Positions 1-64,000 of a stretch of 64,000 nucleotides of DNA are shown here, one piece after another; position 1 is the stretch's first letter; the number at the start of each line of letters is the position of its first letter. The position numbers were made by a program, and so were the translations under genes. The notes beneath the pieces are model-generated. The model had not been told where the DNA came from, did not search any database, and saw nothing but the letters and a program-made list of their open reading frames with translations. The stretch lies in contig DUPT01000021.1 of assembly GCA_012838225.1 (NCBI GenBank), forward strand, positions 1-64,000. Direction: 5' to 3'. The DNA comes from Tissierellia bacterium. GTDB taxonomy: Bacteria; Bacillota; Clostridia; Peptostreptococcales; Acidaminobacteraceae.

Positions 1-32
1 AAAAAAAGCAGAGACCTGATTTCAGATCTCTG
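1..32 (-). terminator. Rho-independent terminator of the feo operon
   Basis: Read on the minus strand, an imperfect stem of CAGAGA paired with TCTCTG and CTGA paired with TCAG is followed by CTTTTTTT. It lies 60 bases past the stop of the FeoB-associated peptide and ends the minus-strand feo operon. Confidence 0.8.
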
Positions 33-92
33 ATTTTCTGGTTCTACTTAACTTAATGACATTGCCCGCGGTGGGTGCTTTTCTCAGTAGGG

Positions 93-287
93 CTAACGAT
101 CCTGCCTGCTGGGTCCACAGTCAGGCTTTACGGTGATAAACGGTGAAGCCTTCGCTTGCGACGGACATTGCTTGGCCTGAGGACAGCCGGCACAGGGAAC
201 GCCGCTTTGTTTATCGCGGATCAGCTTTCGGATCGCCAAGACGACCATGGCGATGAGGATCAGGCTGAGGATGATATTGGTCAGCAT
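93..287 (-). CDS. FeoB-associated Cys-rich membrane protein
   Basis: Small 64-residue protein with one N-terminal membrane helix (about residues 3-19), a short basic stretch, then a Cys-rich segment containing CAGCPQAKQC. This matches the FeoB-associated Cys-rich family, which sits next to FeoB in many Bacillota; its exact role in ferrous iron uptake is not settled. The ATG at 285-287 is chosen because AGGAGG (295-300) sits 7 bases upstream; a TTG one codon earlier is the only alternative. The start overlaps the feoB stop by one base (TGATG), so translation is probably coupled. It is the last gene of the feo operon and is followed by a terminator. Confidence 0.85.
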   Translation of the reverse strand: MLTNIILSLILIAMVVLAIRKLIRDKQSGVPCAGCPQAKQCPSQAKASPFITVKPDCGPSRQDR

Positions 288-2281
288 CAAGCAGCCTCCT
301 TCAGGCCCAGTTGATGCTTGGTCGGCCGAAGCATCAGGCCGATCAGTAGGCCAAGAAAGCCCAGGACGACGATCAAGCCGGCCAGCCAGCCCGTACCGAG
401 ATGACCCTGAGTAATGAGGCTACCCACCTGATAGACGACATAGGCCACACTATAGCCCATGCCCAGTTGGAAGCCGATGCCGGCCCAAAGCCACTTGGCA
501 CTCTCCATCTCGGCATTCATCGCACCGATGGCGGCGAAGCAGGGCGGTGTGAACAGATTGAACATGAGATAGGCCAGAGCTGACACCGACGTCAGTCCCA
601 TGACAGCCGCCACATCAGCGGCTCCCGAGATCAGTACGAATTCTTCGGTATCGATAAAGTTACTGATGCCGTAGACGACCGCCAGCGTGCCGATGACATT
701 TTCTTTGGCGATAAAGCCGGTCAGGGCAGCGGCTGATAGTTGCCAGACCCCAAAGCCCAGCGGGATAAAAACGATGGCAAAGGGCGAGGCGATGGTGGCT
801 AGGATGCTGGTATGCTGCATGCCTTCTTCGACCAGTTGGAGCTGCCAATTGAAGGTCTGCATCAATTGGATGGCGGCATTACACAGCAGGATGATGGTGG
901 CGGCCTTGACGATAAAGGCTTTGGCCCGAGCCATCATCGACATGAAGGCCCGCTTGAGACTCGGCCAGCGATACTCGGGTAGCTCCATCAGAAAGAAGGA
1001 TCGACCGGGCGCCTCGCGGGTGATCCGTTGGACGATCAGTGCCCCCAGAATGATGATGGCGATCCCGGCAAAGTACATGGTCGTGCCGACCCAGGCCGCA
1101 TCTTCAAAGAACACGCCGGCAAACAGAGCAATGATCGGCAGCTTGGCCCCACAGGGCATAAACGGTGTCAGCATGGCGGTCGTACGACGCTGTCGCTCGT
1201 TTTTGATCGTGCGAGTGGCCATGATGCCCGGGATGGCACAGCCCGTGCCGATGATCATCGGGATGATCGATTTACCGGATAGACCGACCTTCTTGAAATA
1301 GCGATCCATCACGACGGCCACCCGGGCCATATAGCCACTGTCTTCGAGTAGCGCCAATAAGAAGAAGAGGACCATGATCAGCGGGAGAAAGCCGACGACC
1401 GCCCCGACGCCGCCGATGATGCCATCGAGCATGAGCGAGCGAAGAAAGGGTGTGACATCGGAGCCTATCAGCGAATCGACCAGCTCATACACCTGATCGA
1501 TCCAGCCGACAAAGGTGTCGGCCAGCCAGGGGCCAAGCCAGCTTTGGGAGATGGAAAAGACCAGGTAGATGACGAGGGCAAAGATCGGGATGCCTAAGAA
1601 GCGATTGGCGACGATCCGGTCGATCGCATCCTGTCTGGTTTGTTGACGAGAACTGATGGCCCGCTTCTCCACCTGTTCGACCAATCGATCGACAAACCGG
1701 AAGCGAGCGCGATCATTCTTTTCGGCCAGCGGCTTATTTGTGATCTGATCGATCGAGACACCCTGAAAGGGAGCGCTTTGGCGCTGATCACTGTGTCTGA
1801 TGGCCTGCTCGATCAGCTCGGCCAGACCGGTGTGATCGAGTGAGACGGTTTCGACGACCGGGCAATGCAGCCGGTCGGCTAAGAGATCGACCTTGATCGT
1901 GATATCTTTTTTTGAGAGCAGGTCGCTTTTATTCAGGGCGACGACGACCGGGATCCCGAGCTCAAGCAGCTGAGTCGTAAAAAAGAGCGAGCGATTGAGG
2001 CTGGTGGCATCGACGATATTGATGATGACATCCGGCTGTTCCTGTTGCACGAACTGACTGGTGATGCTCTCTTCTGAGGTGAAGGGCGAGAGCGAATACG
2101 CCCCGGGCAGATCGATGATCCGAAGCGGGGAGGCGGTCGGGTTTAGTTCCGGCTTGAGGTCGCCTTCTTTTTTGGCGACGGTGACGCCGGCCCAATTGCC
2201 GACGTGTTCGATGTGTCCGGTGATGGCGTTGAACAGCGTGGTCTTACCGCTGTTTGGATTACCGGCTAAGGCGATTTTCAT
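287..2281 (-). CDS. feoB: Ferrous iron transport protein B (FeoB)
   Basis: Membrane Fe(II) transporter with an N-terminal GTPase-like domain and a C-terminal polytopic permease. Visible motifs: G1 GNPNSGKT at residues 7-14, G3 DLPG at 57-60, G4 NKSD at 117-120, and in the membrane part the FeoB signatures GTGCAIPGIMATR and MPCGAKLPI. About 664 residues, normal for the family. The ATG at 2279-2281 is preferred to the one at 2291-2293: the sequence GGAG six bases upstream of the inner ATG overlaps the outer one and looks like the ribosome-binding site. It follows feoA in the operon; a palindrome identical in half-sites to the one at the operon promoter lies just upstream (2296-2311), suggesting iron control at this junction too. 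Confidence 0.96.
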   Translation of the reverse strand: MKIALAGNPNSGKTTLFNAITGHIEHVGNWAGVTVAKKEGDLKPELNPTASPLRIIDLPGAYSLSPFTSEESITSQFVQQEQPDVIINIVDATSLNRSLFFTTQLLELGIPVVVALNKSDLLSKKDITIKVDLLADRLHCPVVETVSLDHTGLAELIEQAIRHSDQRQSAPFQGVSIDQITNKPLAEKNDRARFRFVDRLVEQVEKRAISSRQQTRQDAIDRIVANRFLGIPIFALVIYLVFSISQSWLGPWLADTFVGWIDQVYELVDSLIGSDVTPFLRSLMLDGIIGGVGAVVGFLPLIMVLFFLLALLEDSGYMARVAVVMDRYFKKVGLSGKSIIPMIIGTGCAIPGIMATRTIKNERQRRTTAMLTPFMPCGAKLPIIALFAGVFFEDAAWVGTTMYFAGIAIIILGALIVQRITREAPGRSFFLMELPEYRWPSLKRAFMSMMARAKAFIVKAATIILLCNAAIQLMQTFNWQLQLVEEGMQHTSILATIASPFAIVFIPLGFGVWQLSAAALTGFIAKENVIGTLAVVYGISNFIDTEEFVLISGAADVAAVMGLTSVSALAYLMFNLFTPPCFAAIGAMNAEMESAKWLWAGIGFQLGMGYSVAYVVYQVGSLITQGHLGTGWLAGLIVVLGFLGLLIGLMLRPTKHQLGLKEAA

Positions 2282-2295
2282 ATGTAGCTCCATTT

Positions 2296-2311
2296 GTTAG
2301 CCCAGGCTAAC
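2296..2311. promoter_or_regulatory. Candidate DtxR-family operator ahead of feoB
   Basis: Inverted repeat GTTAGCC-CA-GGCTAAC, sharing both 7-base arms with the site at 3039-3054 at the head of the operon. It lies between feoA and the feoB ribosome-binding site. A weak minus-strand promoter (TTGATC, 17 bases, TACTTT) can be drawn just upstream, so it may control an internal start; alternatively it may act as an RNA hairpin. Operator role is inferred. Confidence 0.65.
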
Positions 2312-2344
2312 TTTTAAAGTAAAAAAAGTAGTACCGTTTGGCGA

Positions 2345-2635
2345 TCAGATCAAGATCGCTTTGGCCAGGTCGGTATCGATGCTGTAGCGGGCACCCTTGA
2401 CATGGATGATATAGTTATCCGCCAGGATCGATATCAAAGTGATGGTTTCTCCGGCAAAGCAGCCCAGGGTGAACAAGAAGTCGATCATCTCCTGGTCGGT
2501 CGAATCAATGCCTGTTATGAGAACGGGTCGGTCGATCTGAGCCTGCGTCAGATTGGGTTTATCGGGTGGGCATTTTCGATCGCTGCCGGCGCGGCTGCGG
2601 CGGCGAAATCGATGAAGTGCCATGGCTAGTTCCAC
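2345..2635 (-). CDS. feoA: FeoA-domain protein
   Basis: 96-residue protein whose C-terminal 65 residues form a FeoA (SH3-like) domain: a segment predicting a helix followed by LGCFAGETITLIS and a final strand, the usual FeoA layout. FeoA is a small cytosolic partner needed for FeoB-mediated Fe(II) uptake. The N-terminal 25 or so residues are basic and proline-rich and not part of the domain. A GTG start at 2633-2635 is supported by AGGAGG (2642-2647) six bases upstream; the ATG at 2621-2623 has no comparable site. It lies 9 bases after the dtxR stop codon and upstream of feoB. Confidence 0.85.
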   Translation of the reverse strand: MELAMALHRFRRRSRAGSDRKCPPDKPNLTQAQIDRPVLITGIDSTDQEMIDFLFTLGCFAGETITLISILADNYIIHVKGARYSIDTDLAKAILI

Positions 2636-2646
2636 TGGATCCCTCC

Positions 2647-3015
2647 TTATTGATCGTCCCCAGTGAGGTAGTGTTCGATCGCCTGAAGCATGGCATCGGT
2701 AATGATATGCTCCATGCGACAGGCGTTTTTGGTGGCCTCTTCGGGGCTTAGAGCTAGGGCTTGTTGTAGAAAAGAGGTGATGGTCTGATGCTTATAATAG
2801 ACGGCCTGGGCGATGGCTTCACCCTCAGTCGTCAGCGTCACGGAACCATAGCTGGCTTGATGGACCAGGCCCTGGGTCTTGAGGCGTTGCATCGCCTTGG
2901 ACACACTGGGCATCGTCACACCTAATTGCTCAGCAATATCGGCCACATGGGCGTGACCGTGATCTTTTTGTAGGACAAAAATGGTTTCCAGATACATTTC
3001 TGAAGAATTATGTAT
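2647..3015 (-). CDS. DtxR/MntR-family metal-dependent repressor, apparent ATA start
   Basis: Iron- or manganese-sensing transcriptional repressor. Winged helix-turn-helix at the N-terminus (DIAEQLGVTMPSVSKAMQRL), then a helical metal-binding/dimerisation domain with E and H residues (CRMEHIITD). No SH3-like third domain, so it is the short form. The first ATG (2995-2997) lacks a ribosome-binding site and would cut off the start of the first conserved helix. Reading 6 codons further gives IHNSSEMYLETI, close to the family pattern, beginning at ATA 3013-3015, with GAGGAG (3023-3028) exactly 7 bases upstream. No ATG, GTG or TTG exists in frame before an upstream TAA. I therefore propose ATA as the start; the conservative start is 2997. 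First gene of the feo operon. Confidence 0.8.
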   Translation of the reverse strand: MHNSSEMYLETIFVLQKDHGHAHVADIAEQLGVTMPSVSKAMQRLKTQGLVHQASYGSVTLTTEGEAIAQAVYYKHQTITSFLQQALALSPEEATKNACRMEHIITDAMLQAIEHYLTGDDQ

Positions 3016-3038
3016 GACGCAGCTCCTCTGTTCTATTT

Positions 3039-3054
3039 GTTAGCCCCGGCTAAC
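3039..3054. promoter_or_regulatory. Candidate DtxR-family operator at feo operon promoter
   Basis: Perfect inverted repeat GTTAGCC-CC-GGCTAAC just downstream of a strong minus-strand -10 element, where a bound repressor would block transcription. Its arms are identical to those of the site at 2296-2311. The TTAG/CTAA content resembles known DtxR-type operators. Autoregulation by the neighbouring repressor is inferred. Confidence 0.75.
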
Positions 3055-3063
3055 TCTAGTTCA

Positions 3064-3092
3064 ACTATAATCTTCTTTTGTCTGGCTGTCAA
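3064..3092 (-). promoter_or_regulatory. Sigma-A promoter of the dtxR-feoAB operon
   Basis: On the minus strand TTGACA (3087-3092), a 17-base spacer and TATAGT (3064-3069): near-consensus. The start point would fall within the palindrome at 3039-3054. Confidence 0.85.
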
Positions 3093-3122
3093 TCGCTTTT
3101 TGATAAATCTCCAATGAGATGA

Positions 3123-3161
3123 GAAGAAAAAGGGGCGGCCTGTCGCTGACAAGCCGCTCCC
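3123..3161 (-). terminator. Terminator after the anti-sigma factor gene
   Basis: GC-rich minus-strand stem (3132-3161, arms of 13 to 14 bases, loop AGC) followed by TTTTTCTTC. It closes the sigma/anti-sigma operon. Confidence 0.8.
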
Positions 3162-3175
3162 GGGTAGTCCTTCAT

Positions 3176-4552
3176 CTATTTGATCCGGATCGCGATCGGC
3201 GTCTCGAACCAGACATAGCGCGAGAAATGAGGGGTCAGGTAGACGGTATCCTGATGATAATCCGGCAGCAAGAAGGAGGTCTGAAACGCCGGTTGATCGT
3301 CGATCGTTTCGGTGGCTGTCACCTGTGAGGATACCGGGTAGTCATACTCATTACCGGCCTCGTCATAGTAGGTGCTTGAAAAGAGAGAGTAGCGGTGATT
3401 CTCTTCATAGGCTATGGCTAAAAAGGTCAGCTCCCATCCCTGATCGGTTTGACGGGCTTCTTTTAGTCGAACCCCTTCGGGCAGCCTATCAGCCGTCTGA
3501 TGGACCAGGTCGATCTTCAGGCGCTGGTCTGTCTTGTCGAGGAAGGTGGCTCGTTTGATCAGAAGCGTCAGTTCATCGCTATGGCTGAAGTAGGGACTTT
3601 CGATCCGGTGGGACTCCATAAACGGTCCATCCGGTGAGATCGATGAGGCATTGATGCCATTATCGATGCCCGAGAAACGTCGTCCCGATCGATCGATCAC
3701 ATCAAAGTCGAGGCCGATCAGCCAGGCGCTGTTGTCCGGGTGATCCTTTAGGTTCAGTCTCAGATGCGTCGGATAGATCTCGGCATGATCGAGGGTGATC
3801 GTCTGATCACCCAATTGGATCGTTTGATCCAGTTGGAGGATATCGCCTTTCGCGACTAGGTCTCTATCATAGCTCAGCAGAAAGTCGAACGAAACGACAC
3901 TGGGGGGTGTTGTTGCCGGCTGCCACTCATTCACCGGAGTGACTTCGACGAGTTCAGACTTGATCTCATAGAACTCTGTGCTTAGGCGAAGTGCTTCCGG
4001 GACGTCTTGGGCCAGAAAATCGATCGTGAACTGCCTGATATCGTTCGCCTTCTTATCGGCGTCAAACGCTCCTCCCATCAGGCTCCAGCTCGTAAGCTCG
4101 GTGCCATCGGGCAATGCGATCGTCGGGCGATGTGGCCATAGCTCCTCATACCGGTCTGTCTTCACGGTATAGAATACGTTTAGTTGCTTCTCGTCGACGA
4201 TGACGTATTCGATCCGCATGGTGACGCCGTTATTTTCTTGCTCCAGCCCGATCGGCTGGACGTATTCATTTTTGATGGCGGCACTGAGTGAGGGCGAGAA
4301 GGCCACCGCGGCGGCCAGATCGCTTAGGAGCGGCAGCTCACTCATCGCCATGGCAAACGAGGTGAAGGTATTGACCAGGATGACAAAGGCGACTAAAAGA
4401 GCCGTGAGGGTAGCGGCCGGCAGGGCGATCAGTCGCTTTCTAAGCGTATGGCGATCGGCTTTGGCTTTCGCTCTGGTCAAGGTGTATTCGAGCTCCGGCG
4501 GTGTTTGGTCTAACTCTTGTCTGAGCTTTCTATATTCTTCATTACGATTCAT
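3176..4552 (-). CDS. DUF4179-type membrane anti-sigma factor
   Basis: About 458 residues: a cytosolic N-terminal segment (1-38), one membrane helix (about 40-68, LIALPAATLTALLVAFVILV), and a large extracellular domain of beta-rich character. This matches the DUF4179/DUF5643 group of anti-sigma factors that are encoded directly after ECF sigma genes in Bacillota. Its likely job is to hold the partner sigma factor at the membrane until an external signal is sensed; the signal is unknown. Three ATG codons are in a row; the third (4550-4552) has AGGAGG at the best distance of 6 bases. The reading frame overlaps the end of the sigma gene by 11 bases, consistent with coupled synthesis in a fixed ratio. 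Confidence 0.8.
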   Translation of the reverse strand: MNRNEEYRKLRQELDQTPPELEYTLTRAKAKADRHTLRKRLIALPAATLTALLVAFVILVNTFTSFAMAMSELPLLSDLAAAVAFSPSLSAAIKNEYVQPIGLEQENNGVTMRIEYVIVDEKQLNVFYTVKTDRYEELWPHRPTIALPDGTELTSWSLMGGAFDADKKANDIRQFTIDFLAQDVPEALRLSTEFYEIKSELVEVTPVNEWQPATTPPSVVSFDFLLSYDRDLVAKGDILQLDQTIQLGDQTITLDHAEIYPTHLRLNLKDHPDNSAWLIGLDFDVIDRSGRRFSGIDNGINASSISPDGPFMESHRIESPYFSHSDELTLLIKRATFLDKTDQRLKIDLVHQTADRLPEGVRLKEARQTDQGWELTFLAIAYEENHRYSLFSSTYYDEAGNEYDYPVSSQVTATETIDDQPAFQTSFLLPDYHQDTVYLTPHFSRYVWFETPIAIRIK

Positions 4553-5018
4553 CATCATCCTCCTGAGTGAGGTCCAGCTTTAGAAGCTCCAGGGCTTTTC
4601 TTTGTCGGGTCACGACGGTGCCCTGCGGGATCCCGAGCGTCTCGGCCGTTTGAGCCTGCGTTAAGTCCGAGAAAAAGCGCAGGATGACGACCGCTTTCAG
4701 ATCCGGCGGTAGGCTTAGGATGGCCTCTTTGAGCGGAAGCGAGTCGTATCGCTCAGCCGAAGACTCGGGGGTCGTCTCGATTAGAGACTCTCTTTTTCGT
4801 CGGCGGAGCTCCCCGAACGCTTGATTGATCAGGATCCTCGTAAGCCAGGTCTCAAAATACTCCACTTGCCGAAGCTGTTTGAGGTTTTTAAGTCCACGGT
4901 AGACCGTTTCATCGACTACCTCTAAAGCGGTTGCCTCATCGCCGACATAGAGATAGGCGGTGCGATAGAGCTTTGTCTTCAGTTGTTCGATCCTGTGGGC
5001 ATATTCCGTCATGTCCAT
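4542..5018 (-). CDS. ECF RNA polymerase sigma factor
   Basis: Sigma-70 family, extracytoplasmic-function type. Region 2 is seen in KLYRTAYLYVGDEATALEVV and the segment FETWLTRILINQAF; region 4 in LPPDLKAVVILRFFSDLTQAQTAETLGIPQGTV with its helix-turn-helix. About 158 residues from the ATG at 5016-5018, which has AAAGGA (5029-5034) 10 bases upstream; an ATG 14 codons earlier (5060) adds a polar tail and has a weaker site. The gene overlaps the following anti-sigma gene. The target regulon is not visible; no matching non-sigma-A promoter could be defined here. The acidic C-terminus (EDDDES) is unremarkable for the family. Confidence 0.9.
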   Translation of the reverse strand: MDMTEYAHRIEQLKTKLYRTAYLYVGDEATALEVVDETVYRGLKNLKQLRQVEYFETWLTRILINQAFGELRRRKRESLIETTPESSAERYDSLPLKEAILSLPPDLKAVVILRFFSDLTQAQTAETLGIPQGTVVTRQRKALELLKLDLTQEDDDES

Positions 5019-5180
5019 CGGTGAAGGTTCCTTTCCACGTGAATTGGGACGTTCACTCATTAGATGGTTTAGCCTGCCGTTTTGATTTCGTTAGACATTT
5101 TTTTAGCCGTTGGGCTATTTGAGGTAGCTGATTTTCTACACTGAATCGGAGGAAAAACTCGCCTTGTCTAGTCTACCAGG

Positions 5181-5211
5181 TCAAAAAAAGACCTGCAAAT
5201 CAGCAGGTCTT
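5181..5211 (-). terminator. Terminator after the alanine symporter gene
   Basis: Minus-strand stem AAGACCTGC / GCAGGTCTT with loop TGATTT, followed by TTTTTTGA. It lies just past the stop of the symporter gene. Confidence 0.85.
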
Positions 5212-5224
5212 GGGTTTAAGTTTG

Positions 5225-6622
5225 TTACTCGTTTTCGGGGAACTGATAGCTTAGCTCACCTCCGGCCTTCATCTGCCGATTGTAGTCTTGGAAGACGCCA
5301 ATGACAAGCGGTGAGAGGGCGAGGAGGGCGATGACGTTGGGGATGACCATGATGGAGTTGAAGAAGCCTGAGAGGGCCCAGATGACGCCGACTTCTTGCA
5401 GAGCACCAAAGACGATCCCGGCCACGACCAGCAGGCGATAGGGCATCAGACCCTTTTTGCCGAACAGGTAGCGGACGTTTGATTCTCCGAAATAGTACCA
5501 GCCGATGATGGTGGTGAAGGCAAAGAACATCAGACAGATGGCCAAGAAGCTGCCCCCGGCCGGTCCAAAGGCTTGAGTGAAGGCGTGTTGCGTGATGCGA
5601 ACACCCTCGAGGCCTTCGACTTCGTAGGCTCTGGTAGCGACGATGGCTAGAGCAGTGGCGGAGCAGATGATGATGGTATCGATAAAGACACCGACCATGG
5701 CGATCAGGCCTTGTTCAGCCGGATGCTTGACATTGGCGACGGCGTGAGCGTGCGGGGTCGAGCCCATACCGGCTTCGTTCGAGAACAGTCCGCGTTGGAC
5801 CCCCATCCGGATGGCTTGTCGGACCATTGCCCCGGCAAAACCACCGGCAGCGGCGGTGGGTGTGAAGGCGTGGGTAAAGATCAGACCAAAGGCCTCGCCT
5901 AAATCGTTTCGGAAAATGACGAGCAGGACAGCCGAACCAATGATATAGAGTACGGCCATCGCCGGCACGACCAGCTCAGCAAATCGTCCGATCCGTTGGA
6001 CACCACCGATAAAGATCAATGCCGCGATCCCCGCGATGATGATCCCGGCGATCAGCTTGGGAATGCCAAAGGAATTGTTGACGGCATCGGCGATCGAGTT
6101 GGACTGGACCATATTGCCGATCAGGCCCAAGGCGATGATGATGGCGATGGCGAAGAAGCCGGCCAAGAATTTGGCCAGACCGGGCGACTTTTTGCCCATA
6201 CCCTTTGAGATATAGTAGGCCGGTCCACCGACCAGTTCATCTCCCCGGCGTTCCCGGAAGATCTGAGCCAACACGGCTTCGGCGAAGATGGTCGACATCC
6301 CTAAGAGAGCGGTGATCCACATCCAAAAGACAGCCCCCGGGCCACCGATCCCGATGGCGGTAGCAACCCCGCCGACGTTTCCGGTCCCGACCTGAGCCGC
6401 GATTGCGGTCGATAGGGCCTGGAAGGACGAGAGCGAACCTTCGGATTTATCCTGCTTGAAAATCCCGCCAAACATGAGCTTGAAAGCATGGAAGAATTTC
6501 CTCAGTTGAGGGAGTCCGAGTCGGATCGAGTAGTAGAGGCCCGTTCCGAGCAGCAGGACGATCAGGATATAGCCGCTGATGAATCCATCGAGCGTTTCGA
6601 TAAAGTTCTGTACGACTTGCAT
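5225..6622 (-). CDS. Alanine/glycine:cation (Na+) symporter, AGCS family
   Basis: 465-residue polytopic membrane protein. The AGCS signatures are clear: AQVGTGNVGGVATAI near residue 75, GGPGAVFWMW near 93, and the segment FSNEAGMGSTPHAHA near 280. It takes up alanine or glycine (or a related amino acid) with Na+. ATG at 6620-6622 has a good AAGGAGT site upstream. It stands alone on the minus strand, between a sigma-A-like promoter and a terminator. Na+ coupling fits the Na+-pumping decarboxylase encoded later in this window. The exact amino acid substrate cannot be read from sequence. Confidence 0.92.
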   Translation of the reverse strand: MQVVQNFIETLDGFISGYILIVLLLGTGLYYSIRLGLPQLRKFFHAFKLMFGGIFKQDKSEGSLSSFQALSTAIAAQVGTGNVGGVATAIGIGGPGAVFWMWITALLGMSTIFAEAVLAQIFRERRGDELVGGPAYYISKGMGKKSPGLAKFLAGFFAIAIIIALGLIGNMVQSNSIADAVNNSFGIPKLIAGIIIAGIAALIFIGGVQRIGRFAELVVPAMAVLYIIGSAVLLVIFRNDLGEAFGLIFTHAFTPTAAAGGFAGAMVRQAIRMGVQRGLFSNEAGMGSTPHAHAVANVKHPAEQGLIAMVGVFIDTIIICSATALAIVATRAYEVEGLEGVRITQHAFTQAFGPAGGSFLAICLMFFAFTTIIGWYYFGESNVRYLFGKKGLMPYRLLVVAGIVFGALQEVGVIWALSGFFNSIMVIPNVIALLALSPLVIGVFQDYNRQMKAGGELSYQFPENE

Positions 6623-6662
6623 AATTACTCCTTATGGTTTGTATAGTATTATTGCATTGATA

Positions 6663-6691
6663 ATTCTATAACAAGAGGCAATGAATTACAA
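6663..6691 (-). promoter_or_regulatory. Promoter of the AGCS symporter gene
   Basis: Minus-strand TTGTAA (6686-6691), 17-base spacer, TAGAAT (6663-6668), about 40 bases before the start codon. Confidence 0.6.
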
Positions 6692-6803
6692 CCATAAGCA
6701 GGAATTGACTTCAATGGTCAAAAAAAGGTATCAAATGAAATGAGTTAACGACAATCTTACGCAAATATTAACAAAGACAGCGATAAGATCAGGGCCTCTG
6801 GGA

Positions 6804-6809
6804 TATAAT
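6804..6809 (+). promoter_or_regulatory. Candidate -10 element of the MFS transporter gene
   Basis: A perfect TATAAT overlaps the outermost in-frame ATG. This supports the inner ATG at 6826 as the real start, with a very short leader. No convincing -35 element was found, so the promoter is tentative. Confidence 0.45.
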
Positions 6810-6825
6810 GAGGATGGAGGTCATT

Positions 6826-8070
6826 ATGAAACTAAATGTGAAGCGTACCATCTTTGTCGGATTGGCGTTTATGTCGATCTCGTCATTTTGGCAGATGTAC
6901 GACAACCTGATCCCGCTGATGCTCCAGAACACCTTTGGCATCGGTGAGACCTGGACCGGAGCGATCATGGCGATCGATAATGTGTTGGCTTTATTTTTAT
7001 TACCGCTGTTTGGTTCGCTATCGGATAAGGTGGCGACGCCGCTTGGTCGGCGGACCCCCTTTATCCTGGTGGGAACGATCGCGGCGATCGTCTTTATGCT
7101 GCTGATCCCGGTGGCGGTCAGGCAAGTGAACTTCCTCTTTTTCTTTATCGCCCTGGGCGGGGTATTGCTGGCCCTAAGCTCCTACCGATCACCTGCGGTG
7201 GCCTTGATGCCTGATGTGACACCCAAGCCCCTTCGGAGCATGGGCAATGCCATCATCAACCTGATGGGCTCGATCGGCGGCATGCTGACGCTGGTCTTTA
7301 TCATGTTCTTGGTGCCCAAGGTCGATGATCCGGACTATTCCCGGGTGTTTTATGCCGTAGCCGTGGTGATGGCGCTGGCGGTGATCGTCCTGCTTACCAC
7401 CATTCGGGAGAATAAGCTTCGCATCGAAGAAGAGCCCGAGGAGGAGGTGGCGTATGAAGGCGATATGGATCAGCCGACCAGACGGAGCTTTCGCTTCCTG
7501 CTGGCCTCGGTCTTCTTTTGGTTTTTGGCCTATAATGCCATCATCACCGCCTTTAGCCGCTATGCTACAAGGATGTGGGGCTTTGTCGGCGGGGGCTTTG
7601 CGTCAGCGCAGATCGTGGCCTTTGCGGCCGCCATGGTGGCCTTTATTCCGATCGGGATCATCGCCAGTCGGGTGGGACGTAAGAAAACGATCATGGTCGG
7701 CATTACGCTGATCGCCATCAGCTATGCCTGGGGCTTTTTCTTCCAGTCCTTCTCGCCGCTGGTCTATCTGGTCTTCATGATCAAGGGGATCGGCTGGGCG
7801 GCCATCAATGTCAATAGCTTCCCGATGGTGGTCGAGATGAGTAAGGTCAAGGATATCGGAAAATACACCGGCTACTACTACACCGCCTCGATGGCGGCTC
7901 AGATCATCACTCCGGTCCTATCGGGGGCGCTGCTTGAATACATCTCCTATCGGACGCTCTTTCCCTATGCCTTCTTCTTTGCCCTGGTGGCCATGTTTAC
8001 CATGAGTCAGGTCCGTCACGGAGATTCTAAGCCGACGCCGAAGCTTGAGGAGATGGTGCCCGATGATTAA
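6826..8070 (+). CDS. MFS transporter, SLC45/GPH-like
   Basis: 414-residue major facilitator with about 12 predicted membrane helices. The loop after helix 2 (GSLSDKVATPLGRRTPFILVG) and the second-half opening FFWFLAYNAIITAFSRYA are typical of the SLC45-like sugar/cation porters of Bacillota. Substrate is unknown; a disaccharide is the usual guess. Start is the ATG at 6826 with GGAGG five bases upstream; ATGs at 6808 and 6814 lie at or before the ribosome-binding site. The glycerophosphodiester phosphodiesterase gene overlaps its stop codon, so the two form a transcription unit. Confidence 0.85.
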   Translation: MKLNVKRTIFVGLAFMSISSFWQMYDNLIPLMLQNTFGIGETWTGAIMAIDNVLALFLLPLFGSLSDKVATPLGRRTPFILVGTIAAIVFMLLIPVAVRQVNFLFFFIALGGVLLALSSYRSPAVALMPDVTPKPLRSMGNAIINLMGSIGGMLTLVFIMFLVPKVDDPDYSRVFYAVAVVMALAVIVLLTTIRENKLRIEEEPEEEVAYEGDMDQPTRRSFRFLLASVFFWFLAYNAIITAFSRYATRMWGFVGGGFASAQIVAFAAAMVAFIPIGIIASRVGRKKTIMVGITLIAISYAWGFFFQSFSPLVYLVFMIKGIGWAAINVNSFPMVVEMSKVKDIGKYTGYYYTASMAAQIITPVLSGALLEYISYRTLFPYAFFFALVAMFTMSQVRHGDSKPTPKLEEMVPDD

Positions 8071-8860
8071 GCTGCGTCATGGACTGTTGATGGGACTGGG
8101 ACTCATTTGGTGGCTGACAAAGCCTGAGCGGCGTGACGATGCCATGAGCGATTGGCAGGGTGATTTCTCCCACCGGGGGCTCCACGATCCGGCGGCACCG
8201 GAAAATACCGAGGCGGCTTTTCAAAAATCGATCGAGCAGGGTCTTGGCTTTGAATTTGATGTCCAGCTGACAAAGGATGATCAGCTCGTGATCCATCACG
8301 ATTTTGATGGCCGGCGAAGCTTTGCCTCCGCTGACCGAATCGATCAACTGACTCTCGAGAAGCTGCGACAAAAAAGGTTGTTTCAGACGGATGAGACGAT
8401 CATGACACTGGAGGAACTGCTCGAGCTGAGTGCCGGCCGCGTCCGACTGATCCTCGAGATCAAGACTGAAAAAAGGGCGTCCCATATCGCCAGACTGGTG
8501 GCCGAAAGACTCGATGAGTATCCGGGCGAGGTGGTGATCGAATCGTTTCATCCGCTGGTGCTGTGGTGGTTTCGCCGCCACCGGCCGGAGATGATCCGGG
8601 GGCAGCTCTCCTACAATTCGTTTAAGGCCGCTCCGTCGGTCCGAAACTTCTTGTTAAGCCACTACCTGTTCAATGCTCTGGCTAGGCCGCATTTTGTGGC
8701 CCATGCGTTTGAGGACAGACACGACTGCGGTCTGAGACTGCAGCGCTGGCTCCACCGGACACCGCTGGTGGTCTATACCATCAAGAATCCGACCGACTAC
8801 CGGACAGCTAAGGCGATTTTTTCAACGATCATCTTTGAGGATTTTCTGCCGGAAGAATAG
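8063..8860 (+). CDS. Glycerophosphodiester phosphodiesterase
   Basis: 265-residue protein of the GDPD family, hydrolysing glycerophosphodiesters to glycerol-3-phosphate and an alcohol. The catalytic pattern is visible: SHRGLHDPAAPENTEAAF, then FEFDVQLTKDDQLVIHHD, and LILEIK. A hydrophobic N-terminal segment (LLMGLGLIWWL) suggests membrane anchoring or export. ATG at 8063 overlaps the stop of the MFS gene (ATGATTAA) and has GAGGAG 10 bases upstream; a TTG at 8045 is less likely. Possible role: salvage of lipid head groups. Confidence 0.9.
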   Translation: MIKLRHGLLMGLGLIWWLTKPERRDDAMSDWQGDFSHRGLHDPAAPENTEAAFQKSIEQGLGFEFDVQLTKDDQLVIHHDFDGRRSFASADRIDQLTLEKLRQKRLFQTDETIMTLEELLELSAGRVRLILEIKTEKRASHIARLVAERLDEYPGEVVIESFHPLVLWWFRRHRPEMIRGQLSYNSFKAAPSVRNFLLSHYLFNALARPHFVAHAFEDRHDCGLRLQRWLHRTPLVVYTIKNPTDYRTAKAIFSTIIFEDFLPEE

Positions 8861-8888
8861 CTTTATGTCAATCTTCCATACCAAGTGC

Positions 8889-8910
8889 AACACCGCCCAT
8901 AGGCGGTGTT
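8889..8910. terminator. Bidirectional terminator
   Basis: Stem AACACCGCC / GGCGGTGTT, loop CATA, between convergent genes. Followed by a T-rich run on the plus strand; the minus side is less T-rich. Confidence 0.65.
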
Positions 8911-8919
8911 GTTGTTTGA

Positions 8920-10236
8920 TTATAGGGTGATCGCCTCTGATCGGGTCAGGATATCCACCTGATAGCCTTGGGAGGCCAGGTAGGCCTGCCAGTCGATCAG
9001 CACCTCCGGTTCACCGTGACCCAACAGGATCCTTTGGGGTGAGCCGGTAGCGATCCATTCGCTTAAGTCATCGCGATCCCCATGGCCCGAGAAGCCGGAG
9101 ATCGGGATGATCTCCGCTTGGACCTCGACCGGTCGCTCCCCGATGATGACCGGTAGGCCCTCAAGGATCGCACGGCCGACGGTCTCTTCGGCCTGAAAGC
9201 CGACAAAGATGACGGTGGTGGTTTCATGCGGCAAGAAGGCCTCGAGGTGGTGCGTGATATGACCGCCCTGGGCCATGCCGCCGGAGCTGATGATCAGCTT
9301 CGGATGGGTCTTTTTATCGAGGGAATACGATTCACCGGGGTCTTGAAGCAGGTGGACATTGGGGCCGCTTAGATACTTTTCATCGAACGAGGCCGACAGG
9401 TAGTCTTGTCGTTCGCGATAGATCTCCAGAGCTTTTAGACCCAGCGGCGAATCGAGATAAGTCGGGATCTGATCCAGTTCGTTCAGCCGCCCGGTCTGTT
9501 CGGCCAGTTGTCTTAGGCCGTGGAGGATCTCGGTGGTGCGTCCGACACTGAAGGCCGGGATGATGATGGTCTGTCCCTGTCTGAACTTTTCGATCACGGT
9601 CTCAAGCAGCTCGTGATAGGCATCGATCTTCTTACGATGGAAGCTGTTGCCGTAGGTCGACTCACTGACCACGATATCGGTCGGTCCGATCGGCGCCGGA
9701 TCAGGATAGAAATTGTTTCGGTAGCGGCCGACATCGCCTGAGAAGGTGATGGTCTTCTCCTCCAGCCTAAGCTTCACAAAGGCCGAGCCTAAGAGATGAC
9801 CGCTCTGGTGGAAGCTGATGGCGATATCGCCGTGATTGATGGGATCATTGAAGGCCACCGGATACGTCAGCGCCAGCGTCTTCCAGACATCCTCCTCGGT
9901 GTAGAGGGGATCGGACTCTTCAAGTTGGATCTCGGCACTGTCGATCAGCAGTGCCTCCAGGAGATCTCTGGTCGGATAGCTCAGATAGATCGGGCCGCGA
10001 AAGCCGCCCTTGACCAGCATCGGCAGTCTTCCGGAATGGTCGATATGGGCGTGGGTCAGGATGACAAAGGCCAGCTTTGAGGGGTCGAATTCGATCGGTG
10101 CATAGTTGGCCGCCTCGATGGCGGGTGAGCCCTGGAACAGACCGAAGTCGATCAGAAAACCGGTCCCATCGTCGGTCTGGATGTAGGAATTGGAGCCGGT
10201 GACTTCACCGGCTGAACCATAAGCAGTTATTTGCAT
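8920..10236 (-). CDS. Metallo-beta-lactamase/beta-CASP ribonuclease-like protein
   Basis: 438-residue protein of the MBL-fold beta-CASP family (YsgH/CPSF-like RNA-processing exonucleases). The zinc motif HAHIDH is at residues 62-67, after GSAGEVTGSNS near the N-terminus; the beta-CASP part holds the conserved segment SGGMAQGGHITHHL, and the C-terminal RMMBL part has FSGHGDRDDL and LGHGEPE. Likely an RNA-trimming enzyme in the cytosol; direct substrate unknown. The ATG at 10234-10236 has GGAGG six bases upstream; the ORF extends six codons further but without a site. A divergent gene starts about 95 bases away. Confidence 0.9.
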   Translation of the reverse strand: MQITAYGSAGEVTGSNSYIQTDDGTGFLIDFGLFQGSPAIEAANYAPIEFDPSKLAFVILTHAHIDHSGRLPMLVKGGFRGPIYLSYPTRDLLEALLIDSAEIQLEESDPLYTEEDVWKTLALTYPVAFNDPINHGDIAISFHQSGHLLGSAFVKLRLEEKTITFSGDVGRYRNNFYPDPAPIGPTDIVVSESTYGNSFHRKKIDAYHELLETVIEKFRQGQTIIIPAFSVGRTTEILHGLRQLAEQTGRLNELDQIPTYLDSPLGLKALEIYRERQDYLSASFDEKYLSGPNVHLLQDPGESYSLDKKTHPKLIISSGGMAQGGHITHHLEAFLPHETTTVIFVGFQAEETVGRAILEGLPVIIGERPVEVQAEIIPISGFSGHGDRDDLSEWIATGSPQRILLGHGEPEVLIDWQAYLASQGYQVDILTRSEAITL

Positions 10237-10282
10237 GAGATACCTCCGATGCATGTATACCCATTGTTGTCTTGGGGTATTA

Positions 10283-10311
10283 TTGAACCAGACATACGGT
10301 TATCGTATAAT
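10283..10311 (+). promoter_or_regulatory. Promoter of the nitroreductase-like operon
   Basis: TTGAAC (10283-10288), 17-base spacer, TATAAT (10306-10311), 19 bases before the start codon. Confidence 0.8.
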
Positions 10312-10330
10312 GAAAATCGGAGGAAAAACT

Positions 10331-11224
10331 ATGAGTCAAATTCAAGCTTTAACGAAGCGTAAATCAGTGCGTGAGTATCATAAGCGGGGTCTAAAGGCCG
10401 AAGCCCTATCTTTTATCGAGCAGGCCATCCGTCCCCCGTATGCGGTCGCAAACGGCGACCTGGTCGATATCCGGTTTCTGGAAAACGGTACCGATGTCCA
10501 GACTAAACTGGCCGGACTGGCCGGCTATGCCGGTGTCATGATCGAAGCCCCCCATTATCTGGCCGTATTTGTCGAACCGACGCCCAAGGCTTATCGGGCG
10601 GCCGGTTATTATGTCGAGAAGCTATTGTTTGATGCCATGGAATACAATATCGGGACCTGTTGGATCCATGTCGGTCAACCCGAGGCCGCCAAGGCTCGTC
10701 TAGGCCTCGAGACCGATAAGAGTCTGGTCGCCTTGGTCGCTCTCGGTGAGCCGCTCGAGGAAAACGCCATCGCCAAATTTTTCCAACGCATCAAGGCCAA
10801 TAAGCCCAGTGTCTACAGCCCGGGCGGCTACGGTGATTTTGATGTCCAATACGAAGAGCGTCGCTCGGACCGTCACGCCACAGTCGATCTGGTCTATCTC
10901 GATACCTGGGGCAACAGCCTGACCCATGATGAATTGGAGCAGCGCAATCTGCTGGAGATCTATACCCTGATGAAAAATGCGCCCTCATGGGGCAATCGTC
11001 AGCCCTGGAAATTCATCATCGACGGTCATGATATCGTCCTGGCGATCGAGAACAATGAGCGAGGCGATGTTGCCAGTGACAATCTCGATGGCGGGATCGC
11101 CATGTTCTACTTCGACCTGGCGATGAATCAGCGCGGCTTTAGCGGTCAGTGGCATCCGCTGTATGAGAACAATTACCGGGTGCCGGGTGATTATACCATC
11201 GTCGGAAAGTATACCGTCGAGTAG
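10331..11224 (+). CDS. Nitroreductase-fold protein (putative TM nitroreductase)
   Basis: 297-residue protein resembling tandem half-domains of the nitroreductase fold: an N-terminal RKSVREY motif that binds FMN phosphate in the family, and a second part beginning LMKNAPSWGNRQPWKFII, the 'sNrQPwrf' motif. Such long clostridial members are annotated as putative nitroreductases; electron donor and substrate are unknown. Start ATG at 10331 follows GGAGGAAAAACT, and a sigma-A promoter lies just before; an upstream extension to 10235 would run through the promoter. First gene of an operon with trmB, cls and lspA (overlaps of 1 to 4 bases). Confidence 0.8.
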   Translation: MSQIQALTKRKSVREYHKRGLKAEALSFIEQAIRPPYAVANGDLVDIRFLENGTDVQTKLAGLAGYAGVMIEAPHYLAVFVEPTPKAYRAAGYYVEKLLFDAMEYNIGTCWIHVGQPEAAKARLGLETDKSLVALVALGEPLEENAIAKFFQRIKANKPSVYSPGGYGDFDVQYEERRSDRHATVDLVYLDTWGNSLTHDELEQRNLLEIYTLMKNAPSWGNRQPWKFIIDGHDIVLAIENNERGDVASDNLDGGIAMFYFDLAMNQRGFSGQWHPLYENNYRVPGDYTIVGKYTVE

Positions 11225-11859
11225 TGGGACGAGGTTTTCGCTTACGGGGACTCACCAATATCGATCAACGACTGGAGCAGATCTCGTATCTGCTCTCCTT
11301 GCCTGAACTGGATCACTTTTCTGATATCTTCGATAAGGATCAGCCGGTCTATCTCGAGGTCGGAATGGGCCGGGGCAACTTTATCTATCAAAATGCCCTG
11401 CGCTATCCCGAGAGAAATTTCATCGGGCTCGATCAGGCCGGCATCCTGGTGCTTAAGGCGAGTGAGCGGATGGAGGAGAAGCCCAATCTCAAGCTGATGG
11501 TGGGTGATTTTGAGGAAGTCCAGCTTCATTTTCCCGACGAATCACTGGCCGGGATCTTTCTCAACTTTTCCGATCCCTGGCCCAAGACCAGACACCATAA
11601 AAGACGCTTGACCCATCGGCGCTTCCTTGAGATGTATGATCGACTGCTTCAGCCCGGCGGTGAGATCCGCTTCAAGACCGACCGGGAGGATCTGTTCGAT
11701 TTTTCGCTCAAGGAGCTGAGCGAAACGGGTCGCCAAGTTCTGGCCGTGACCCGCGATCTTCACGCCGATGAGCGTTATCCCGACAATATCATGACCGAAT
11801 ATGAGTCCAAGTTTTCTCAGATGGGTCATCCCATCTACGGCTTGATCTATAGGAAGTAA
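11224..11859 (+). CDS. trmB: tRNA (guanine-N7-)-methyltransferase
   Basis: 211-residue SAM-dependent enzyme that methylates G46 in the tRNA variable loop. Motif I is VYLEVGMGRGNFI, and the TrmB signature NFSDPWPKTRHHKRRL is clear, as is the C-terminal T-x-Y-E segment (TEYESKF). GTG start at 11224 overlaps the last base of the preceding stop codon; no other start fits the family length. Immediately followed by cls. Confidence 0.95.
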   Translation: MGRGFRLRGLTNIDQRLEQISYLLSLPELDHFSDIFDKDQPVYLEVGMGRGNFIYQNALRYPERNFIGLDQAGILVLKASERMEEKPNLKLMVGDFEEVQLHFPDESLAGIFLNFSDPWPKTRHHKRRLTHRRFLEMYDRLLQPGGEIRFKTDREDLFDFSLKELSETGRQVLAVTRDLHADERYPDNIMTEYESKFSQMGHPIYGLIYRK

Positions 11860-13380
11860 ATGAAGAAACAAACGGTTGTCCTATTGGTGATCATCGGGAT
11901 CATCCTGTTTATCGCTATGATGGTCTCGTTTGGCCGAAATTGGAGCGATATCTGGCAGATCCTGCGCTTTATTCTGCGCTATAGCTTCGCCATCTATATC
12001 ATCGGTTTGGCGTTTCTGATCTTCATCGACCATCATCCGCCTCAGGTGACGATGGCTTGGCTGATGATTTTCTTGGTGTCGTCGTATATCGGCTTTATTG
12101 CCTATATCCTATTCGGTCGAAACCTCCTCAAGCGCCGGACGGCCCGAAAGAAGGAGCAGGCGACCGGCCGATCGGTGGCGGTGCTCCACCACGGCTGTGA
12201 TGAGTCGCTCCTAGAAGAGGAGACGGATGAGGACATCCTAAAGATCAAGCGGCTATTGATGATGTCGTCTCAGGCCTGCATCACACAGGACAATCAGGTG
12301 GAGGTGTTCTCCGATGGCACGTTTAAGTTTGAGCGATTGTTTGAGGATCTGGCCAAGGCCAAAAAGCATATCCACGTCGAGTATTTCATCCTAAAGAGCG
12401 ACTATCTCGGCGGAGTCCTCCAGCAGATCCTGATCCAAAAGGCCAAGGCCGGCCTCGAGGTCCGGGTGATCTATGATGCGGTCGGCAGCTGGCGGCTGAG
12501 CAAGGCCTATATCCAGGAGCTAAAAGAGGCCGGCGTCGAGATCAAGCCGTTCTATCCGGTGGTATTGCCGGTGCTGTCGCGTGAGCTCAACTACCGCAAT
12601 CACCGCAAGATCGTCGTGATCGACGGCCAGATCGGCTATGTCGGCGGCGTCAATGTCGGCGATGAATACATCGGTCTCGATAAAAGGTTCGGCTATTGGC
12701 GGGATTCCCACCTGCGCTATACCGGCAGCGGCGTCCACGCCCTGCAGAAGATTTTTTTGAACGATTGGTACTATTTGACCAAACACCTGCTGAGTGATGA
12801 TGACTATTTCCCGGAAGCGATCGATCCCGGGCAGGAACAGATGCAGGTGGTCGAGAGCGGACCGGACTATAACTGGGAGGCCATCAAGCAGGCCTTTTTC
12901 ACCATGATCACCGGCGCCACCCAAAGCCTTTGGATCACCAGCCCCTATCTGGTGCCGGATGAGGCGATGATGATGTCGCTTAGAAATGCCGCCTTGAGCG
13001 GGGTCGATGTCCGGATCATTTTGCCCCAAAAGGCCGACCACTTCATGGTCTATTGGGCCACCCGCGACAATCTCGAGACGCTCCTACGCGATGGCGTCAA
13101 GATCTATCTCTACCGCAAAGGCTTTATCCATTCCAAGTGTATTATCGCCGATCATAAGATCGCCTCGATCGGAACGGCCAATCTCGATAATCGGAGCATG
13201 GGGATCAATTATGAGGTCAATGCCTTCTTGTACTCGAACCCCTCGATCGCCCGATTGGAATCGGATTTCCTCCAGGACCTGCGCCACTGTCAGGAACTGA
13301 GCTTGACGCAGTATGCCGAGCGGCCGGTCTGGAATAAAATACTAGAAAGTGTCGGGCGATTGTTCTCGCCCCTACAATGA
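11860..13380 (+). CDS. cls: Cardiolipin synthase (phospholipase D family)
   Basis: 506 residues: two N-terminal membrane helices (about 6-22 and 38-57, possibly a third at 65-86) then two PLD domains with HKD motifs, H248-x-K250-D255 and H424-x-K426-D431. It condenses two phosphatidylglycerols to cardiolipin and glycerol at the membrane. Length and layout match Bacillota Cls. The ATG follows the trmB stop with no gap, and the gene overlaps lspA by 4 bases (ATGA). Confidence 0.95.
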   Translation: MKKQTVVLLVIIGIILFIAMMVSFGRNWSDIWQILRFILRYSFAIYIIGLAFLIFIDHHPPQVTMAWLMIFLVSSYIGFIAYILFGRNLLKRRTARKKEQATGRSVAVLHHGCDESLLEEETDEDILKIKRLLMMSSQACITQDNQVEVFSDGTFKFERLFEDLAKAKKHIHVEYFILKSDYLGGVLQQILIQKAKAGLEVRVIYDAVGSWRLSKAYIQELKEAGVEIKPFYPVVLPVLSRELNYRNHRKIVVIDGQIGYVGGVNVGDEYIGLDKRFGYWRDSHLRYTGSGVHALQKIFLNDWYYLTKHLLSDDDYFPEAIDPGQEQMQVVESGPDYNWEAIKQAFFTMITGATQSLWITSPYLVPDEAMMMSLRNAALSGVDVRIILPQKADHFMVYWATRDNLETLLRDGVKIYLYRKGFIHSKCIIADHKIASIGTANLDNRSMGINYEVNAFLYSNPSIARLESDFLQDLRHCQELSLTQYAERPVWNKILESVGRLFSPLQ

Positions 13381-13850
13381 TTATGATTGAAACCTTGATG
13401 ATCCTGGGAATCATCCTGTTGGATCGACTAAGTAAAAGCTGGGCGATGGAGAGTCTTCGGACAGTCGATACCATCCCGCTGTGGCCGGATGTCTTCCATC
13501 TGAGCTATCGGACCAATACCGGTGCGGCCTTCTCGATTTTTCGGGAGCATACCGAGATCCTGGCGGTGCTTTCGTTTGTCCTGAGCGCCGGCCTGATCTG
13601 GTATCTGATCCGGAGTCGGCGCCAAGAGCCCTTCAATCTGTCGCATGTCGGACTGAGCTTTATCATCGGCGGCGCGATCGGTAATGGGATCGATCGGTTG
13701 GTCTATCGCTATGTGGTGGACATGTTCGATTTTCGATTGATCAATTTTGCCGTCTTCAATGTTGCCGACAGCTTTATCACCGTCGGGGTGAGTCTCATCA
13801 TCTTTGATCTGTTGTTTTTGGAGAAAAAGCGACAAAAAAAACAGGCCTAG
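13377..13850 (+). CDS. lspA: Lipoprotein signal peptidase (signal peptidase II)
   Basis: 157-residue membrane aspartic protease that removes signal peptides from prolipoproteins. Conserved segments are all present: NTGAAFS, the glycine-rich IGGAIGNGIDR, VVDMFDF with the first catalytic Asp, and FNVADS with the second. Four membrane helices. The ATG overlaps the cls stop (ATGA). Lipoproteins that would be its substrates are encoded in this window (at 33440 and 50928). The stop codon lies inside a hairpin shared with the convergent small gene. Confidence 0.96.
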   Translation: MIMIETLMILGIILLDRLSKSWAMESLRTVDTIPLWPDVFHLSYRTNTGAAFSIFREHTEILAVLSFVLSAGLIWYLIRSRRQEPFNLSHVGLSFIIGGAIGNGIDRLVYRYVVDMFDFRLINFAVFNVADSFITVGVSLIIFDLLFLEKKRQKKQA

Positions 13851-13856
13851 CCTGTT
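13832..13856 (-). terminator. Terminator spanning two convergent stop codons
   Basis: Minus-strand stem AACAGGC / GCCTGTT, loop TAG, followed by TTTTTT. The hairpin (13840-13856) covers the lspA stop and part of the stop of the small minus-strand gene at 13855. Confidence 0.8.
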
Positions 13857-14028
13857 AATTGTTCGGATCGATGTCCTCTAATCGGAGATCGTCCGAATGA
13901 TAGATTTCGCGTTGGGTGACCGGGCCGGCAGATGATCCGCCCTCTTTGGAAAAGATCATGGTCGCCAGGCTGGTCAGGATGACCAGGGATAAAAATCCCA
14001 CTAAAAACAATCGTAGACTTCGACTCAT
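13855..14028 (-). CDS. Small membrane protein, 57 residues
   Basis: Unrecognised small protein. It starts MSRSLRLFLVGF, has a single hydrophobic segment (about residues 7-26) after a basic start, and ends in a polar, acidic tail (LRLEDIDPNN). The topology suggests a signal anchor with the tail outside. Evidence that it is real: AGGAG six bases before the ATG, a plausible minus-strand promoter (TTGCAT, 17 bases, TAGGAT) in the 58-base gap before the divergent MurE-like gene, and a strong terminator right at its stop. Function unknown. Confidence 0.7.
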   Translation of the reverse strand: MSRSLRLFLVGFLSLVILTSLATMIFSKEGGSSAGPVTQREIYHSDDLRLEDIDPNN

Positions 14029-14086
14029 ACTATACTCCTGAAAACATCCTAACCTACTTTATCAGAAAATGCAAACGGAGAGCATC

Positions 14087-15625
14087 ATGAACACGCTAAA
14101 ACTATTCGATCAGGTGGAGCTGATCAAACGGCCCGAGACCGATCTTGAGATCGCCCAGATCCGGTGGGATTCGCGCAAGGTCGAGCCGGGGGATCTGTTT
14201 GTGGCCCTGGTGGGTCACACGGTCGATGGTCATGACTATATCGAGCAGGCGATCGCAAACGGGGCGGTGGCGCTGCTCCTCGAGCGAGAGGTGGCAGCTG
14301 AACTACCGCAGTTTGTGGCGGGAAATACCCGGGAGGCGATGGCGTTGGCGGCGGCCAACTTCTATGATCATCCGTCAAAGGAGTTGACGCTGGCGATGGT
14401 GACGGCCAGTAACGGCAAGACCACCACCAATGGCATGCTGGTCAGTATCCTGGAGGCGGCCGGACAACATGTCGGTATCATCGGCACCGTCGCGGTCGAA
14501 TACGGCGATATCACGCTGCCGGCCATCCTGACGACGCCGGAGAGCGTCGATCTGCAGCGCCATCTGCGGGCGATGGTCGAGGCCGGCGTGAGTCATGTCT
14601 GTATGGAGGCGTCCTCCATCGGGATCAGCGACCACCGGATCGATGGCCTCTATCCGGCGGTGGCATCTCTGAACAATATCACGCCTGAGCATATCGATGC
14701 CCACGGTGATTTTGAGACGTATCTCGGACTGAAAAAAAGCCTCCTGCAGCGGCTTAAGCCGCCGGCGGTGGCCGTCTACAACTATGATGTGGCCGAGTTT
14801 GCCGATCTGACGGAGATTACGGTGACTAAGCAGACCTTTTCGACCGAGAGCGATCAGGCAGATGTCTATGTGAAACAGCTGGATCTGTCGACCGGCCGGG
14901 CCAAGTTTCTCGCCGTCCTAAGGCATCCGATCGGCGCAGTCGAGGCGGGCGAGTATCCGATCGAGCTGTCGATCCCGGGCTTTCACAGTGTGGCCAATGC
15001 GATGTCGGCCCTGACGATGGCCTTGGTGCTCGGCCAATCGATCGAGCATATCCAAGCCGGCCTGCACCGGTTTTCGGGTGTGGAGCGGCGGTTTGAATTT
15101 ATATACGAAAAGGACTTTATCATCGTCGATGATCATTTCGCCAATCGGGGCAATATCGATGTCACGCTAAAGACCCTGGAGTTCATGGACTTCAATCAGG
15201 TCCATATGGTCTATGCCATTCGGGGAAATCGCGGCTATATCACCAACCGTGACAATGCCGAGGGCATCGCCGAGTGGTATCATAAGCTGCCCTTTGGCTC
15301 CCTGACGGCGACCCTTAGTCAGGACTATACCTCTGATAAGGATAAGGTATCCGAGACCGAGCGACGGGTGTTTGAGGACACGATGCAGCGCGAGGGCATC
15401 GACTATACCGTGATCGATAAGCTCGAGGAGGCGGTGGCCCGGGGGCTGTCGCTCGTGCAGCCGGGCGATGTCTTGCTGCTGGTGGGCTGTCAGGGGATGG
15501 ACTTTGGCGGTCACCTCGCCCTGATGCAGCTGGAAAAGGCTCATCCGGAGTACGATCCGAGCGAGCTCTATGCTCCAATCAAACACCGGGTGGCCGGCAT
15601 CGTGGGACGTGATTATGCCGACTGA
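14087..15625 (+). CDS. MurE-like Mur ligase-family protein with altered motifs
   Basis: 512-residue ATP-dependent Mur ligase of the MurE type: N-terminal substrate domain (DSRKVEPGDLFVAL), central ATPase domain with TASNGKTTT at 107-115, and NNITPEHIDAHG; C-terminal domain with FSGVERRFE. Differences from true MurE: the motif DYAHTPD is replaced by VDDHFANRGN, and the DNPR motif that selects diaminopimelate is missing (SQDYTSDKDKV instead). Hence it may add a different amino acid or act on another substrate; a genuine murE may lie elsewhere. ATG at 14087 has GGAG six bases upstream. The next gene overlaps its end. Confidence 0.75.
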   Translation: MNTLKLFDQVELIKRPETDLEIAQIRWDSRKVEPGDLFVALVGHTVDGHDYIEQAIANGAVALLLEREVAAELPQFVAGNTREAMALAAANFYDHPSKELTLAMVTASNGKTTTNGMLVSILEAAGQHVGIIGTVAVEYGDITLPAILTTPESVDLQRHLRAMVEAGVSHVCMEASSIGISDHRIDGLYPAVASLNNITPEHIDAHGDFETYLGLKKSLLQRLKPPAVAVYNYDVAEFADLTEITVTKQTFSTESDQADVYVKQLDLSTGRAKFLAVLRHPIGAVEAGEYPIELSIPGFHSVANAMSALTMALVLGQSIEHIQAGLHRFSGVERRFEFIYEKDFIIVDDHFANRGNIDVTLKTLEFMDFNQVHMVYAIRGNRGYITNRDNAEGIAEWYHKLPFGSLTATLSQDYTSDKDKVSETERRVFEDTMQREGIDYTVIDKLEEAVARGLSLVQPGDVLLLVGCQGMDFGGHLALMQLEKAHPEYDPSELYAPIKHRVAGIVGRDYAD

Positions 15626-16379
15626 TCCGATCGACTACGATCAGGCACTGCTGAAGCGACTGCTTCGGTTGATCGTTCGAAAACAGGAGCTGCTCGGGCC
15701 GGAGTACTTTAAGCTGTCGGCCCGCTATCAGGTGGCCGTCGGTTCGATCGAGGCAGAGCTGGAGCTGCTGAAGCTTCAGGTGATGCGTTTGAGGCGGCGG
15801 ATCCAATTGCTCGAAGCCTTCTCCGCTAGTGAGGTCATTGATGAGAGCCTGATCGAGCGGGCGTTGGCGAGTGAATTCTATCAGCAGGAGCTAGAGATTA
15901 CCGATCAGCTCAGACAGACCGATCAGTCGCGTGATTTTCTACGATCACCCCTGGTCAAGGACGAACCGGCCGAGGCCGAGGCGATCTTTTGCGAGATGAT
16001 CTTCAAGCTCCATCCGGCCTTTCACGATCACCACACCGAGGCCCAAGAGGAGCTTCTGGGCGATGTGCTTGAGGCCTATGCGCTGTCCGATTGGGAGGCG
16101 ATGGGTGAGCTCTATGAAACGGTAAAGCCCATGGCTGAGCCGACGGCGCCACGTCATGATACGCTGGAGCGGATCGCTCGCACCGAGCAGGAGATCGAGG
16201 AGATCTGGGACAATTTTCCCTATAATCAACAACAACTCTTGGCGGATGAGATCAAGCTGGCCGAGCGACAGCATGAGCTGTATCGGTTGATCTCAGCCAA
16301 AAAAGAAGAACTGGCCGCCTGGACCAATCGCTATACCATGTTGAATGAGAACCGTCAGGCCGGCCCTCTCAAGAATTGA
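15615..16379 (+). CDS. Coiled-coil protein with degenerate J-domain-like motif
   Basis: Unassigned 254-residue protein, mostly helical and charged. Residues 30-75 and the last 60 or so look like coiled coils. The central segment IFKLHPAFHDHHTEAQEELLGDVLEAYALSDWEAM resembles the 'KLHPDLNP...LW..V..AYE.GDLE' pattern of J-domain-derived proteins, but the HPD tripeptide reads HPA, so Hsp70 stimulation is unlikely. The ATG at 15615 overlaps the stop of the MurE-like gene by 11 bases; an earlier ATG at 15570 is possible. No function assigned. Confidence 0.6.
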   Translation: MPTDPIDYDQALLKRLLRLIVRKQELLGPEYFKLSARYQVAVGSIEAELELLKLQVMRLRRRIQLLEAFSASEVIDESLIERALASEFYQQELEITDQLRQTDQSRDFLRSPLVKDEPAEAEAIFCEMIFKLHPAFHDHHTEAQEELLGDVLEAYALSDWEAMGELYETVKPMAEPTAPRHDTLERIARTEQEIEEIWDNFPYNQQQLLADEIKLAERQHELYRLISAKKEELAAWTNRYTMLNENRQAGPLKN

Positions 16380-16407
16380 GGCACTATGATAAAAAGAAAG
16401 CTAATGT

Positions 16408-18213
16408 ATGGGCGCCGGTAGAGGCTTCGGGGGACGCTTCCGGTTTGAGACCGAGGAGGTAAGGCCCCGAGTCACCTGGCCGTTTATCAAGCGGATCCTG
16501 GTTTATTTCAAGGCCTACCGCTGGCATATGGCGGGCTTGTTTTTGATGCTGCTGGCGGGATCGGTCCTGGGGCTTGTGCCGCCGCTGCTCATTCGACGAG
16601 TCATCGACGTGGCCATCCCTCAAAAACGGATCCGACTGCTGTTTGTTTTGATCGGGCTCTACTTTGCTTCGATCGTGCTCGAGGGTCTGCTTCGAGTGGC
16701 TCAGAACTATCTCAACAGCTGGGTGTCAAAGCATATCATTCGAGATATGCGTGATACCATGTTTCAAAAGATCCAGCGGCTGCCGATCGCTTTTTTCACG
16801 GCCGTCCAATCGGGTGAGATCAGCTCGCGCATGAATAATGATATCGGGGGCATCGAGCGGGTATTCAGCTCGACCTTCGTTCAAGCGGTCCAAAACATCA
16901 TGGTCTTTACCACCACCATCGTGCTGTTGGCTTCGACCGATTTGACGCTGGCGCTGGTCAATCTGGCTATCCTGCCGCTGTTTATCCTGCCGACCCGACG
17001 CGTCGGTCGGATCCGCTTCGATATGGCGGCCAAGACCCAGGAGAAGCTGGCCGGCCTCAACAATCTGATCCTCGAGACGCTTCAGATCTCAGGCATCACC
17101 CTGGTCAAGCTGTTCAATCGGGAAAAGGATCAGGCCGAGCGGTTTCATGAGTTCAATCAGGATGTGACCAAGCTTGAGATCCAGGAGTCCTTGGCCGGAC
17201 GGTGGTTCTTTATGGTCATGAGTACGCTGGCGGCTCTGGGACCGATGGTGCTGTATCTGGTAGGCGGCTATCTCATCATCACGACCGAGCGGATGACGGT
17301 CGGCTCGCTCGTGATGTTCGTGTCACTTCTTAGCCGGCTGTATGGACCGGTGACGGGCTTTGCCAATCTGTCGGTCGATATCACCCGCTCCTTAGCGCTG
17401 TTTCAGCGGATCTTCGATTATCTCGATCTGGAACCGGAGAAGGACACCGGGCGACAGAGGCCGCCGATCAGCGGACAGATCACCTTCTCTGATGTGTCGT
17501 TTGGCTATGGGGAGAAGGAGATCCTAAAGGATATCGATCTAAGCGTCGAGCCGGGCAAGATGGTGGCGATCGTCGGTCGCAGCGGAGCCGGTAAATCGAC
17601 CCTGACCAATCTCATCCCGCGGCTCTATGATGTGACCGAGGGGCAGATCCTGTTTGATGGCATCGATGCCCGAGACATCGATCTCGGTCATCTCAGAAGT
17701 CATATCGGGATGGTGACCCAAGACACGCACTTATTCAATCGGACGATCCGGGAGAATCTTCTGTTTGCCAACCGCGATGCGACCCAAGAAGAGATCGAAA
17801 CGGCGGCTAAGCAGGCCCAGATCCATGACTTGATCACTTCCCTGGCCGATGGCTATGATTCCTTGGTGGGTGAGCGCGGTGTTAAGCTCTCGGGCGGTGA
17901 GAGACAGCGGATCTCGATCGCCCGGGCGCTGCTGAAGGATCCGACGATCGTCATCATGGATGAGGCGACGTCGTCACTGGATTCTCTCAGTGAAGCCGCC
18001 ATCCAGACGGCCATCAAGCCCCTGCTCGAATCACGGACCTCGCTGGTGATCGCTCACCGGCTCTCGACCATTATGGAGGCCGATTCGATCGTGGTGCTCG
18101 ATCATGGTCGCATCATCGAACAGGGGCGTCATCACGAGCTGCTCGAGAAGGATGGGCTCTATAAGGAGATCTTCGATACGCAGTTTCGGTTAGGTGATGA
18201 GTCGGATGCGTGA
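16408..18213 (+). CDS. ABC transporter, fused permease and ATPase (exporter type)
   Basis: 601-residue half-transporter. Residues 1-20 are Gly/Arg-rich; six membrane helices span about 35-310; the ATPase has Walker A GRSGAGKST, signature LSGGERQR, Walker B VIMDEATSSLD and the switch H in IAHRLST. Works as a homodimer or with a partner half in the membrane, exporting lipid, drug or peptide; substrate not predictable. Ribosome-binding site is weak. It begins 28 bases after the coiled-coil gene. The small BFD-like gene follows after 28 bases. Confidence 0.92.
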   Translation: MGAGRGFGGRFRFETEEVRPRVTWPFIKRILVYFKAYRWHMAGLFLMLLAGSVLGLVPPLLIRRVIDVAIPQKRIRLLFVLIGLYFASIVLEGLLRVAQNYLNSWVSKHIIRDMRDTMFQKIQRLPIAFFTAVQSGEISSRMNNDIGGIERVFSSTFVQAVQNIMVFTTTIVLLASTDLTLALVNLAILPLFILPTRRVGRIRFDMAAKTQEKLAGLNNLILETLQISGITLVKLFNREKDQAERFHEFNQDVTKLEIQESLAGRWFFMVMSTLAALGPMVLYLVGGYLIITTERMTVGSLVMFVSLLSRLYGPVTGFANLSVDITRSLALFQRIFDYLDLEPEKDTGRQRPPISGQITFSDVSFGYGEKEILKDIDLSVEPGKMVAIVGRSGAGKSTLTNLIPRLYDVTEGQILFDGIDARDIDLGHLRSHIGMVTQDTHLFNRTIRENLLFANRDATQEEIETAAKQAQIHDLITSLADGYDSLVGERGVKLSGGERQRISIARALLKDPTIVIMDEATSSLDSLSEAAIQTAIKPLLESRTSLVIAHRLSTIMEADSIVVLDHGRIIEQGRHHELLEKDGLYKEIFDTQFRLGDESDA

Positions 18214-18241
18214 TAGACTAGGCTGAGACAAGGAGTGAATT

Positions 18242-18421
18242 GTGAACCTCGATAAAGTGATTTGTCCCTGTAAAAAGGTCAAACGAAAGGCTATCGTCAA
18301 AGCCATAGCCAAGGGTGCGACTTCTCTTAAAGCCATCGAGAAGCAGACCGGTGCCATCAGTAAGTGTGGCAAGTGTAAAAAAGACGTCAAAAAACTGATC
18401 AAACGACTCGAAGAAGCATAG
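18242..18421 (+). CDS. BFD-like [2Fe-2S]-binding small protein
   Basis: 59-residue protein matching the BFD-like [2Fe-2S] domain (bacterioferritin-associated ferredoxin, NirB-type): CPC at residues 8-10 and CGKC at 42-45, with an intervening helical segment (AIVKAIAKGATSLKAIEKQTGA). The four cysteines are in the family's C-x-C and C-x-x-C arrangement. GTG start at 18242 with AGGAG (18231-18235) six bases upstream. Strongly lysine-rich. It sits between an ABC exporter and a MoxR operon, with no obvious partner. A role in iron release or electron transfer is inferred from the family only. Confidence 0.8.
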   Translation: MNLDKVICPCKKVKRKAIVKAIAKGATSLKAIEKQTGAISKCGKCKKDVKKLIKRLEEA

Positions 18422-18429
18422 GGGGAGTG

Positions 18430-19368
18430 ATGGACTATTCAACATTTCGCGATCGGACCGAGCAGATCGTAGCGGCGGTCTCACAGGTGATCATCGGCAA
18501 GGATCAGGAGATCCGACTGGTGCTGGCGGCCTTTTTGGCCGGCGGACATGTGCTACTGGAGGATGTGCCGGGACTGGGCAAGACGATGCTGGTCAAGACC
18601 TTCTCCAAGGTGATGGATCTGCCGTTCAAACGGATCCAGTTCACGCCGGATCTGTTGCCGTCGGATCTGACCGGGATCCATTTCTATGATCAAAAGGCCG
18701 AGGAGTTCGTGTTTCGGCCCGGTCCGTTGTTCGCCAATCTGGTATTAGCGGATGAGATCAACCGGGCAACGCCTCGGACGCAGAGTGCCTTGCTCGAGGC
18801 GATGGAGGAAAAGCAGATCACGGTCGATGGGGTGACCAAGCAGTTGTCACTGCCCTTTATGGTGCTGGCGACCCAAAACCCGATCGAGACCTTTGGGACC
18901 TTTCCGCTGCCGGAGGCTCAGCTCGACCGCTTTATGATCCGTTTGAGTCTGGGCTATCCGGAAAAAGACGAAGAACGACGCATCGTCGAGGCCGATCGGG
19001 AGGACCCGCTATCAAAGGTCGAACCGGTGCTGACGATAGAGGACATCGATCAGCTCATGACGCTCGCGCCTCAGGTCAATATCAAGCCCGAGGTGATGGA
19101 CTATCTGCTCGATATCTCACGACTGACCCGACAGGATGACAATATCCAGACCGGGGTTAGCCCGCGCGGCTCGATCGCTTTGGCTAAGATGGCCCGAGTG
19201 ATGGCGGCAATGGCCGGACGGGACTATGTCCTGCCGGAGGATGTGAAGCTGTTGGCGCCCTATGTGTTCAATCACCGGGTGATCTCACGCAACCGCCACG
19301 GTGTGGCCTCGGCGCAGGCACTGATCGCCGATATCATTTCTCAGGTCAAGGTGCCGCTCGAAGCATGA
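18430..19368 (+). CDS. MoxR-family AAA+ ATPase
   Basis: 312-residue AAA+ ATPase of the MoxR/RavA group: Walker A in EDVPGLGKTMLVK, the family segment FKRIQFTPDLLPSDLTG, Walker B LVLADEINRA, sensor 1 LATQNPIE and the arginine segment ALLEAMEEKQ. MoxR proteins act as chaperone-like ATPases for complexes containing VWA or DUF58 proteins. ATG at 18430 directly after GGGGGAGTG; a GTG just before is possible. Overlaps the DUF58 gene by 4 bases (ATGA). Confidence 0.92.
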   Translation: MDYSTFRDRTEQIVAAVSQVIIGKDQEIRLVLAAFLAGGHVLLEDVPGLGKTMLVKTFSKVMDLPFKRIQFTPDLLPSDLTGIHFYDQKAEEFVFRPGPLFANLVLADEINRATPRTQSALLEAMEEKQITVDGVTKQLSLPFMVLATQNPIETFGTFPLPEAQLDRFMIRLSLGYPEKDEERRIVEADREDPLSKVEPVLTIEDIDQLMTLAPQVNIKPEVMDYLLDISRLTRQDDNIQTGVSPRGSIALAKMARVMAAMAGRDYVLPEDVKLLAPYVFNHRVISRNRHGVASAQALIADIISQVKVPLEA

Positions 19369-20453
19369 TGATCTGGATCCTGCTGTCGATGCTGTTGGTA
19401 TCGATCCTGATCAATCGCTTGTTCTTGCAGCGAAGCATCCTGAGCTTTCGCTACTATCTCGAACCGCAGACCATGACAGCTGAAATCGGTCAGCCGATTG
19501 AAATCCATTCGGTGGTGGAAAATCATAAGCAGCTTCCGGTGTCGCATGTCGAGCTCCAGGAGCAATACCCGGACGGTCTGGGCGGCAAGGTCTACCGCAC
19601 CAGTCTCTATGTCCGGGGCTTTGAGCGCGTTAAACGCCGCCACGAGGTGATCCCGACCGAGAGAGGCCTGCACCGGATCGACTTTGGTCGATTGATCATC
19701 GGTGATTTTTTGGGCTTTGCCCGTGATTTTCGGCGCTATCCGCTGAGTAAGTCCTGGGTGGTCTATCCGGAAAAGATCGAGCTGAGAGAGCATGTGGTAC
19801 CGGTCGATTCGACCATGGGGGAGCTCTCGGTCAGACGCTGGATCATGCCCGACCCCATCATGATCCGGGGGATCCGCGAATACACCGGCGTCGAGGCCCA
19901 AAAGTCGATCCACTGGCCATCGAGTCTTCGCCAAGGGCGTCTGATGGTCAAGGAATTTGATTTCACAGCCGATCAGTCGTGTCTGATCCTGGTCAATATC
20001 CAGACCTCGCCGCCCACCTGGGAGAAGCCCCGGGCCGATCTGATCGAGCAAAATATCAAGCTGGCCCGAGCGCTGGCACATGAATTGGAGACTGAGGCGA
20101 TCCCGTTTGGCATGATGAGCAATGCCTATAATTATCTTGATCCCCATCAGCGAGGCTATACAGTCCATGCCGGATTGGGTGAGGCCCATATGGCCGAGGT
20201 GCTCGATATGCTCGGCCGGATCGATTATAAGGTTGGGATGGGCTTTCAGGGGCTATTAAGAGATATCCAGACCCAGGCCATGAGTCAGCTAACGGTCGTC
20301 ATCATGACGCCGATCATCCTGGCCGGCTATCTAGAGGAGCTGAGGCTGTTGGCGGCTAAGGTGTCTCGGGTGGTGGTCTTTACATTGACGGATGATCATA
20401 TCCAACAGCTGCCGGGCAATATCGAGGTCTATCAGGGGGTGTTCGATGCTTGA
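19365..20453 (+). CDS. DUF58 domain-containing protein
   Basis: 362 residues. One or two hydrophobic segments at the N-terminus (MIWILLSMLLVSILI), a beta-rich region, then the DUF58 signature GIREYTGVEAQKSIHWPSS and a VWA-like segment (KEFDFTADQSCLILVNIQ). Partner of MoxR ATPases across bacteria; molecular role unclear, with proposed links to envelope integrity. ATG overlaps the moxR stop; its own stop overlaps the start of the next gene by 8 bases. Confidence 0.88.
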   Translation: MMIWILLSMLLVSILINRLFLQRSILSFRYYLEPQTMTAEIGQPIEIHSVVENHKQLPVSHVELQEQYPDGLGGKVYRTSLYVRGFERVKRRHEVIPTERGLHRIDFGRLIIGDFLGFARDFRRYPLSKSWVVYPEKIELREHVVPVDSTMGELSVRRWIMPDPIMIRGIREYTGVEAQKSIHWPSSLRQGRLMVKEFDFTADQSCLILVNIQTSPPTWEKPRADLIEQNIKLARALAHELETEAIPFGMMSNAYNYLDPHQRGYTVHAGLGEAHMAEVLDMLGRIDYKVGMGFQGLLRDIQTQAMSQLTVVIMTPIILAGYLEELRLLAAKVSRVVVFTLTDDHIQQLPGNIEVYQGVFDA

Positions 20454-21630
20454 TATCCTTCTGTTTGAGATGGTGTTTTTGCTCTCGGCACTGATCACGC
20501 TGTGGCAGGTGCTGTTTACGACTGAGAATATGACCGAGATCCACCTGGTGTTTGCCGTCGGGTTGATGGTGGCGCTGCTGGCCGGTCATTTCGGACGAAA
20601 AAAGCCGAAGTATCTTTGGCTGATCCTTGGCCTGGCCGGGGTGATCCCGTTTGTTTCACAGCCGGCGCTGCGCTGGTCGGTGGTGCTCCTAGGCCTTATC
20701 CTATGGCGCTACCTGGTCGATATCCCGCGGCCGACGAATGAGCTCGACTATTCGGATAAGATCCTGGTGATCTTCTTTTTGCTGACGGGTCTGGTGATCC
20801 TGAGAGATAATACCGCCTATTTTGTCGAAGAGACGGCGGGGCTACCGATCTATCTGCCGCTGATGTATCTGTCCGGCGTCTTCTTTCTAAGGAGCCTCAG
20901 ACATCAGCGGACAGGCCAGTCACAGGGGCGCGTCCGCCGCTCCAATATCTTCTATATGGCCCTGATCGCCATCACCTACCTGATCAGTCAGTCGCAGTGG
21001 CTAAGAGAACAGCTTCGCGTCGGTCTGTTTTGGCTCTACCAGATCTTTATGCGGCCGATCAACTACGTCCTCGAGGTCATCACTCAGTGGTGGTTTGCCG
21101 ATCCTGAGGGCATGATGGTTCCGGAGGAGGTGGCCGAGACGATGGAGCCGGGACCGTCGGCGATGGAGGAGTTTGCCGAGGGCGTCAGGCAATGGCGCGA
21201 AGAATCGGCCGCCGGGCATATCCTGGGCAATGTGATCCTGGTCCTGTTTCTCATCCTGGTGGCCTATATCATCTACCGAGTCTATCTCCGGAAGATGAGC
21301 TTTAGCCGGCCGGTCGAGCAGGGCGATGATATCAGAGAACAGATGTCCTCGGTCGAAGCCCCCAAAAGAAAACGGCGCCGAGAGCGGCGGCCGGAGGGGG
21401 CACAGGATCAGGTGAGATACTACTACCGCCGGTTCCTGGATAAGATGGCCGATCAGCGTGAGGTGAGCGATACCTCGACTGATCTTGATCAAAAGGCCAA
21501 GCAGCTGGGACTCGAGTCTCATCCGATGAGCCAGATCTATCGTGAAGTCAGATATGGTGATCATCCGGCCGATCAGGCCCTGGTGGAAGAGATGAAGCGG
21601 CTCTGGCAGTCGCTCGGTCGCTCAGACTAA
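20446..21630 (+). CDS. DUF4129-type membrane protein of the MoxR operon
   Basis: 394 residues: seven or so membrane helices in the first half, a loop, a further helix (about 265-285, GNVILVLFLILVAYIIYRVY), then a basic linker (KRKRRRERR) and a C-terminal helical domain with YYYRRFLDKMAD and IYREVRYGDHPADQ, the DUF4129 pattern. In many Bacillota this third operon position holds a TgpA-like transglutaminase with this C-terminal domain. Here no transglutaminase core with catalytic C/H/D could be seen, so only the membrane scaffold and the tail remain. ATG at 20446 has GGGGG six bases upstream. Confidence 0.7.
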   Translation: MLDILLFEMVFLLSALITLWQVLFTTENMTEIHLVFAVGLMVALLAGHFGRKKPKYLWLILGLAGVIPFVSQPALRWSVVLLGLILWRYLVDIPRPTNELDYSDKILVIFFLLTGLVILRDNTAYFVEETAGLPIYLPLMYLSGVFFLRSLRHQRTGQSQGRVRRSNIFYMALIAITYLISQSQWLREQLRVGLFWLYQIFMRPINYVLEVITQWWFADPEGMMVPEEVAETMEPGPSAMEEFAEGVRQWREESAAGHILGNVILVLFLILVAYIIYRVYLRKMSFSRPVEQGDDIREQMSSVEAPKRKRRRERRPEGAQDQVRYYYRRFLDKMADQREVSDTSTDLDQKAKQLGLESHPMSQIYREVRYGDHPADQALVEEMKRLWQSLGRSD

Positions 21631-21647
21631 ACATCATAAAGATAAAA

Positions 21648-21680
21648 CGATCGACCCGCAAAAGCACTGCGGGTCGATCG
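21648..21680. terminator. Bidirectional terminator
   Basis: 12-base perfect stem CGATCGACCCGC / GCGGGTCGATCG with a 9-base loop, between convergent genes; the T run (TTTTATCTTT) is better on the minus strand. Confidence 0.8.
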
Positions 21681-21717
21681 CTTTGGTTCAAGGGCCTAAA
21701 TGTGACATCAGACGCTA

Positions 21718-23277
21718 TCAGAATTGCTCTGAGGTCGTCTTGGCCTGCATGTGCAGGACCAGATAGTCGGGGCCGCCGGCTTTGGAGTCGGTGCCCGAGA
21801 GGTTGAAGCCGCCAAACGGTTGGTAGCCGACGATCGCACCGGTACAGCCGCGGTTGAAGTAGAGGTTTCCGACGTGGAAGTCCCGGCGGGCCTTCTCCTG
21901 GTTGAAGCGGTTGGTCGTGATAACGGCTCCGGTCAAGCCATAGTCGGTATTATTGGCGATATCGATCGCTTGATCGAAGTCTTTGGCCTTGATCAGGGCT
22001 ACGACCGGTCCGAAGATCTCCTCTTGCATCAGGCGAGCCTCGGGATCATCGATGGCAAAGACGGTCGGGTGGACGAAATAGCCCTCCGAATCGTCGGCCG
22101 TGCCGCCCGCCAGCAGTTCGCCCTCTTCTTTTCCGATCTCAATGTATTTGGTGATCTTATCAAAGGCAGCCTGATCGATGACCGACCCCATATAGTTGTG
22201 GCTGTCGGCCGGATCGCCAATGGTCAGCTTATTGGTCAACTCGACCACCTTTTTGACGACTTCATCATAGACATCTTCGACGATGACGGCTCGCGAGCAG
22301 GCGGAGCATTTTTGACCACAAAAGCCAAAGGCCGATTTGACGATCGATTGAGCCGCGAGGTCGAGGTCGGCTTCCTTATCGACTACGATGGTGTCCTTAC
22401 CGCCCATTTCGGCGATGACGCGCTTCATCCACTTCTGACCCTCTTGCGGTACGGCCGCTCGCTGATTGATCCGAAGACCGACGTCTCGTGAGCCGGTGAA
22501 GCTGATAAAGCGGGTCTTGGGATGATCGACCAGGAAGTCGCCGATGACTTCCCCTGGTCCGGGCAGGAAGTTGACGACGCCGGCCGGCATACCGGCTTGC
22601 TCTAACACCTCCATAAATTTATAGGCGATGACGGGGGTGGTGGAGGCGGGCTTTAGGATGACGGTGTTACCGGCGACCATGGCGGCGACAGTCGTGCCGG
22701 CCATGATGGCAAACGGGAAGTTCCAGGGTGAGATGACAACACCGATGCCAAGCGGAACATAGTGATAGCGATTGGATTCGCCGTCACGGCTCTCGACCGG
22801 TTTGCCGTCTTTTAGCTCAAGCATCTGACGGGCATAGTACTCCAGGAAATCGATCGCTTCGGCGGTGTCGGCGTCGGCTTCCGGCCAAGGCTTCCCGGCT
22901 TCCTTGGTGAGAAGGGCCGAGAACTCGAACTTACGCCGGCGAATGATGGCGGCGGCTTTGAACAAGACGTCGGCTCGGAGCACCGGGTCGACCTTTCGCC
23001 AGTCTTCAAAGGCTTTATCAGCCGCTTCGATGGCTTGCTCGGCGTGAGACTGGTCGGCCTGTGAGACATAGCCGATCACTTGGCTCTTATTCGCCGGATT
23101 GATCGATTCGATCTGATCGTCGGTGAAGATCTTTTCCCCGTCAATGATCAAGGGATACGTTTCACCCAGGTAGCTTTCGACCAGCCGCAGACCTTCGAGA
23201 TAGGCCTGAGAATTCTTTTCCTGTGTAAAGTCAGTGAATGGTTCGTGCCGATACGGTCTGATTGGACTGCTTGTCAT
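21718..23277 (-). CDS. pruA: 1-pyrroline-5-carboxylate dehydrogenase
   Basis: 519-residue aldehyde dehydrogenase of the P5C/RocA type: oxidises glutamate semialdehyde to glutamate with NAD+. ALDH features: [22 protein letters not shown], catalytic Glu in AEMGGKD and catalytic Cys region [11 protein letters not shown]. The N-terminus ([16 protein letters not shown]) is typical of the RocA branch. Start ATG at 23275-23277 has AAAGGAG five bases upstream; the ORF could run 44 codons further but that would cross the promoter. Single gene with its own promoter and terminator. ProC at 41027 catalyses the opposite direction of proline metabolism. Confidence 0.94.
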
Positions 23278-23389
23278 GTTTACTCCTTTGGTTGATGGAT
23301 TGAAGTGACGGACGGTATATCGACTCGTTGCCAAGAAATGGCTCGAGCTGATCATCCAAGAGATCATCGACGTACGAAGGGTTTCTTCA

Positions 23390-23398
23390 ATTATATCA
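23390..23398 (-). promoter_or_regulatory. Extended -10 promoter of the P5C dehydrogenase gene
   Basis: Minus-strand TGATATAAT (TGn plus TATAAT). No good -35. It leaves a leader of about 105 bases in which I see no recognised riboswitch. Confidence 0.6.
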
Positions 23399-23409
23399 GA
23401 CGAAGCCAA

Positions 23410-23439
23410 AAATAAAAAACCGGACTTTATCAGTCCGGT
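23410..23439 (-). terminator. Terminator of murC
   Basis: Minus-strand stem ACCGGACT / AGTCCGGT, loop GATAA, followed by TTTTTATTTTT. Starts just after the murC stop and lies 12 bases ahead of the next gene's promoter. Confidence 0.88.
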
Positions 23440-23444
23440 AGCGG

Positions 23445-24815
23445 CTAGAGCATGTCAAATATTTTATAGATGTCGCCGGCGCCCATGGCGATGAAGATGC
23501 AGTTTTCATTGAGCGATTCGTGCAGCATCGGGACCAGGTTTGACATATCGCCGACGTATTCGGCATTGCCGGTCTGGCGATCGATCTCTTCGGCCAGATC
23601 CTTTGAGGAGATGCCGAAGATATTCTTTTCGCGGGCAGCGTAGATATCGGTCAAGTAGACGTGGTCACAGTCTTTAAAGGCGCTGACGAAGCGATCGAAC
23701 AGCTTGAGGGTGCGGGTATAGGTATGGGGCTGAAAGGCCACTACGATCCTTCGATCGGGATGCATTTCTCTGACGGCCCCCAGGGTACTGACGATTTCAT
23801 TCGGGTGATGGGCATAGTCCTCGATCAGCTTGGCGCCTTGGAAGAGGCCTTTGCTCTCCATTCGGCGAGACGCTCCGTGGAAGCCGCTTAGGGCTTCGGC
23901 CATTCCGCTCAGATCGTTTGTCACTTGGCAAATGGCGGCCACGGCTGCCACCGTGTTTGAGACATTGTAGACTCCGGGGATCGAGAGATGGACATGCATG
24001 ATGGTTTCTCCCCGGTGGATGATGTCAAACTCAGGCAAACCGGTTTGATCATAGGTGATATTGCCGGCCCGGTAGTCGGCATCATTTTGGGTCGAATAGG
24101 TGACGATCTTGGTATCGATCCGATCGAGCACCGACACGATATTGGGGTCGTCGATATTGACGACCATGGTGCCGCCTAAGCGGGCACTGTTGGCAAAGTC
24201 GACAAAGGTGTCTTTGATATGGTCGAGATCCTTAAAGTAGTCCAGGTGGTCCTCATCGATGTTTAGGATGACGCCGATCGAATAGTCGAAATCGAGAAAA
24301 CTCGAGAAGTATTCACAGGCTTCATTGACGATGACATCGCCATCGCCGATGACGGCGTTCGAGCCCAGCTCCGGCACATGGGCCCCGACCAGAAGCACCG
24401 GATCGATCGAGGTGTGCTTTAGCATCACGCTGATCATCGAGGTGGTGGTGGTTTTGCCGTGGGTGCCGCTGACGGCGATCGAGTCATGATACTGTGACGT
24501 TAAAAGGCCTAGGAAGTGGCCCCGGGTCATGGTCTGGATGCCGAGTCGATGGGCTTCGATCAGCTCCGGATTATCGTCTTTTATGGCCGAAGAGTAAATG
24601 ATCAGGTCGCGCCCGTGGACCTGATTGGTCTCGTGGCTGGGAAAGATCTCCAGACCGAGCTTCTTGAGTTCGCGAAGCTCATGGCCGTCCTGGAAATCAC
24701 TTCCGCTGACCTGATAGTTGTTTTTATGTAGAATCTTAGCCAAGGCCGACATACTGATGCCGCCGATGCCGATCAAGTGGACTATTTTTATATGATCATC
24801 AAGCAGTTGCTTCAT
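23445..24815 (-). CDS. murC: UDP-N-acetylmuramate--L-alanine ligase
   Basis: 456-residue Mur ligase adding L-alanine to UDP-MurNAc in peptidoglycan synthesis. N-terminal [15 protein letters not shown]-type nucleotide-binding loop, ATP loop [11 protein letters not shown] at about 117-127, [10 protein letters not shown], and the C-terminal DYAHHPNEI motif, all canonical. ATG at 24813-24815 preceded by AGGAGGAAGT. Monocistronic; extended -10 promoter upstream and terminator downstream. Confidence 0.97.
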
Positions 24816-24836
24816 ACTTCCTCCTACAACTTCCTA

Positions 24837-24845
24837 ATTATATCA
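24837..24845 (-). promoter_or_regulatory. Extended -10 promoter of murC
   Basis: Minus-strand TGATATAATT, the same extended -10 as that of the P5C dehydrogenase gene, 22 bases before the murC start. Confidence 0.6.
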
Positions 24846-24916
24846 TAATAAAAAGTGATTTCTTTTAAGAAAGCGTAACGTGCCCGTCATTCGATAAACG
24901 CCGGAAGGCCTTGAAA

Positions 24917-24950
24917 TCTCCCGTTTATCTCGTTATTGAGATAAGGGAGA
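24917..24950 (-). terminator. Hairpin after the broken GNAT gene
   Basis: Stem TCTCCC-TTATCTC paired with GAGATAA-(AC)-GGGAGA, loop AATAAC, followed only by TTTC on the minus strand; a weak terminator by its T run. Confidence 0.5.
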
Positions 24951-24953
24951 AGT

Positions 24954-25412
24954 CTATGGACGTTTGGTCAACAGCGCGTAGCGAAAGCCGAAGCCCAAAT
25001 CCTCCAGGTAGAAGTCGAGCAGCTTTCGGTGGTGGATGGAGGTGGCAATCACAGCGATCAGGTCGGTTTTGGGCGGCAGATGGTCTTCTAGATAGCGATA
25101 GAGCTGTTGGCCGATGCCTTGTTGGCGATAGTCCGACGCGATGAAAAGCTCGTTTAGTTCAAAGACCATCTCACCGATCTGGTTATAGCTGGTCTTTTCT
25201 TCGAGCCGGCGAAGCTCGCCTAAGGCGTAGCCGATGATGGTTTGGTCATCGAGGGCCAGATATACGGTCTGGTCGATATACTCACTGCTGTCATTACAGA
25301 TATAGGACGGACAACAAGCCTCATCGGCCTAGGCCTTAGAGAGGGCCAGCAATTGCTCGAGGATCGTCTTATCGGATGGCGTGATCGTCAGGTGTTTGAA
25401 ATGCAGTTTCAC
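24954..25412 (-). pseudogene. GNAT-family N-acetyltransferase interrupted by in-frame TAG
   Basis: Read from a GTG at 25410-25412 (AGGAGG 7 bases upstream), one frame encodes a full-length 152-codon GNAT protein with a single TAG at 25329-25331 (codon 28) and no other break. The second part carries the acetyl-CoA loop RQQGIGQQLYRYLE and C-terminal FYLEDLGF. Relatives, as I remember them, carry tryptophan where the TAG stands (SKAW-type context), so a TGG-to-TAG change is the simplest explanation. Translation could restart at the ATG ending 25169, giving a 71-residue piece without the first strands. The GTG overlaps the stop of the upstream methyltransferase (GTGA). Readthrough or a sequencing error cannot be excluded. 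Confidence 0.75.
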
Positions 25413-26062
25413 TGGTGGCCCTCCTTATCGGCTCCACTTCGGTGGCGAAATACCCAGAAGCCGTCTCGCTCATCCTTATTCCAGGGACAATCGACAAACA
25501 GCCACTCTTCAAACAGGCTGCAGTGCTGGAGGCTCTGAAAGTAGCCAAAGGACGGGTAGTAGAGGATGATATCGACGGTTCTGTCCCATTGGTCGATCGA
25601 TCGGACGATCTGATCGAGCACCTCGCGAAAGATCCAATCGGAGAAGGGATGGAACAGGTAGAAGGTGTTGGCTTTTTCAGGCGGCAGATAGTCTTCGGCC
25701 TTGGTGCCAAGAAACGAGATATCGATCCGATCGGCCGGCAGCTGCTTTGTTTGAGCATAGCTCATCAGATTTTCCCAGGCCTGTTGGACGCGGTCGGGAT
25801 CGACCTCGATCCCCAGTCCCGGCAGCTCCAATCGGTGGTTTAGATAGAGATTGATCCGGCCGAGGCCGCTGCCATAGTCGACCAAAAAGGCATTCTCAAG
25901 CGGTCGATAGTGTTCGATCAAACGGTCCAGGGCGATATAGGGTGTCGGTTCACTTCGGTGATAATCGATCATGGACTGATCCCATTCATCGATCCGGCTG
26001 GTATGGATGCCGAGTGAGAGATCGATCCGTCGTTCGGTGTCATTGATTGCGGCGTAGGGCAT
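25409..26062 (-). CDS. SAM-dependent methyltransferase (class I)
   Basis: 217 residues. Motif I is LVDYGSGLGRINLYL near residue 65, followed by an acidic residue at strand 2 (GIEVDPDRV), a Rossmann methyltransferase pattern; the segment TFYLFHPFSDWIF takes the place of motif IV. Substrate unknown. ATG at 26060-26062 has AAGGAGG upstream and a sigma-A promoter. It is translationally coupled to the broken GNAT gene downstream, so the pair may once have acted as a modification unit; this is inference. Confidence 0.75.
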   Translation of the reverse strand: MPYAAINDTERRIDLSLGIHTSRIDEWDQSMIDYHRSEPTPYIALDRLIEHYRPLENAFLVDYGSGLGRINLYLNHRLELPGLGIEVDPDRVQQAWENLMSYAQTKQLPADRIDISFLGTKAEDYLPPEKANTFYLFHPFSDWIFREVLDQIVRSIDQWDRTVDIILYYPSFGYFQSLQHCSLFEEWLFVDCPWNKDERDGFWVFRHRSGADKEGHQ

Positions 26063-26081
26063 GGTGCCTCCTTCTGGTCTG

Positions 26082-26110
26082 ATTATAGCTTAAATCGTTT
26101 GATCGTCGAA
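26082..26110 (-). promoter_or_regulatory. Promoter of the methyltransferase gene
   Basis: Minus-strand TTCGAC (26105-26110), 17-base spacer, TATAAT (26082-26087). Confidence 0.65.
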
Positions 26111-26179
26111 CGAGTGGCGTGATTATTTGGCCAAAGACGGACATTTTTAGGGAGGATCGGCCGGAATCCAAGCGGTTAG

Positions 26180-26188
26180 TGCTATAAT
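26180..26188 (+). promoter_or_regulatory. Extended -10 promoter of purR
   Basis: TGCTATAAT, an extended -10 (TGn TATAAT), 28 bases before the purR start; no clear -35. Confidence 0.6.
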
Positions 26189-26216
26189 GTGAATAAATCC
26201 AACCAAGGGTGGTGTG

Positions 26217-27038
26217 ATGAAGCGTAGTGAGCGGATTGCCTTTTTAACCAAGACATTGATCGATTGTCCCAACCGCGTGTTCAGTCTGAGAGTTTTCTCC
26301 GAACTGACCGGGGCGTCCAAGACCAGCCTGTCAGAGGATATCGATATCCTCAAGCGCACCTTTCACAAGCATCAGCTCGGTGTCATCGAGACGATCGTCG
26401 GAGCCGGCGGCGGGGTCCGGTATAAGCCGAAGCCCTCACCGAGTGAGCTTGAGTCGGCCCTAAGGGCGTTACTCGAAGAGATGCAGGAGCCGTCTCGGCT
26501 GATCCTAAGTGATTTCATCTACTATGGTGATATCCTGTTCAACCCGGCGTCGCTGCGAGATATCGCTCTAGCCATGATCGTGCTGTTTTCCGAAGAGACG
26601 ATCGATGGGGTGCTGACGATCGAGACCAAGGGCGTTCCTCTGGCGATGGAGGTGGCCCGGCTGCTCGGGGTGCGGGCGATCGTAGCCCGTAAGACCAATC
26701 GCGCCAGTGAGGGGGTGGCCCTAAGCGTCCACTATAAGAGCTTTTCTCATAACACCATCCAGAGCATGCATCTGACCAAGGGAGCCATCGAGCAAGACGC
26801 CCGGATCTTGATCATCGATGACTTCATGAAAGCCGGTGGCACGATCGCCGGTCTCAAGAGTCTGATTGCAGAAAATGAAGCGCACTGTGTGGGCAGTTGC
26901 GTTTTCATGCAGGAATTATCCCGACCCGTATCGTTTGAGAATCATCACTATCTGTTCGAGCTACGCCGAAAGGAGCAAGCACTGAAGGTAGCATTATCCC
27001 CCGAATTATCACGCCTGATCGAGCAGAATGAAAGTTAG
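26217..27038 (+). CDS. purR: Pur operon repressor (Bacillus type)
   Basis: 273 residues: N-terminal winged helix (RIAFLTKTLIDCPNRVFSLRVF then TGASKTSLSEDIDILKRTF) and a C-terminal phosphoribosyltransferase-like domain with the PRPP loop ILIIDDFMKAGGT near residue 200. In B. subtilis PurR represses purine synthesis genes and is released by PRPP. ATG at 26217 with GGGTGG upstream. First gene of a conserved neighbourhood that continues with spoVG and glmU. Confidence 0.95.
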   Translation: MKRSERIAFLTKTLIDCPNRVFSLRVFSELTGASKTSLSEDIDILKRTFHKHQLGVIETIVGAGGGVRYKPKPSPSELESALRALLEEMQEPSRLILSDFIYYGDILFNPASLRDIALAMIVLFSEETIDGVLTIETKGVPLAMEVARLLGVRAIVARKTNRASEGVALSVHYKSFSHNTIQSMHLTKGAIEQDARILIIDDFMKAGGTIAGLKSLIAENEAHCVGSCVFMQELSRPVSFENHHYLFELRRKEQALKVALSPELSRLIEQNES

Positions 27039-27053
27039 GTCGGTCTGACTTTC
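27030..27053 (+). terminator. Putative terminator of purR
   Basis: Imperfect stem GAAAGTTAG / CTGACTTTC, loop GTCGGT, overlapping the purR stop; T run is poor (GAATTTCTC). Confidence 0.45.
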
Positions 27054-27093
27054 GAATTTCTCATCAGAAACTATGTTACAGCGGTGGAAAAGG

Positions 27094-27122
27094 TTGAATT
27101 ATCCGCCCCGATATATTACAAT
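27094..27122 (+). promoter_or_regulatory. Promoter of spoVG
   Basis: TTGAAT (27094-27099), 17-base spacer, TACAAT (27117-27122), about 33 bases before the spoVG start. Confidence 0.75.
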
Positions 27123-27155
27123 ATTATAAAAGATATAGATTGGCAGGTGAATCTA

Positions 27156-27488
27156 ATGAATATTACCGACGTACGTGTCAGAAAAATCAACACCGAAGGT
27201 AAGATGAAAGCCGTCGTCTCCATCACGATCGATGAATGTTTTGTCGTCCACGACATCAAGATCATCGAAGGAAATAACGGTCGTTTCATCGCCATGCCCA
27301 GCCGAAAGGTCGGTGAAGGTGATTTTCGAGACATTGCCCACCCGATCCAATCTGAGACTCGTCAACAATTACAAGACATTATATTTGAGGCCTACGAAGA
27401 GAGTTTAAGAGAAGATCAGCCGGAAGTCATTGTCGAGGCGGATGAAGAGATCTGCGAAGATGATGACGATGATGACGATGAAGAATAG
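27156..27488 (+). CDS. spoVG: SpoVG-family regulatory protein
   Basis: 110 residues. N-terminal [26 protein letters not shown] and the RNA/DNA-binding helix [23 protein letters not shown] are canonical SpoVG. The family binds nucleic acids and tunes gene expression in many Bacillota, including non-spore-formers. The C-terminus is very acidic (a run of Asp after EEICE). ATG at 27156 has AGGTGA upstream; the ORF's earlier start at 27084 runs through the promoter. Position between purR and glmU matches Bacillus order. Confidence 0.95.
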
Positions 27489-27505
27489 ACACCGTGATGA
27501 CGGGA

Positions 27506-27532
27506 CGGATTGCTTTAGGCAGTCCGTTCTTT
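27506..27532 (+). terminator. Terminator of spoVG
   Basis: Stem ACGGATTGC / GCAGTCCGT (one T-G pair), loop TTTAG, followed by TCTTTTCGTTT. Confidence 0.75.
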
Positions 27533-27618
27533 TCGTTTAAGGCGAAGGCGGTCTCTGGGATCAGTTAGGTTGTGGTGGGAACGGGTAGAAGACAGGTAGT
27601 AAAAAGAAGGAGGCCTGT

Positions 27619-28008
27619 ATGGACCTGATATATCAAAAACCGACCGATCTGAGCCACGAAGAAGCGATCGAGCGCGTTAAGCAAGAATTGAAAGCCAGAA
27701 GCTTTGGCGTATTGTGGGAATTCGACATGACCAAGAAGCTGGCCGAGCACGATTTGGACCTGGGGGCGAAGTTTGTCGTCTTGGAGGTGTGTAATCCGCA
27801 AAAAGCCCATCAGGTGCTGTCAAAGGATATCGCCGTGGGCTACTTTCTGCCCTGTAAGATGGCGGTCTATGAAAAAGACGGCCAAGTCTTTGTCGGCACC
27901 ATCAAACCGTCCTTTCTCATGGGCCAGCTCCCCGGACTCGATATGCCTGAGATCGCGGCCGAGGTCGAGGAGATCCTTCAGGCGACGGTCGATGCCCTGG
28001 CCGGTTGA
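27619..28008 (+). CDS. DUF302-family protein
   Basis: 129-residue cytosolic protein matching DUF302: SHEEAIERVKQELKARSFGVLWEFDM, then a middle segment with the conserved cysteine-containing LEVCNPQKAH and GYFLPCKMAVYE. The function of the family is unknown; related folds bind small ligands or heme-like groups, which is not established here. ATG has AGGAGG upstream. Inserted in the purR-glmU neighbourhood with its own terminator, so likely a separate transcript. Confidence 0.85.
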   Translation: MDLIYQKPTDLSHEEAIERVKQELKARSFGVLWEFDMTKKLAEHDLDLGAKFVVLEVCNPQKAHQVLSKDIAVGYFLPCKMAVYEKDGQVFVGTIKPSFLMGQLPGLDMPEIAAEVEEILQATVDALAG

Positions 28009-28028
28009 AGCCGCCTGACGAAAAGCTT

Positions 28029-28057
28029 TTGAGCCGATCCTCGGCTCAATTCTTTTG
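28029..28057 (+). terminator. Terminator of the DUF302 gene
   Basis: Stem TTGAGCCGA / TCGGCTCAA, loop TCC, then TTCTTTTG. Confidence 0.8.
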
Positions 28058-28093
28058 TCGATTTCTTAATCCGGCTCAAGCCAGGCCATGGTG

Positions 28094-28099
28094 TATAAT
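28094..28099 (+). promoter_or_regulatory. Candidate -10 element of glmU
   Basis: Perfect TATAAT 17 bases before the glmU start, just after a terminator; -35 unclear. Confidence 0.5.
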
Positions 28100-28115
28100 A
28101 CTGGGTGGAGGAAGT

Positions 28116-29486
28116 ATGAAACGAAATGTAATGATCCTTGCCGCCGGCAAGAGTAAGCGTATGAAATCAAAGACCGGGAAGTTTCTTCATCCGGTCCTGG
28201 GTAAGCCGATCATCCGCTATGTGGTGGAGATGAGTGAGCTGCTCGGCAGCGAGAAAACAGTCGTTATCGTAAACAATGAATCGGAGCCGGTCAAGCAAGC
28301 CCTCCGGGATAAAGAGTTGGTCTATGCCCTCCAGGATCCTCAGCTGGGGACCGGTCACGCCGTGATGTGTGGGGTCGATCAGCTCGAGGGCGGCTCGACG
28401 CTCATTCTACTGGGCGATGCCCCCTGTATCCGCGAGGAGAGCCTGCTCGATCTGTTTGAAGCCCATGAAAAGGCCGAGGCCGATCTGACGGTGCTTAGCG
28501 TCAATCACTCGAATCCGTTCAACTACGGCCGGATCCTGCGTGAGGGTGAGCGGGTCATCGGTATCCGTGAACACCGCGACTGTACGCCGGAGGAGCTTTT
28601 GATCTCTGAGATCAATTCGGGCGTCTTCTTGCTCAACACCGATCGTTTAAAAGAATACCTGCCCAAATTGTCGAATGACAATGCCCAAGGCGAGTACTAT
28701 ATCACCGACCTGTTGGAGCTGATGAGTGCCGACGGTCTAAAGGTCAGAGCGCATCTCATCAGCGATGAGACGGAGCTGATCGGGATCAATAACCGGTCTC
28801 AGCTGTGGGATGTGACCCAGGTGATGCAGCGGCGGATCAATCAGAAATGGCTGGTCGAAGGGGTGACGATGATCAGCCCCGATACCATCTTTATCGATGC
28901 CGATGTGACGCTGAGTCCGGATGTGACGATCTATCCCGGGACGCACCTGCGCGGAAAGACCAAGGTGGCTGAAGACGTCGTACTGGGGCCAAATGCCATC
29001 GTCAGCGACTGCACGATCGGGCGAGGCTCGACCATCGAGAACTCGACCGTAAAGGAAAGCACCATCGGCGACTACACCAATGTCGGTCCCTATGCCTATA
29101 TGCGCCCGGGCTCGGTGGTGGGCGATCACGTCAAGGTGGGCGACTTTGTCGAGCTGAAGAATGTCACCATCGGCAATCATACCAAGATATCTCACCTAAG
29201 CTATGTCGGTGATGGGGAGGTAGGCGATAATGTCAATATCGGCTGCGGCGTCGTCTTTGTCAATTATGATGGTCAAAGGAAGCACCACACCAAGGTCGAG
29301 GATAACGCCTTTATCGGCTGTAATGCCAACCTGGTCGCGCCGGTGAGCGTCGGGCGAGGGGCCTATGTGGCGGCCGGAACGACGGTGACACGTGAGGTGC
29401 CGGCGGATGCCTTGGCGGTCGGCCGGGTCCGTCAGGAGAATAAGCCCGGCTGGGCCAAAGGAAAGAACAAGGCAGCCAAAGAGTGA
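28116..29486 (+). CDS. glmU: Bifunctional GlmU: glucosamine-1-P acetyltransferase / UDP-GlcNAc pyrophosphorylase
   Basis: 456 residues, the family's usual length. N-terminal uridyltransferase with LAAGKSKRMKSK and GDAPCIRE; C-terminal left-handed beta-helix acetyltransferase with hexapeptide repeats and the catalytic region YVGDGEVGDNVNIGCG followed by NYDGQRKHHT. It makes UDP-GlcNAc for peptidoglycan and other cell-wall polymers. The N-terminal loop reads SKRMKSKTGKFLHP instead of the common GTRMKSxLPKVLH, with the key Arg and Lys kept. ATG at 28116 has GGAGGA upstream. The end overlaps pth by 4 bases (GTGA). Confidence 0.96.
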   Translation: MKRNVMILAAGKSKRMKSKTGKFLHPVLGKPIIRYVVEMSELLGSEKTVVIVNNESEPVKQALRDKELVYALQDPQLGTGHAVMCGVDQLEGGSTLILLGDAPCIREESLLDLFEAHEKAEADLTVLSVNHSNPFNYGRILREGERVIGIREHRDCTPEELLISEINSGVFLLNTDRLKEYLPKLSNDNAQGEYYITDLLELMSADGLKVRAHLISDETELIGINNRSQLWDVTQVMQRRINQKWLVEGVTMISPDTIFIDADVTLSPDVTIYPGTHLRGKTKVAEDVVLGPNAIVSDCTIGRGSTIENSTVKESTIGDYTNVGPYAYMRPGSVVGDHVKVGDFVELKNVTIGNHTKISHLSYVGDGEVGDNVNIGCGVVFVNYDGQRKHHTKVEDNAFIGCNANLVAPVSVGRGAYVAAGTTVTREVPADALAVGRVRQENKPGWAKGKNKAAKE

Positions 29487-30043
29487 AGATGATCGTGGGA
29501 CTGGGCAATCCCGGCAAGAAATATGCCCGCTCAAAACACAATATCGGCTGGATGGTGCTCGATCGACTGATGAAGGACCATTCGGTCAGTCCCGCTCGGC
29601 TCAAGTTCGAGGCCCTCTTTGGCGAGGCCAGGATCAAGGGTGAGCGGGTGATGATCGTCAAGCCCATGACCTATATGAACCACAGCGGCCGGGCCATCCG
29701 GGCACTGGCCGATTATTTCGATATCCCTCACGGTGATATCTTCGTCATCGTCGATGATATCGATCTGTCGTTTGGACAGCTTCGGATCCGTAAGAGCGGC
29801 GGCCCGGGAACGCATAACGGTATGCGCTCGATCGTCGATCACCTTAGGGGCGAGGACTTTCCACGTCTTCGGATCGGGATCAGTGATGATCATCCCCGGG
29901 GAGATCTGGCCGGCTTTGTGCTGGGAGATTTTCCCAAAGCCCTCCAGCCGGAGCTCGATGAGCTATTGGATCGGGCGGCCGGGGCGGTCGAAGACTATCT
30001 GGCCCGGGGGATCGAGTACAGTATGAATCGGAACAATGGTTGA
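29483..30043 (+). CDS. pth: Peptidyl-tRNA hydrolase
   Basis: 186 residues. Canonical features: VGLGNPGKKYARSKHNIGWMVLD with the catalytic His in KHNIG, KPMTYMNHSG, VDDIDLSFGQLRIRKSGGPGTHNGMRSI. It frees tRNA from stalled peptidyl-tRNA. GTG start at 29483 overlaps the glmU stop (GTGA), giving MKMIVGLGNPG as in relatives. Overlaps mfd at its end. Confidence 0.97.
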   Translation: MKMIVGLGNPGKKYARSKHNIGWMVLDRLMKDHSVSPARLKFEALFGEARIKGERVMIVKPMTYMNHSGRAIRALADYFDIPHGDIFVIVDDIDLSFGQLRIRKSGGPGTHNGMRSIVDHLRGEDFPRLRIGISDDHPRGDLAGFVLGDFPKALQPELDELLDRAAGAVEDYLARGIEYSMNRNNG

Positions 30044-33000
30044 TGGATTTTTTTAAGCTCTACCACTGGACAAAGCCACAACTGGATAAGCGTTTGGTGT
30101 TTGATGGTCTCAGTGAATCGGTCGATTCACTGATTTTTCATGCCCTAAAGCCGGCCGGGCCATCGCTGATCATCACCCCCGATATGATGATGGCCGAGCG
30201 GGTCGGAGCCGATCTGAGTGCCTTGGGGCTCGAGGTATCAGTCCTTCAGCCGAAGGAGCTCTTGACCCACCGGATCTATGCTCAGTCGAAGGAAGCTCTG
30301 ATGAGTCGCTCGCTTCAGCTCCAGGAGATGCTGACGCCTGATTTTTCCAAGGTCGTCATCACCCCGATCAAGGGTGCCGCCCAGCGGCTGGTATCGGCTC
30401 AGGCCATGCGAGAAGCCAGGATCACCATACGCCTAGGTCAATTGATCGATCTCGATCAGCTGCTCTATCGGTTGGATCAGTTGGGCTATACCAGAGAGGT
30501 ATTGGTCGAGAACCGGGGCGAGTTCTCGCGCCGAGGCGATATCATTGACATCTTCTCGATCGAGTCTGAGCATCCGGTCCGCTTGGAGCTGTTTGGCGAT
30601 GAGGTCGATTCGATCCGATCCTTTCACGAAACCTCTCAAAAGAGTCTCGAAAACTTGGACAGCTTCTCGTTTGGTCCGGTGGTCGAAGCCTTCAGTAATG
30701 ATGTCATTGAGCAGGCCCTGGCCAAGGTGGTGCCGGAGGATATCCGCTGGCGCGAGGAGTTCGGGCTGGAGCGAGATCGGTATTATCATCTGATCGATCA
30801 GACCTCGACGCTGTTTGATTATGCCGACTTCGGACTGGTCGGGATCCTTCAAGAAGAGGCGGTGTTCAAGCGGCTCGATCAGCTGATCGAGGACTATCAG
30901 CTGCGGCTGAGTGAAGCGCTTGAGCGCGAGGAGGCCTTGCCGGGAGAAGTCGACAATCTCCTAACGGAGCGATCAGTCCGGGCGGAGCTGGCCAAAAAGC
31001 CCCAGCTCTCACTCAATCAGTTCCATATCTTTGATGAGACGGTCCATCGGCTCCATACCGCCCGACAGCCTGAGTATCAATCGAATCTGGCGCTCCTATC
31101 GCAGGACCTGTTACGCCTTCAAACGGCCGGCTACCGACAGATCATTTTGACTCAGGAGCGGTCAGAGCTCGTTCGGATGCATCTGGCGAGTGAAGGCATC
31201 AGCTACCGCCAGCTGTCGGTCGGCGAAGACGTCTTACCGGGTGAGATCGGGCTGTTTGCCTCAGGCATCAAAAGCGGCTTTGTCGATGATGATGCGCTGG
31301 TGTCGGTCTATACCGAGAGCGATATCTTCGGCACGACCAAGAAGAAGCGGCGCAAGAGCTTTGGCGACAAATCCCAGCGTATCCGCGACTACTTTGATCT
31401 CAAGCCCGGTGATTATGTCGTCCACCTCCATCACGGCATCGGACGCTACAGCGGTCTGGTAAAAAAAGATATCGAAGGGGTGCGCCGCGACTATCTGAAG
31501 CTGGAGTATGCCGGCGGCGATAAGCTGTTTATTCCGACCCATCAGGTCGATCTGATCCAGCGCTATATCGGGGGCGATCTGGCCTCAGTCCGGCCGACTC
31601 GGTTGGGGACGAACGAATGGAAGCGAAAGACCGAGCGGGCCAAGAAGAGCATTGAGGATCTGACGGAGGAGCTGTTGGCGCTCTATGCCGCCAGGGAACA
31701 GGCCGAGGGCTTTGCCTTTCAACCCGATACGGCCTGGCAGAGGCAGTTCGAGGCGGATTTTGCCTATGAAGAAACGCCTGATCAGCTGCGGTGTGTGGCG
31801 GAGATCAAGCGCGATATGGAAAGAAGCCGGCCGATGGATCGGCTGCTGTGTGGCGATGTCGGCTTCGGTAAGACGGAGGTGGCGCTTCGCGCCGTCTTTA
31901 AGGCGGTGATGGATTCGAAGCAGGCGGCCATCCTGGTGCCGACGACGATCCTGGCCGAGCAGCACTATAAGACGATGCTCGAGCGGTTTTCGCCCTATCC
32001 GATGAAGGTGGCGATGCTGTCTCGTCTGACCCGGCCTAAGGAGCGCACCCGGATCAAAAAGGAGCTGGCGCAGGGGACGATCGATATCGTGGTCGGCACC
32101 CATATGCTCCTAAGCGATAAGCTGCGCTTTCGTGATCTGGGCCTGTTGGTGGTCGATGAGGAGCAGCGCTTTGGCGTCAAGCATAAGGAGAAGATCCGGC
32201 AGCTAAAGGCTAATGTCGATACCCTGGCCATGTCGGCCACACCCATCCCACGGACACTCAACTACTCCTTAAGCGGCATCCGCGATATGAGTATCCTGCA
32301 GGATCCGCCGGAGGACCGTTATCCCATCCAGACCTATATCACGGCCTATGATGAAAGGCTCGTCCGGGAGGCCATCCTGCGAGAGGTCGAGCGAGGCGGT
32401 CAGGTCTACTATATCTATAACCGAGTCCATGATATGGAGCGGCGCTTCCATCAGCTGTCTCGGCTGTTGCCGGAGGTGTCGATCGTGGCGGCTCACGGTC
32501 AGATGGGCGAGAGACAATTGGAGGAGGCTATGATCGGCTTTGTCGATCAGGAGTACAGCGCGCTGCTCTCGACGACCATCGTTGAGACGGGCATGGATAT
32601 CTCGAATGTCAATACCATCATCATCGAGGATGCGCAAAACTTCGGTCTGTCTCAGCTCTATCAGCTGAGAGGGCGGGTCGGTCGGACCAATCGGTTGGCC
32701 TATGCCTACCTGTTCTATCCCAAGACGATGGAGCTGACGGAGCTGGCGCAGGACCGGTTAAAGACCATCAAGGAGTTCACCGACTTTGGCAGCGGCTTTC
32801 GGATCGCCATCCGAGATCTTGAGATCCGGGGCTCCGGCAATCTGCTGGGCGCTTCGCAAAGCGGCCATTTCGAAGAGGTCGGCTATGAGCTGTATATGCA
32901 GCTGCTCCAGGCGAAGATGGATGAGATCAGAGGCATCGAACAGCCTGAGGTGCCGGAGGTGGCGGTCGAGTTCAATCTCTCGGCCTACCTGCCCGATGGC

Positions 33001-33438
33001 TATATCCAGGACAGTGCGACCAAGATGGAGATCTACCGCAAGATCCGGGCGATCGATTCGGATGAGGATCGCTCGGAGATGATCGATGAGCTGATCGATC
33101 GCTTCGGGCTGATGCCGGGGCCGGTCGAGGCTTTGATCGATATCTCGTATCTGCGCTCCTTGGCCGAGAAGCTGCCGCTCAAAGAGATCACCGCCGGAGC
33201 GGAGCATTTGACGCTGTTCATCGATGAAGACAATCCGCCGCCGGCTCAGCTGTTTCAAGAAATCGCTCAGCATATGAAGCCGATCAGACTTCACCTGAGG
33301 CATAAGCCTCGGATGGAGATCGACTTCAAGTATAAGCCGATCGATCGGGACAAGGATCTGGCCCGCGTCATCCGGCTGCTGGAGCAAATGTTGCAACGCA
33401 AACAGGAATTGGCGTATAATGAACCTCTGGAGGAATAA
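30043..33438 (+). CDS. mfd: Transcription-repair coupling factor
   Basis: 1131 residues. Domains in order: UvrB-like N-terminus ([17 protein letters not shown]), RNA polymerase-interacting CarD-like domain ([21 protein letters not shown] at about 460), helicase motor with Walker [15 protein letters not shown] and box [16 protein letters not shown] segment, and C-terminal TRCF domain. It removes RNA polymerase stalled at DNA damage and recruits excision repair. ATG at 30043 shares its A with the pth stop (TGATG). Follows pth as in B. subtilis. The N-terminal part is somewhat shorter than the 1170-1180 residues usual in bacilli. Confidence 0.97.
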
Positions 33439-33439
33439 A

Positions 33440-34408
33440 ATGAAAAAACTACTGATCGGACTGCTGATCGGACTGATGCTGTTCAGTCTGGCCTGTGCCA
33501 GTCCTACCACGACCGATGCTGATGCCGTTGCGACCATCGATGGCGAGGCCATTACCAAGACTGATTTTGATCGCAATCTGGCGATCCTGAAATACAATTT
33601 CATCGCCCGCTACGGACCGGATTATTTTGATCAGGTGCCTGAGGAGGAGATGGATGAGATGCGCCAAAATCTGCTCGATGATATGATCAATGAGCATTTT
33701 GTGCTGCGAGAAGCGACCAAGGAGGGCGTCGCCCCGGATGAGGCCGAGGTCAAGACCTACTTTGACCAGTATATGGAGGCTAATTTCGGGACCGAGGAGG
33801 CCCCGACCGAGCATGGCCCCGAGATCCGTCAATTCCTTGATGAGAATGATATCGACGATGATTTCTTGTATCAGATGATCAAACGTGATTTTACGATGCG
33901 AGAATATATCATGAGCATCCAGAACAAGTATATGGATGAAGCGGCGCAGGCTGAGCTGTTTGAGACGATGGTAGCCCAGGTGAAGGCCTCACATATCCTA
34001 TTGCCGCATGAACAAAAGGATCAGATCGATGAGCTGTATCAGACGCTTCAGGAAGATCCGGGACAGTTTGCGGAGCTGGCTAAGGAGTATTCGCAGGATG
34101 GCAGTGCTCAAAACGGTGGGGATCTGGGTTATTTTGTCCGGACGGAAATGGTGCCTGAGTTCAATGATGCCGCCTTCTCGGCCGAGGTCGGCCGGGTGAC
34201 AGAGCCGATCCGATCGGATTTTGGCTATCATCTGATCCTGGTCGAGCAGCAGCGCTTCCTGGCCGATATGGAGGCCGGTGACGAAGAGCCGGCCACGATC
34301 GATCTGGCCCGAAACGGGATCCTGCAGGACACCGTGCGGTTGGAGTATTTTGATCGATTGGATCAATGGAAAGAGGCCGCCAAGATCGAAACCTTCGAAC
34401 TGAAGTAG
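33440..34408 (+). CDS. PrsA/SurA-like foldase lipoprotein (parvulin PPIase)
   Basis: 322 residues. Signal peptide [21 protein letters not shown] with a lipobox-like C near residue 19 (imperfect), a SurA-N-like helical region with [15 protein letters not shown], then a parvulin domain ([15 protein letters not shown] ... [23 protein letters not shown] ... GYHLILVEQ). Acts outside the membrane to help fold exported proteins by prolyl isomerisation. ATG at 33440 with GGAGG upstream, two bases after the mfd stop. It takes the place of spoVT seen at this position in B. subtilis. Confidence 0.9.
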
Positions 34409-34415
34409 GCTTAAG

Positions 34416-35660
34416 ATGTTGACCATCGTTGGGCTGGGCCCGGGCAGCCGGTCCTATCTATCCCGGGAAGCCTATGACGCGTTGAAACAAGCTGACAAAG
34501 TCTATGTCCGCACGGCCTGGCATCCGGTGCTCGAGGAGCTCGATATCGAGTTTGAGAGCTTTGATGAGGCGTATGAGCGAGCGGCGGATTTTCCGACGCT
34601 CTACCGAGAGATCGCCCAACAAGTCTTTGAGGCAGCCAAGACCGACGAGGTCGTCTTTGCCGTGCCGGGCAGTCCCTTTCAAGCCGAGGAGACGGTCAAG
34701 CTGCTCCTAAGCCTGGGCGAGGCTACGATCATCCCCGGGGTCAGTTTTGTCGAGCCGGTGCTCCAAGCCCTGCGCTATGATGTGACCGATGGACTGATGA
34801 TCCTCGATGGTCTGAGTGAATTTCGACTGCCGGCCGATCAGTCGGCGCTTTTGCTTCAGGTCTATTCGCCGGCGGTGGCATCGGAGGTCAAGCTCAAGCT
34901 CATGGCAACCCTTCCCGATGAGCGTGAGGTGGTGATCGTTAAATCAGCCGGCATCCCCGATCGGGAGGAGCTGATCCGTTTGCCGCTTTATCAGCTCGAT
35001 CAGGGGCCGCATTTCGATCACTTGACTTCGCTGTTTGTTCCGGCCGGAGAGGCCAGGCACCGGACCCTGGAGGAGCTGGTAGCGGTGACGGCCAGGTTGC
35101 GCGGCCCCGGCGGTTGTGCCTGGGACAGTGAGCAGACCCATCAGAGCCTCAAGCGCTACCTGATCGAGGAGAGCTATGAGGTGCTTGAAGCGATCGATCG
35201 CGAGGATTTCGATATGCTCGAGGATGAGTTGGGCGATCTGTTGTTTCAGGCCATCTTTCATGCTCAGATCGCCAGCGAGATGGGCTATTTTGATATCTAT
35301 GATGTCATTCAAGGCATCACCGACAAGCTGATCCGGCGCCACTCGCATGTCTTTTCGGACGATCAGGCCAGCACCGCCCAAGAGGTGGTTGAGATCTGGG
35401 AAAAGAACAAGGCCGCCGAACGATCGACCGAAGATCGCTTGAGGTCGATCCCACGCATCAGCCCGTTGCACTATGGGATGAAGGTCATGAAGCTGCTGGC
35501 GCCGGCAGGATCGGACGATCTATCCGAGCTAACTGATAACGAACTGCTCGAGCAACTGTTAAAGCTTGTAAAGCAAGCTTCGCAGCGTGATCTGGCGCTT
35601 GATCTGCTCCTGAGTGAAAGACTCGATCAACTGATCCAGGAGCATCTAACGACCGAATAG
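34416..35660 (+). CDS. mazG: MazG-family protein with N-terminal tetrapyrrole-methylase-like domain (YabN type)
   Basis: 414 residues. N-terminal SAM-methylase-like domain (MLTIVGLGPGSRSYLSREAYDAL, PGSPF) and a MazG nucleotide pyrophosphohydrolase domain (LRGPGGCAWDSEQTHQSLKRYLIEE, EDELGDLLFQAIFHA with the metal-binding EExxE/ExxD pattern). B. subtilis YabN (about 490 residues) has a second MazG repeat; here only a remnant remains (the segment after RRHSHVF). Likely hydrolyses non-canonical or toxic NTPs. Start ATG lies 7 bases after the foldase gene. Confidence 0.9.
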   Translation: MLTIVGLGPGSRSYLSREAYDALKQADKVYVRTAWHPVLEELDIEFESFDEAYERAADFPTLYREIAQQVFEAAKTDEVVFAVPGSPFQAEETVKLLLSLGEATIIPGVSFVEPVLQALRYDVTDGLMILDGLSEFRLPADQSALLLQVYSPAVASEVKLKLMATLPDEREVVIVKSAGIPDREELIRLPLYQLDQGPHFDHLTSLFVPAGEARHRTLEELVAVTARLRGPGGCAWDSEQTHQSLKRYLIEESYEVLEAIDREDFDMLEDELGDLLFQAIFHAQIASEMGYFDIYDVIQGITDKLIRRHSHVFSDDQASTAQEVVEIWEKNKAAERSTEDRLRSIPRISPLHYGMKVMKLLAPAGSDDLSELTDNELLEQLLKLVKQASQRDLALDLLLSERLDQLIQEHLTTE

Positions 35661-35670
35661 ATACCCGAAG

Positions 35671-35700
35671 CATCAGTCCCTGGTGGACTGGTGTTTTCTT
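35671..35700 (+). terminator. Terminator of the glmU-mazG operon
   Basis: Stem CATCAGTCC / GGACTGGTG, loop CTGGT, then TTTTCTTTATG. Confidence 0.8.
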
Positions 35701-35769
35701 TATGTGGGGGGTATGTAGAACATAGCAGTCATGAGAGCGGCACGCTCCCGGGAAAGCAAGGACTGTGGG

Positions 35770-35829
35770 AGAATTAATAGCCAAATACGTCCGGTTTTTC
35801 GTTACAGTTCTCTTTAAAAAAAAGGCCAT
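35770..35829 (-). pseudogene. IS1634-like transposase N-terminal remnant
   Basis: From the ATG at 35827-35829 (GAGGAGG upstream) the frame reads MAFFLKRTVTKNRTYLAI, matching my recollection of the start of IS1634/IS4-group transposases (MAFFLKKT...KKGTYLxIY). After about 18 codons the similarity stops and the frame (which stays open to 35485) runs antisense through mazG, so it is not a real product. A truncated element remains here with its own promoter. The family name is from memory and needs a search. Confidence 0.5.
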
Positions 35830-35866
35830 CCGATCCTCCTCATATATAGCACCACTAACACCATTT

Positions 35867-35895
35867 AATATACTAGAAAAAGAATGGTAATGCAA
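35867..35895 (-). promoter_or_regulatory. Promoter of the transposase remnant
   Basis: Minus-strand TTGCAT (35890-35895), 17-base spacer, TATATT (35867-35872). It would send transcripts antisense into the end of mazG, up against the mazG terminator. Confidence 0.6.
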
Positions 35896-35905
35896 GTGTT
35901 TAGAA

Positions 35906-35935
35906 TAAAAAAAGACCTTGAAATTTCAAGTCTTT
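35906..35935 (-). terminator. Minus-strand hairpin with T run
   Basis: AAAGACTTGAAA paired with TTTCAAGGTCTTT, followed by TTTTATTC, read on the minus strand. No minus-strand gene lies upstream, so it may be a leftover of the mobile element or a shield against antisense transcripts. Confidence 0.6.
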
Positions 35936-36045
35936 GAGGGATATTGATGCCGGTTTACCTACCAAATTTTCTAGTGCTAACCCCTAAAGACGGGACTGAA
36001 ATCGGTCAATTCTGGTTAAATCAGGGGATGAAGGGTAAAAAAGGC

Positions 36046-36074
36046 TTGAAATCAAAGGCTTATCAGTATATTAT
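36046..36074 (+). promoter_or_regulatory. Promoter of hup
   Basis: TTGAAA (36046-36051), 17-base spacer, TATTAT (36069-36074), 28 bases before the start codon. Confidence 0.8.
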
Positions 36075-36101
36075 AGGGGTAAGTTATCAATAGGAGGAAA
36101 A

Positions 36102-36392
36102 ATGAATAAAACAGATTTAGTAGCATACGTAGCCGATCAAACCGGTTTAACGAAAAAAGATTCCCAAGCAGCTCTGGAAGCTGTCATCGGTGGTATCGAA
36201 GGCGCTCTGAAAAAAGGCGAAAAAGTTCAACTGGTTGGTTTCGGAACCTTTGAAGTTCGCGATCGCAAAGCCCGCAAGGGTCGCAATCCCCAACGCCCGG
36301 ACGAAGTGATGGAAATCCCGGCCAGCAAAGCTCCGGTCTTCAAAGCCGGTAAAGGCCTCAAAGAAATCGTCAACACCAAGAAGAGGAAATAA
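36102..36392 (+). CDS. hup: HU-family DNA-binding protein
   Basis: 96-residue histone-like protein that bends and compacts DNA. Full HU pattern: [41 protein letters not shown] with the DNA-intercalating NP, and PAFKAG-like [14 protein letters not shown]. Strong promoter and AGGAGG site; codon use is plainer (GAA, AAA-rich) than in surrounding genes, as expected for a highly expressed gene. Followed directly by a terminator. Confidence 0.98.
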
Positions 36393-36397
36393 ACAAG

Positions 36398-36417
36398 AGC
36401 AGCTTCGGCTGCTTTTT
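36398..36417 (+). terminator. Terminator of hup
   Basis: Stem AGCAGC / GCTGCT with stable TTCG tetraloop, then TTTTTC. It lies 6 bases ahead of the rqcP start, so rqcP must rely on readthrough or another start point. Confidence 0.85.
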
Positions 36418-36422
36418 CTAAC

Positions 36423-36662
36423 ATGCGTATCGATAAATTTCTTAAGGTAGCTCGAATCATCAAGCGTCGCACGATCGCTAAAGAGTTCTGTGACGGCGGT
36501 AAAGTCAAGCTCAACGATCGCCCGGCCAAGGCCGGAGACAATGTCCGGCTGGGCGATATCTTGACGATCCAATTCGGGCAACGCTTTGTCCGCTACCGGG
36601 TCTTGGCCCTGCTCGAGCACGCCTCCAAGGAGACGGCTCAGATGATGTATGAGGAGGTATGA
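36423..36662 (+). CDS. rqcP: S4-domain RNA-binding protein RqcP (YabO/HslR type)
   Basis: 79 residues; S4 domain MRIDKFLKVARIIKRRTIAKEFCDGGKVKLNDRPAKAG, then a short C-terminus. In B. subtilis RqcP (YabO) works with RqcH in adding alanine tails to nascent chains on split ribosomes. Position before divIC matches Bacillus. Odd: the ATG lies just after a terminator T run and has no visible ribosome-binding site, so its translation signal is unclear. Overlaps divIC by one base. Confidence 0.92.
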   Translation: MRIDKFLKVARIIKRRTIAKEFCDGGKVKLNDRPAKAGDNVRLGDILTIQFGQRFVRYRVLALLEHASKETAQMMYEEV

Positions 36663-36940
36663 TGAGCAAGTGGTTCAATCGAAATAAATTACTGTTGTTG
36701 ATCGTCCTCGGACTGGTCATCTTCGGGACGTCGACCTTTGTCTCACAGCAGATTCAGATCAAACAGCTCAATGCCGAGCGTCTGGGCTATATCGCCAAGA
36801 TCGAGCGGCTCAAGCTCGTCAAACAAAATCTGCAGGAGGAGCTTGATCGATCGGGTTCGCTCGAGTACATCGAGATCGTGGCCCGTGAGAAGTACAATAT
36901 GGTCAAGCCGGATGAGATCCTGTTCTTTATCAATCACTGA
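36662..36940 (+). CDS. divIC: Septum formation initiator protein (DivIC/FtsB-like)
   Basis: 92 residues. Short cytosolic start, one membrane helix (about 11-28, LLLLIVLGLVIFGTS), then a coiled coil (IKQLNAERLGYIAKIERLKLVKQNLQEEL) and a C-terminal segment with EIVAREKYNMVKPDE, the usual 'A R E x L g x v k p g E' motif. Part of the divisome. Two ATGs in a row; the second (36662) has AGGAGG at 4 bases and the first at 1 base. Its stop lies in the following terminator. Confidence 0.93.
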   Translation: MSKWFNRNKLLLLIVLGLVIFGTSTFVSQQIQIKQLNAERLGYIAKIERLKLVKQNLQEELDRSGSLEYIEIVAREKYNMVKPDEILFFINH

Positions 36941-36966
36941 GCCAAGGCAACTTGGCTCAGTCCTTT
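36937..36966 (+). terminator. Terminator of the rqcP-divIC unit
   Basis: 10-base stem CTGAGCCAAG / CTTGGCTCAG, loop GCAA, then TCCTTTTC. Confidence 0.8.
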
Positions 36967-36983
36967 TCACATAGAGAGGAATT

Positions 36984-37844
36984 ATGAAAGCAGTTATCGA
37001 CATCGGATCCAATTCGGTCCGGTTACTTGTATTTGACGGGGAGGCCGACTTCAAACAGGGGGTGAGCGATCTCGAGATCACCCGTTTGGGTCAGGGTCTG
37101 GATCGAACCGGCCGGCTCTCACCCGAGGGCATTCGGGCCACCTGGGAGGTGCTGGATCGCTTCCAGCAAACCATCGAACAAACCGGCGTCGATGAGGTCG
37201 AGGCCTTTGCGACCGAAGCCGTTCGAACCGCCGCCGATGGGGCGGACTTTATCGAGCAGCTCCGGCGGCGCTACGGCTGGAAGGCCCGGATCATCTCCGG
37301 CGAAGAGGAGGCCTTGATCGGCTTTGTCGGGGCGACCTCGGCTTTGGCGGAGGGCGAATGGACCCTGATCGATATCGGCGGGGCATCAACGGAGATCATC
37401 CAGGGACGAGATGCCATCGACTATCGACAGTCCTTTCCCATAGGAGCGCTTCGTTATACCGAGCGGCCCGAGACCGATCTGGCGAAGGTCTTTCAGGACC
37501 TGCCGCCTCTTTTTGGTCAGATCGTCGGCATCGGAGGCACCATCACCACCATCATGGCGATGGAATTGGCCCTCACTAGCTACCGCCGGGATCGGATCCA
37601 GGGGGCGAAGTTAACGAAGGCCTGCTTGGAAAAGTGGGTAAATAGACTACAGGCTATGACGCCTCAAGCTAGGAGACAGCTTCCGGGACTCGATCCCAAA
37701 CGGGAGCCGATCATTCTTGGCGGGATGAAACTACTCCACTACCTGCTCGAACGCTTCGATCAGGAGTGGCTGGTTGTCAGCGACTATGGCAACCTGGAAG
37801 GCTATGCGATCAGCAGGGGATTATGCAGAACCAATTCGATTTGA
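36984..37844 (+). CDS. Ppx/GppA-family phosphatase
   Basis: 286 residues, single ASKHA-fold phosphatase of the exopolyphosphatase/guanosine pentaphosphatase group: DIGSNSVRLLVF at 6-17, FATEAVRTAADG, SGEEEALIG, IDIGGASTEI and GIGGTITT. May act on polyphosphate, (p)ppGpp or a related anion; the short form does not allow a choice. Start ATG has GAGAGGA upstream. Overlaps tilS by 22 bases. Confidence 0.9.
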   Translation: MKAVIDIGSNSVRLLVFDGEADFKQGVSDLEITRLGQGLDRTGRLSPEGIRATWEVLDRFQQTIEQTGVDEVEAFATEAVRTAADGADFIEQLRRRYGWKARIISGEEEALIGFVGATSALAEGEWTLIDIGGASTEIIQGRDAIDYRQSFPIGALRYTERPETDLAKVFQDLPPLFGQIVGIGGTITTIMAMELALTSYRRDRIQGAKLTKACLEKWVNRLQAMTPQARRQLPGLDPKREPIILGGMKLLHYLLERFDQEWLVVSDYGNLEGYAISRGLCRTNSI

Positions 37845-39112
37845 TTCGGCCGGGCGATAAGGTGCTGGTGGCCTTTTCCGGCGGGGTAGATTCCGTTGTG
37901 CTCTTGGATATGCTCTTGGAGCATCGGCGATCGCTCGATTTCACACTCGATCTGTTCCACCTCAATCACGGCATCCGTCAGGAGTCGGTGGCGGAAGAGG
38001 CTTTTGTCATATCAGTCGCTCAGGAGCACCAGCTGGTGCTCCATCTAAAACGGGCCGATGTACCGGCCGAGGCCGAGCGGCGACGGGTCGGTATCGAAGA
38101 AGCGGCCCGGCTGGTGCGCTATGAACTGATCGAGGAACTGATCGATCAGGAGGGCTACGATTATGTGGCATTGGCTCATCACCAAGACGACAATATCGAG
38201 ACCTTCTTTTTGAATCTGTTTCGAGGGAGCGGCCCCAGGGGCCTAAGCGGGATGGCGATGATCGAAGGCTATAAATACCGGCCGCTGCTGTCGATGTCAA
38301 AAGCGTCCATCACCGACTATGCCCGGGCCAAGGGGCTTGAGCACGTACAGGATATGACCAATTTCGACACCCGCTATAAGCGAAATCGGCTGCGTCAGGA
38401 GGTCATTCCCTACCTAAAGGAAGTGGCCGATCCGGCGCTGAGTGATCATATCACGACCACGATGCGGCTGCTGGCCCAGGACGAGGCCTATTTTGATGAG
38501 CTTCTCCAAGCGTTCGATTTCGCTTCGTCGGAGTATGAGACCGAGACGCTTCGGGCACTGGCGCCGGCGGTGTTTTCGCGATTGATCCGGGCCATCCTGC
38601 GCCAGCGAAATGATCTAAAGGACATCAGTGCCGCCCAGATCGAACTGCTGGATCGGCTGATCCGCCAGTCCGATGCGGGTGAGCTGATATTAGGCGATAC
38701 CCGGTTTTCGCTCGAGCAGACCAAGCTGTTTGTCCGGGATAAGGACGAACCGCTGGTCGATATTGAAACGATGGAGCTGATCGAAGGGAGCAACCGCATC
38801 CCCGGCGGGACGATCGAGCTGTTCTACAGTGAGGAGCCGGCCGGTGATCTGGCGATCCCGGTGACGTCGTTCCAGGGAAAGCTTCGCATCCGCTCCAGGC
38901 GGACGGGGGATCGGATCTCACTCTCACCGACGGTGACCAAATACTTAAAGAACTATTTTATCGATGAAAAAATCAGTCGCTCGAAGCGTGATCGGATTCC
39001 GCTTTTGACCGATGATCACCGGGTTTTTTGGATCCTGGGCTATCGCAAAGCCTATCTGCCTAAAAAACCGGCCCCATTCATCTGTCTTCGTTTTACAACC
39101 AACGATAACTGA
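37823..39112 (+). CDS. tilS: tRNA(Ile)-lysidine synthetase
   Basis: 429 residues. PP-loop VAFSGGVDSVVLLDML near residue 18, HLNHGIRQESVAEEA, AHHQDDNIETFFLNLFRGSG and NRLRQEVIPYL, plus the C-terminal domain (SRSKRDRIPLLTDD). It converts the wobble C of tRNA-Ile(CAU) to lysidine using ATP and lysine. The ATG at 37823 lies inside the end of the ppx-like gene, with AGGGGA close by; the ORF could open earlier but not with family sequence. In Bacillus hprT follows; here ftsH comes directly. Confidence 0.96.
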   Translation: MQNQFDLIRPGDKVLVAFSGGVDSVVLLDMLLEHRRSLDFTLDLFHLNHGIRQESVAEEAFVISVAQEHQLVLHLKRADVPAEAERRRVGIEEAARLVRYELIEELIDQEGYDYVALAHHQDDNIETFFLNLFRGSGPRGLSGMAMIEGYKYRPLLSMSKASITDYARAKGLEHVQDMTNFDTRYKRNRLRQEVIPYLKEVADPALSDHITTTMRLLAQDEAYFDELLQAFDFASSEYETETLRALAPAVFSRLIRAILRQRNDLKDISAAQIELLDRLIRQSDAGELILGDTRFSLEQTKLFVRDKDEPLVDIETMELIEGSNRIPGGTIELFYSEEPAGDLAIPVTSFQGKLRIRSRRTGDRISLSPTVTKYLKNYFIDEKISRSKRDRIPLLTDDHRVFWILGYRKAYLPKKPAPFICLRFTTNDN

Positions 39113-39120
39113 TGTATTAT
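39092..39120 (+). promoter_or_regulatory. Promoter of ftsH
   Basis: TTTACA (39092-39097), 17-base spacer, TATTAT (39115-39120), overlapping the end of tilS. Confidence 0.75.
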
Positions 39121-39146
39121 TGTTAAGATAGCGATTAGGAGGAAAG

Positions 39147-41027
39147 ATGCGTAGATCTCAAAGAAGTCTGTTGCCGTATCTGATCCTGATCATTGCGTTT
39201 TCGCTCATAGGAACCAGCTTCCTTCGCGGCATCGGTCCGCAGGAAGAATCGATGACTTTCATGCAGGTTTTTGAAGCGTTGGAGAATGATCAGGTGAAGG
39301 ATATGACCCTGCAGGGGGATGTCTTATCAGGCGTCCTGCGGGGAGAAGACAGTCAAGAATTTCGAATAACGATCCCACTGACCGGCAATGTGGTGGATCG
39401 GATCATGGAATATGCCGCCGCCAATGGCATCGACCTGGATACCGAGGCCATCGCCGGACGATCGATCTGGTACGATCTGATACCGACGGTCGTGATGCTT
39501 CTGGTCATGATGGGGCTGTTCTATTTTCTGTTTTCCAATGCTCAAGGCGGCGCCAATAAGGCGATGAGCTTTGGTAAAAGTAAGGCCACCCTGGTTAAGC
39601 AAGGCGGCGATCGCCGTGTCACCTTTGCCGATGTGGCCGGTCTGAAGGAAGAAAAAGAAGAGCTCTATGAGCTGGTCGATTTTTTAAAGACACCTCAGAA
39701 GTTTGCTCGGATCGGTGCCAGGATCCCCAAAGGGATCCTGATGGTAGGTCTGCCGGGAACCGGCAAGACCTATTTGTCGCGGGCAGTGGCCGGCGAGGCC
39801 GGCGTCCCCTTCTACAGCATCTCGGGCAGTGATTTCGTCGAGATGTTTGTCGGTGTCGGGGCCAGCCGGGTGCGCGATCTGTTCACGCAGGCCAAAAAGG
39901 ATGCCCCGTGTATCATCTTCATCGATGAGATCGATGCCGTCGGCCGCCGCCGCGGTGCCGGTCTGGGCGGAGGCAATGACGAGCGTGAGCAGACCCTCAA
40001 CCAATTGCTGGTCGAGATGGACGGCTTTGGTGATCATCAAGGGATCATCATTATTGCCGCCACCAACCGACCCGATATCCTGGACCCGGCGCTGCTTCGT
40101 CCGGGCCGGTTCGACCGCCAGATCCAGATTGGGATCCCGGATGTCAAAGAACGGGTCGATATGCTAAAGGTCCACTCGAAGAATAAACCGTTGGCCGCCG
40201 ATGTCGACTTTGAAGTCATCGCTCGCAGGACGCCCGGCTTCACACCGGCCGACCTGGAAAATATCATGAATGAAGCGGCGCTTTTGACAGCTCGGCGCAA
40301 TCAGACCGAGATCACGATGGCGACCCTCGAAGAAGCCATCACCAAAGTGATCGTCGGAGTTGAAAAAAAGAGCAAGGTCATCACCCCCAAAGAAAAGCGT
40401 TTGGTCAGTGTCCACGAGGCCGGCCACGCACTGGTGACCTACCATCTGCCCAATGTCGACCCGGTCCATATGGTGACGATCATTCCCCGCGGCGGTGCCG
40501 GCGGCTTTACCATGAGTCTGCCTGAGGACGAGAAAAACTATATGACCAAGGAGCAGCTCCAAAGCATGCTGGCGGTGATGCTCGGCGGTCGGGCGGCCGA
40601 AAAGGTCGTGCTAAAGGATATCACCACCGGGGCCAGTAATGACCTCAAGCACGTGACCGATATCGCTCGAAACATGGTGGTCAAATACGCCATGAGTGAA
40701 AACCTGCCTCAGATGGCCTTCTCGGAGGAAGAGAATGTCTTTATCGCCAACGATATCATGACCAGGCGTGACCATTCGGAACGACTGGTGGCTGAGATCG
40801 ACCGTGAGATCCAGACCATCGTCGATCATGCCTATGAGACGGCCCTCAAGATCGTTGAGGACAATGTCGATAAATTAGAGGAACTGGCCAAATCCCTGGT
40901 CGAATATGAGACCCTGGATGACCAGGACTTCATCACTGTCATGGAAGACGGTTTTGAAGCACTTAAGGAAAAAGTCGAAGCGGCCAAGGCCAAGACGGCC
41001 CCGTCGCTTCAACCACAGGTGGCGTAA
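39147..41027 (+). CDS. ftsH: ATP-dependent zinc metalloprotease FtsH
   Basis: 626-residue membrane protease. Two helices (about 11-27 and 112-130) flank an extracellular domain; AAA+ module with Walker A GLPGTGKT at 201-208 (usual GPPGTGKT), Walker [30 protein letters not shown]; zinc site HEAGH at 423-427. It degrades damaged membrane and regulatory proteins as a hexamer. ATG has AGGAGGAAAG upstream. Overlaps proC (TAATG). Confidence 0.98.
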
Positions 41028-41818
41028 TGAAGATTGGTTTTATCGGAGCCGGCAATATGGCTCGGTCGATGATCCGGGGCCTGCTCGCCTCCGGCATACC
41101 GGCCGAGGATATCTTTGCTTCGGATAAGTTTGCTCCCAGCCGGGAGTCGGTCCATCAGGAGCTGAAGATCGAAACGACAGACGACAACCACACGATCGCT
41201 CAGGGAGCCGATGTGCTCTTCTTAGCCGTCAAGCCCCACTTCTATCAGGAAGTGATCGAAGAGGTGCGCGATGATATCCGGCCCGAGACGATCGTGGTCT
41301 CGATGACGCTGGGGAAAAAGCTGGCCGAGGTCCGGAGCTATTTCGGCCGAGACGTAAAGCTCGTTCGCATCATGCCGAATATGGCGGCGATGGTGTTAGA
41401 ATCGGTCACGGCCTATACCCCGGGTGAAGGCATTTCGGACGAAGACAGCCAAAAGGTCATCGAGCTCCTAAAGAGCTTTGGTCAGGTATATCCGGTACCG
41501 GAGACTCAGATGGACGCCGTCACAGGGGTGGCCGGCAGCGGTCCGGCCTATATCTTTATGATGATCGAGGCCATGGCTCAAGCCGGTATCAAAGCCGGTC
41601 TGTCACATGCCGATGCCTATGCGATGGCCGCTCAGACCGCCAAGGGCTCCGCCAAAGCCGTGCTCGAGAGCGGGACCCATCCGGCTCAGCTTCGCGATCA
41701 GGTCTGCTCACCGGCCGGCTCGACCATCGAGGCGGTGGCCGTCCTCGAAAGAGAAGGCTTTAAGACGGCCGTGATCCAGGCGATCGATGCCTGTGTCAAG
41801 AAATCAAAAGGCGACTAG
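41027..41818 (+). CDS. proC: Pyrroline-5-carboxylate reductase
   Basis: 263 residues. NAD(P)-binding GFIGAGNMARSMI at the N-terminus, and the C-terminal ProC signature VTGVAGSGPAYIFMMIEAMAQAG and QVCSPAGSTIEA. Last step of proline synthesis. ATG overlaps the ftsH stop by one base (TAATG), so it can be transcribed with ftsH, which is unusual company. A terminator follows at once. Confidence 0.96.
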   Translation: MKIGFIGAGNMARSMIRGLLASGIPAEDIFASDKFAPSRESVHQELKIETTDDNHTIAQGADVLFLAVKPHFYQEVIEEVRDDIRPETIVVSMTLGKKLAEVRSYFGRDVKLVRIMPNMAAMVLESVTAYTPGEGISDEDSQKVIELLKSFGQVYPVPETQMDAVTGVAGSGPAYIFMMIEAMAQAGIKAGLSHADAYAMAAQTAKGSAKAVLESGTHPAQLRDQVCSPAGSTIEAVAVLEREGFKTAVIQAIDACVKKSKGD

Positions 41819-41842
41819 ACCGGTTTACCGGTCTATTTTTTT
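41816..41842 (+). terminator. Terminator of ftsH-proC
   Basis: 9-base stem TAGACCGGT / ACCGGTCTA, followed by TTTTTTTG. Confidence 0.88.
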
Positions 41843-41892
41843 GTCCGCCGGTAGGGTATAGATAAGCCATAGGAAAAAGAAAGGGACACGAA

Positions 41893-42999
41893 GTGAAAAG
41901 AATAGGACTGATCGTAAATCCGATCGCCGGTATGGGCGGTCGGGTCGGACTTAAGGGCACCGATGGGGCCGACATTTTAGCCAAGGCCCGGCAAATGGGG
42001 GCCAGACCGGAGGCCAATGACAAGACCAAGCTGGCCTTATCGGGACTCCAGTCGCCGGACGCTGTCTTCATCGCTGCCCCCGGCGCCATGGGAGCCGATA
42101 CGCTCCAAGCGCTCGGACTCGAGCATGAGGTGCTGGCGATGTCGCTGGGAGACGAAACGACTCCGGCTGATACGACCAAGGCACTGGAGCTGATGCTTGA
42201 AAAGGAGCTCGACCTGGTCGTCTTTAGCGGCGGTGACGGGACGGCTCGTCAAGTAGCCGAGGTGATCGGGGACAAGGGATTGCCGGCCATCGGGATCCCG
42301 GCCGGTGTCAAGATCCACTCCTCGGTCTATGCCATGCGACCGGCCGCCGCCGGCGAGATGATCGCCCGCTTCATTGCGGCCGATGAGGTCGAGACGATGC
42401 TGGCTGAGGTCATGGATATCGATGAGGAATTGTTTCGCGAGGATGTCGTCTCAGCCAAGCTCTACGGCTATCTGACCATCCCGTCGTTTGAAGAGTTTCA
42501 GCGCTCCAAGGCCAGCGGCGGTGAAACGGATCGTGACACGAGCTATGCCATCGCCGAGACGGTGATCGACAATATGGACCCCGATGTCTTCTACTTGGTC
42601 GGCCCCGGCTCAACCACCGTCCCGATCATGGAGCTGTTGGAACAGCCCTACACACTGCTTGGCTTTGATGTGGTAAAGGATGGCCGGCTGATCCATAAGG
42701 ATGCCAATGAAGAGGTGCTGCTCGATATCAAGCAGCAGGGACCGATCAAGCTGATCCTATCGGTCATCGGCGGTCAGGGCTATCTCCTGGGTCGAGGCAA
42801 TCAGCAGCTCTCACCGGCGGTTTTGAAGGGACTGGATAAGACGGATTTCATCGTTGTCGCATCCAATGACAAGATCCGGCTGTTGGAGGGCCGACCGCTG
42901 CTACTCGATAGCGGCTCTCCCGAGATCGATGCCTTACTTCGGGGCTATCACCGGTTGGTGGTCGGACCGGATCGCTACTATGTCTATCCGGCCGAATAG
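41893..42999 (+). CDS. ATP-NAD kinase-family protein (AcoX-like)
   Basis: 368 residues. N-terminal LIVNPIAGMGGRVGLKGTDG and FSGGDGTARQVAEV, the GGDG motif of the NAD-kinase/diacylglycerol-kinase fold, place it in the ATP-NAD kinase-like family found with acetoin-catabolism (AcoX) genes. No acetoin genes are next to it. Whether it phosphorylates NAD is not established. GTG start at 41893 with AAAGGGA upstream. Single gene; ends in a bidirectional terminator. Confidence 0.85.
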   Translation: MKRIGLIVNPIAGMGGRVGLKGTDGADILAKARQMGARPEANDKTKLALSGLQSPDAVFIAAPGAMGADTLQALGLEHEVLAMSLGDETTPADTTKALELMLEKELDLVVFSGGDGTARQVAEVIGDKGLPAIGIPAGVKIHSSVYAMRPAAAGEMIARFIAADEVETMLAEVMDIDEELFREDVVSAKLYGYLTIPSFEEFQRSKASGGETDRDTSYAIAETVIDNMDPDVFYLVGPGSTTVPIMELLEQPYTLLGFDVVKDGRLIHKDANEEVLLDIKQQGPIKLILSVIGGQGYLLGRGNQQLSPAVLKGLDKTDFIVVASNDKIRLLEGRPLLLDSGSPEIDALLRGYHRLVVGPDRYYVYPAE

Positions 43000-43005
43000 G
43001 TCAAG

Positions 43006-43036
43006 AAAAGCCAGGTTTATGAAGACCTGGCTTTTT
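43006..43036. terminator. Bidirectional terminator
   Basis: 11-base stem AAAAGCCAGGT / ACCTGGCTTTT, loop of 8, between the convergent AcoX-like gene and hypB. Confidence 0.88.
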
Positions 43037-43044
43037 AGCGCTTG

Positions 43045-43707
43045 TTATAGCTTATGGACTTGTTGTTTTAACCAATCGAACCACGGTGTCATGCCTTGGC
43101 CGGTCTTGGCACTGATCGGGATGACTCCGATCTCGGGATTGATCTTGGCCAGACGCCGGCGGAACAGATCGAGGTCGAAGTCGAAAAAGTCGGCCGCGTC
43201 GATCTTATTGACCAGGACCAGGTCGACGATGCTAAACATCAAGGGGTATTTGAGCGGTTTGTCGTCGCCTTCGGGGACGCTTAGGATCATGACATTCTTA
43301 TGGGCCCCGGTGTCGAATTCGGCCGGACAGACCAGGTTTCCGACATTTTCGAGGATGACGAGATCGAGGCCGGAGGGGTCGAGGGCTTCGATCCCCTGGC
43401 GGGTCATCTCGGCATCGAGGTGACACATGCCGCCGGTGTGGAGCTGGACCACCCTGGCACCGGTCTGATCGATCGAGCGGGCATCGACATCGGAGTCGAT
43501 GTCGGCCTCCATCACCCCGATCCGGATATCGTTTTTTAGTGCCTCGATGGTCGAGACCAGGGTGGTCGTTTTCCCCGAACCGGGAGAGCTCATCAGATTG
43601 ATGAGGAGTGTCTTGTCTTCTTTTAGCCGGTTTCTCAGCTCCTGGGCGGTCTGATTGTTCTGCTCAAAGATACCTTCTTTGATTTCAATGATTTTGATCT
43701 GACTCAT
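43045..43707 (-). CDS. hypB: Nickel-incorporation GTPase HypB
   Basis: 220 residues. P-loop SSPGSGKTT at 40-48, EADIDSDVDARSI, metal-binding C95-H96 in GGMCHLDAE, LVLVNKIDAADFF. The N-terminal His-rich or CCxxC nickel store of some HypBs is missing. It hands Ni to target enzymes (classically [NiFe]-hydrogenase) with GTP hydrolysis. ATG at 43705-43707 has GGAGG six bases upstream and overlaps the hypA end by 23 bases. No hydrogenase or HypCDEF genes are in the window. Confidence 0.95.
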   Translation of the reverse strand: MSQIKIIEIKEGIFEQNNQTAQELRNRLKEDKTLLINLMSSPGSGKTTTLVSTIEALKNDIRIGVMEADIDSDVDARSIDQTGARVVQLHTGGMCHLDAEMTRQGIEALDPSGLDLVILENVGNLVCPAEFDTGAHKNVMILSVPEGDDKPLKYPLMFSIVDLVLVNKIDAADFFDFDLDLFRRRLAKINPEIGVIPISAKTGQGMTPWFDWLKQQVHKL

Positions 43708-44053
43708 AATGATCCTCCACGGCGATTTGTTTGATCTGAAATTCCCGACCGCTAAGCATCTCAAACTGCTTGGATCGGCAGGTAGGGCAGATGCCCTGAC
43801 TGTCTCTTAGGTGATGGACCTGGCGGCAATCGAGGCATCGGCCCATGGCCGGGATGATCTCGATCTCAAGCTTTGTTTCTTCCAGGGTCGTTTGATGGAT
43901 AGCCGCGTCGTAGCAGTCTTCGATGAAGCGCGGAATGACTGAGGCGGCCTCACCGATCTGCAGGACGATCGTCTTTACCTTGGGTGAGCCGTTGGCTTTC
44001 GCGACCGCCTCGACTCGGCGGACGACCTCGAGCATGATGCTTAATTCATGCAT
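43685..44053 (-). CDS. hypA: Nickel-chaperone HypA
   Basis: 122 residues. The N-terminal MHEL motif supplies the nickel ligand His2; zinc site cysteines at 73, 76, 89 and 92 (CLDC, CPTC). Works with HypB. The ATG at 44051-44053 restores the MHEL start; a GTG two codons earlier is in frame but would bury it. The start lies within a few bases of the upstream oxidoreductase stop, so the three genes form one operon. Confidence 0.95.
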   Translation of the reverse strand: MHELSIMLEVVRRVEAVAKANGSPKVKTIVLQIGEAASVIPRFIEDCYDAAIHQTTLEETKLEIEIIPAMGRCLDCRQVHHLRDSQGICPTCRSKQFEMLSGREFQIKQIAVEDHYESDQNH

Positions 44054-44055
44054 GA

Positions 44056-46779
44056 TCACTTACCGGTCAGCGTTTTTTTGGCGCTGTGGACGGCTCGCTT
44101 GAGCTTGGTCTTGACGGCATTTCTAATGACGATCGGCTTGAGGTCCTCGATATAGACGCCCTCGACATCCGATACCTTCTCCAAGCCGATGGCGTCGAAT
44201 TTACACCGGACGGTACATTGACCGCAGCCGACGCATTGATATTCGTCGACATAGACCCGGCCGCAGCTCAGGCAGCGATCGGCCTCGAGTACGATCTGTT
44301 CGGGGGTAAAGCTTCGTCTCATGTCGCGGAAGGACTTGCGGGCGGCATCATCGAGCGGATCGATCTGTTGTCTGGGTTTTAAGTCGAAGCCCTGATAGTC
44401 GACATTTTGCTTATCGAAGGCCTGATAGTCTCGCTTGAGTCGACCCAAGAGAAGGCTTTGACCGGGCTGGACAAAGCGGTGGATCGAGATGGCGCCTTCT
44501 TTACCGGCGGCGATCGCATCAATGGCAAACTTGGGCCCGGTGTAGGCATCTCCGCCGACGAAGACGTCCGAAATGGCGGTCTGATAGGTGGTCGGATCGG
44601 CCTTTAGGGTCCGGCCCGGCATATACTCGGCGGCGGTGCCGGCGAGGAGATTGCCCCATTCGATCGATTGGCCGATCGATACCAGGACGTGGTCGGCTTC
44701 GAGGAAGTAGGTGGCGGCTTCATCGTATTCAGGCGAGAAGCGACCGTGGTCATCGAACACCCTCAGGCACTGCTTGAATTCGACGCCGGTGACCTGTCCG
44801 TCCTTTTGGAGGATGCGTTTGGGTCCCCAGCCGTTTTTGATCGTGATACCTTCGTGCTGAGCTTCAGCGATCTCTTCGGGCAGAGCCGGCATTTGGGCTT
44901 CGCTTTCGAGGCACACCATCGTCACCTCCTCGGCGCCGGCTCGGATAGCCGTTCGGGCGACGTCGATCGCGACATTGCCGCCGCCGATCACGATCGTTTT
45001 ACCGCTTAGGCTTTTTTCTTCTGTCAGATTGATGCGGCGCAGAAAATCGACGCCACTTATGACGCCCCGGGCGTCCTCGCCCTCGACGCCGAGCTTTCGG
45101 CCGCCCTGAGCACCGATGGCGATGTAGAAGGCCTGATAGCCTTGGGCTCTCAGCTCATCGAGTGTGATAGCCTGACCGACCTCGACGCCGGTCTTGAACT
45201 GAACGCCGAGTTCTCGCAGGACGTCGATCTCTGATTCGATGACATCGTTTTCTAACCGGAAATTGGGGATGCCCCAGGTCAGCATGCCGCCCAGCGCCGA
45301 TTCCTTTTCAAACACCGTGACCGAGTAATTATCGATCGCCAGATAGTAGGCACAGGCCAGACCGGCCGGGCCGGAGCCGATGACAGCGATTTTTTTGTCG
45401 GAATAATCATGTCGCTTTTGGGGGACAAAGCGGTGCTCACTGGTCATATCCTGTTCGGCAATAAACTTCTTGATCTCATCGATCGCGACCGAGTCATCGA
45501 GGCTGTTACGGGTGCATTCGTTCTCACAGTAGCGCGGACAGATATGGCCGCAGACGGCCGGGAAGGGGTTTTCCTTCTTGATCAGCTCGAGTGCTTCACG
45601 GTATTTTCCCTCAGAGGCGAGCTTGATATAGCCCTGGATGCCGATATGGGCCGGACATTCCGACTTACAGGGACTGGTACCGCCCTCCATGATGACTTGG
45701 CGATTGGTCCGATAATCGGGATTCCAGCGCTCGAGCCCACACGAGGCATTGTCCGGCCGATCGATATGCGGATCGACCTGAGGCAGCGGTGTTTTGGAGG
45801 CGACCTTTTGACCGAGGCGAAGGGCATTGACCGGGCAGTTCTCCACACACTCGCCGCAGGCGACGCATTTGTCGGGATCGATCCGGGCGACATAGTTCGA
45901 TCGGATAAAGTCCGGGTTCTGGAACATATTGGCGTTACGCATCGCCAGACAGCCACAGCCGCAGCAGTTACAAATGGCATGGGTCTTGCCTGAACCATCG
46001 AGGTTTGGGATCTCGTGCATCAGTCCGTTTTCCTCGGCCTGGCGCAGGATGGCCTTGGCTTCTTCGCGGGTGATTTGACGACCGCGACCGGTCGCTATGT
46101 AGATCTCGGCGCCGTGACCCATCTGGATACACATATCTTCTTTGAGGTGACCGCAGCCTTCGCCCATCGATTCACGGACCGTGCGGCAGGAGCAATTGGA
46201 GACGGAGAAGATCTCATTTTCGTCCAGATAGTGTGACAGTTCCTCATACGAGGCCCGGCGTGAATTGGAGTCGATGGCGCTCTCGATCGGGATGACGCGC
46301 ATCGGGGCCATCCCCATTGGGATCATGCCGGGGGCGATCAGACCCTTCTTCTTGCCATAGGCATCAAAGGCATAGGCGATCTCGGGATACTTCAGGGCAT
46401 CGGGGTGGTTCATAAACATTTCCATATGACCCGGCACCCAGACCTCGAGCCAGTACTCCTTGACGCCATCAACGGTTTCAAAGCTGCAACCGCCGGCATA
46501 GCATAGCTCGTCGATCAGCGGTTGGACCTGCTCGACCGGCTGGCCCAATGTCTCAGCGATCTGCTCGATGGTTTGTCGTTTTTTGAATTTGACGGCCATG
46601 CCGACCTCGGCCATCTCGTCTGTGACGAGGTGCTCCATGACAAAGTACTCCGGGTCATGATAGGTCAGGGCACCCTTTGAGCCGGGCTTGGTCCGATTGA
46701 TATGATTGGCAAAGGCCAAAAGGGTCGGACTCTTCCTGGTGGGGGTATAGGGGGCGGCATACGGGATGTGATCAGACAT
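44056..46779 (-). CDS. Multi-[4Fe-4S] FAD-dependent NAD(P) oxidoreductase (GltD/NfnB-like core)
   Basis: 907 residues with a modular build. Residues 1-280 form a cysteine-bearing module of its own (NCSCR at 195-199; CNCCGCGC at 270-277). A ferredoxin site C305-C308-C311-C315 follows, then a GltD-type Fer4 helical domain (CKSECPAH at 371, CGHICPRYC at 410), FAD loop GSGPAGLA at 468-475, NAD(P) loop GGGNVAIDVA at 599-608, and C-terminal cysteines (CLSCG 836-840, CVGCGQC 849-855). It should move electrons between NAD(P)H and a ferredoxin or partner. GGAGGA precedes the ATG. Operon with hypA and hypB. True substrate unknown. Confidence 0.85.
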   Translation of the reverse strand: MSDHIPYAAPYTPTRKSPTLLAFANHINRTKPGSKGALTYHDPEYFVMEHLVTDEMAEVGMAVKFKKRQTIEQIAETLGQPVEQVQPLIDELCYAGGCSFETVDGVKEYWLEVWVPGHMEMFMNHPDALKYPEIAYAFDAYGKKKGLIAPGMIPMGMAPMRVIPIESAIDSNSRRASYEELSHYLDENEIFSVSNCSCRTVRESMGEGCGHLKEDMCIQMGHGAEIYIATGRGRQITREEAKAILRQAEENGLMHEIPNLDGSGKTHAICNCCGCGCLAMRNANMFQNPDFIRSNYVARIDPDKCVACGECVENCPVNALRLGQKVASKTPLPQVDPHIDRPDNASCGLERWNPDYRTNRQVIMEGGTSPCKSECPAHIGIQGYIKLASEGKYREALELIKKENPFPAVCGHICPRYCENECTRNSLDDSVAIDEIKKFIAEQDMTSEHRFVPQKRHDYSDKKIAVIGSGPAGLACAYYLAIDNYSVTVFEKESALGGMLTWGIPNFRLENDVIESEIDVLRELGVQFKTGVEVGQAITLDELRAQGYQAFYIAIGAQGGRKLGVEGEDARGVISGVDFLRRINLTEEKSLSGKTIVIGGGNVAIDVARTAIRAGAEEVTMVCLESEAQMPALPEEIAEAQHEGITIKNGWGPKRILQKDGQVTGVEFKQCLRVFDDHGRFSPEYDEAATYFLEADHVLVSIGQSIEWGNLLAGTAAEYMPGRTLKADPTTYQTAISDVFVGGDAYTGPKFAIDAIAAGKEGAISIHRFVQPGQSLLLGRLKRDYQAFDKQNVDYQGFDLKPRQQIDPLDDAARKSFRDMRRSFTPEQIVLEADRCLSCGRVYVDEYQCVGCGQCTVRCKFDAIGLEKVSDVEGVYIEDLKPIVIRNAVKTKLKRAVHSAKKTLTGK

Positions 46780-46838
46780 GATTCCTCCTTCAACATGTGG
46801 TTGCTTTTATGGTAACGAATAGTCTCTCCGGTGACATT

Positions 46839-46860
46839 AGACAATGACGGTCCGATGTCT
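46839..46860. promoter_or_regulatory. Imperfect palindrome upstream of the oxidoreductase-hypAB operon
   Basis: 22 bases beginning AGACAA and ending TGTCT, the same ends and spacing as the inner 22 bases of the perfect palindrome at 47899-47922; the middle differs. Its minus-strand end TTGTCT can serve as a -35 with TATTCG 17 bases on. A second target of the nearby TetR regulator is possible but weakly supported. Confidence 0.35.
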
Positions 46861-46863
46861 AGA

Positions 46864-47838
46864 TTATTCGGCCAGGGCTTTGATGCGGCGATAGGCTGCC
46901 AGGTCGGTGTAGAGCTCCTGGGTATAGGGGTTTCGTTTGGTCTTAACGATCCGGTAGATCATATAGCCGAAGACGGCCGCATTGGTCAGCAGCGCCAGCA
47001 GTGACACCCCGAAATAGATCGTCGGCCGGTAGGTCGAAAAGACGGCGTATTTTCCGACATCCTGAAAATGAGGGAAGGTCTGAGCAAACATACACCAGAT
47101 GGCCAGGGTGTGGGCTCGGTGCTGCAGCCAAGCGCCGCGACCGAGGCTGAAGGCACACAGGGTAGGTGCCAGCAAAAGGGCCAGTCCGCAGTACCAGGCA
47201 TGGCCCGGCAGGGCATTGTAGGTATAGGCAAAATTCCACAGATCATAGGCGATGATCCAAAACCACAGCATATCGGGCCAGAGCATATCGCGGCTGGCAT
47301 CGGTTGCGGTGACTCTACGGATGACAATGCCAAAGGCACCGGTGATGGTCAGGATGTTCAGGATCCCGGCTAAGCCATTCAGATAATTCCAAGTGCCGCT
47401 CATCAGGATCTGGCCTTCAAACAATTCCTTGTTTAGGCCCATCAGACCGATCTGAACGTCTCGAGCAACGGCTTCGGCAATATTGATGGCCAGGATCAGC
47501 GGCGGAAAGATCAGGACCCATTTCTGATCCGACAGTCGCCAGATGATCCGGCCTGAGCTGTCGCGTCGTTGCCAGTGCCTGATCAGCCAGAAGCCGATAC
47601 AGCCGGCCAGGGCCGAATAGACCTTGGCGATATGGAACCAGTCGGTATAGGTCTTGTCTTTAAGGAGCGTAAACCACAGCAGACTGAGGCCGGCCGGCAG
47701 GACGATAAAGCTGATCACTGCGCCCGCTTTGGACCGGCGAGAAAACTCATTGAACAGGAACAGGGCGACCAGTATCAGCAGCCACATCCCCCAAGCGGAG
47801 ACCGGGGTGGCTCCGGCCTCGTGGTTAAAGGTAAACAT
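46864..47838 (-). CDS. DUF5692-family membrane protein
   Basis: 324 residues, about nine or ten membrane helices; ends in a short basic/polar tail (KTKRNPYTQELYTDLAAYRRIKALAE). It matches the DUF5692 family as I know it, conserved membrane proteins of unknown function. The segment WFWIIAYDLWNFAYTYNALPGHAWYCG, rich in Trp, Tyr and Asn, may line a ligand site. ATG at 47836-47838 has GGGAGG six bases upstream; 10 extra N-terminal codons are unlikely. It lies downstream of a TetR gene, with a perfect palindrome between them. Confidence 0.75.
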   Translation of the reverse strand: MFTFNHEAGATPVSAWGMWLLILVALFLFNEFSRRSKAGAVISFIVLPAGLSLLWFTLLKDKTYTDWFHIAKVYSALAGCIGFWLIRHWQRRDSSGRIIWRLSDQKWVLIFPPLILAINIAEAVARDVQIGLMGLNKELFEGQILMSGTWNYLNGLAGILNILTITGAFGIVIRRVTATDASRDMLWPDMLWFWIIAYDLWNFAYTYNALPGHAWYCGLALLLAPTLCAFSLGRGAWLQHRAHTLAIWCMFAQTFPHFQDVGKYAVFSTYRPTIYFGVSLLALLTNAAVFGYMIYRIVKTKRNPYTQELYTDLAAYRRIKALAE

Positions 47839-47898
47839 AAAAAACCTCCCAGAAATAGTTTCGCTCACTATTGTAGGAGGTCGAGTCGCAGAAAACGA

Positions 47899-47922
47899 TA
47901 GACAAACCGGCCGGTTTGTCTA
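47899..47922. promoter_or_regulatory. Perfect 24-base palindrome between tetR-like gene and DUF5692 gene
   Basis: Half-site TAGACAAACCGG followed by its exact reverse complement. Size and symmetry fit a TetR-family operator; it lies 30 bases after the tetR-like stop and 60 bases before the DUF5692 start. It could also fold as a terminator stem (8 base pairs, loop GGCC), but the following T runs are short. Confidence 0.65.
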
Positions 47923-47951
47923 ATTCTTTTATCGGGGATATCCCGTATGAT

Positions 47952-48506
47952 CTAGGTGGCGAAGCGCTGGAGCACCATACAGATGGTGCCGTCGACCATC
48001 TTCTCGAATTTATCGAGCAATTGGTCGGGCTTTAGCCTTCGGCCGGTCCGGGTCCACTCGGTCATGACACCGTTAAAGACGATCCGGTAGTAGTCGATGA
48101 CAAAGGCCTTGTCTTCGGGTGAGATGTGATAGCCGCCGGCAGCGATGCATTCGTCGAGCACTCCCTGAAGAAGAGAATTTGATACCGCGGTAAAATAGCG
48201 GTTGGCCTCGTCCCAGTAGCTGGAGGAATAGATATTCATGAAAATATCATGATTGTCATTGATAAAGGTGGTCGTGGTCAAAAAGCCGTGCTTCCAGGTG
48301 TCAAACGCTCGACCTCGCGACACTTCATCATAGATCTCCAAAAAGATCATGTCTTTAAGCAGCTCCATGATATTTTGATAGTGGTAGTAGAAGGTTTGGC
48401 GATTGACATTGGCCCGCTCGCAGATCTGGATCACGGTGATCTGATCGAGCGATTGCTGCTCGAGGAGTGAACGAAAGGCAGCTTGGATAGATTGTTTGGC
48501 GTTCAT
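47952..48506 (-). CDS. TetR/AcrR-family regulator
   Basis: 184 residues. N-terminal TetR helix-turn-helix: SIQAAFRSLLEQQSLDQITVIQICERANVNRQTFYYHYQNIMELL. The C-terminal part resembles the DhaS-like group. Ligand unknown. ATG at 48504-48506 with AGGGGG upstream; the ORF is open 22 codons further without support. A sigma-A promoter lies upstream. It probably controls the DUF5692 gene through the palindrome downstream, and perhaps itself. Confidence 0.88.
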   Translation of the reverse strand: MNAKQSIQAAFRSLLEQQSLDQITVIQICERANVNRQTFYYHYQNIMELLKDMIFLEIYDEVSRGRAFDTWKHGFLTTTTFINDNHDIFMNIYSSSYWDEANRYFTAVSNSLLQGVLDECIAAGGYHISPEDKAFVIDYYRIVFNGVMTEWTRTGRRLKPDQLLDKFEKMVDGTICMVLQRFAT

Positions 48507-48542
48507 GATGCCCCCTGGACCGAGTGAAGGTGAAGTCTCTTC

Positions 48543-48571
48543 CATTATAACGAAAAAACCAAAAGGTACCA
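48543..48571 (-). promoter_or_regulatory. Promoter of the TetR-family gene
   Basis: Minus-strand TTGGTA, 17-base spacer, TATAAT, about 37 bases before the start codon. It lies in the short gap to the divergent FmdE-like gene. Confidence 0.6.
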
Positions 48572-48589
48572 AACGAAGGAGGACAAGTT

Positions 48590-49120
48590 ATGACACAGGA
48601 TATCTGGCAAAGGGCTGTGGCCTTTCATGGCCATGAATGCCCGGGCCTGGCGATCGGGGTGGCTGCCATCGAGGCGGCGAAGGAGATCCTGGGCGATATT
48701 TTTGGAGCCGAGCACGATGAGACGGTGGTCTGCATCAGTGAAAACGATGCCTGTGGTGTCGATGCCATTCAGTGTCTGGGCGGGTGCACGCTCGGTAAGG
48801 GCAATCTCATCCTGATCCCCCGAGGCAAGATGGCCTTTAGCTTCTTTCACCGCGAATCCGGACGAAGCCTAAGGCTGGTCTTAAAGTCTGATGCACTGGC
48901 GGCCTATGATACCAGACAGGAAAAGCAAACAGCCTTATTGATGGAGGATTGGCGACACTTTTTTACTATCACGCCGCCGCGGCATGAGCTGCCTAAAAAG
49001 GCCGAGATCTACCCGTCAAAGCGCTGTGAGAGATGTCTGGAAGCGACGGCCACGCCCTGGCTTAGCCTTCACCGGGGACAATGGATCTGTCGGGACTGTG
49101 AACATGAAGACCGCGACTGA
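48590..49120 (+). CDS. FmdE-family protein with C-terminal zinc ribbon
   Basis: 176 residues. N-terminal FmdE domain: FHGHECPGLAIGVAA, then CGVDAIQCLGGCTLGKGNL and GKMAFSFF, conserved His and Cys of the family (named for formylmethanofuran dehydrogenase subunit E). C-terminal CERC and CRDC pairs form a zinc ribbon. Bacterial members lie next to molybdenum, tungsten or other metal genes; the true role is unknown. AAGGAGGACAAGTT precedes the ATG. It overlaps the following ABC permease gene by 17 bases, so it belongs to the metal-chelate import operon. Confidence 0.85.
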   Translation: MTQDIWQRAVAFHGHECPGLAIGVAAIEAAKEILGDIFGAEHDETVVCISENDACGVDAIQCLGGCTLGKGNLILIPRGKMAFSFFHRESGRSLRLVLKSDALAAYDTRQEKQTALLMEDWRHFFTITPPRHELPKKAEIYPSKRCERCLEATATPWLSLHRGQWICRDCEHEDRD

Positions 49121-50180
49121 ACCCGATAGCCTGATCGATTATGCCCTTCTCAGGCGAAAAAAGCAGCGACTGATCCGGTGGCTTTTCCTGGGCTGTCTCG
49201 GAGCGGTGCTGCTATCGATCCTACTGGGGGCCTCGAGTCGGAGCCTAAAGGAGATCGGGATGGCTCTTCTGATGAGAGGCGATGCCACGACCCGGCTGCT
49301 ACTCTGGCAGATCAGGCTGCCGAGGATCACCGGGGCGCTCATTGCCGGTGCCGGTTTGGCTCTGTCAGGCTGTGTGATGCAAAATATACTGAATAATCCG
49401 TTGGCGTCGCCCTCGACGCTCGGTGTATCGAGTGGGGCGGCCTTTGGAGCCAATCTGGCCATCATTTTGTTTCGAGCCGGTGATGTCTCGGCGATCGGCC
49501 GAGGCTGGCTGCTCGACCAGCCGTATCTGATCAGTCTGTCGGCTTTTGTGGTATCGCTTAGTGCGTCGGTCATCGTCTTGGCTTTGGCCAGGCTTCGCCG
49601 GTTTTCGCCGGAAGCGATCCTGCTGGCCGGGGTGGCTCTTAGTTCGATCTTTTCTGCCGGTACGGCCATCCTGCAGTACTTTGCCAGTGATACGCAACTC
49701 AGTGCAGCCGTGTTTTGGTCGTTTGGTGATCTGGGGCGGATCAATTGGCACGAGATCGGGTGGCTGACACCGGCCGTTTTGATCGCCGGCTGTTTGTTCA
49801 GCCGTCACAGCTGGGACTATAATGCCTTGGCGATCGGTGAGGCCGGAGCGCTGAGTCTGGGCGTTCAGCCAAAGAAGCTTCGTCTGGTGAGTATGCTTGG
49901 TGCGGCCGCCTTGACGTCACTGTGTGTCTCATTTATCGGTTTGATCGGGTTTGTCGGCTTGATCGCTCCGCAGGCGATGCGGCGGCTGATCGGCGGGGAT
50001 CACCGCTACCTGATCCCGGCCAGTGCCTTGGCCGGAGCGATCGTTTTGCTGTTGGCAGATACCTTGGCCCGGACGGTGCTATCGCCGATCGTCCTACCGG
50101 TCGGGGCCATCACCGCCCTACTCGGCGGGCCGATGTTTCTCTATCTGCTGATGGCTCGGAGGAGGCAAAACGGATGTTAA
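49104..50180 (+). CDS. FecCD-type ABC transporter permease
   Basis: 358 residues, about ten membrane helices. FecCD signatures: LRLPRITGALIAGAGLALSGCVMQNILNNPLASPSTLGVSSGA-like region, FWSFGDLGR, and GFVGLIAPQAMRRLIGGDHRYLIPASALAGA. Transports iron-siderophore, heme, cobalamin or another metal chelate with the neighbouring ATPase and lipoprotein. The ATG at 49104 lies inside the end of the FmdE gene; the ORF is open further upstream but reads as out-of-frame FmdE. Confidence 0.92.
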   Translation: MKTATEPDSLIDYALLRRKKQRLIRWLFLGCLGAVLLSILLGASSRSLKEIGMALLMRGDATTRLLLWQIRLPRITGALIAGAGLALSGCVMQNILNNPLASPSTLGVSSGAAFGANLAIILFRAGDVSAIGRGWLLDQPYLISLSAFVVSLSASVIVLALARLRRFSPEAILLAGVALSSIFSAGTAILQYFASDTQLSAAVFWSFGDLGRINWHEIGWLTPAVLIAGCLFSRHSWDYNALAIGEAGALSLGVQPKKLRLVSMLGAAALTSLCVSFIGLIGFVGLIAPQAMRRLIGGDHRYLIPASALAGAIVLLLADTLARTVLSPIVLPVGAITALLGGPMFLYLLMARRRQNGC

Positions 50181-50920
50181 CGGTCGAACAGCTGAGCTTT
50201 AGCTACGGCTCACAGAGGGTGCTTCAAGATGTTTCTTTTAAGGTAGCGGCCGGCCGCTGTCTGGCGGTACTGGGTAAAAACGGCGTCGGCAAGAGCACGC
50301 TTCTAAAAAGTCTGCTGGGGGTGCTAAAGCCCGAAGGTGACATTCGGTGGCACGATCAGTCGCTGATCGGGGCGAAACCGAGACAGACCGCGCAGTGGCT
50401 GGCCTATGTGCCTCAGCAGGTGACGTTTGGTCAGGGAAGTGTCTTTGAGGCGGTGCTTCTGGGTCGAAAGCCGTTTATGGACCGGCAGCCGTCCCGGGCG
50501 GATCTCAGTCTTGTCGCTCAGATCATCCGGAGTCTAGGCCTTTCGGAGCTGGCGCTGCGACCGGTCGAAGCACTTAGCGGCGGAGAGAGACAAAAGGTCG
50601 CCTTGGCCAGGGCCTTGGCTCAGGAGCCGTCGGTTCTTCTGCTGGATGAACCGACCAGCAGTCTGGATATGAAAAATCAGTTGGACTGGGTCAAGCTGAT
50701 GCGGCGAGTCATCACCGAGCATCATCTGTGTGCGATCGTCACGATGCACGACATCAATCTGGCGACCCGGTTGGCCGATGAGTACCTGCTCCTAAAAGAT
50801 GGCCGAGTCCATGCCATAGGCGATGAGACGGTCCTAAAGCCGGAGCATATCTCGGCGGTCTATGGCGTATCGAGCGCCTGCCATAGGATCGATGGCCGCT
50901 TGGTCGTCTTGGCAAGGTAG
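50174..50920 (+). CDS. ABC transporter ATP-binding protein (FepC/BtuD type)
   Basis: 248 residues. Walker A GKNGVGKSTLLK, Q-loop VPQQVTF, signature LSGGERQKVALARAL, Walker B LLLDEPTSSLD and switch His in TMHDINLA. Energises the FecCD-type importer. ATG at 50174 overlaps the permease stop by 7 bases, with GGAGGAGG upstream. Seven bases ahead of the substrate-binding gene. Confidence 0.94.
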   Translation: MLTVEQLSFSYGSQRVLQDVSFKVAAGRCLAVLGKNGVGKSTLLKSLLGVLKPEGDIRWHDQSLIGAKPRQTAQWLAYVPQQVTFGQGSVFEAVLLGRKPFMDRQPSRADLSLVAQIIRSLGLSELALRPVEALSGGERQKVALARALAQEPSVLLLDEPTSSLDMKNQLDWVKLMRRVITEHHLCAIVTMHDINLATRLADEYLLLKDGRVHAIGDETVLKPEHISAVYGVSSACHRIDGRLVVLAR

Positions 50921-50927
50921 GTGAAGT

Positions 50928-52019
50928 ATGAGTAAAAGATGGATGATCGGTTGGCTGATGCTTCTACTTTTGGCGGCTTGCTCCGGCCCGGTGGAGACCG
51001 GCCGGACGGTCCGGGATCTGATGGGGCGAGACGTCTTCGTACCGGAGGAGCCGACCCGCTTTGTCTGCATCGGTCCCGGGGCGCTTCGGCTGTATTCGTA
51101 TGTCGCGCCGGCTGAGCAATTGGTCGGGATCGAGGCGATCGAGCGAGCAGCCGAAGGCAGAGCCTATGTCCTGGCTAATCACGAGCTCTTCGATCAGCTG
51201 CCGATCATCGGTCCCGGCGGACCCGCTCAGGCGCCCGATCCCGAGCAGCTGATGGCGGTAGCACCCGAGGTCATCTTCACGACCTATGGGGCTGATGCCA
51301 AAGCGCTCGATAGCCTGCAGCAAAAGACCGGCATTCCGGTGGTCGGGCTAAGCTATGGCGATCATGCAGTGTATAATGCATCGATCGAGCGATCGATCCG
51401 GTTGATCGGACAGGTGAGCCATCAGTCGGAGCGGGCGGAGCAGGTGGCTGAGCGCATCAAGGCTTGGCTGGCTGAGCTGTCGTCTCGGACAAAAGACATT
51501 GCCGATAAGGACAAGCCCAAGGTCTATATCGGAGCCCAGTCGCATCAGGGCTCGCATGGCATCGAGAGCACGACCGGTCAAGAAAGTGTGCTGATGACAC
51601 TCCACGCCCAAAACGTAGTCGATGAGTCGGGGATCGATCGCCCGGTCCAATGGGACCGGGAGGCACTGTTACTGAGTGATCCCGATATCATCTTTCTCGA
51701 TGGCGGGGGACTCGGCAATGTCCTGAGTGATCTGTCGCGGCATCGGGCTTTCTATCAGAGTCTTCGAGCAGTCGCTGATGGGCAGACGCACCTGCTTCTA
51801 CCGACCAATCACTATGCCAAAAACATCGACGTCAGTCTGGCCAATGCCTTCTATATCGGTCACGTCCTCTATCCGGAACAATTTAGTGGGCGCGATCCGG
51901 CGGCTGTCTGTGATGAGATCTGCCACTTTCTGGTCGGAAAGCCCCTCTATCGTGAGATTGCGGATTATTCCTACGGCGGCTATCAGTCCTTTCATCTGCT
52001 CGATCCGGTCGAAGAATAG
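50928..52019 (+). CDS. ABC transporter substrate-binding lipoprotein (metal chelate)
   Basis: 363 residues. Lipoprotein signal MSKRWMIGWLMLLLLAACS with lipobox LAAC (Cys 18). Periplasmic-binding type III fold (BtuF/FepB): RTVRDLMGRDVFVPEEPTRFVCIG and IFTTYGADAKALDSLQQKTGIPVV. Ligand unknown; the FmdE neighbour suggests a metal anion or chelate rather than cobalamin, but B12 cannot be excluded, as the next operon needs it. Last gene of the operon. Confidence 0.9.
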   Translation: MSKRWMIGWLMLLLLAACSGPVETGRTVRDLMGRDVFVPEEPTRFVCIGPGALRLYSYVAPAEQLVGIEAIERAAEGRAYVLANHELFDQLPIIGPGGPAQAPDPEQLMAVAPEVIFTTYGADAKALDSLQQKTGIPVVGLSYGDHAVYNASIERSIRLIGQVSHQSERAEQVAERIKAWLAELSSRTKDIADKDKPKVYIGAQSHQGSHGIESTTGQESVLMTLHAQNVVDESGIDRPVQWDREALLLSDPDIIFLDGGGLGNVLSDLSRHRAFYQSLRAVADGQTHLLLPTNHYAKNIDVSLANAFYIGHVLYPEQFSGRDPAAVCDEICHFLVGKPLYREIADYSYGGYQSFHLLDPVEE

Positions 52020-52040
52020 CTTCGGCCGGCTCTTTTTTTT
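52008..52040 (+). terminator. Putative terminator of the fmdE-ABC operon
   Basis: Stem GTCGAAG / CTTCGGC across the stop codon, then CGGCTC and eight T. The T run is clear; the spacing from the stem is larger than usual. Confidence 0.55.
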
Positions 52041-52153
52041 AAGCGCAGGGAGAATGATTTTTCATCCGAAATTTTCCGATGCAAGTCAAGACGCGCTGTC
52101 TGAGCAAAAAGCGGCGGGGTAAGGGCTTGAAATCAGACCGTTAGCGAGGATGT

Positions 52154-52179
52154 CTGCAAGTTTACTTGCAGAAACTTGC
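52154..52179 (+). promoter_or_regulatory. Overlapping inverted repeats upstream of the mutase operon
   Basis: Three copies of a GCAAG/CTTGC unit form two exclusive pairings: CTGCAAG (52154-52160) with CTTGCAG (52165-52171), or GCAAGTTT (52156-52163) with AAACTTGC (52172-52179). They sit next to the likely promoter. Operator or RNA switch is inference. Confidence 0.45.
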
Positions 52180-52208
52180 GGGGAAAACTACCTATATGTA
52201 TGTTAGAA
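52175..52208 (+). promoter_or_regulatory. Likely promoter of the methylmalonyl-CoA mutase operon
   Basis: Two overlapping candidates: TTGCGG, 17 bases, TATGTT; or an extended -10 TGTTAGAAT about 50 bases before the start codon. The choice cannot be made by eye. Confidence 0.5.
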
Positions 52209-52253
52209 TAGTCTTGATTACTTAACCATAAAGTAGCTGTCTAAGGAGGCCCC

Positions 52254-53930
52254 ATGTTTGATCGATCGAAGTTGGATCAAATGAAAGACAAAGCAAACCA
52301 ATACGAAGCCCAGGTGGAGAAATCGATCGCCCGTTTTCCCGAACGGCGTGAAACCTTCGTCACCGGCTCCAATTCGGAAGTTGAGCGGCTCTACACCCCG
52401 GAAGATATTGCCGAGCAAGACTTCCTCGAGGATATCGGTTATCCTGGTTCCTATCCCTTTACCCGTGGTGTCCAGCCCAATATGTACCGGGGTCGTCTGT
52501 GGACGATGCGGATGTATGCCGGTTTCGCGACGGCGGAAGAATCGAATAAACGGTATAAATACCTGGTCGAGCAGGGCTCGAGCGGCCTGAGTGTCGCCTT
52601 CGATCTGCCGACCCAGATCGGGTATGACTCCGATCACGCCTTAAGTGAGGGTGAGGTCGGTAAGGTCGGTGTCGCGATCGACTCCTTGGCCGATATGGAA
52701 GTCCTCTTTGATGGCATTCCGCTCGACAAGGTCTCGACCTCGATGACGATCAATGCTCCGGCCAGCATCCTGCTGGCGATGTATATCGCCGTGGCAGAGA
52801 AGCAAGGGGTGTCGGCCGATAAGCTTCGCGGCACGATCCAAAATGACATCCTGAAGGAATACATCGCCCGCGGGACGTATATCTTCCCGACGGAGCCGTC
52901 GATGAGACTGATCACCGATATCTTTGCCTACTGTTCGGAGCATGTGCCGCAGTGGAATACGATCAGTATCTCGGGCTATCATATCCGAGAAGCCGGCTCG
53001 ACCGCCGCCCAAGAGGTCGGCTTTACGCTGGCTGATGGGATCGCTTATGTCGAAGCGGCGCTGGAAGCCGGACTGCAGATCGATGATTTTGCGCCGCGTC
53101 TGAGCTTTTTCTTCAATGCCCATAACGACCTGCTTGAAGAAGTCGCCAAGTACCGGGCCGCTCGCCGGATGTGGGCTCGTCTGATGAAGGAGCGCTTCGG
53201 CGCCAAGAAGGAAAAGAGCATGCAGCTCAAGTTCCATACCCAGACTGCCGGTTCGACCCTGACGGCTCAACAGGCTGAAAACAATATCGTTCGGGTCACC
53301 ATCCAGACCCTGGCGGCGGTGCTGGGTGGAACGCAATCGCTCCACACCAATTCTAAGGACGAAGCACTGGCTCTGCCGAGTGAGCAATCGGTCCGAACAG
53401 CCCTTCGGACGCAACAGATCGTAGCCTATGAATCCGGCGTTACCAATACGGTCGATCCGTTAGCCGGTAGCTACTATATCGAAGCCCTGACCGATCAGAT
53501 TGAACAAGAGGCGATGGACTATATCCGCCGGATCGATGACATGGGCGGAACAGTCGCTGCCATCGATAAGGGCTATATCCAGCGCGAGATCATGGACGCG
53601 GCCTATGAGTATCAGCGGGCAGTCGAATTGAACGAAGCCATCGTAGTCGGCGTCAATAAGTATCAGGTCGAGGAAGAATCACCCACCGGACTGCTCCGGG
53701 TCGATCCGGTCGTCGGTGAGAATCAAACCAAAAAACTGCAGGCACTGCGCTCAAGCCGTGACAATGAAGCGGTCGAGGCCGCCCTGGCCGGACTGAAAAA
53801 AGCCTGTGAAGGTGATGAGAATGTGATGCCCTTTATCATCGAAGCCGTCAAAACGTATGCCACCCTCGGTGAGATCGCCGATGTCATGCGCTCGGTGTTT
53901 GGTGAGTACCAACAGGCTGTCATAGTTTAA
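52254..53930 (+). CDS. Methylmalonyl-CoA mutase, large (catalytic) subunit
   Basis: 558 residues, a stand-alone mutase barrel. Family segments: [68 protein letters not shown] and [13 protein letters not shown]. It turns succinyl-CoA into (R)-methylmalonyl-CoA (reversible) with adenosylcobalamin bound by the small subunit encoded next. AAGGAGG site before the ATG. First gene of a seven-gene-plus region of the methylmalonyl-CoA pathway. Isobutyryl-CoA mutase is a less likely reading given epimerase and decarboxylase downstream. Confidence 0.94.
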
Positions 53931-53940
53931 GGAGAATAGA

Positions 53941-54336
53941 ATGGAACAGATGATTCGTGTTTTAGTGGCCAAGCCCGGTCTGGACGGTCATGACCGAGGA
54001 GCCAAGGTGATCGCTCGGGCGCTGCGTGATGCCGGGATGGAAGTGATCTATACCGGTCTGCGCCAGACACCGGAGCAGATCGTGGCGGCGGCCATCCAAG
54101 AGGATGTCGATTGCGTTGCCATCAGCATCCTGTCCGGTGCCCATAATACCCTGCTGCCCAAGGTAGCTGCCTTGCTAAAAGAGCAGGGAGCGGAGGATAT
54201 TTTGATGCTGGGCGGCGGCGTGATCCCGGATGAAGACATTCCCTTCCTGCTCGATAATGGCATCAAGGCCGTATTCACGCCCGGGACTCCGACCTCGAAG
54301 ATCGTTGAGTGCATCAAAGAAAATGTGACCAAATGA
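53941..54336 (+). CDS. Methylmalonyl-CoA mutase, cobalamin-binding small subunit
   Basis: 131 residues, B12-binding domain with D15-x-H17-x-x-G20 ([10 protein letters not shown]), [12 protein letters not shown] and GGGVIPDED, the full base-off/His-on cobalamin pattern. Combines with the large subunit. AAGGAG site before the ATG, 10 bases after the large-subunit gene; ends overlapping meaB (ATGA). Confidence 0.95.
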
Positions 54337-55253
54337 AATGGACTGAACCCCGCCAGATCGCCCGCTTGATCAGTGCCGTTGAGGACGGGCGGCCCGGTCA
54401 TGAGGAGCAGCTAAAGGAGCTGTTCTATCAGACGGGACAGGCCCATGTCATCGGCGTGACGGGTCCGCCCGGCGCCGGCAAAAGCTCATTGACTGATAAG
54501 CTGGCCAAGTATTATGTCGACCAGGGCAAAAGGGTCGGCATCATCGCGGTCGATCCGACCAGTCCGTTCAGCGGCGGTTCGATCCTGGGCGACCGTATCC
54601 GGATGAACGATCTGACGACCAATCCCAATGTCTTTATCCGAAGCATGGGTACTAGGGGTCACCTCGGAGGTCTGGCCTCCTCGACCCACCTGGTCAAGCA
54701 GATCCTGGATGGCGCCGGCGCCGATATCATCTTTATCGAGACGGTCGGTGTCGGTCAATCCGAAGTCGAAATCGTTCAGGCAGCCGATACGGTGCTGATG
54801 GTGATGGTGCCGGGACTGGGTGATGATATCCAGAGCATGAAGGCCGGTATCATGGAGATCGGTGATGTCTTCGCCATCAATAAGGCCGACCTGCCGGGAG
54901 CCGATCGGGCCAAGATCGATATCCAGAATATGCTGACCTTTCAGCCGGAAAAGGACTGGTTGCCTCTGGTTCAGATGGTGTCGGTCAAGGAGAACACCGG
55001 CATCGAGGAACTGGCCAAGGCGATCGAGATGCATCGGAGCTTCTTGAACGAAGAGGACCGTTTGGCCATCAGACGAAAACGTAATACCCGCAATGAACTG
55101 ATCGATCTGCTCTATGATAAGCTGTATCGGCGCCTGGTGACCCAGGGCAATTTCGAGCGGTATCTCGAGCAGATCGTTGAGAAGACACTCGATCCCTATA
55201 GTGCGATCGATAAGCTGTTAGAAGATTTGAGGAGTGAGAATGAAAACGATTAA
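54333..55253 (+). CDS. meaB: Methylmalonyl-CoA mutase-associated GTPase MeaB
   Basis: 306 residues. P-loop GPPGAGKS at 44-51, [33 protein letters not shown] and NKAD. The G3E-type GTPase loads and protects adenosylcobalamin on the mutase. ATG overlaps the small-subunit stop by 4 bases and has no clear own ribosome-binding site, so it depends on coupling. Confidence 0.95.
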
Positions 55254-55647
55254 ACTGGACCATATCGGGATCGCCGTCGAAAACCTCGACGAGGCGCTCG
55301 AGTTCTGGCAAGATGTCCTGGGACTGGAGTGTCAGGGGACCGAGGTGGTCGAGGAGCAGGCCGTCAAGGTCGCGTTCTTACCGGTCGGTGATACCGAGGT
55401 CGAACTGCTCGAATCGACCACGCCGGATGGACCGATCGCTAAATTCATCGAACGAAACGGCGGCGGCGGTATCCAGCATCTGGCCTTTCGAGTCGATGAT
55501 ATCGAACAAGCGATCGAGTACATGAATGCCAAGGGCATGCGCATGATCGACGGACAGCCGCGCTACGGCGCCGGCGGTGCCAAGATCGCCTTCGTCCATC
55601 CCAAGAGCTCACACCGGGTATTGGTGGAGCTGAGTGAGCGTGAATGA
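55240..55647 (+). CDS. mce: Methylmalonyl-CoA epimerase
   Basis: 135 residues of the VOC fold: metal ligands in DHIGIAVENL, IQHLAFRVDD and VLVEL. It interconverts (R)- and (S)-methylmalonyl-CoA, linking mutase and decarboxylase. ATG at 55240 with AGGAG five bases upstream; overlaps the meaB end by 14 bases and the next gene by 4. Confidence 0.95.
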   Translation: MKTIKLDHIGIAVENLDEALEFWQDVLGLECQGTEVVEEQAVKVAFLPVGDTEVELLESTTPDGPIAKFIERNGGGGIQHLAFRVDDIEQAIEYMNAKGMRMIDGQPRYGAGGAKIAFVHPKSSHRVLVELSERE

Positions 55648-56066
55648 AGCGATACCGCACCTCCCACCTGATCAAAAGCGAGGACTTGAATCATCACGGC
55701 ACACTTTATGCCGGACGCAGCACCGAGTGGCTGGTCGAGAGTGCCTTTATCGCAGCGGCCGCCACCCATGGCGACCCGGAGGAGATCTTATGCCTCAATG
55801 TCCACGGCTTCGTCTTTGAGGCCCCGGTCAAAAAGGGCGAGCTGTTGATGATGACATCGCTCGTTGTCCGGGCCGGCCGAAGCTCGCTGACGGTCCATGT
55901 CACAGCTGAAAACGAGATCAGTCATGTATCACCCACCCAGGGCTTTATCACCTTTGTCACGGTCGATAAGCAGACCCATCGCGCCAAGGCGCACCGGGTG
56001 ACACTCGATGAAACGACCGATCAGGCCGAGCTTGAGCTGAGACAGCAGGCCGCGAAGCTGTATTGA
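55644..56066 (+). CDS. Hot-dog fold acyl-CoA thioesterase
   Basis: 140 residues. Acyl-CoA thioesterase II/YciA-like hot-dog: HLIKSEDLNHHGTLYAGRSTEWLVESAF with the N-H-x-G-T motif, and LNVHGFVFEAPVKKGELLMM. It hydrolyses an acyl-CoA; within this operon propionyl-CoA, succinyl-CoA or a methylmalonyl-CoA by-product are candidates. ATG overlaps the epimerase stop (ATGA). Last gene before a new leader. Confidence 0.88.
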   Translation: MKRYRTSHLIKSEDLNHHGTLYAGRSTEWLVESAFIAAAATHGDPEEILCLNVHGFVFEAPVKKGELLMMTSLVVRAGRSSLTVHVTAENEISHVSPTQGFITFVTVDKQTHRAKAHRVTLDETTDQAELELRQQAAKLY

Positions 56067-56134
56067 CCCTATCACTTAGTGATTGTTCACAACCAATCGG
56101 CCTCAATCCGTCATCGGATGGTTCATATAAACGC

Positions 56135-56140
56135 TATAAT
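56135..56140 (+). promoter_or_regulatory. Candidate -10 element of the methylmalonyl-CoA decarboxylase genes
   Basis: Perfect TATAAT 33 bases before the mmdA start in a 107-base gap; -35 poor. An ATCAC-TTA-GTGAT hairpin earlier in the gap has no T run. Confidence 0.45.
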
Positions 56141-56173
56141 GGTTATAACACTGTGTAACGCATAGGAGAATCG

Positions 56174-57715
56174 ATGAGTAACAAAATTCAGGACTTACAG
56201 GATCGCCGGCAAAAGATCGAAGCCGGGGGCGGACCCGAGAGAATGGAGCGTCAGCATCAGAGCGGCAAATTGACTGCTCGTGAGCGCATCAATCTGCTGT
56301 TTGATGCCGACACCTTCGTTGAACTCGACGCCTTTGTCAAACACCGCAGCACCAACTTCGGCATGGAAAAGGTCCATGCGGCCGCCGAGGGAGTGGTCAC
56401 CGGCTATGGTTATGTCGATGGCCGGGTCGTCTATGCCTATGCCCAGGACTTCACCGTGATCGGGGGAAGTCTGGGTGAGATGCATGCTGCCAAGATCGTC
56501 AAGGTTCAAGAGTATGCCATGAAGGTGGGGGCACCGGTCGTGGGACTAAATGATTCCGGCGGTGCCAGGATCCAAGAAGGGGTCGACGCCCTGAGCGGCT
56601 ACGCCAAGATCTTTTATAATAATACGATCTCATCCGGCGTCATCCCGCAGATCACGGCCATCATGGGCCCGTGTGCCGGCGGAGCCGTCTATTCCCCGGC
56701 CTTGACCGACTTTATCTTCATGGTCGAAGACAGCGCCAAGATGTTCATTACCGGACCCGAGGTCATCAAGGCCGTAACCGGTGAGGATGTCACGGCCGAA
56801 AAGCTCGGCGGTGCCAAGACGCATAACAGCGTCAGCGGCGTGGCGCACTTTAGAGGCTCGACGGATGAGGAAGTGATCTCTGAGATCCGCCGACTGCTCG
56901 GCTTCCTACCCTCCAACAATCTCGAAATCGCCCCGGGGCGTGACATGGGCGAGATCAGAGAGCATATCGCATCGCTCGATACGATCATCCCAGAGAGTCC
57001 GAATCGGGCCTACGACATGTATGCCATCATTGAGGCCCTGGTCGACAATGGCGATTATATGGAGTATCAGAAGTATTATGCCACCAATATGATCACCTGT
57101 TTTGCCCGCATCGGCGGTCAAAGCGTCGGGATCATCGCCAATCAGCCGCGCGTCATGGCAGGCTGTCTCGATGTCAATGCTTCGGATAAGGCAGCCCGGT
57201 TTGTTCGGACCTGTGATGCCTTCAATATCCCGATGCTGACCTTGGTCGATGTACCGGGCTTCTTGCCGGGGACCGATCAGGAGTTCAACGGCATCATCCG
57301 TCACGGCGCCAAGCTGCTCTACGCTTATTCGGAAGCGACCGTCCCGATGGTGACGATGATCGTCCGAAAAGCCTATGGCGGAGCCTATATCGCGATGTGC
57401 TGTAAGGAGCTCGGATCCGATATGGTACTGGCCTGGCCGACGGCTGAGATCGCGGTCATGGGCGCCTCGGGTGCAGCCAATATCATCTTCCGAAAGGATA
57501 TCAAGGAATCGGCTGATCCCGAAGCCACCAGGCAAGACAAGATCGCTGAGTACGAGGCGGGCTTTGCCAATCCGTATAAAGCGGCCGAGCGAGGCTATGT
57601 CGATGATGTCATCGTTCCGTCCGAGTCGAGACTGCGACTGATCGATGCCTTCCGAATGCTCGCAAGCAAACAAGCGGAAAAACCGCGTAAGAAACACGGC
57701 AATATACCGGTATAG
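56174..57715 (+). CDS. mmdA: Methylmalonyl-CoA decarboxylase, carboxyltransferase alpha subunit
   Basis: 513 residues. Crotonase-like carboxyltransferase: GGGPERMERQHQSGKLTARERI, LNDSGGARIQEGVDAL, GPCAGGAVYSPALTDF, VDVPGFLPGTDQE and RKAYGGAYIAM. It moves the carboxyl group from (S)-methylmalonyl-CoA to biotin on the carrier subunit. It could also serve as propionyl-CoA carboxylase beta, but the sodium-pump genes next to it favour the decarboxylase. AGGAGAATCG precedes the ATG. Confidence 0.93.
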   Translation: MSNKIQDLQDRRQKIEAGGGPERMERQHQSGKLTARERINLLFDADTFVELDAFVKHRSTNFGMEKVHAAAEGVVTGYGYVDGRVVYAYAQDFTVIGGSLGEMHAAKIVKVQEYAMKVGAPVVGLNDSGGARIQEGVDALSGYAKIFYNNTISSGVIPQITAIMGPCAGGAVYSPALTDFIFMVEDSAKMFITGPEVIKAVTGEDVTAEKLGGAKTHNSVSGVAHFRGSTDEEVISEIRRLLGFLPSNNLEIAPGRDMGEIREHIASLDTIIPESPNRAYDMYAIIEALVDNGDYMEYQKYYATNMITCFARIGGQSVGIIANQPRVMAGCLDVNASDKAARFVRTCDAFNIPMLTLVDVPGFLPGTDQEFNGIIRHGAKLLYAYSEATVPMVTMIVRKAYGGAYIAMCCKELGSDMVLAWPTAEIAVMGASGAANIIFRKDIKESADPEATRQDKIAEYEAGFANPYKAAERGYVDDVIVPSESRLRLIDAFRMLASKQAEKPRKKHGNIPV

Positions 57716-57723
57716 GAGGATGA

Positions 57724-58155
57724 ATGGAACGTTTTGTTGATCCGACCATCCTTGAGACAATGTCACTTGGAGAAAAACTGCTCGATTCAGCGCTGGTCAT
57801 GCTGCTTGGCATGGGGGTGACATTCCTGGTACTGATTTTTCTGATGTTCAGTATCGGATTGCTTAGACTCCTGTTCCAAGGGAAAACCAAGGCGGAAGAA
57901 CCGGCCCGCCCTAAGCAGCCGGTGGCAGCACCGGCCAAAGCAGTCCCCGTACCGGCGGGAGACGATGAACTGATGGCTGTCATCACCGCGGCTCTGGCCG
58001 CCTCACAAGAGGATGTCATAGCGGTGATCGCAGCTGCTGTAGCTGCCATGGAAACCCCGGGCCGACGACTGAAGATCCAATCGATTCGTCGGGTATCCGA
58101 ACCAATGCCGATCTGGGCCCAGGATGGCCTGATGAAAAATATGACAAGGATGTAA
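57724..58155 (+). CDS. Methylmalonyl-CoA decarboxylase, delta subunit (OadG family)
   Basis: 143 residues. One membrane helix (about 22-44, LVMLLGMGVTFLVLIFLMF), an Ala/Pro linker and a cytosolic C-terminal part ending in a helical segment with PMPIWAQDGLMKNM, the usual end of MmdD-like subunits. It joins the membrane beta subunit to the carboxyltransferase. AGGAGG site upstream. The first 45 residues are strongly similar to the shorter paralogue at 60779. Confidence 0.88.
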   Translation: MERFVDPTILETMSLGEKLLDSALVMLLGMGVTFLVLIFLMFSIGLLRLLFQGKTKAEEPARPKQPVAAPAKAVPVPAGDDELMAVITAALAASQEDVIAVIAAAVAAMETPGRRLKIQSIRRVSEPMPIWAQDGLMKNMTRM

Positions 58156-58164
58156 GGAGAAAAC

Positions 58165-58581
58165 ATGAAAACATACAATATTACCGTAAACGGCACCACA
58201 TACGCGGTCCAAGTCGAAGAGGTCTCGAGCTCCGGCGCTCCGGCTCCGGCCCCGGCTCCGACCCCGGCCCCGGCCCCGACACCACAACCGGCCCCGGCCC
58301 CGGCTCCGGCCGCCAAACCTGAACCGGCTCCGGCTCCGGCCCCCGCTCCGGCTCCGGCCGGCGGTGGCGAAGGCACTGTTTCTTCACCCATGCCCGGCAC
58401 GATCATTGACATTTTGGTCTCGGAAGGCCAACAAGTCGCCGAAGGCGATGTCCTCGTCATCCTCGAAGCCATGAAGATGGAAAACGAGATCATGGCCGCC
58501 TCAGCCGGTACCGTCGGCAAGGTCTACACCACCAAAGGTGCCGCCGTCAATACGGGTGATGCTCTGCTTGATATCGAATAG
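58165..58581 (+). CDS. Methylmalonyl-CoA decarboxylase, biotin carrier (gamma) subunit
   Basis: 138 residues. N-terminal beta segment, an Ala-Pro linker (about 25-66), and a biotinyl domain with EAMKMENE; the biotinylated lysine is K104. It carries CO2 as carboxybiotin from the alpha subunit to the membrane beta subunit. AAGGAG before the ATG. The linker is a repeat of GCTCCGGCC-like codons and is GC-rich. Confidence 0.95.
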
Positions 58582-58589
58582 GAGAGGGC

Positions 58590-59720
58590 ATGCTGAATAT
58601 ACTCCTGGACTTTTTTAAAACTTCCGGGTTTAGCGTAGCGACTATTCAACAGATAGGGATGATCTTCGTCAGCTTCGTCCTGTTCTATCTGGCGATCAAG
58701 AAGAAATATGAACCGCTACTGCTGCTCCCAATCGCTTTTGGTATGTTCCTGGTCAACCTCCCCGGGGCGGGTCTGATGGATCCGCCGGTGGATGGCCAAC
58801 CGGGAGGTCTGCTTTACTACTTTTCGATGGGAATCGATCTGGGCATCTATCCGCCGCTGATTTTCTTGGGCGTCGGTGCCATGACGGACTTCGGTCCGCT
58901 GATCGCCAACCCTAAGAGCCTGCTGCTTGGGGCAGCTGCCCAATTCGGCATCTTTGTGACGTTCTTTGGAGCGATCCTGCTGGGCTTTACGGCCCAAGAA
59001 GCCGGTTCGATCGGGATCATCGGTGGAGCCGATGGACCGACGGCGATCTTTACGACCAGTAAGCTGGCCCCACACCTGCTCGGACCGATCGCGGTCGCGG
59101 CCTATAGCTATATGGCCTTGGTGCCGATCATCCAGCCGCCGATTATGAAGCTCTTAACGACCAAGGAAGAGCGAGCCATCAAGATGGTCCAGCTGCGAGA
59201 AGTATCGCGGACCGAACGGATCGTGTTCCCGATCTTTGTTACCGTACTCGTGAGTCTCGTCGTACCGCCGGCCGCGCCGCTGGTCGGCATGCTGATGCTG
59301 GGGAATCTCTTCCGCGAGGCCCTGGTTGTCGATAAGCTAAGAGAGATGGCATCGAATGCCCTGATGTATTCGGTCACGATCTTCCTGGGCTTAAGTGTCG
59401 GTGCCAAAGCGACCGCCGAAGCCTTCTTCAGCCCGATCTTTCTTGGGATCCTGCTGCTGGGTGTGACGGCATTTGCCTTTGGAACGACCGCCGGTGTGAT
59501 CCTGGGTAAGATCATGAACAAGCTCTCAAAGACCCCGATCAATCCCTTGATCGGCTCGGCCGGGGTATCGGCCGTCCCGATGGCGGCTCGAGTGTCTCAG
59601 GTGGTCGGACAGGAAGCCAATCCGTCCAACTTCTTGCTGATGCATGCCATGGGACCCAATGTGGCCGGTGTGATCGGCTCAGCCATCGCAGCCGGGGTGC
59701 TGTTGACCCTGTTTGGTTAA
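58590..59720 (+). CDS. mmdB: Na+-translocating methylmalonyl-CoA decarboxylase, beta subunit
   Basis: 376-residue membrane subunit with about nine helices. Motifs: [20 protein letters not shown] with the Na+-pathway Asp, [16 protein letters not shown], and [16 protein letters not shown]. It decarboxylates carboxybiotin and exports Na+. AGGAG site upstream. Very close to the second copy at 60991 (most residues identical, differences concentrated in the first 30 positions). A terminator follows. Confidence 0.95.
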
Positions 59721-59731
59721 TACGGATAAGG

Positions 59732-59762
59732 ATACGTGTCCTAGCGGGCACGTATTTTTTTC
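59732..59762 (+). terminator. Terminator of the mmd operon
   Basis: Stem ATACGTGTCC / GGGCACGTAT (one T-G pair), loop TAGC, then TTTTTTC. Confidence 0.85.
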
Positions 59763-59785
59763 TTTGAATCGGTTAAGGAGAGCAC

Positions 59786-60595
59786 ATGAATATCATCGGT
59801 GCCTATTTCAGTCCGACCGGCACAACTAAAAAGATCACTTGGACAGTGGCTGAGGCGATCCATCAAAGCCTTAAGGAATCGATCATTTCTCGGCGAGACT
59901 TCACGCTGCCTCAGGCCAGACAGGCGCCGCTTGAGTTTCTGGTGGGAGATATCGTGGTCCTGGGCATGCCGGTCTATGCCGGACGGGTCCCAAACCTCCT
60001 GTTGCCGTATCTAAGCAGCTTAGCGGGTAGTGGTGCCATCGGTCTGCCGATCGCAGTCTATGGCAATCGTCACTTCGATTATGCGCTGATCGAGCTGTCG
60101 GATATGATGAAGCAGGCCGGCCTTCGGGTGATCGGCGGTGGCGCCTTTATCGGTGAGCACTCCTTCTCGAAGGTCCTAGCTAAGGACCGGCCCGATGACA
60201 ACGACCTGGCTATCGCCAGGCGCTTTGGCGAAGCGATAGCTGAGAAAATACGCCGAAACGACCTGAGCCATGTCAAGCTGCCGGGCGATGAGAACGATCA
60301 GGCCTACTATCAGCCCAAGGCTCAAGCTGGTGATCCGATCGATATCCGGCCGGTCAAACCCGTGACCGATAAAGTGCGGTGTATCGACTGTCGGCTGTGC
60401 GCCAAGCGCTGCCCGCTGGGATCGATCGACTTTGAAGATGTCTCGAAGACCCCCGGCATCTGTATGAAGTGTGGCAGCTGCATCAAGGGCTGCCCGACTC
60501 AAGCGAAGTTCTTTAACGATCCGGGCTATCTGTATCATAAGACAAATCTCGAGGAGACCTATACCGCCCGAAAAGAGCCGGTGTACTTTTTGTAG
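59786..60595 (+). CDS. EFR1-family flavodoxin/ferredoxin protein
   Basis: 269 residues. N-terminal flavodoxin domain (AYFSPTGTTKKI, FMN phosphate loop; GMPVYAGRVP) and C-terminal ferredoxin with two [4Fe-4S] motifs, CIDCRLCAKRC-P and CMKCGSCIKGC-P (about residues 198-238). An electron carrier. AAGGAG site before the ATG. It lies between the complete decarboxylase operon and the second delta/beta pair, as a single gene with terminators on both sides. Partner unknown. Confidence 0.92.
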   Translation: MNIIGAYFSPTGTTKKITWTVAEAIHQSLKESIISRRDFTLPQARQAPLEFLVGDIVVLGMPVYAGRVPNLLLPYLSSLAGSGAIGLPIAVYGNRHFDYALIELSDMMKQAGLRVIGGGAFIGEHSFSKVLAKDRPDDNDLAIARRFGEAIAEKIRRNDLSHVKLPGDENDQAYYQPKAQAGDPIDIRPVKPVTDKVRCIDCRLCAKRCPLGSIDFEDVSKTPGICMKCGSCIKGCPTQAKFFNDPGYLYHKTNLEETYTARKEPVYFL

Positions 60596-60610
60596 GCGGA
60601 TGTTCTGATA

Positions 60611-60645
60611 AGCTTCTAGAAAAAATTATTTTTCCGAAGCTTTTC
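60611..60645 (+). terminator. Putative terminator after the EFR1 gene
   Basis: Stem AGCTTC-TA-GAAAAA paired with TTTTTC-C-GAAGCT, loop ATTA, then TTTCG. A second weak hairpin with TTTTTT follows at 60694-60712. Confidence 0.6.
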
Positions 60646-60715
60646 GAGATGGCATTCAATATAGGAAGAAACTCATTAAACCTTGTTTTATCTTGATATT
60701 TCAAGGTTTTTTGAT

Positions 60716-60744
60716 TTGACACCATTCTTTTTCTTGTTTACCAT
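60716..60744 (+). promoter_or_regulatory. Promoter of the second delta/beta pair
   Basis: TTGACA (60716-60721), 17-base spacer, TACCAT (60739-60744), 35 bases before the start codon. It separates this pair from the mmd operon in regulation. Confidence 0.75.
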
Positions 60745-60778
60745 GAACATGATTCGAAGACCTTTAAGGAGTTCATTC

Positions 60779-60946
60779 ATGGAACAATTGGCCGATCCTA
60801 AGATCATAGAGACCTTGAGCCTGGGCGAAAAAATGTCCGAGTCGCTGCTTGTGATGCTGCTGGGTGTGGGCATCGTCTTCAGTGTCTTAGTCCTGTTGAT
60901 GTTCAGTATCCATCTGCTGAGTGCCATCTTCTATAAGAAGGAATAG
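60779..60946 (+). CDS. Short OadG-family delta subunit, second copy
   Basis: 55 residues from the ATG at 60779 (AGGAG seven bases upstream). It starts [19 protein letters not shown], parallels the first 45 residues of the delta subunit at 57724 (MERFVDPTILETMSLGEKL), and keeps the membrane helix, but lacks the linker and cytosolic C-terminal domain. That missing part binds the carboxyltransferase in known complexes, so this copy may be a minimal anchor. Next gene after 44 bases is the second beta subunit. Confidence 0.8.
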
Positions 60947-60990
60947 CTAAGGCGGCGGCCGATCACTTTTCGACCCGGAATAGGTGGGAC

Positions 60991-62121
60991 ATGTTCGATA
61001 TTATCTATGAATTTTTTCAGTCATCCGGCTTTGGCGCTGTCACCTGGCAGCAGCTGGGCATGATGCTCGTCAGCTTTATCCTGATGTATTTGGCGATCCA
61101 TAAGAAGTATGAGCCGTTGCTTTTGCTGCCGATCGCCTTTGGGATGTTTCTCGTGAATCTGCCGGGGGTGGGTCTGATGGATCCGCCGCTCGATGGTCAG
61201 CCCGGCGGCTTATTGTATTATTTCTCGCAGGGGATCGAGCTGGGGATCTATCCGCCGCTGATTTTCTTGGGGGTCGGGGCGATGACCGATTTTGGTCCGC
61301 TGATCGCCAATCCCAAGGCGCTCTTATTGGGTGCGGCGGCGCAGTTTGGGATCTTCTTTACCTTTTTTGGAGCGATCCTGCTGGGCTTTAGTGCCCCGGA
61401 GGCCGGTTCGATCGGGATCATCGGCGGGGCCGATGGACCGACCGCTATCTTTACGACCACCAAGCTGGCCCCTCATCTGCTGGGTCCGATCGCGGTGGCT
61501 GCCTATTCCTATATGGCGCTGGTACCGATCATTCAGCCACCCATCATGAAGGCGCTGACGACCAAGGAGGAACGGGCCATCGAGATGAAGCAGCTGAGGG
61601 AGGTGTCGCGCAAGGAGCGGATCGTTTTTCCGGTCTTTGTCTCGGCGGTGGTATCACTCGTCGTGCCGCCGGCTGCGCCGCTGGTTGGGATGCTGATGCT
61701 GGGCAATCTCTTCCGGGAGGCCCTGGTGGTCGATAAGCTAAGAGAAATGGCGTCGAATGCTCTGATGTATTCGGTCACGATCTTTCTTGGACTGAGCGTC
61801 GGAGCCAAGGCAACGGCCGAGGCCTTCTTCAGTCCGATCTTTCTGGCCATCCTGCTGCTTGGGGTGAGCGCTTTTGCCTTTGGGACCGCTTCGGGCTTGA
61901 TACTGGCAAAGATCATGAATAAGTTCTCGAAGCAGCCGATCAATCCCTTGATCGGATCGGCCGGTGTGTCGGCGGTGCCGATGGCGGCCCGGGTGACGCA
62001 GGTGGTCGGCCAACAGGCCAATCCGTCCAATTTCTTATTGATGCATGCCATGGGCCCGAATGTGGCCGGTGTGATCGGATCGGCCGTAGCGGCCGGGATC
62101 CTGCTGACACTGTTCGGATAG
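60991..62121 (+). CDS. Na+-pumping decarboxylase beta subunit, second copy
   Basis: 376 residues, the same length as the copy at 58590 and largely identical, including [20 protein letters not shown] and [16 protein letters not shown]. Differences: many conservative changes in the first 35 residues and scattered ones later. It decarboxylates carboxybiotin with Na+ export. No second alpha subunit or biotin carrier is nearby, so it must use partners encoded elsewhere or share those of the mmd operon. AGGTGG before the ATG; terminator after the stop. Confidence 0.92.
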
Positions 62122-62128
62122 ACATTTC

Positions 62129-62152
62129 GAGCGACCCGGTCGCTCTTTTTTT
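62129..62152 (+). terminator. Terminator of the second delta/beta pair
   Basis: Stem GAGCGAC / GTCGCTC, loop CCG, then TTTTTTT. Confidence 0.88.
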
Positions 62153-62179
62153 GTGTCGTTGTGGCTTTGGTTTTAGAAT
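62151..62179 (+). promoter_or_regulatory. Promoter of the hydroxyacid dehydrogenase gene
   Basis: TTGTGT (62151-62156), 17-base spacer, TAGAAT (62174-62179), 45 bases before the start. Confidence 0.6.
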
Positions 62180-62224
62180 GGGTATATCTAGAACGAAAAA
62201 GTTTTATCGTTAGAGGAGGGGTCG

Positions 62225-63175
62225 ATGAAGAAGATCGTGATCAATCTCGGTCAGGGAATGGATCAGCTGAAGACTGATTTTCCCGAGGCCGATGTGGTGC
62301 TCGTTAGAGATCGGGCCGAGCTTATGCGGGAGCTGCCCGAGGCGGAGGTGCTGGTGAGCTGGGGCGTCGATGATGAGATGCTTGATCGGGGCACTAAGCT
62401 AGACTACGTCGCCAGTCTGTATGCCGGCGTCGATAAGCTGCCGCTCAACCGACTACAGGCTAAGGAGATCCTGCTGACGACCGGTCGCGGGATCCATGTC
62501 ATCCATATGGCGGAGTATGCGCTTATGATGATGATCCTGCACGCCCGCAGTCTCGATAAGCTGTTGGATCAGCAGCGCCGGGCTATCTGGGCCGGGGCTG
62601 AGACCCATCCGCAAGACGAGATTTACGGCAAGAAGCTCGGGATCATCGGACTCGGGGCGATCGGTCAAGAGATCGCCAAGAAGGCTTCCTTCATGGGGAT
62701 GGAGGTAGTCGGGGTCCGAAGGACGCCCAAGGAGACCGACTATGTCACTCGGGTCTACGATCTGGCTGAGGGGATCGAAACGATCTTTAAGAGCTGCGAC
62801 TATATCATCAATCTCCTACCGCATACACCGGCGACGAACCGTTTGATCGATCATAGATACTTTGATCTGATCCAGCCCCACGCCTGTCTTATCAATATGG
62901 GACGAGGCGATACCGTCAATGAGGACGATCTGTATGAGGCGCTAAAGAGCGGACAGATCAAGCGCTATATCACCGATGTGTTCGATCAGGAGCCGCTTGA
63001 GCCAAACAGCCGCTTCTGGCAGCTGGACAATATCGTCATCACACCGCATATCAGCGGTCCGAATCTGAGCTATATGGCCAAGGCCTATCCGATCGTTAAG
63101 ACCAATCTCACCGCCTACCTGGCCGGTTCGACCGATGAGATGGTCAATGTCTACTCGCATGAGCGAGGCTATTAG
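62225..63175 (+). CDS. D-isomer-specific 2-hydroxyacid dehydrogenase family protein
   Basis: 316 residues. NAD-binding loop GIIGLGAIGQEIAKKASFMGMEVVGVRRT and INMGRGDTVNEDDL, with the catalytic Arg in that region, the Glu in DVFDQEPLE and His in TPHISG. Reduces or oxidises a 2-hydroxy/2-keto acid; which one is unclear. AGGAGG before the ATG. Nine bases ahead of the nitroreductase gene, so the two form an operon. Confidence 0.9.
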   Translation: MKKIVINLGQGMDQLKTDFPEADVVLVRDRAELMRELPEAEVLVSWGVDDEMLDRGTKLDYVASLYAGVDKLPLNRLQAKEILLTTGRGIHVIHMAEYALMMMILHARSLDKLLDQQRRAIWAGAETHPQDEIYGKKLGIIGLGAIGQEIAKKASFMGMEVVGVRRTPKETDYVTRVYDLAEGIETIFKSCDYIINLLPHTPATNRLIDHRYFDLIQPHACLINMGRGDTVNEDDLYEALKSGQIKRYITDVFDQEPLEPNSRFWQLDNIVITPHISGPNLSYMAKAYPIVKTNLTAYLAGSTDEMVNVYSHERGY

Positions 63176-63183
63176 GAGGACGC

Positions 63184-63765
63184 ATGAACCTGAAAGAATT
63201 GATCTATCGCAACCGAACCATCCGCCGATTCGACCAGTCGGTTCGGATCTCACACCAAGAGCTCGAGGACTTGGTCGATCTGGCCCGGGTGACCTCGAAT
63301 GCCGGCAACAATCAGGCCCTGAAATATGTCCTGGTGACTGATCCGGCGATGTGTCAGGTGGTGTTTGATACATTGAAGTGGGCGGCGGCGCTACCGGACT
63401 GGGATGGGCCGGAGGAGGGCGAACGGCCGAGCGCTTATATCATTGCGATCCACGATGAGTCGATCTCGAAGAACATCCTGTGGGATCTGGGACTGGCCAT
63501 CCAGAGCATCACCCTCGGAGCCGTCGACAAGGGCTATGGCGGCTGTCAGTTCGGGAGTGTCAATTTCCCGGCGCTAAAGGCCGGCCTTGGCATCACCGAT
63601 GAGGCCCATAAGCCGCTGATGGTCCTGGCACTGGGAAAACCGATCGAGCAGGTGGAGCTGACAGACCTACCGGCCAACGCTCAGACCACCTACTGGCGAG
63701 ATGATGATCAGGTGCACTATGTACCTAAGCGACAGCTGAGCGATATCATCCTAAAGCGGTTCTAG
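63184..63765 (+). CDS. Nitroreductase-family protein
   Basis: 193 residues. RNRTIRRFDQS (FMN phosphate binding) at the N-terminus, TSNAGNNQALKYVLV, and GYGGCQFGSVN in the C-terminal half, the FMN-nitroreductase pattern. Cytosolic flavoprotein; substrate unknown. It shares the operon with a hydroxyacid dehydrogenase. TTAGGAGGACGC precedes the ATG. Not closely related to the nitroreductase-like protein at 10331. Confidence 0.9.
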   Translation: MNLKELIYRNRTIRRFDQSVRISHQELEDLVDLARVTSNAGNNQALKYVLVTDPAMCQVVFDTLKWAAALPDWDGPEEGERPSAYIIAIHDESISKNILWDLGLAIQSITLGAVDKGYGGCQFGSVNFPALKAGLGITDEAHKPLMVLALGKPIEQVELTDLPANAQTTYWRDDDQVHYVPKRQLSDIILKRF

Positions 63766-63780
63766 AAAATATGACACGAA

Positions 63781-63807
63781 AAACCACCTTGGACGAGGTG
63801 GTTTTTT
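63781..63807. terminator. Bidirectional terminator
   Basis: Stem AAACCACCT / AGGTGGTTT, loop TGGACG, then TTT on the plus strand; between convergent genes. Confidence 0.85.
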
Positions 63808-63812
63808 AGTGT

Positions 63813-63995
63813 CTAGATGATCGATCGGAACTTCTTCACGCCGGCGGTGGCAAGATAGCGATACAAGAACAGGGCAGCCAGGGCGTAGAAGGCAAGGGCG
63901 GCGTAGAGGATATGGTCGCCCAGGTATTTTCTCAGCCAAAAGAGCAACAGCATCAGCGCGATCGTGCCGAGCATCACACCGAGTGAGCCGATCAT
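63813..63995 (-). CDS. Small membrane protein at the window edge
   Basis: 60 residues as seen: two membrane helices (about 3-21 and 28-46) and a basic C-terminus (VKKFRSII). The ATG at 63993-63995 is 5 bases from the window end, so no ribosome-binding site can be judged and the gene may start further out. Ends at a shared terminator, which supports a real minus-strand gene. No family recognised. Confidence 0.5.
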   Translation of the reverse strand: MIGSLGVMLGTIALMLLLFWLRKYLGDHILYAALAFYALAALFLYRYLATAGVKKFRSII

Positions 63996-64000
63996 GACAC

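Follow-up and report, generated by a model that had tools for sequence, protein, structure and literature searches.

HypA and HypB encoded with an IsrA-family Fe–S flavoprotein: a candidate nickel-insertion pair for an N-terminal cysteine-rich module

The classical clients of HypA and HypB are [NiFe]-hydrogenase and urease. In the 64,000-nucleotide stretch of a Tissierellia bacterium genome analyzed here (the window; contig DUPT01000021.1), both proteins are encoded in one operon with a large Fe–S flavoprotein, an arrangement proposed by a sequence-only reading of the DNA and confirmed by the open reading frames and their profile matches. The question raised by this locus is which protein would receive the nickel, and whether the cysteine-rich N-terminal part of the flavoprotein could be the acceptor.

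The gene unit and its IsrA-type relatives

Five genes lie in the same direction on the minus strand between 43045 and 48506, and the junctions between them are short or overlapping (Table 1). The sequence-only reading had recognized hypA, hypB and the enzyme gene as a unit, which holds, but the unit is larger, since it also takes in the genes for DUF5692 and a TetR regulator, which are found upstream in the same orientation. Judging from start context, the ATG codons at 44053 and 43707 are the likely starts of hypA and hypB.

Table 1. Features of the gene unit in the window
Feature	Coordinates	Strand	Evidence
TetR-family regulator (DhaS-like), first in unit	47952..48506	-	PF14278 1.6e-19, TetR_N 8.1e-7
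TetR reading frame, alternative start	extendable to 48572	-	TTG start
DUF5692 membrane protein, polytopic; about 324 aa, ATG at 47838	46864..47838	-	PF18948 1e-114
IsrA-type Fe–S flavoprotein oxidoreductase, 907 aa	44056..46779	-	profile searches, homologs, AlphaFold2 model
N-terminal cysteine-rich module, residues 1-325	45805..46779	-	residue conservation in 92 homologs
Proposed electron-input part (residues 326-907), made up of Fer4_20, a GltD-like FAD/NAD(P) core and the C-terminal Fer4 site	44056..45804	-	
hypA, nickel metallochaperone, 122 aa from ATG	43685..44053	-	PF01155 104.6 bits
hypB, GTPase, about 220 aa from ATG	43045..43707	-	TIGR00073 246.8 bits

The TetR gene starts with an ATG at 48506 and is preceded by a promoter-like TTGGTA-17-TATAAT sequence at 48572-48544; its product probably controls the unit. 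A 24-bp palindrome between the TetR and DUF5692 genes, which occurs only once in the genome, was considered as a candidate TetR operator. At the same-genus locus L003 its place is taken by another hairpin, terminator-like, and the TetR ortholog immediately precedes the enzyme gene. An Rfam search of the region from 38 to 64 kb gave no match, so that no riboswitch was found there. DUF5692, which would act as an accessory membrane protein, is dominated by long helices in its AlphaFold2 model (pLDDT 87), and this model matched no PDB fold below E=0.05.

The sequence-only reading considered the locus a candidate for an undescribed system, but arrangements of this kind have been in the literature since 2023, under the name IsrA clade 9 and with the same neighbors (PMC10134865). 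According to Kronen et al. 2023, IsrA of Acetobacterium wieringae is a 901-aa oxidoreductase and putative isoprene reductase, and in strain ISORED-2 it is the protein most induced by isoprene, with an LFC of 10.7 (PMC10134865). As described there, its N-terminal 270 residues are domain-less and hold a six-cysteine site, clade 9 is characterized by two CxC motifs and further cysteines as a proposed cluster V, the operon includes HypA and HypB in a genome without [NiFe]-hydrogenase, and nickel in IsrA is proposed by the authors (PMC10134865). For 988 IsrA homologs the neighbors are given as HypA (0.73), HypB (0.56), DUF5692 (0.4) and TetR (0.21) (PMC10134865). The same protein of strain Y was independently named a candidate ene-reductase (PMC9765523), and the evidence in both papers is proteomic and comparative (PMC10134865, PMC9765523).

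Compared with this published description, the window enzyme shares with IsrA and clade 9 its size of about 900 aa, an N-terminal module of ~270 residues to which Pfam assigns no domain, two extra ferredoxin sites, a DPD-domain-II Fe–S domain, the FAD/NAD(P) core, the hypA, hypB, DUF5692 and TetR neighbors and a genome without [NiFe]-hydrogenase; the clade 9 trait of CxC motifs and further cysteines is also present, and is invariant across 92 sequences. The isr operon, as described, holds a second hypA and a separate 4Fe–4S ferredoxin, and its 350-aa ferredoxin is reported to resemble the IsrA N-terminus (PMC10134865), whereas the window has one hypA, no separate ferredoxin module gene and the order TetR–DUF5692–enzyme–hypA–hypB. 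On sequence grounds, the window operon belongs to the wider IsrA clade 9 family but differs in make-up from the isoprene operon proper. The present analysis adds a quantitative account of how far HypA is dedicated to the oxidoreductase, the separate clade that these HypAs form, and operons that combine hypA and hypB with the module only. The enzyme family is common in anaerobes, including Clostridia, Spirochaetes, Chloroflexi, Deltaproteobacteria and Shewanella.

The oxidoreductase and its N-terminal module

Pfam assigns to the 907-aa protein a Fer4 site at residues 299-321, Fer4_20 at 368-447, Pyr_redox_2 at 463-759; a further Fer4 site lies at about 840-860, with its cysteines in Cys836-859, and residues 1-290 have no match. 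Near full-length homologs from relatives and genome contigs are 54-79% identical to the protein, and alignments with 72-92 full-length homologs span its whole length of about 900 aa, at about 60% identity. Nine cysteines of the module are invariant in 92 homologs, four of them forming two CxC motifs (C196-x-C198 and C270-x-C272) and the others being C209, C217, C273, C275 and C277; His211 and His255 are likewise invariant, as are Cys305, 308, 311 and 315 of the Fer4 site that follows.

In the AlphaFold2 model, built from 72 homologs (pLDDT 84.5, pTM 0.86), residues 366-865 superpose on the large subunits of the electron-bifurcating transhydrogenases NfnABC (9bov_A; Z 39.1, rmsd 2.2 over 477 residues, 36% identity) and StnABC (8oh5_C; Z 38.0), with Z of 36-39 across 9bov, 9n5u and 8oh5. 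Fer4_20, the GltD-like FAD/NAD(P) core and the C-terminal ferredoxin are shared with these subunits, so that the ferredoxin regarded as extra in the sequence-only reading is an ordinary part of them. Structure matches of the full model were confined to residues 305-866, none being reported between the N-terminal module and NfnABC or StnABC, and a PDB sequence search with residues 1-345 returned ferredoxin-type proteins only, aligned around the Fer4 site. This likeness over residues 366-865, together with the resemblance of stand-alone modules to ferredoxins with Fer4 sites, would fit an enzyme that works mainly as an electron-transferring or bifurcating NAD(P)H:ferredoxin oxidoreductase, the module being a non-catalytic ferredoxin-type outlet. 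We regard this as unlikely, as NfnABC and StnABC work with partner subunits, none of which was found among the genes identified beside the window enzyme, and it would leave the dedicated HypA and HypB unexplained.

The reading that we favor, to which we would give a probability of about 60%, is that the operon encodes an anaerobic NAD(P)H-dependent reductase of the IsrA family (clade 9) with its own nickel-insertion pair, HypA and HypB, serving the N-terminal module. NAD(P)H would reduce FAD in the GltD/NfnA-like core, and electrons would then pass from FAD to the 4Fe–4S clusters of the Fer4_20 domain and of the C-terminal and N-terminal ferredoxin sites, and from these to a metal site, possibly containing nickel, in the nine-cysteine module. 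There the substrate would be reduced, probably at a C=C bond that is activated or conjugated, a class that we infer solely from the induction of IsrA by isoprene. HypB and HypA would supply nickel to this module and not to a hydrogenase.

Dedication of HypA and HypB to the oxidoreductase

The two proteins belong to the same families as those that mature [NiFe]-hydrogenase and carry the same nickel-ligand motifs. HypA, the only one in the genome, begins with Met-His-Glu, contains two CxxC zinc motifs and scores 87.1 with TIGR00100, slightly below the cut-off of 88.1. HypB lies well above the TIGR00073 cut-off of 121.2 bits and has the Cys-His and Cys nickel ligands of its G-domain, without the N-terminal CC-x-C metal motif. 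What differs from [NiFe]-hydrogenase maturation is the separate HypA clade described below and a genome without HypD and without the hydrogenase large subunit PF00374.

Genome-wide searches for PF00374, HypD, CODH and Lar_N (lactate racemase) gave no match to the [NiFe]-hydrogenase large subunit, to HypD or to Lar_N, positive controls being recovered by the same PF00374 and HypD searches, and for CODH only a 28.8-bit fragment against a cut-off of 478, which is possibly a hybrid-cluster protein. The lack of hydrogenase and CODH that had been noticed in the window is thus true of the whole genome for [NiFe]-hydrogenase and for true CODH. The assembly comprises 77 contigs, with a completeness of about 97%. 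As the searches covered these four families and the classical clients of the pair include urease, HypA and HypB might serve another nickel enzyme encoded elsewhere, the flavoprotein being a mere neighbor. We hold this to be very improbable, because none of [NiFe]-hydrogenase, HypD, true CODH and LarA turned up in the genome and because HypA, in both its presence and its position, follows the enzyme from one genome to the next.

Among 41 relatives, 13 encode a near full-length enzyme, and exactly those 13 have a HypA above the cut-off, adjoining the enzyme; HypD occurs in a single genome, which lacks the enzyme. At class level, the enzyme is present in 26 of 293 genomes, all 26 of which encode HypA, and HypA lies within 2 kb of 27 of their 31 oxidoreductase genes. 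HypD is missing from 16 of these genomes, each of which possesses exactly one HypA, beside the oxidoreductase, and the ten with HypD carry an extra HypA that is not adjacent to it. Among HypD-lacking genomes of this set, the association of enzyme and HypA has a Fisher p=1.8e-19, a value that is uncorrected for phylogenetic relatedness and therefore overstates its strength. HypA occurs with neither oxidoreductase nor HypD in eight genomes; in seven it is a weak match (50-68 bits) with the first family positions missing, and the eighth, G274, has a module-only operon.

In a tree of 73 HypAs, based on a short alignment of 113 columns, the 41 enzyme-linked HypAs, the one of the window included, form a single clade (support 99/88), apart from 26 non-adjacent HypAs even when both kinds occur in the same genome. 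The tree label HYD denotes merely a HypA that is not beside the oxidoreductase, and the sister group of the enzyme-linked clade consists of four such non-adjacent HypAs, all of family f34. Two options had been left by the sequence-only reading, nickel going to an enzyme elsewhere or the N-terminal cysteines marking a metal-dependent partner; the second fits better, because HypA is found wherever the enzyme is, next to it, and in an enzyme-specific clade.

Of 80 homologous enzyme loci from named organisms, 75 have hypA downstream in the same orientation and 71 have hypB nearby; where both flanks are at least 3 kb long, the counts are 61/63 and 58/63, respectively. The linkage of the enzyme with hypA and hypB is thus not due to chance. 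DUF5692 is encoded near the enzyme in 31 of the 80 loci. A common position beside a known hydrogenase, which would have given the enzyme a described context, was not observed: a motif scan of the 80 loci recognized one [FeFe] hydrogenase within 8 kb of the enzyme (L083) and no [NiFe] large-subunit motifs, and hydrogenase was rejected as a partner. The same scan recorded a DPC..C match in a 240-aa frame at L095.

Stand-alone modules and the nickel question

The N-terminal module had been described as unusual, but it is also found without the flavin part, in stand-alone proteins of about 330-460 aa. These share the module cysteines with the enzyme, nearly all of them keeping these cysteines and the Fer4 site, and differ from it by the absence of the flavin part and of His211. 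hypA and hypB lie beside the stand-alone module in 3 of 29 cases examined, within short flanks, and these three genomes (L128, L145 and L147) have module-only operons in which hypA and hypB follow the module gene, so that HypA and HypB accompany the module in two different settings. Such operons, as a matter of gene arrangement, point to the module as the putative nickel acceptor. The HypAs of L145 and L147 group with the non-oxidoreductase lineage, which suggests a separate pairing of module and HypA.

No single residue divides all modules linked to HypA and HypB from the unlinked ones. His211 is confined to the full-length enzyme and is missing from stand-alone modules, the HypAB-linked ones included, and His255 is found also in stand-alone modules without adjacent hypA and hypB and is absent from the 420-460 aa group; the two histidines were consequently rejected as a general nickel signature. 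The L128 module has Asp at position 275. All nine cysteines are kept in the stand-alone modules L106, L109 and L110, whose genomes lack HypA, so a nickel site cannot be recognized by these cysteines on their own, and the module may hold only Fe–S clusters. This occurrence of the cysteines in genomes without HypA, and the HypA of the L128 operon, which has 84 aa and no zinc domain, would be compatible with a pair that acts as accessory factors in the Fe–S or zinc handling or the assembly of the module, the mature enzyme being free of nickel. The chance of this is, in our view, small, since the known nickel ligands are conserved, the start-His-Glu in 76 of 77 HypA homologs and the Cys-His motif of the G-domain in 70 of 72 HypB homologs.

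If the nickel-insertion reading is extended to both settings, the module could be a nickel-containing Fe–S catalytic unit outside the known nickel classes, matured by HypA and HypB without HypCDEF, existing in fused and stand-alone form and served by HypAs of different lineages, a proposal that we make tentatively. Nickel in the module would mean a further class of nickel enzyme, with a role in the reduction of unsaturated compounds, and the module-only operons offer a small separate protein for a direct approach to the nickel question.

As for the substrate, the neighbors hint at a fatty acid or an isoprenoid, which is suggestive only. A literature search on linoleic acid biohydrogenation and hypAB found nothing further. 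An oleate hydratase is described near the homolog in A. woodii (PMC10134865). As separate observations, an amine-oxidase-like FAD protein is encoded near the enzyme in 12 loci, and the neighbor at L159 is a FAD protein.

Surroundings of the nickel-chaperone operon

Coordinates of the features discussed (without a locus or genome handle, in the window)
Feature	Position	Arrangement
NAD-kinase-like protein	41893-42999	convergent with hypB
Palindrome	47899-47922	TetR/DUF5692 intergenic
FmdE-like protein, FecCD permease, ABC ATPase-like ORF, periplasmic binding protein	48590-52019	divergent cluster
Methylmalonyl-CoA mutase subunit, MeaB GTPase	52254-55253	
CODH-model fragment L102, same genome	G000:C2:3516-3953	within 594-aa frame
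FAD-dependent oxidoreductase, genome G470	L159:7622-8938	directly upstream of module-hypA-hypB operon
Stand-alone module, hypA, hypB, genome G274	L160:7237-9303	one operon
Oxidoreductase paralogs, Spirochaetia MAG	L060:951-6424	tandem pair; hypB on one side, hypA on the other

The divergent cluster that adjoins the operon is a possible importer of a metal or metal-chelate. The NAD-kinase-like protein scores far under the NCBIfam NAD kinase cut-offs. The perfect 24-bp palindrome TAGACAAACCGGCCGGTTTGTCTA, which occurs only once genome-wide, is either the operator bound by TetR or the terminator of the TetR gene.

The CODH-model fragment

The match of L102 to the CODH model is weak and fragmentary, and the frame that contains it possibly encodes a hybrid-cluster protein.

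Stand-alone modules and paralogs in other genomes

The hypA gene of the G274 operon is shortened, its 84-aa product being devoid of the zinc domain; this genome yielded no match to HypD and none to the full oxidoreductase. The FAD-dependent oxidoreductase of G470 could be the partner of the stand-alone module. The oxidoreductase itself is duplicated in the Spirochaetia MAG.
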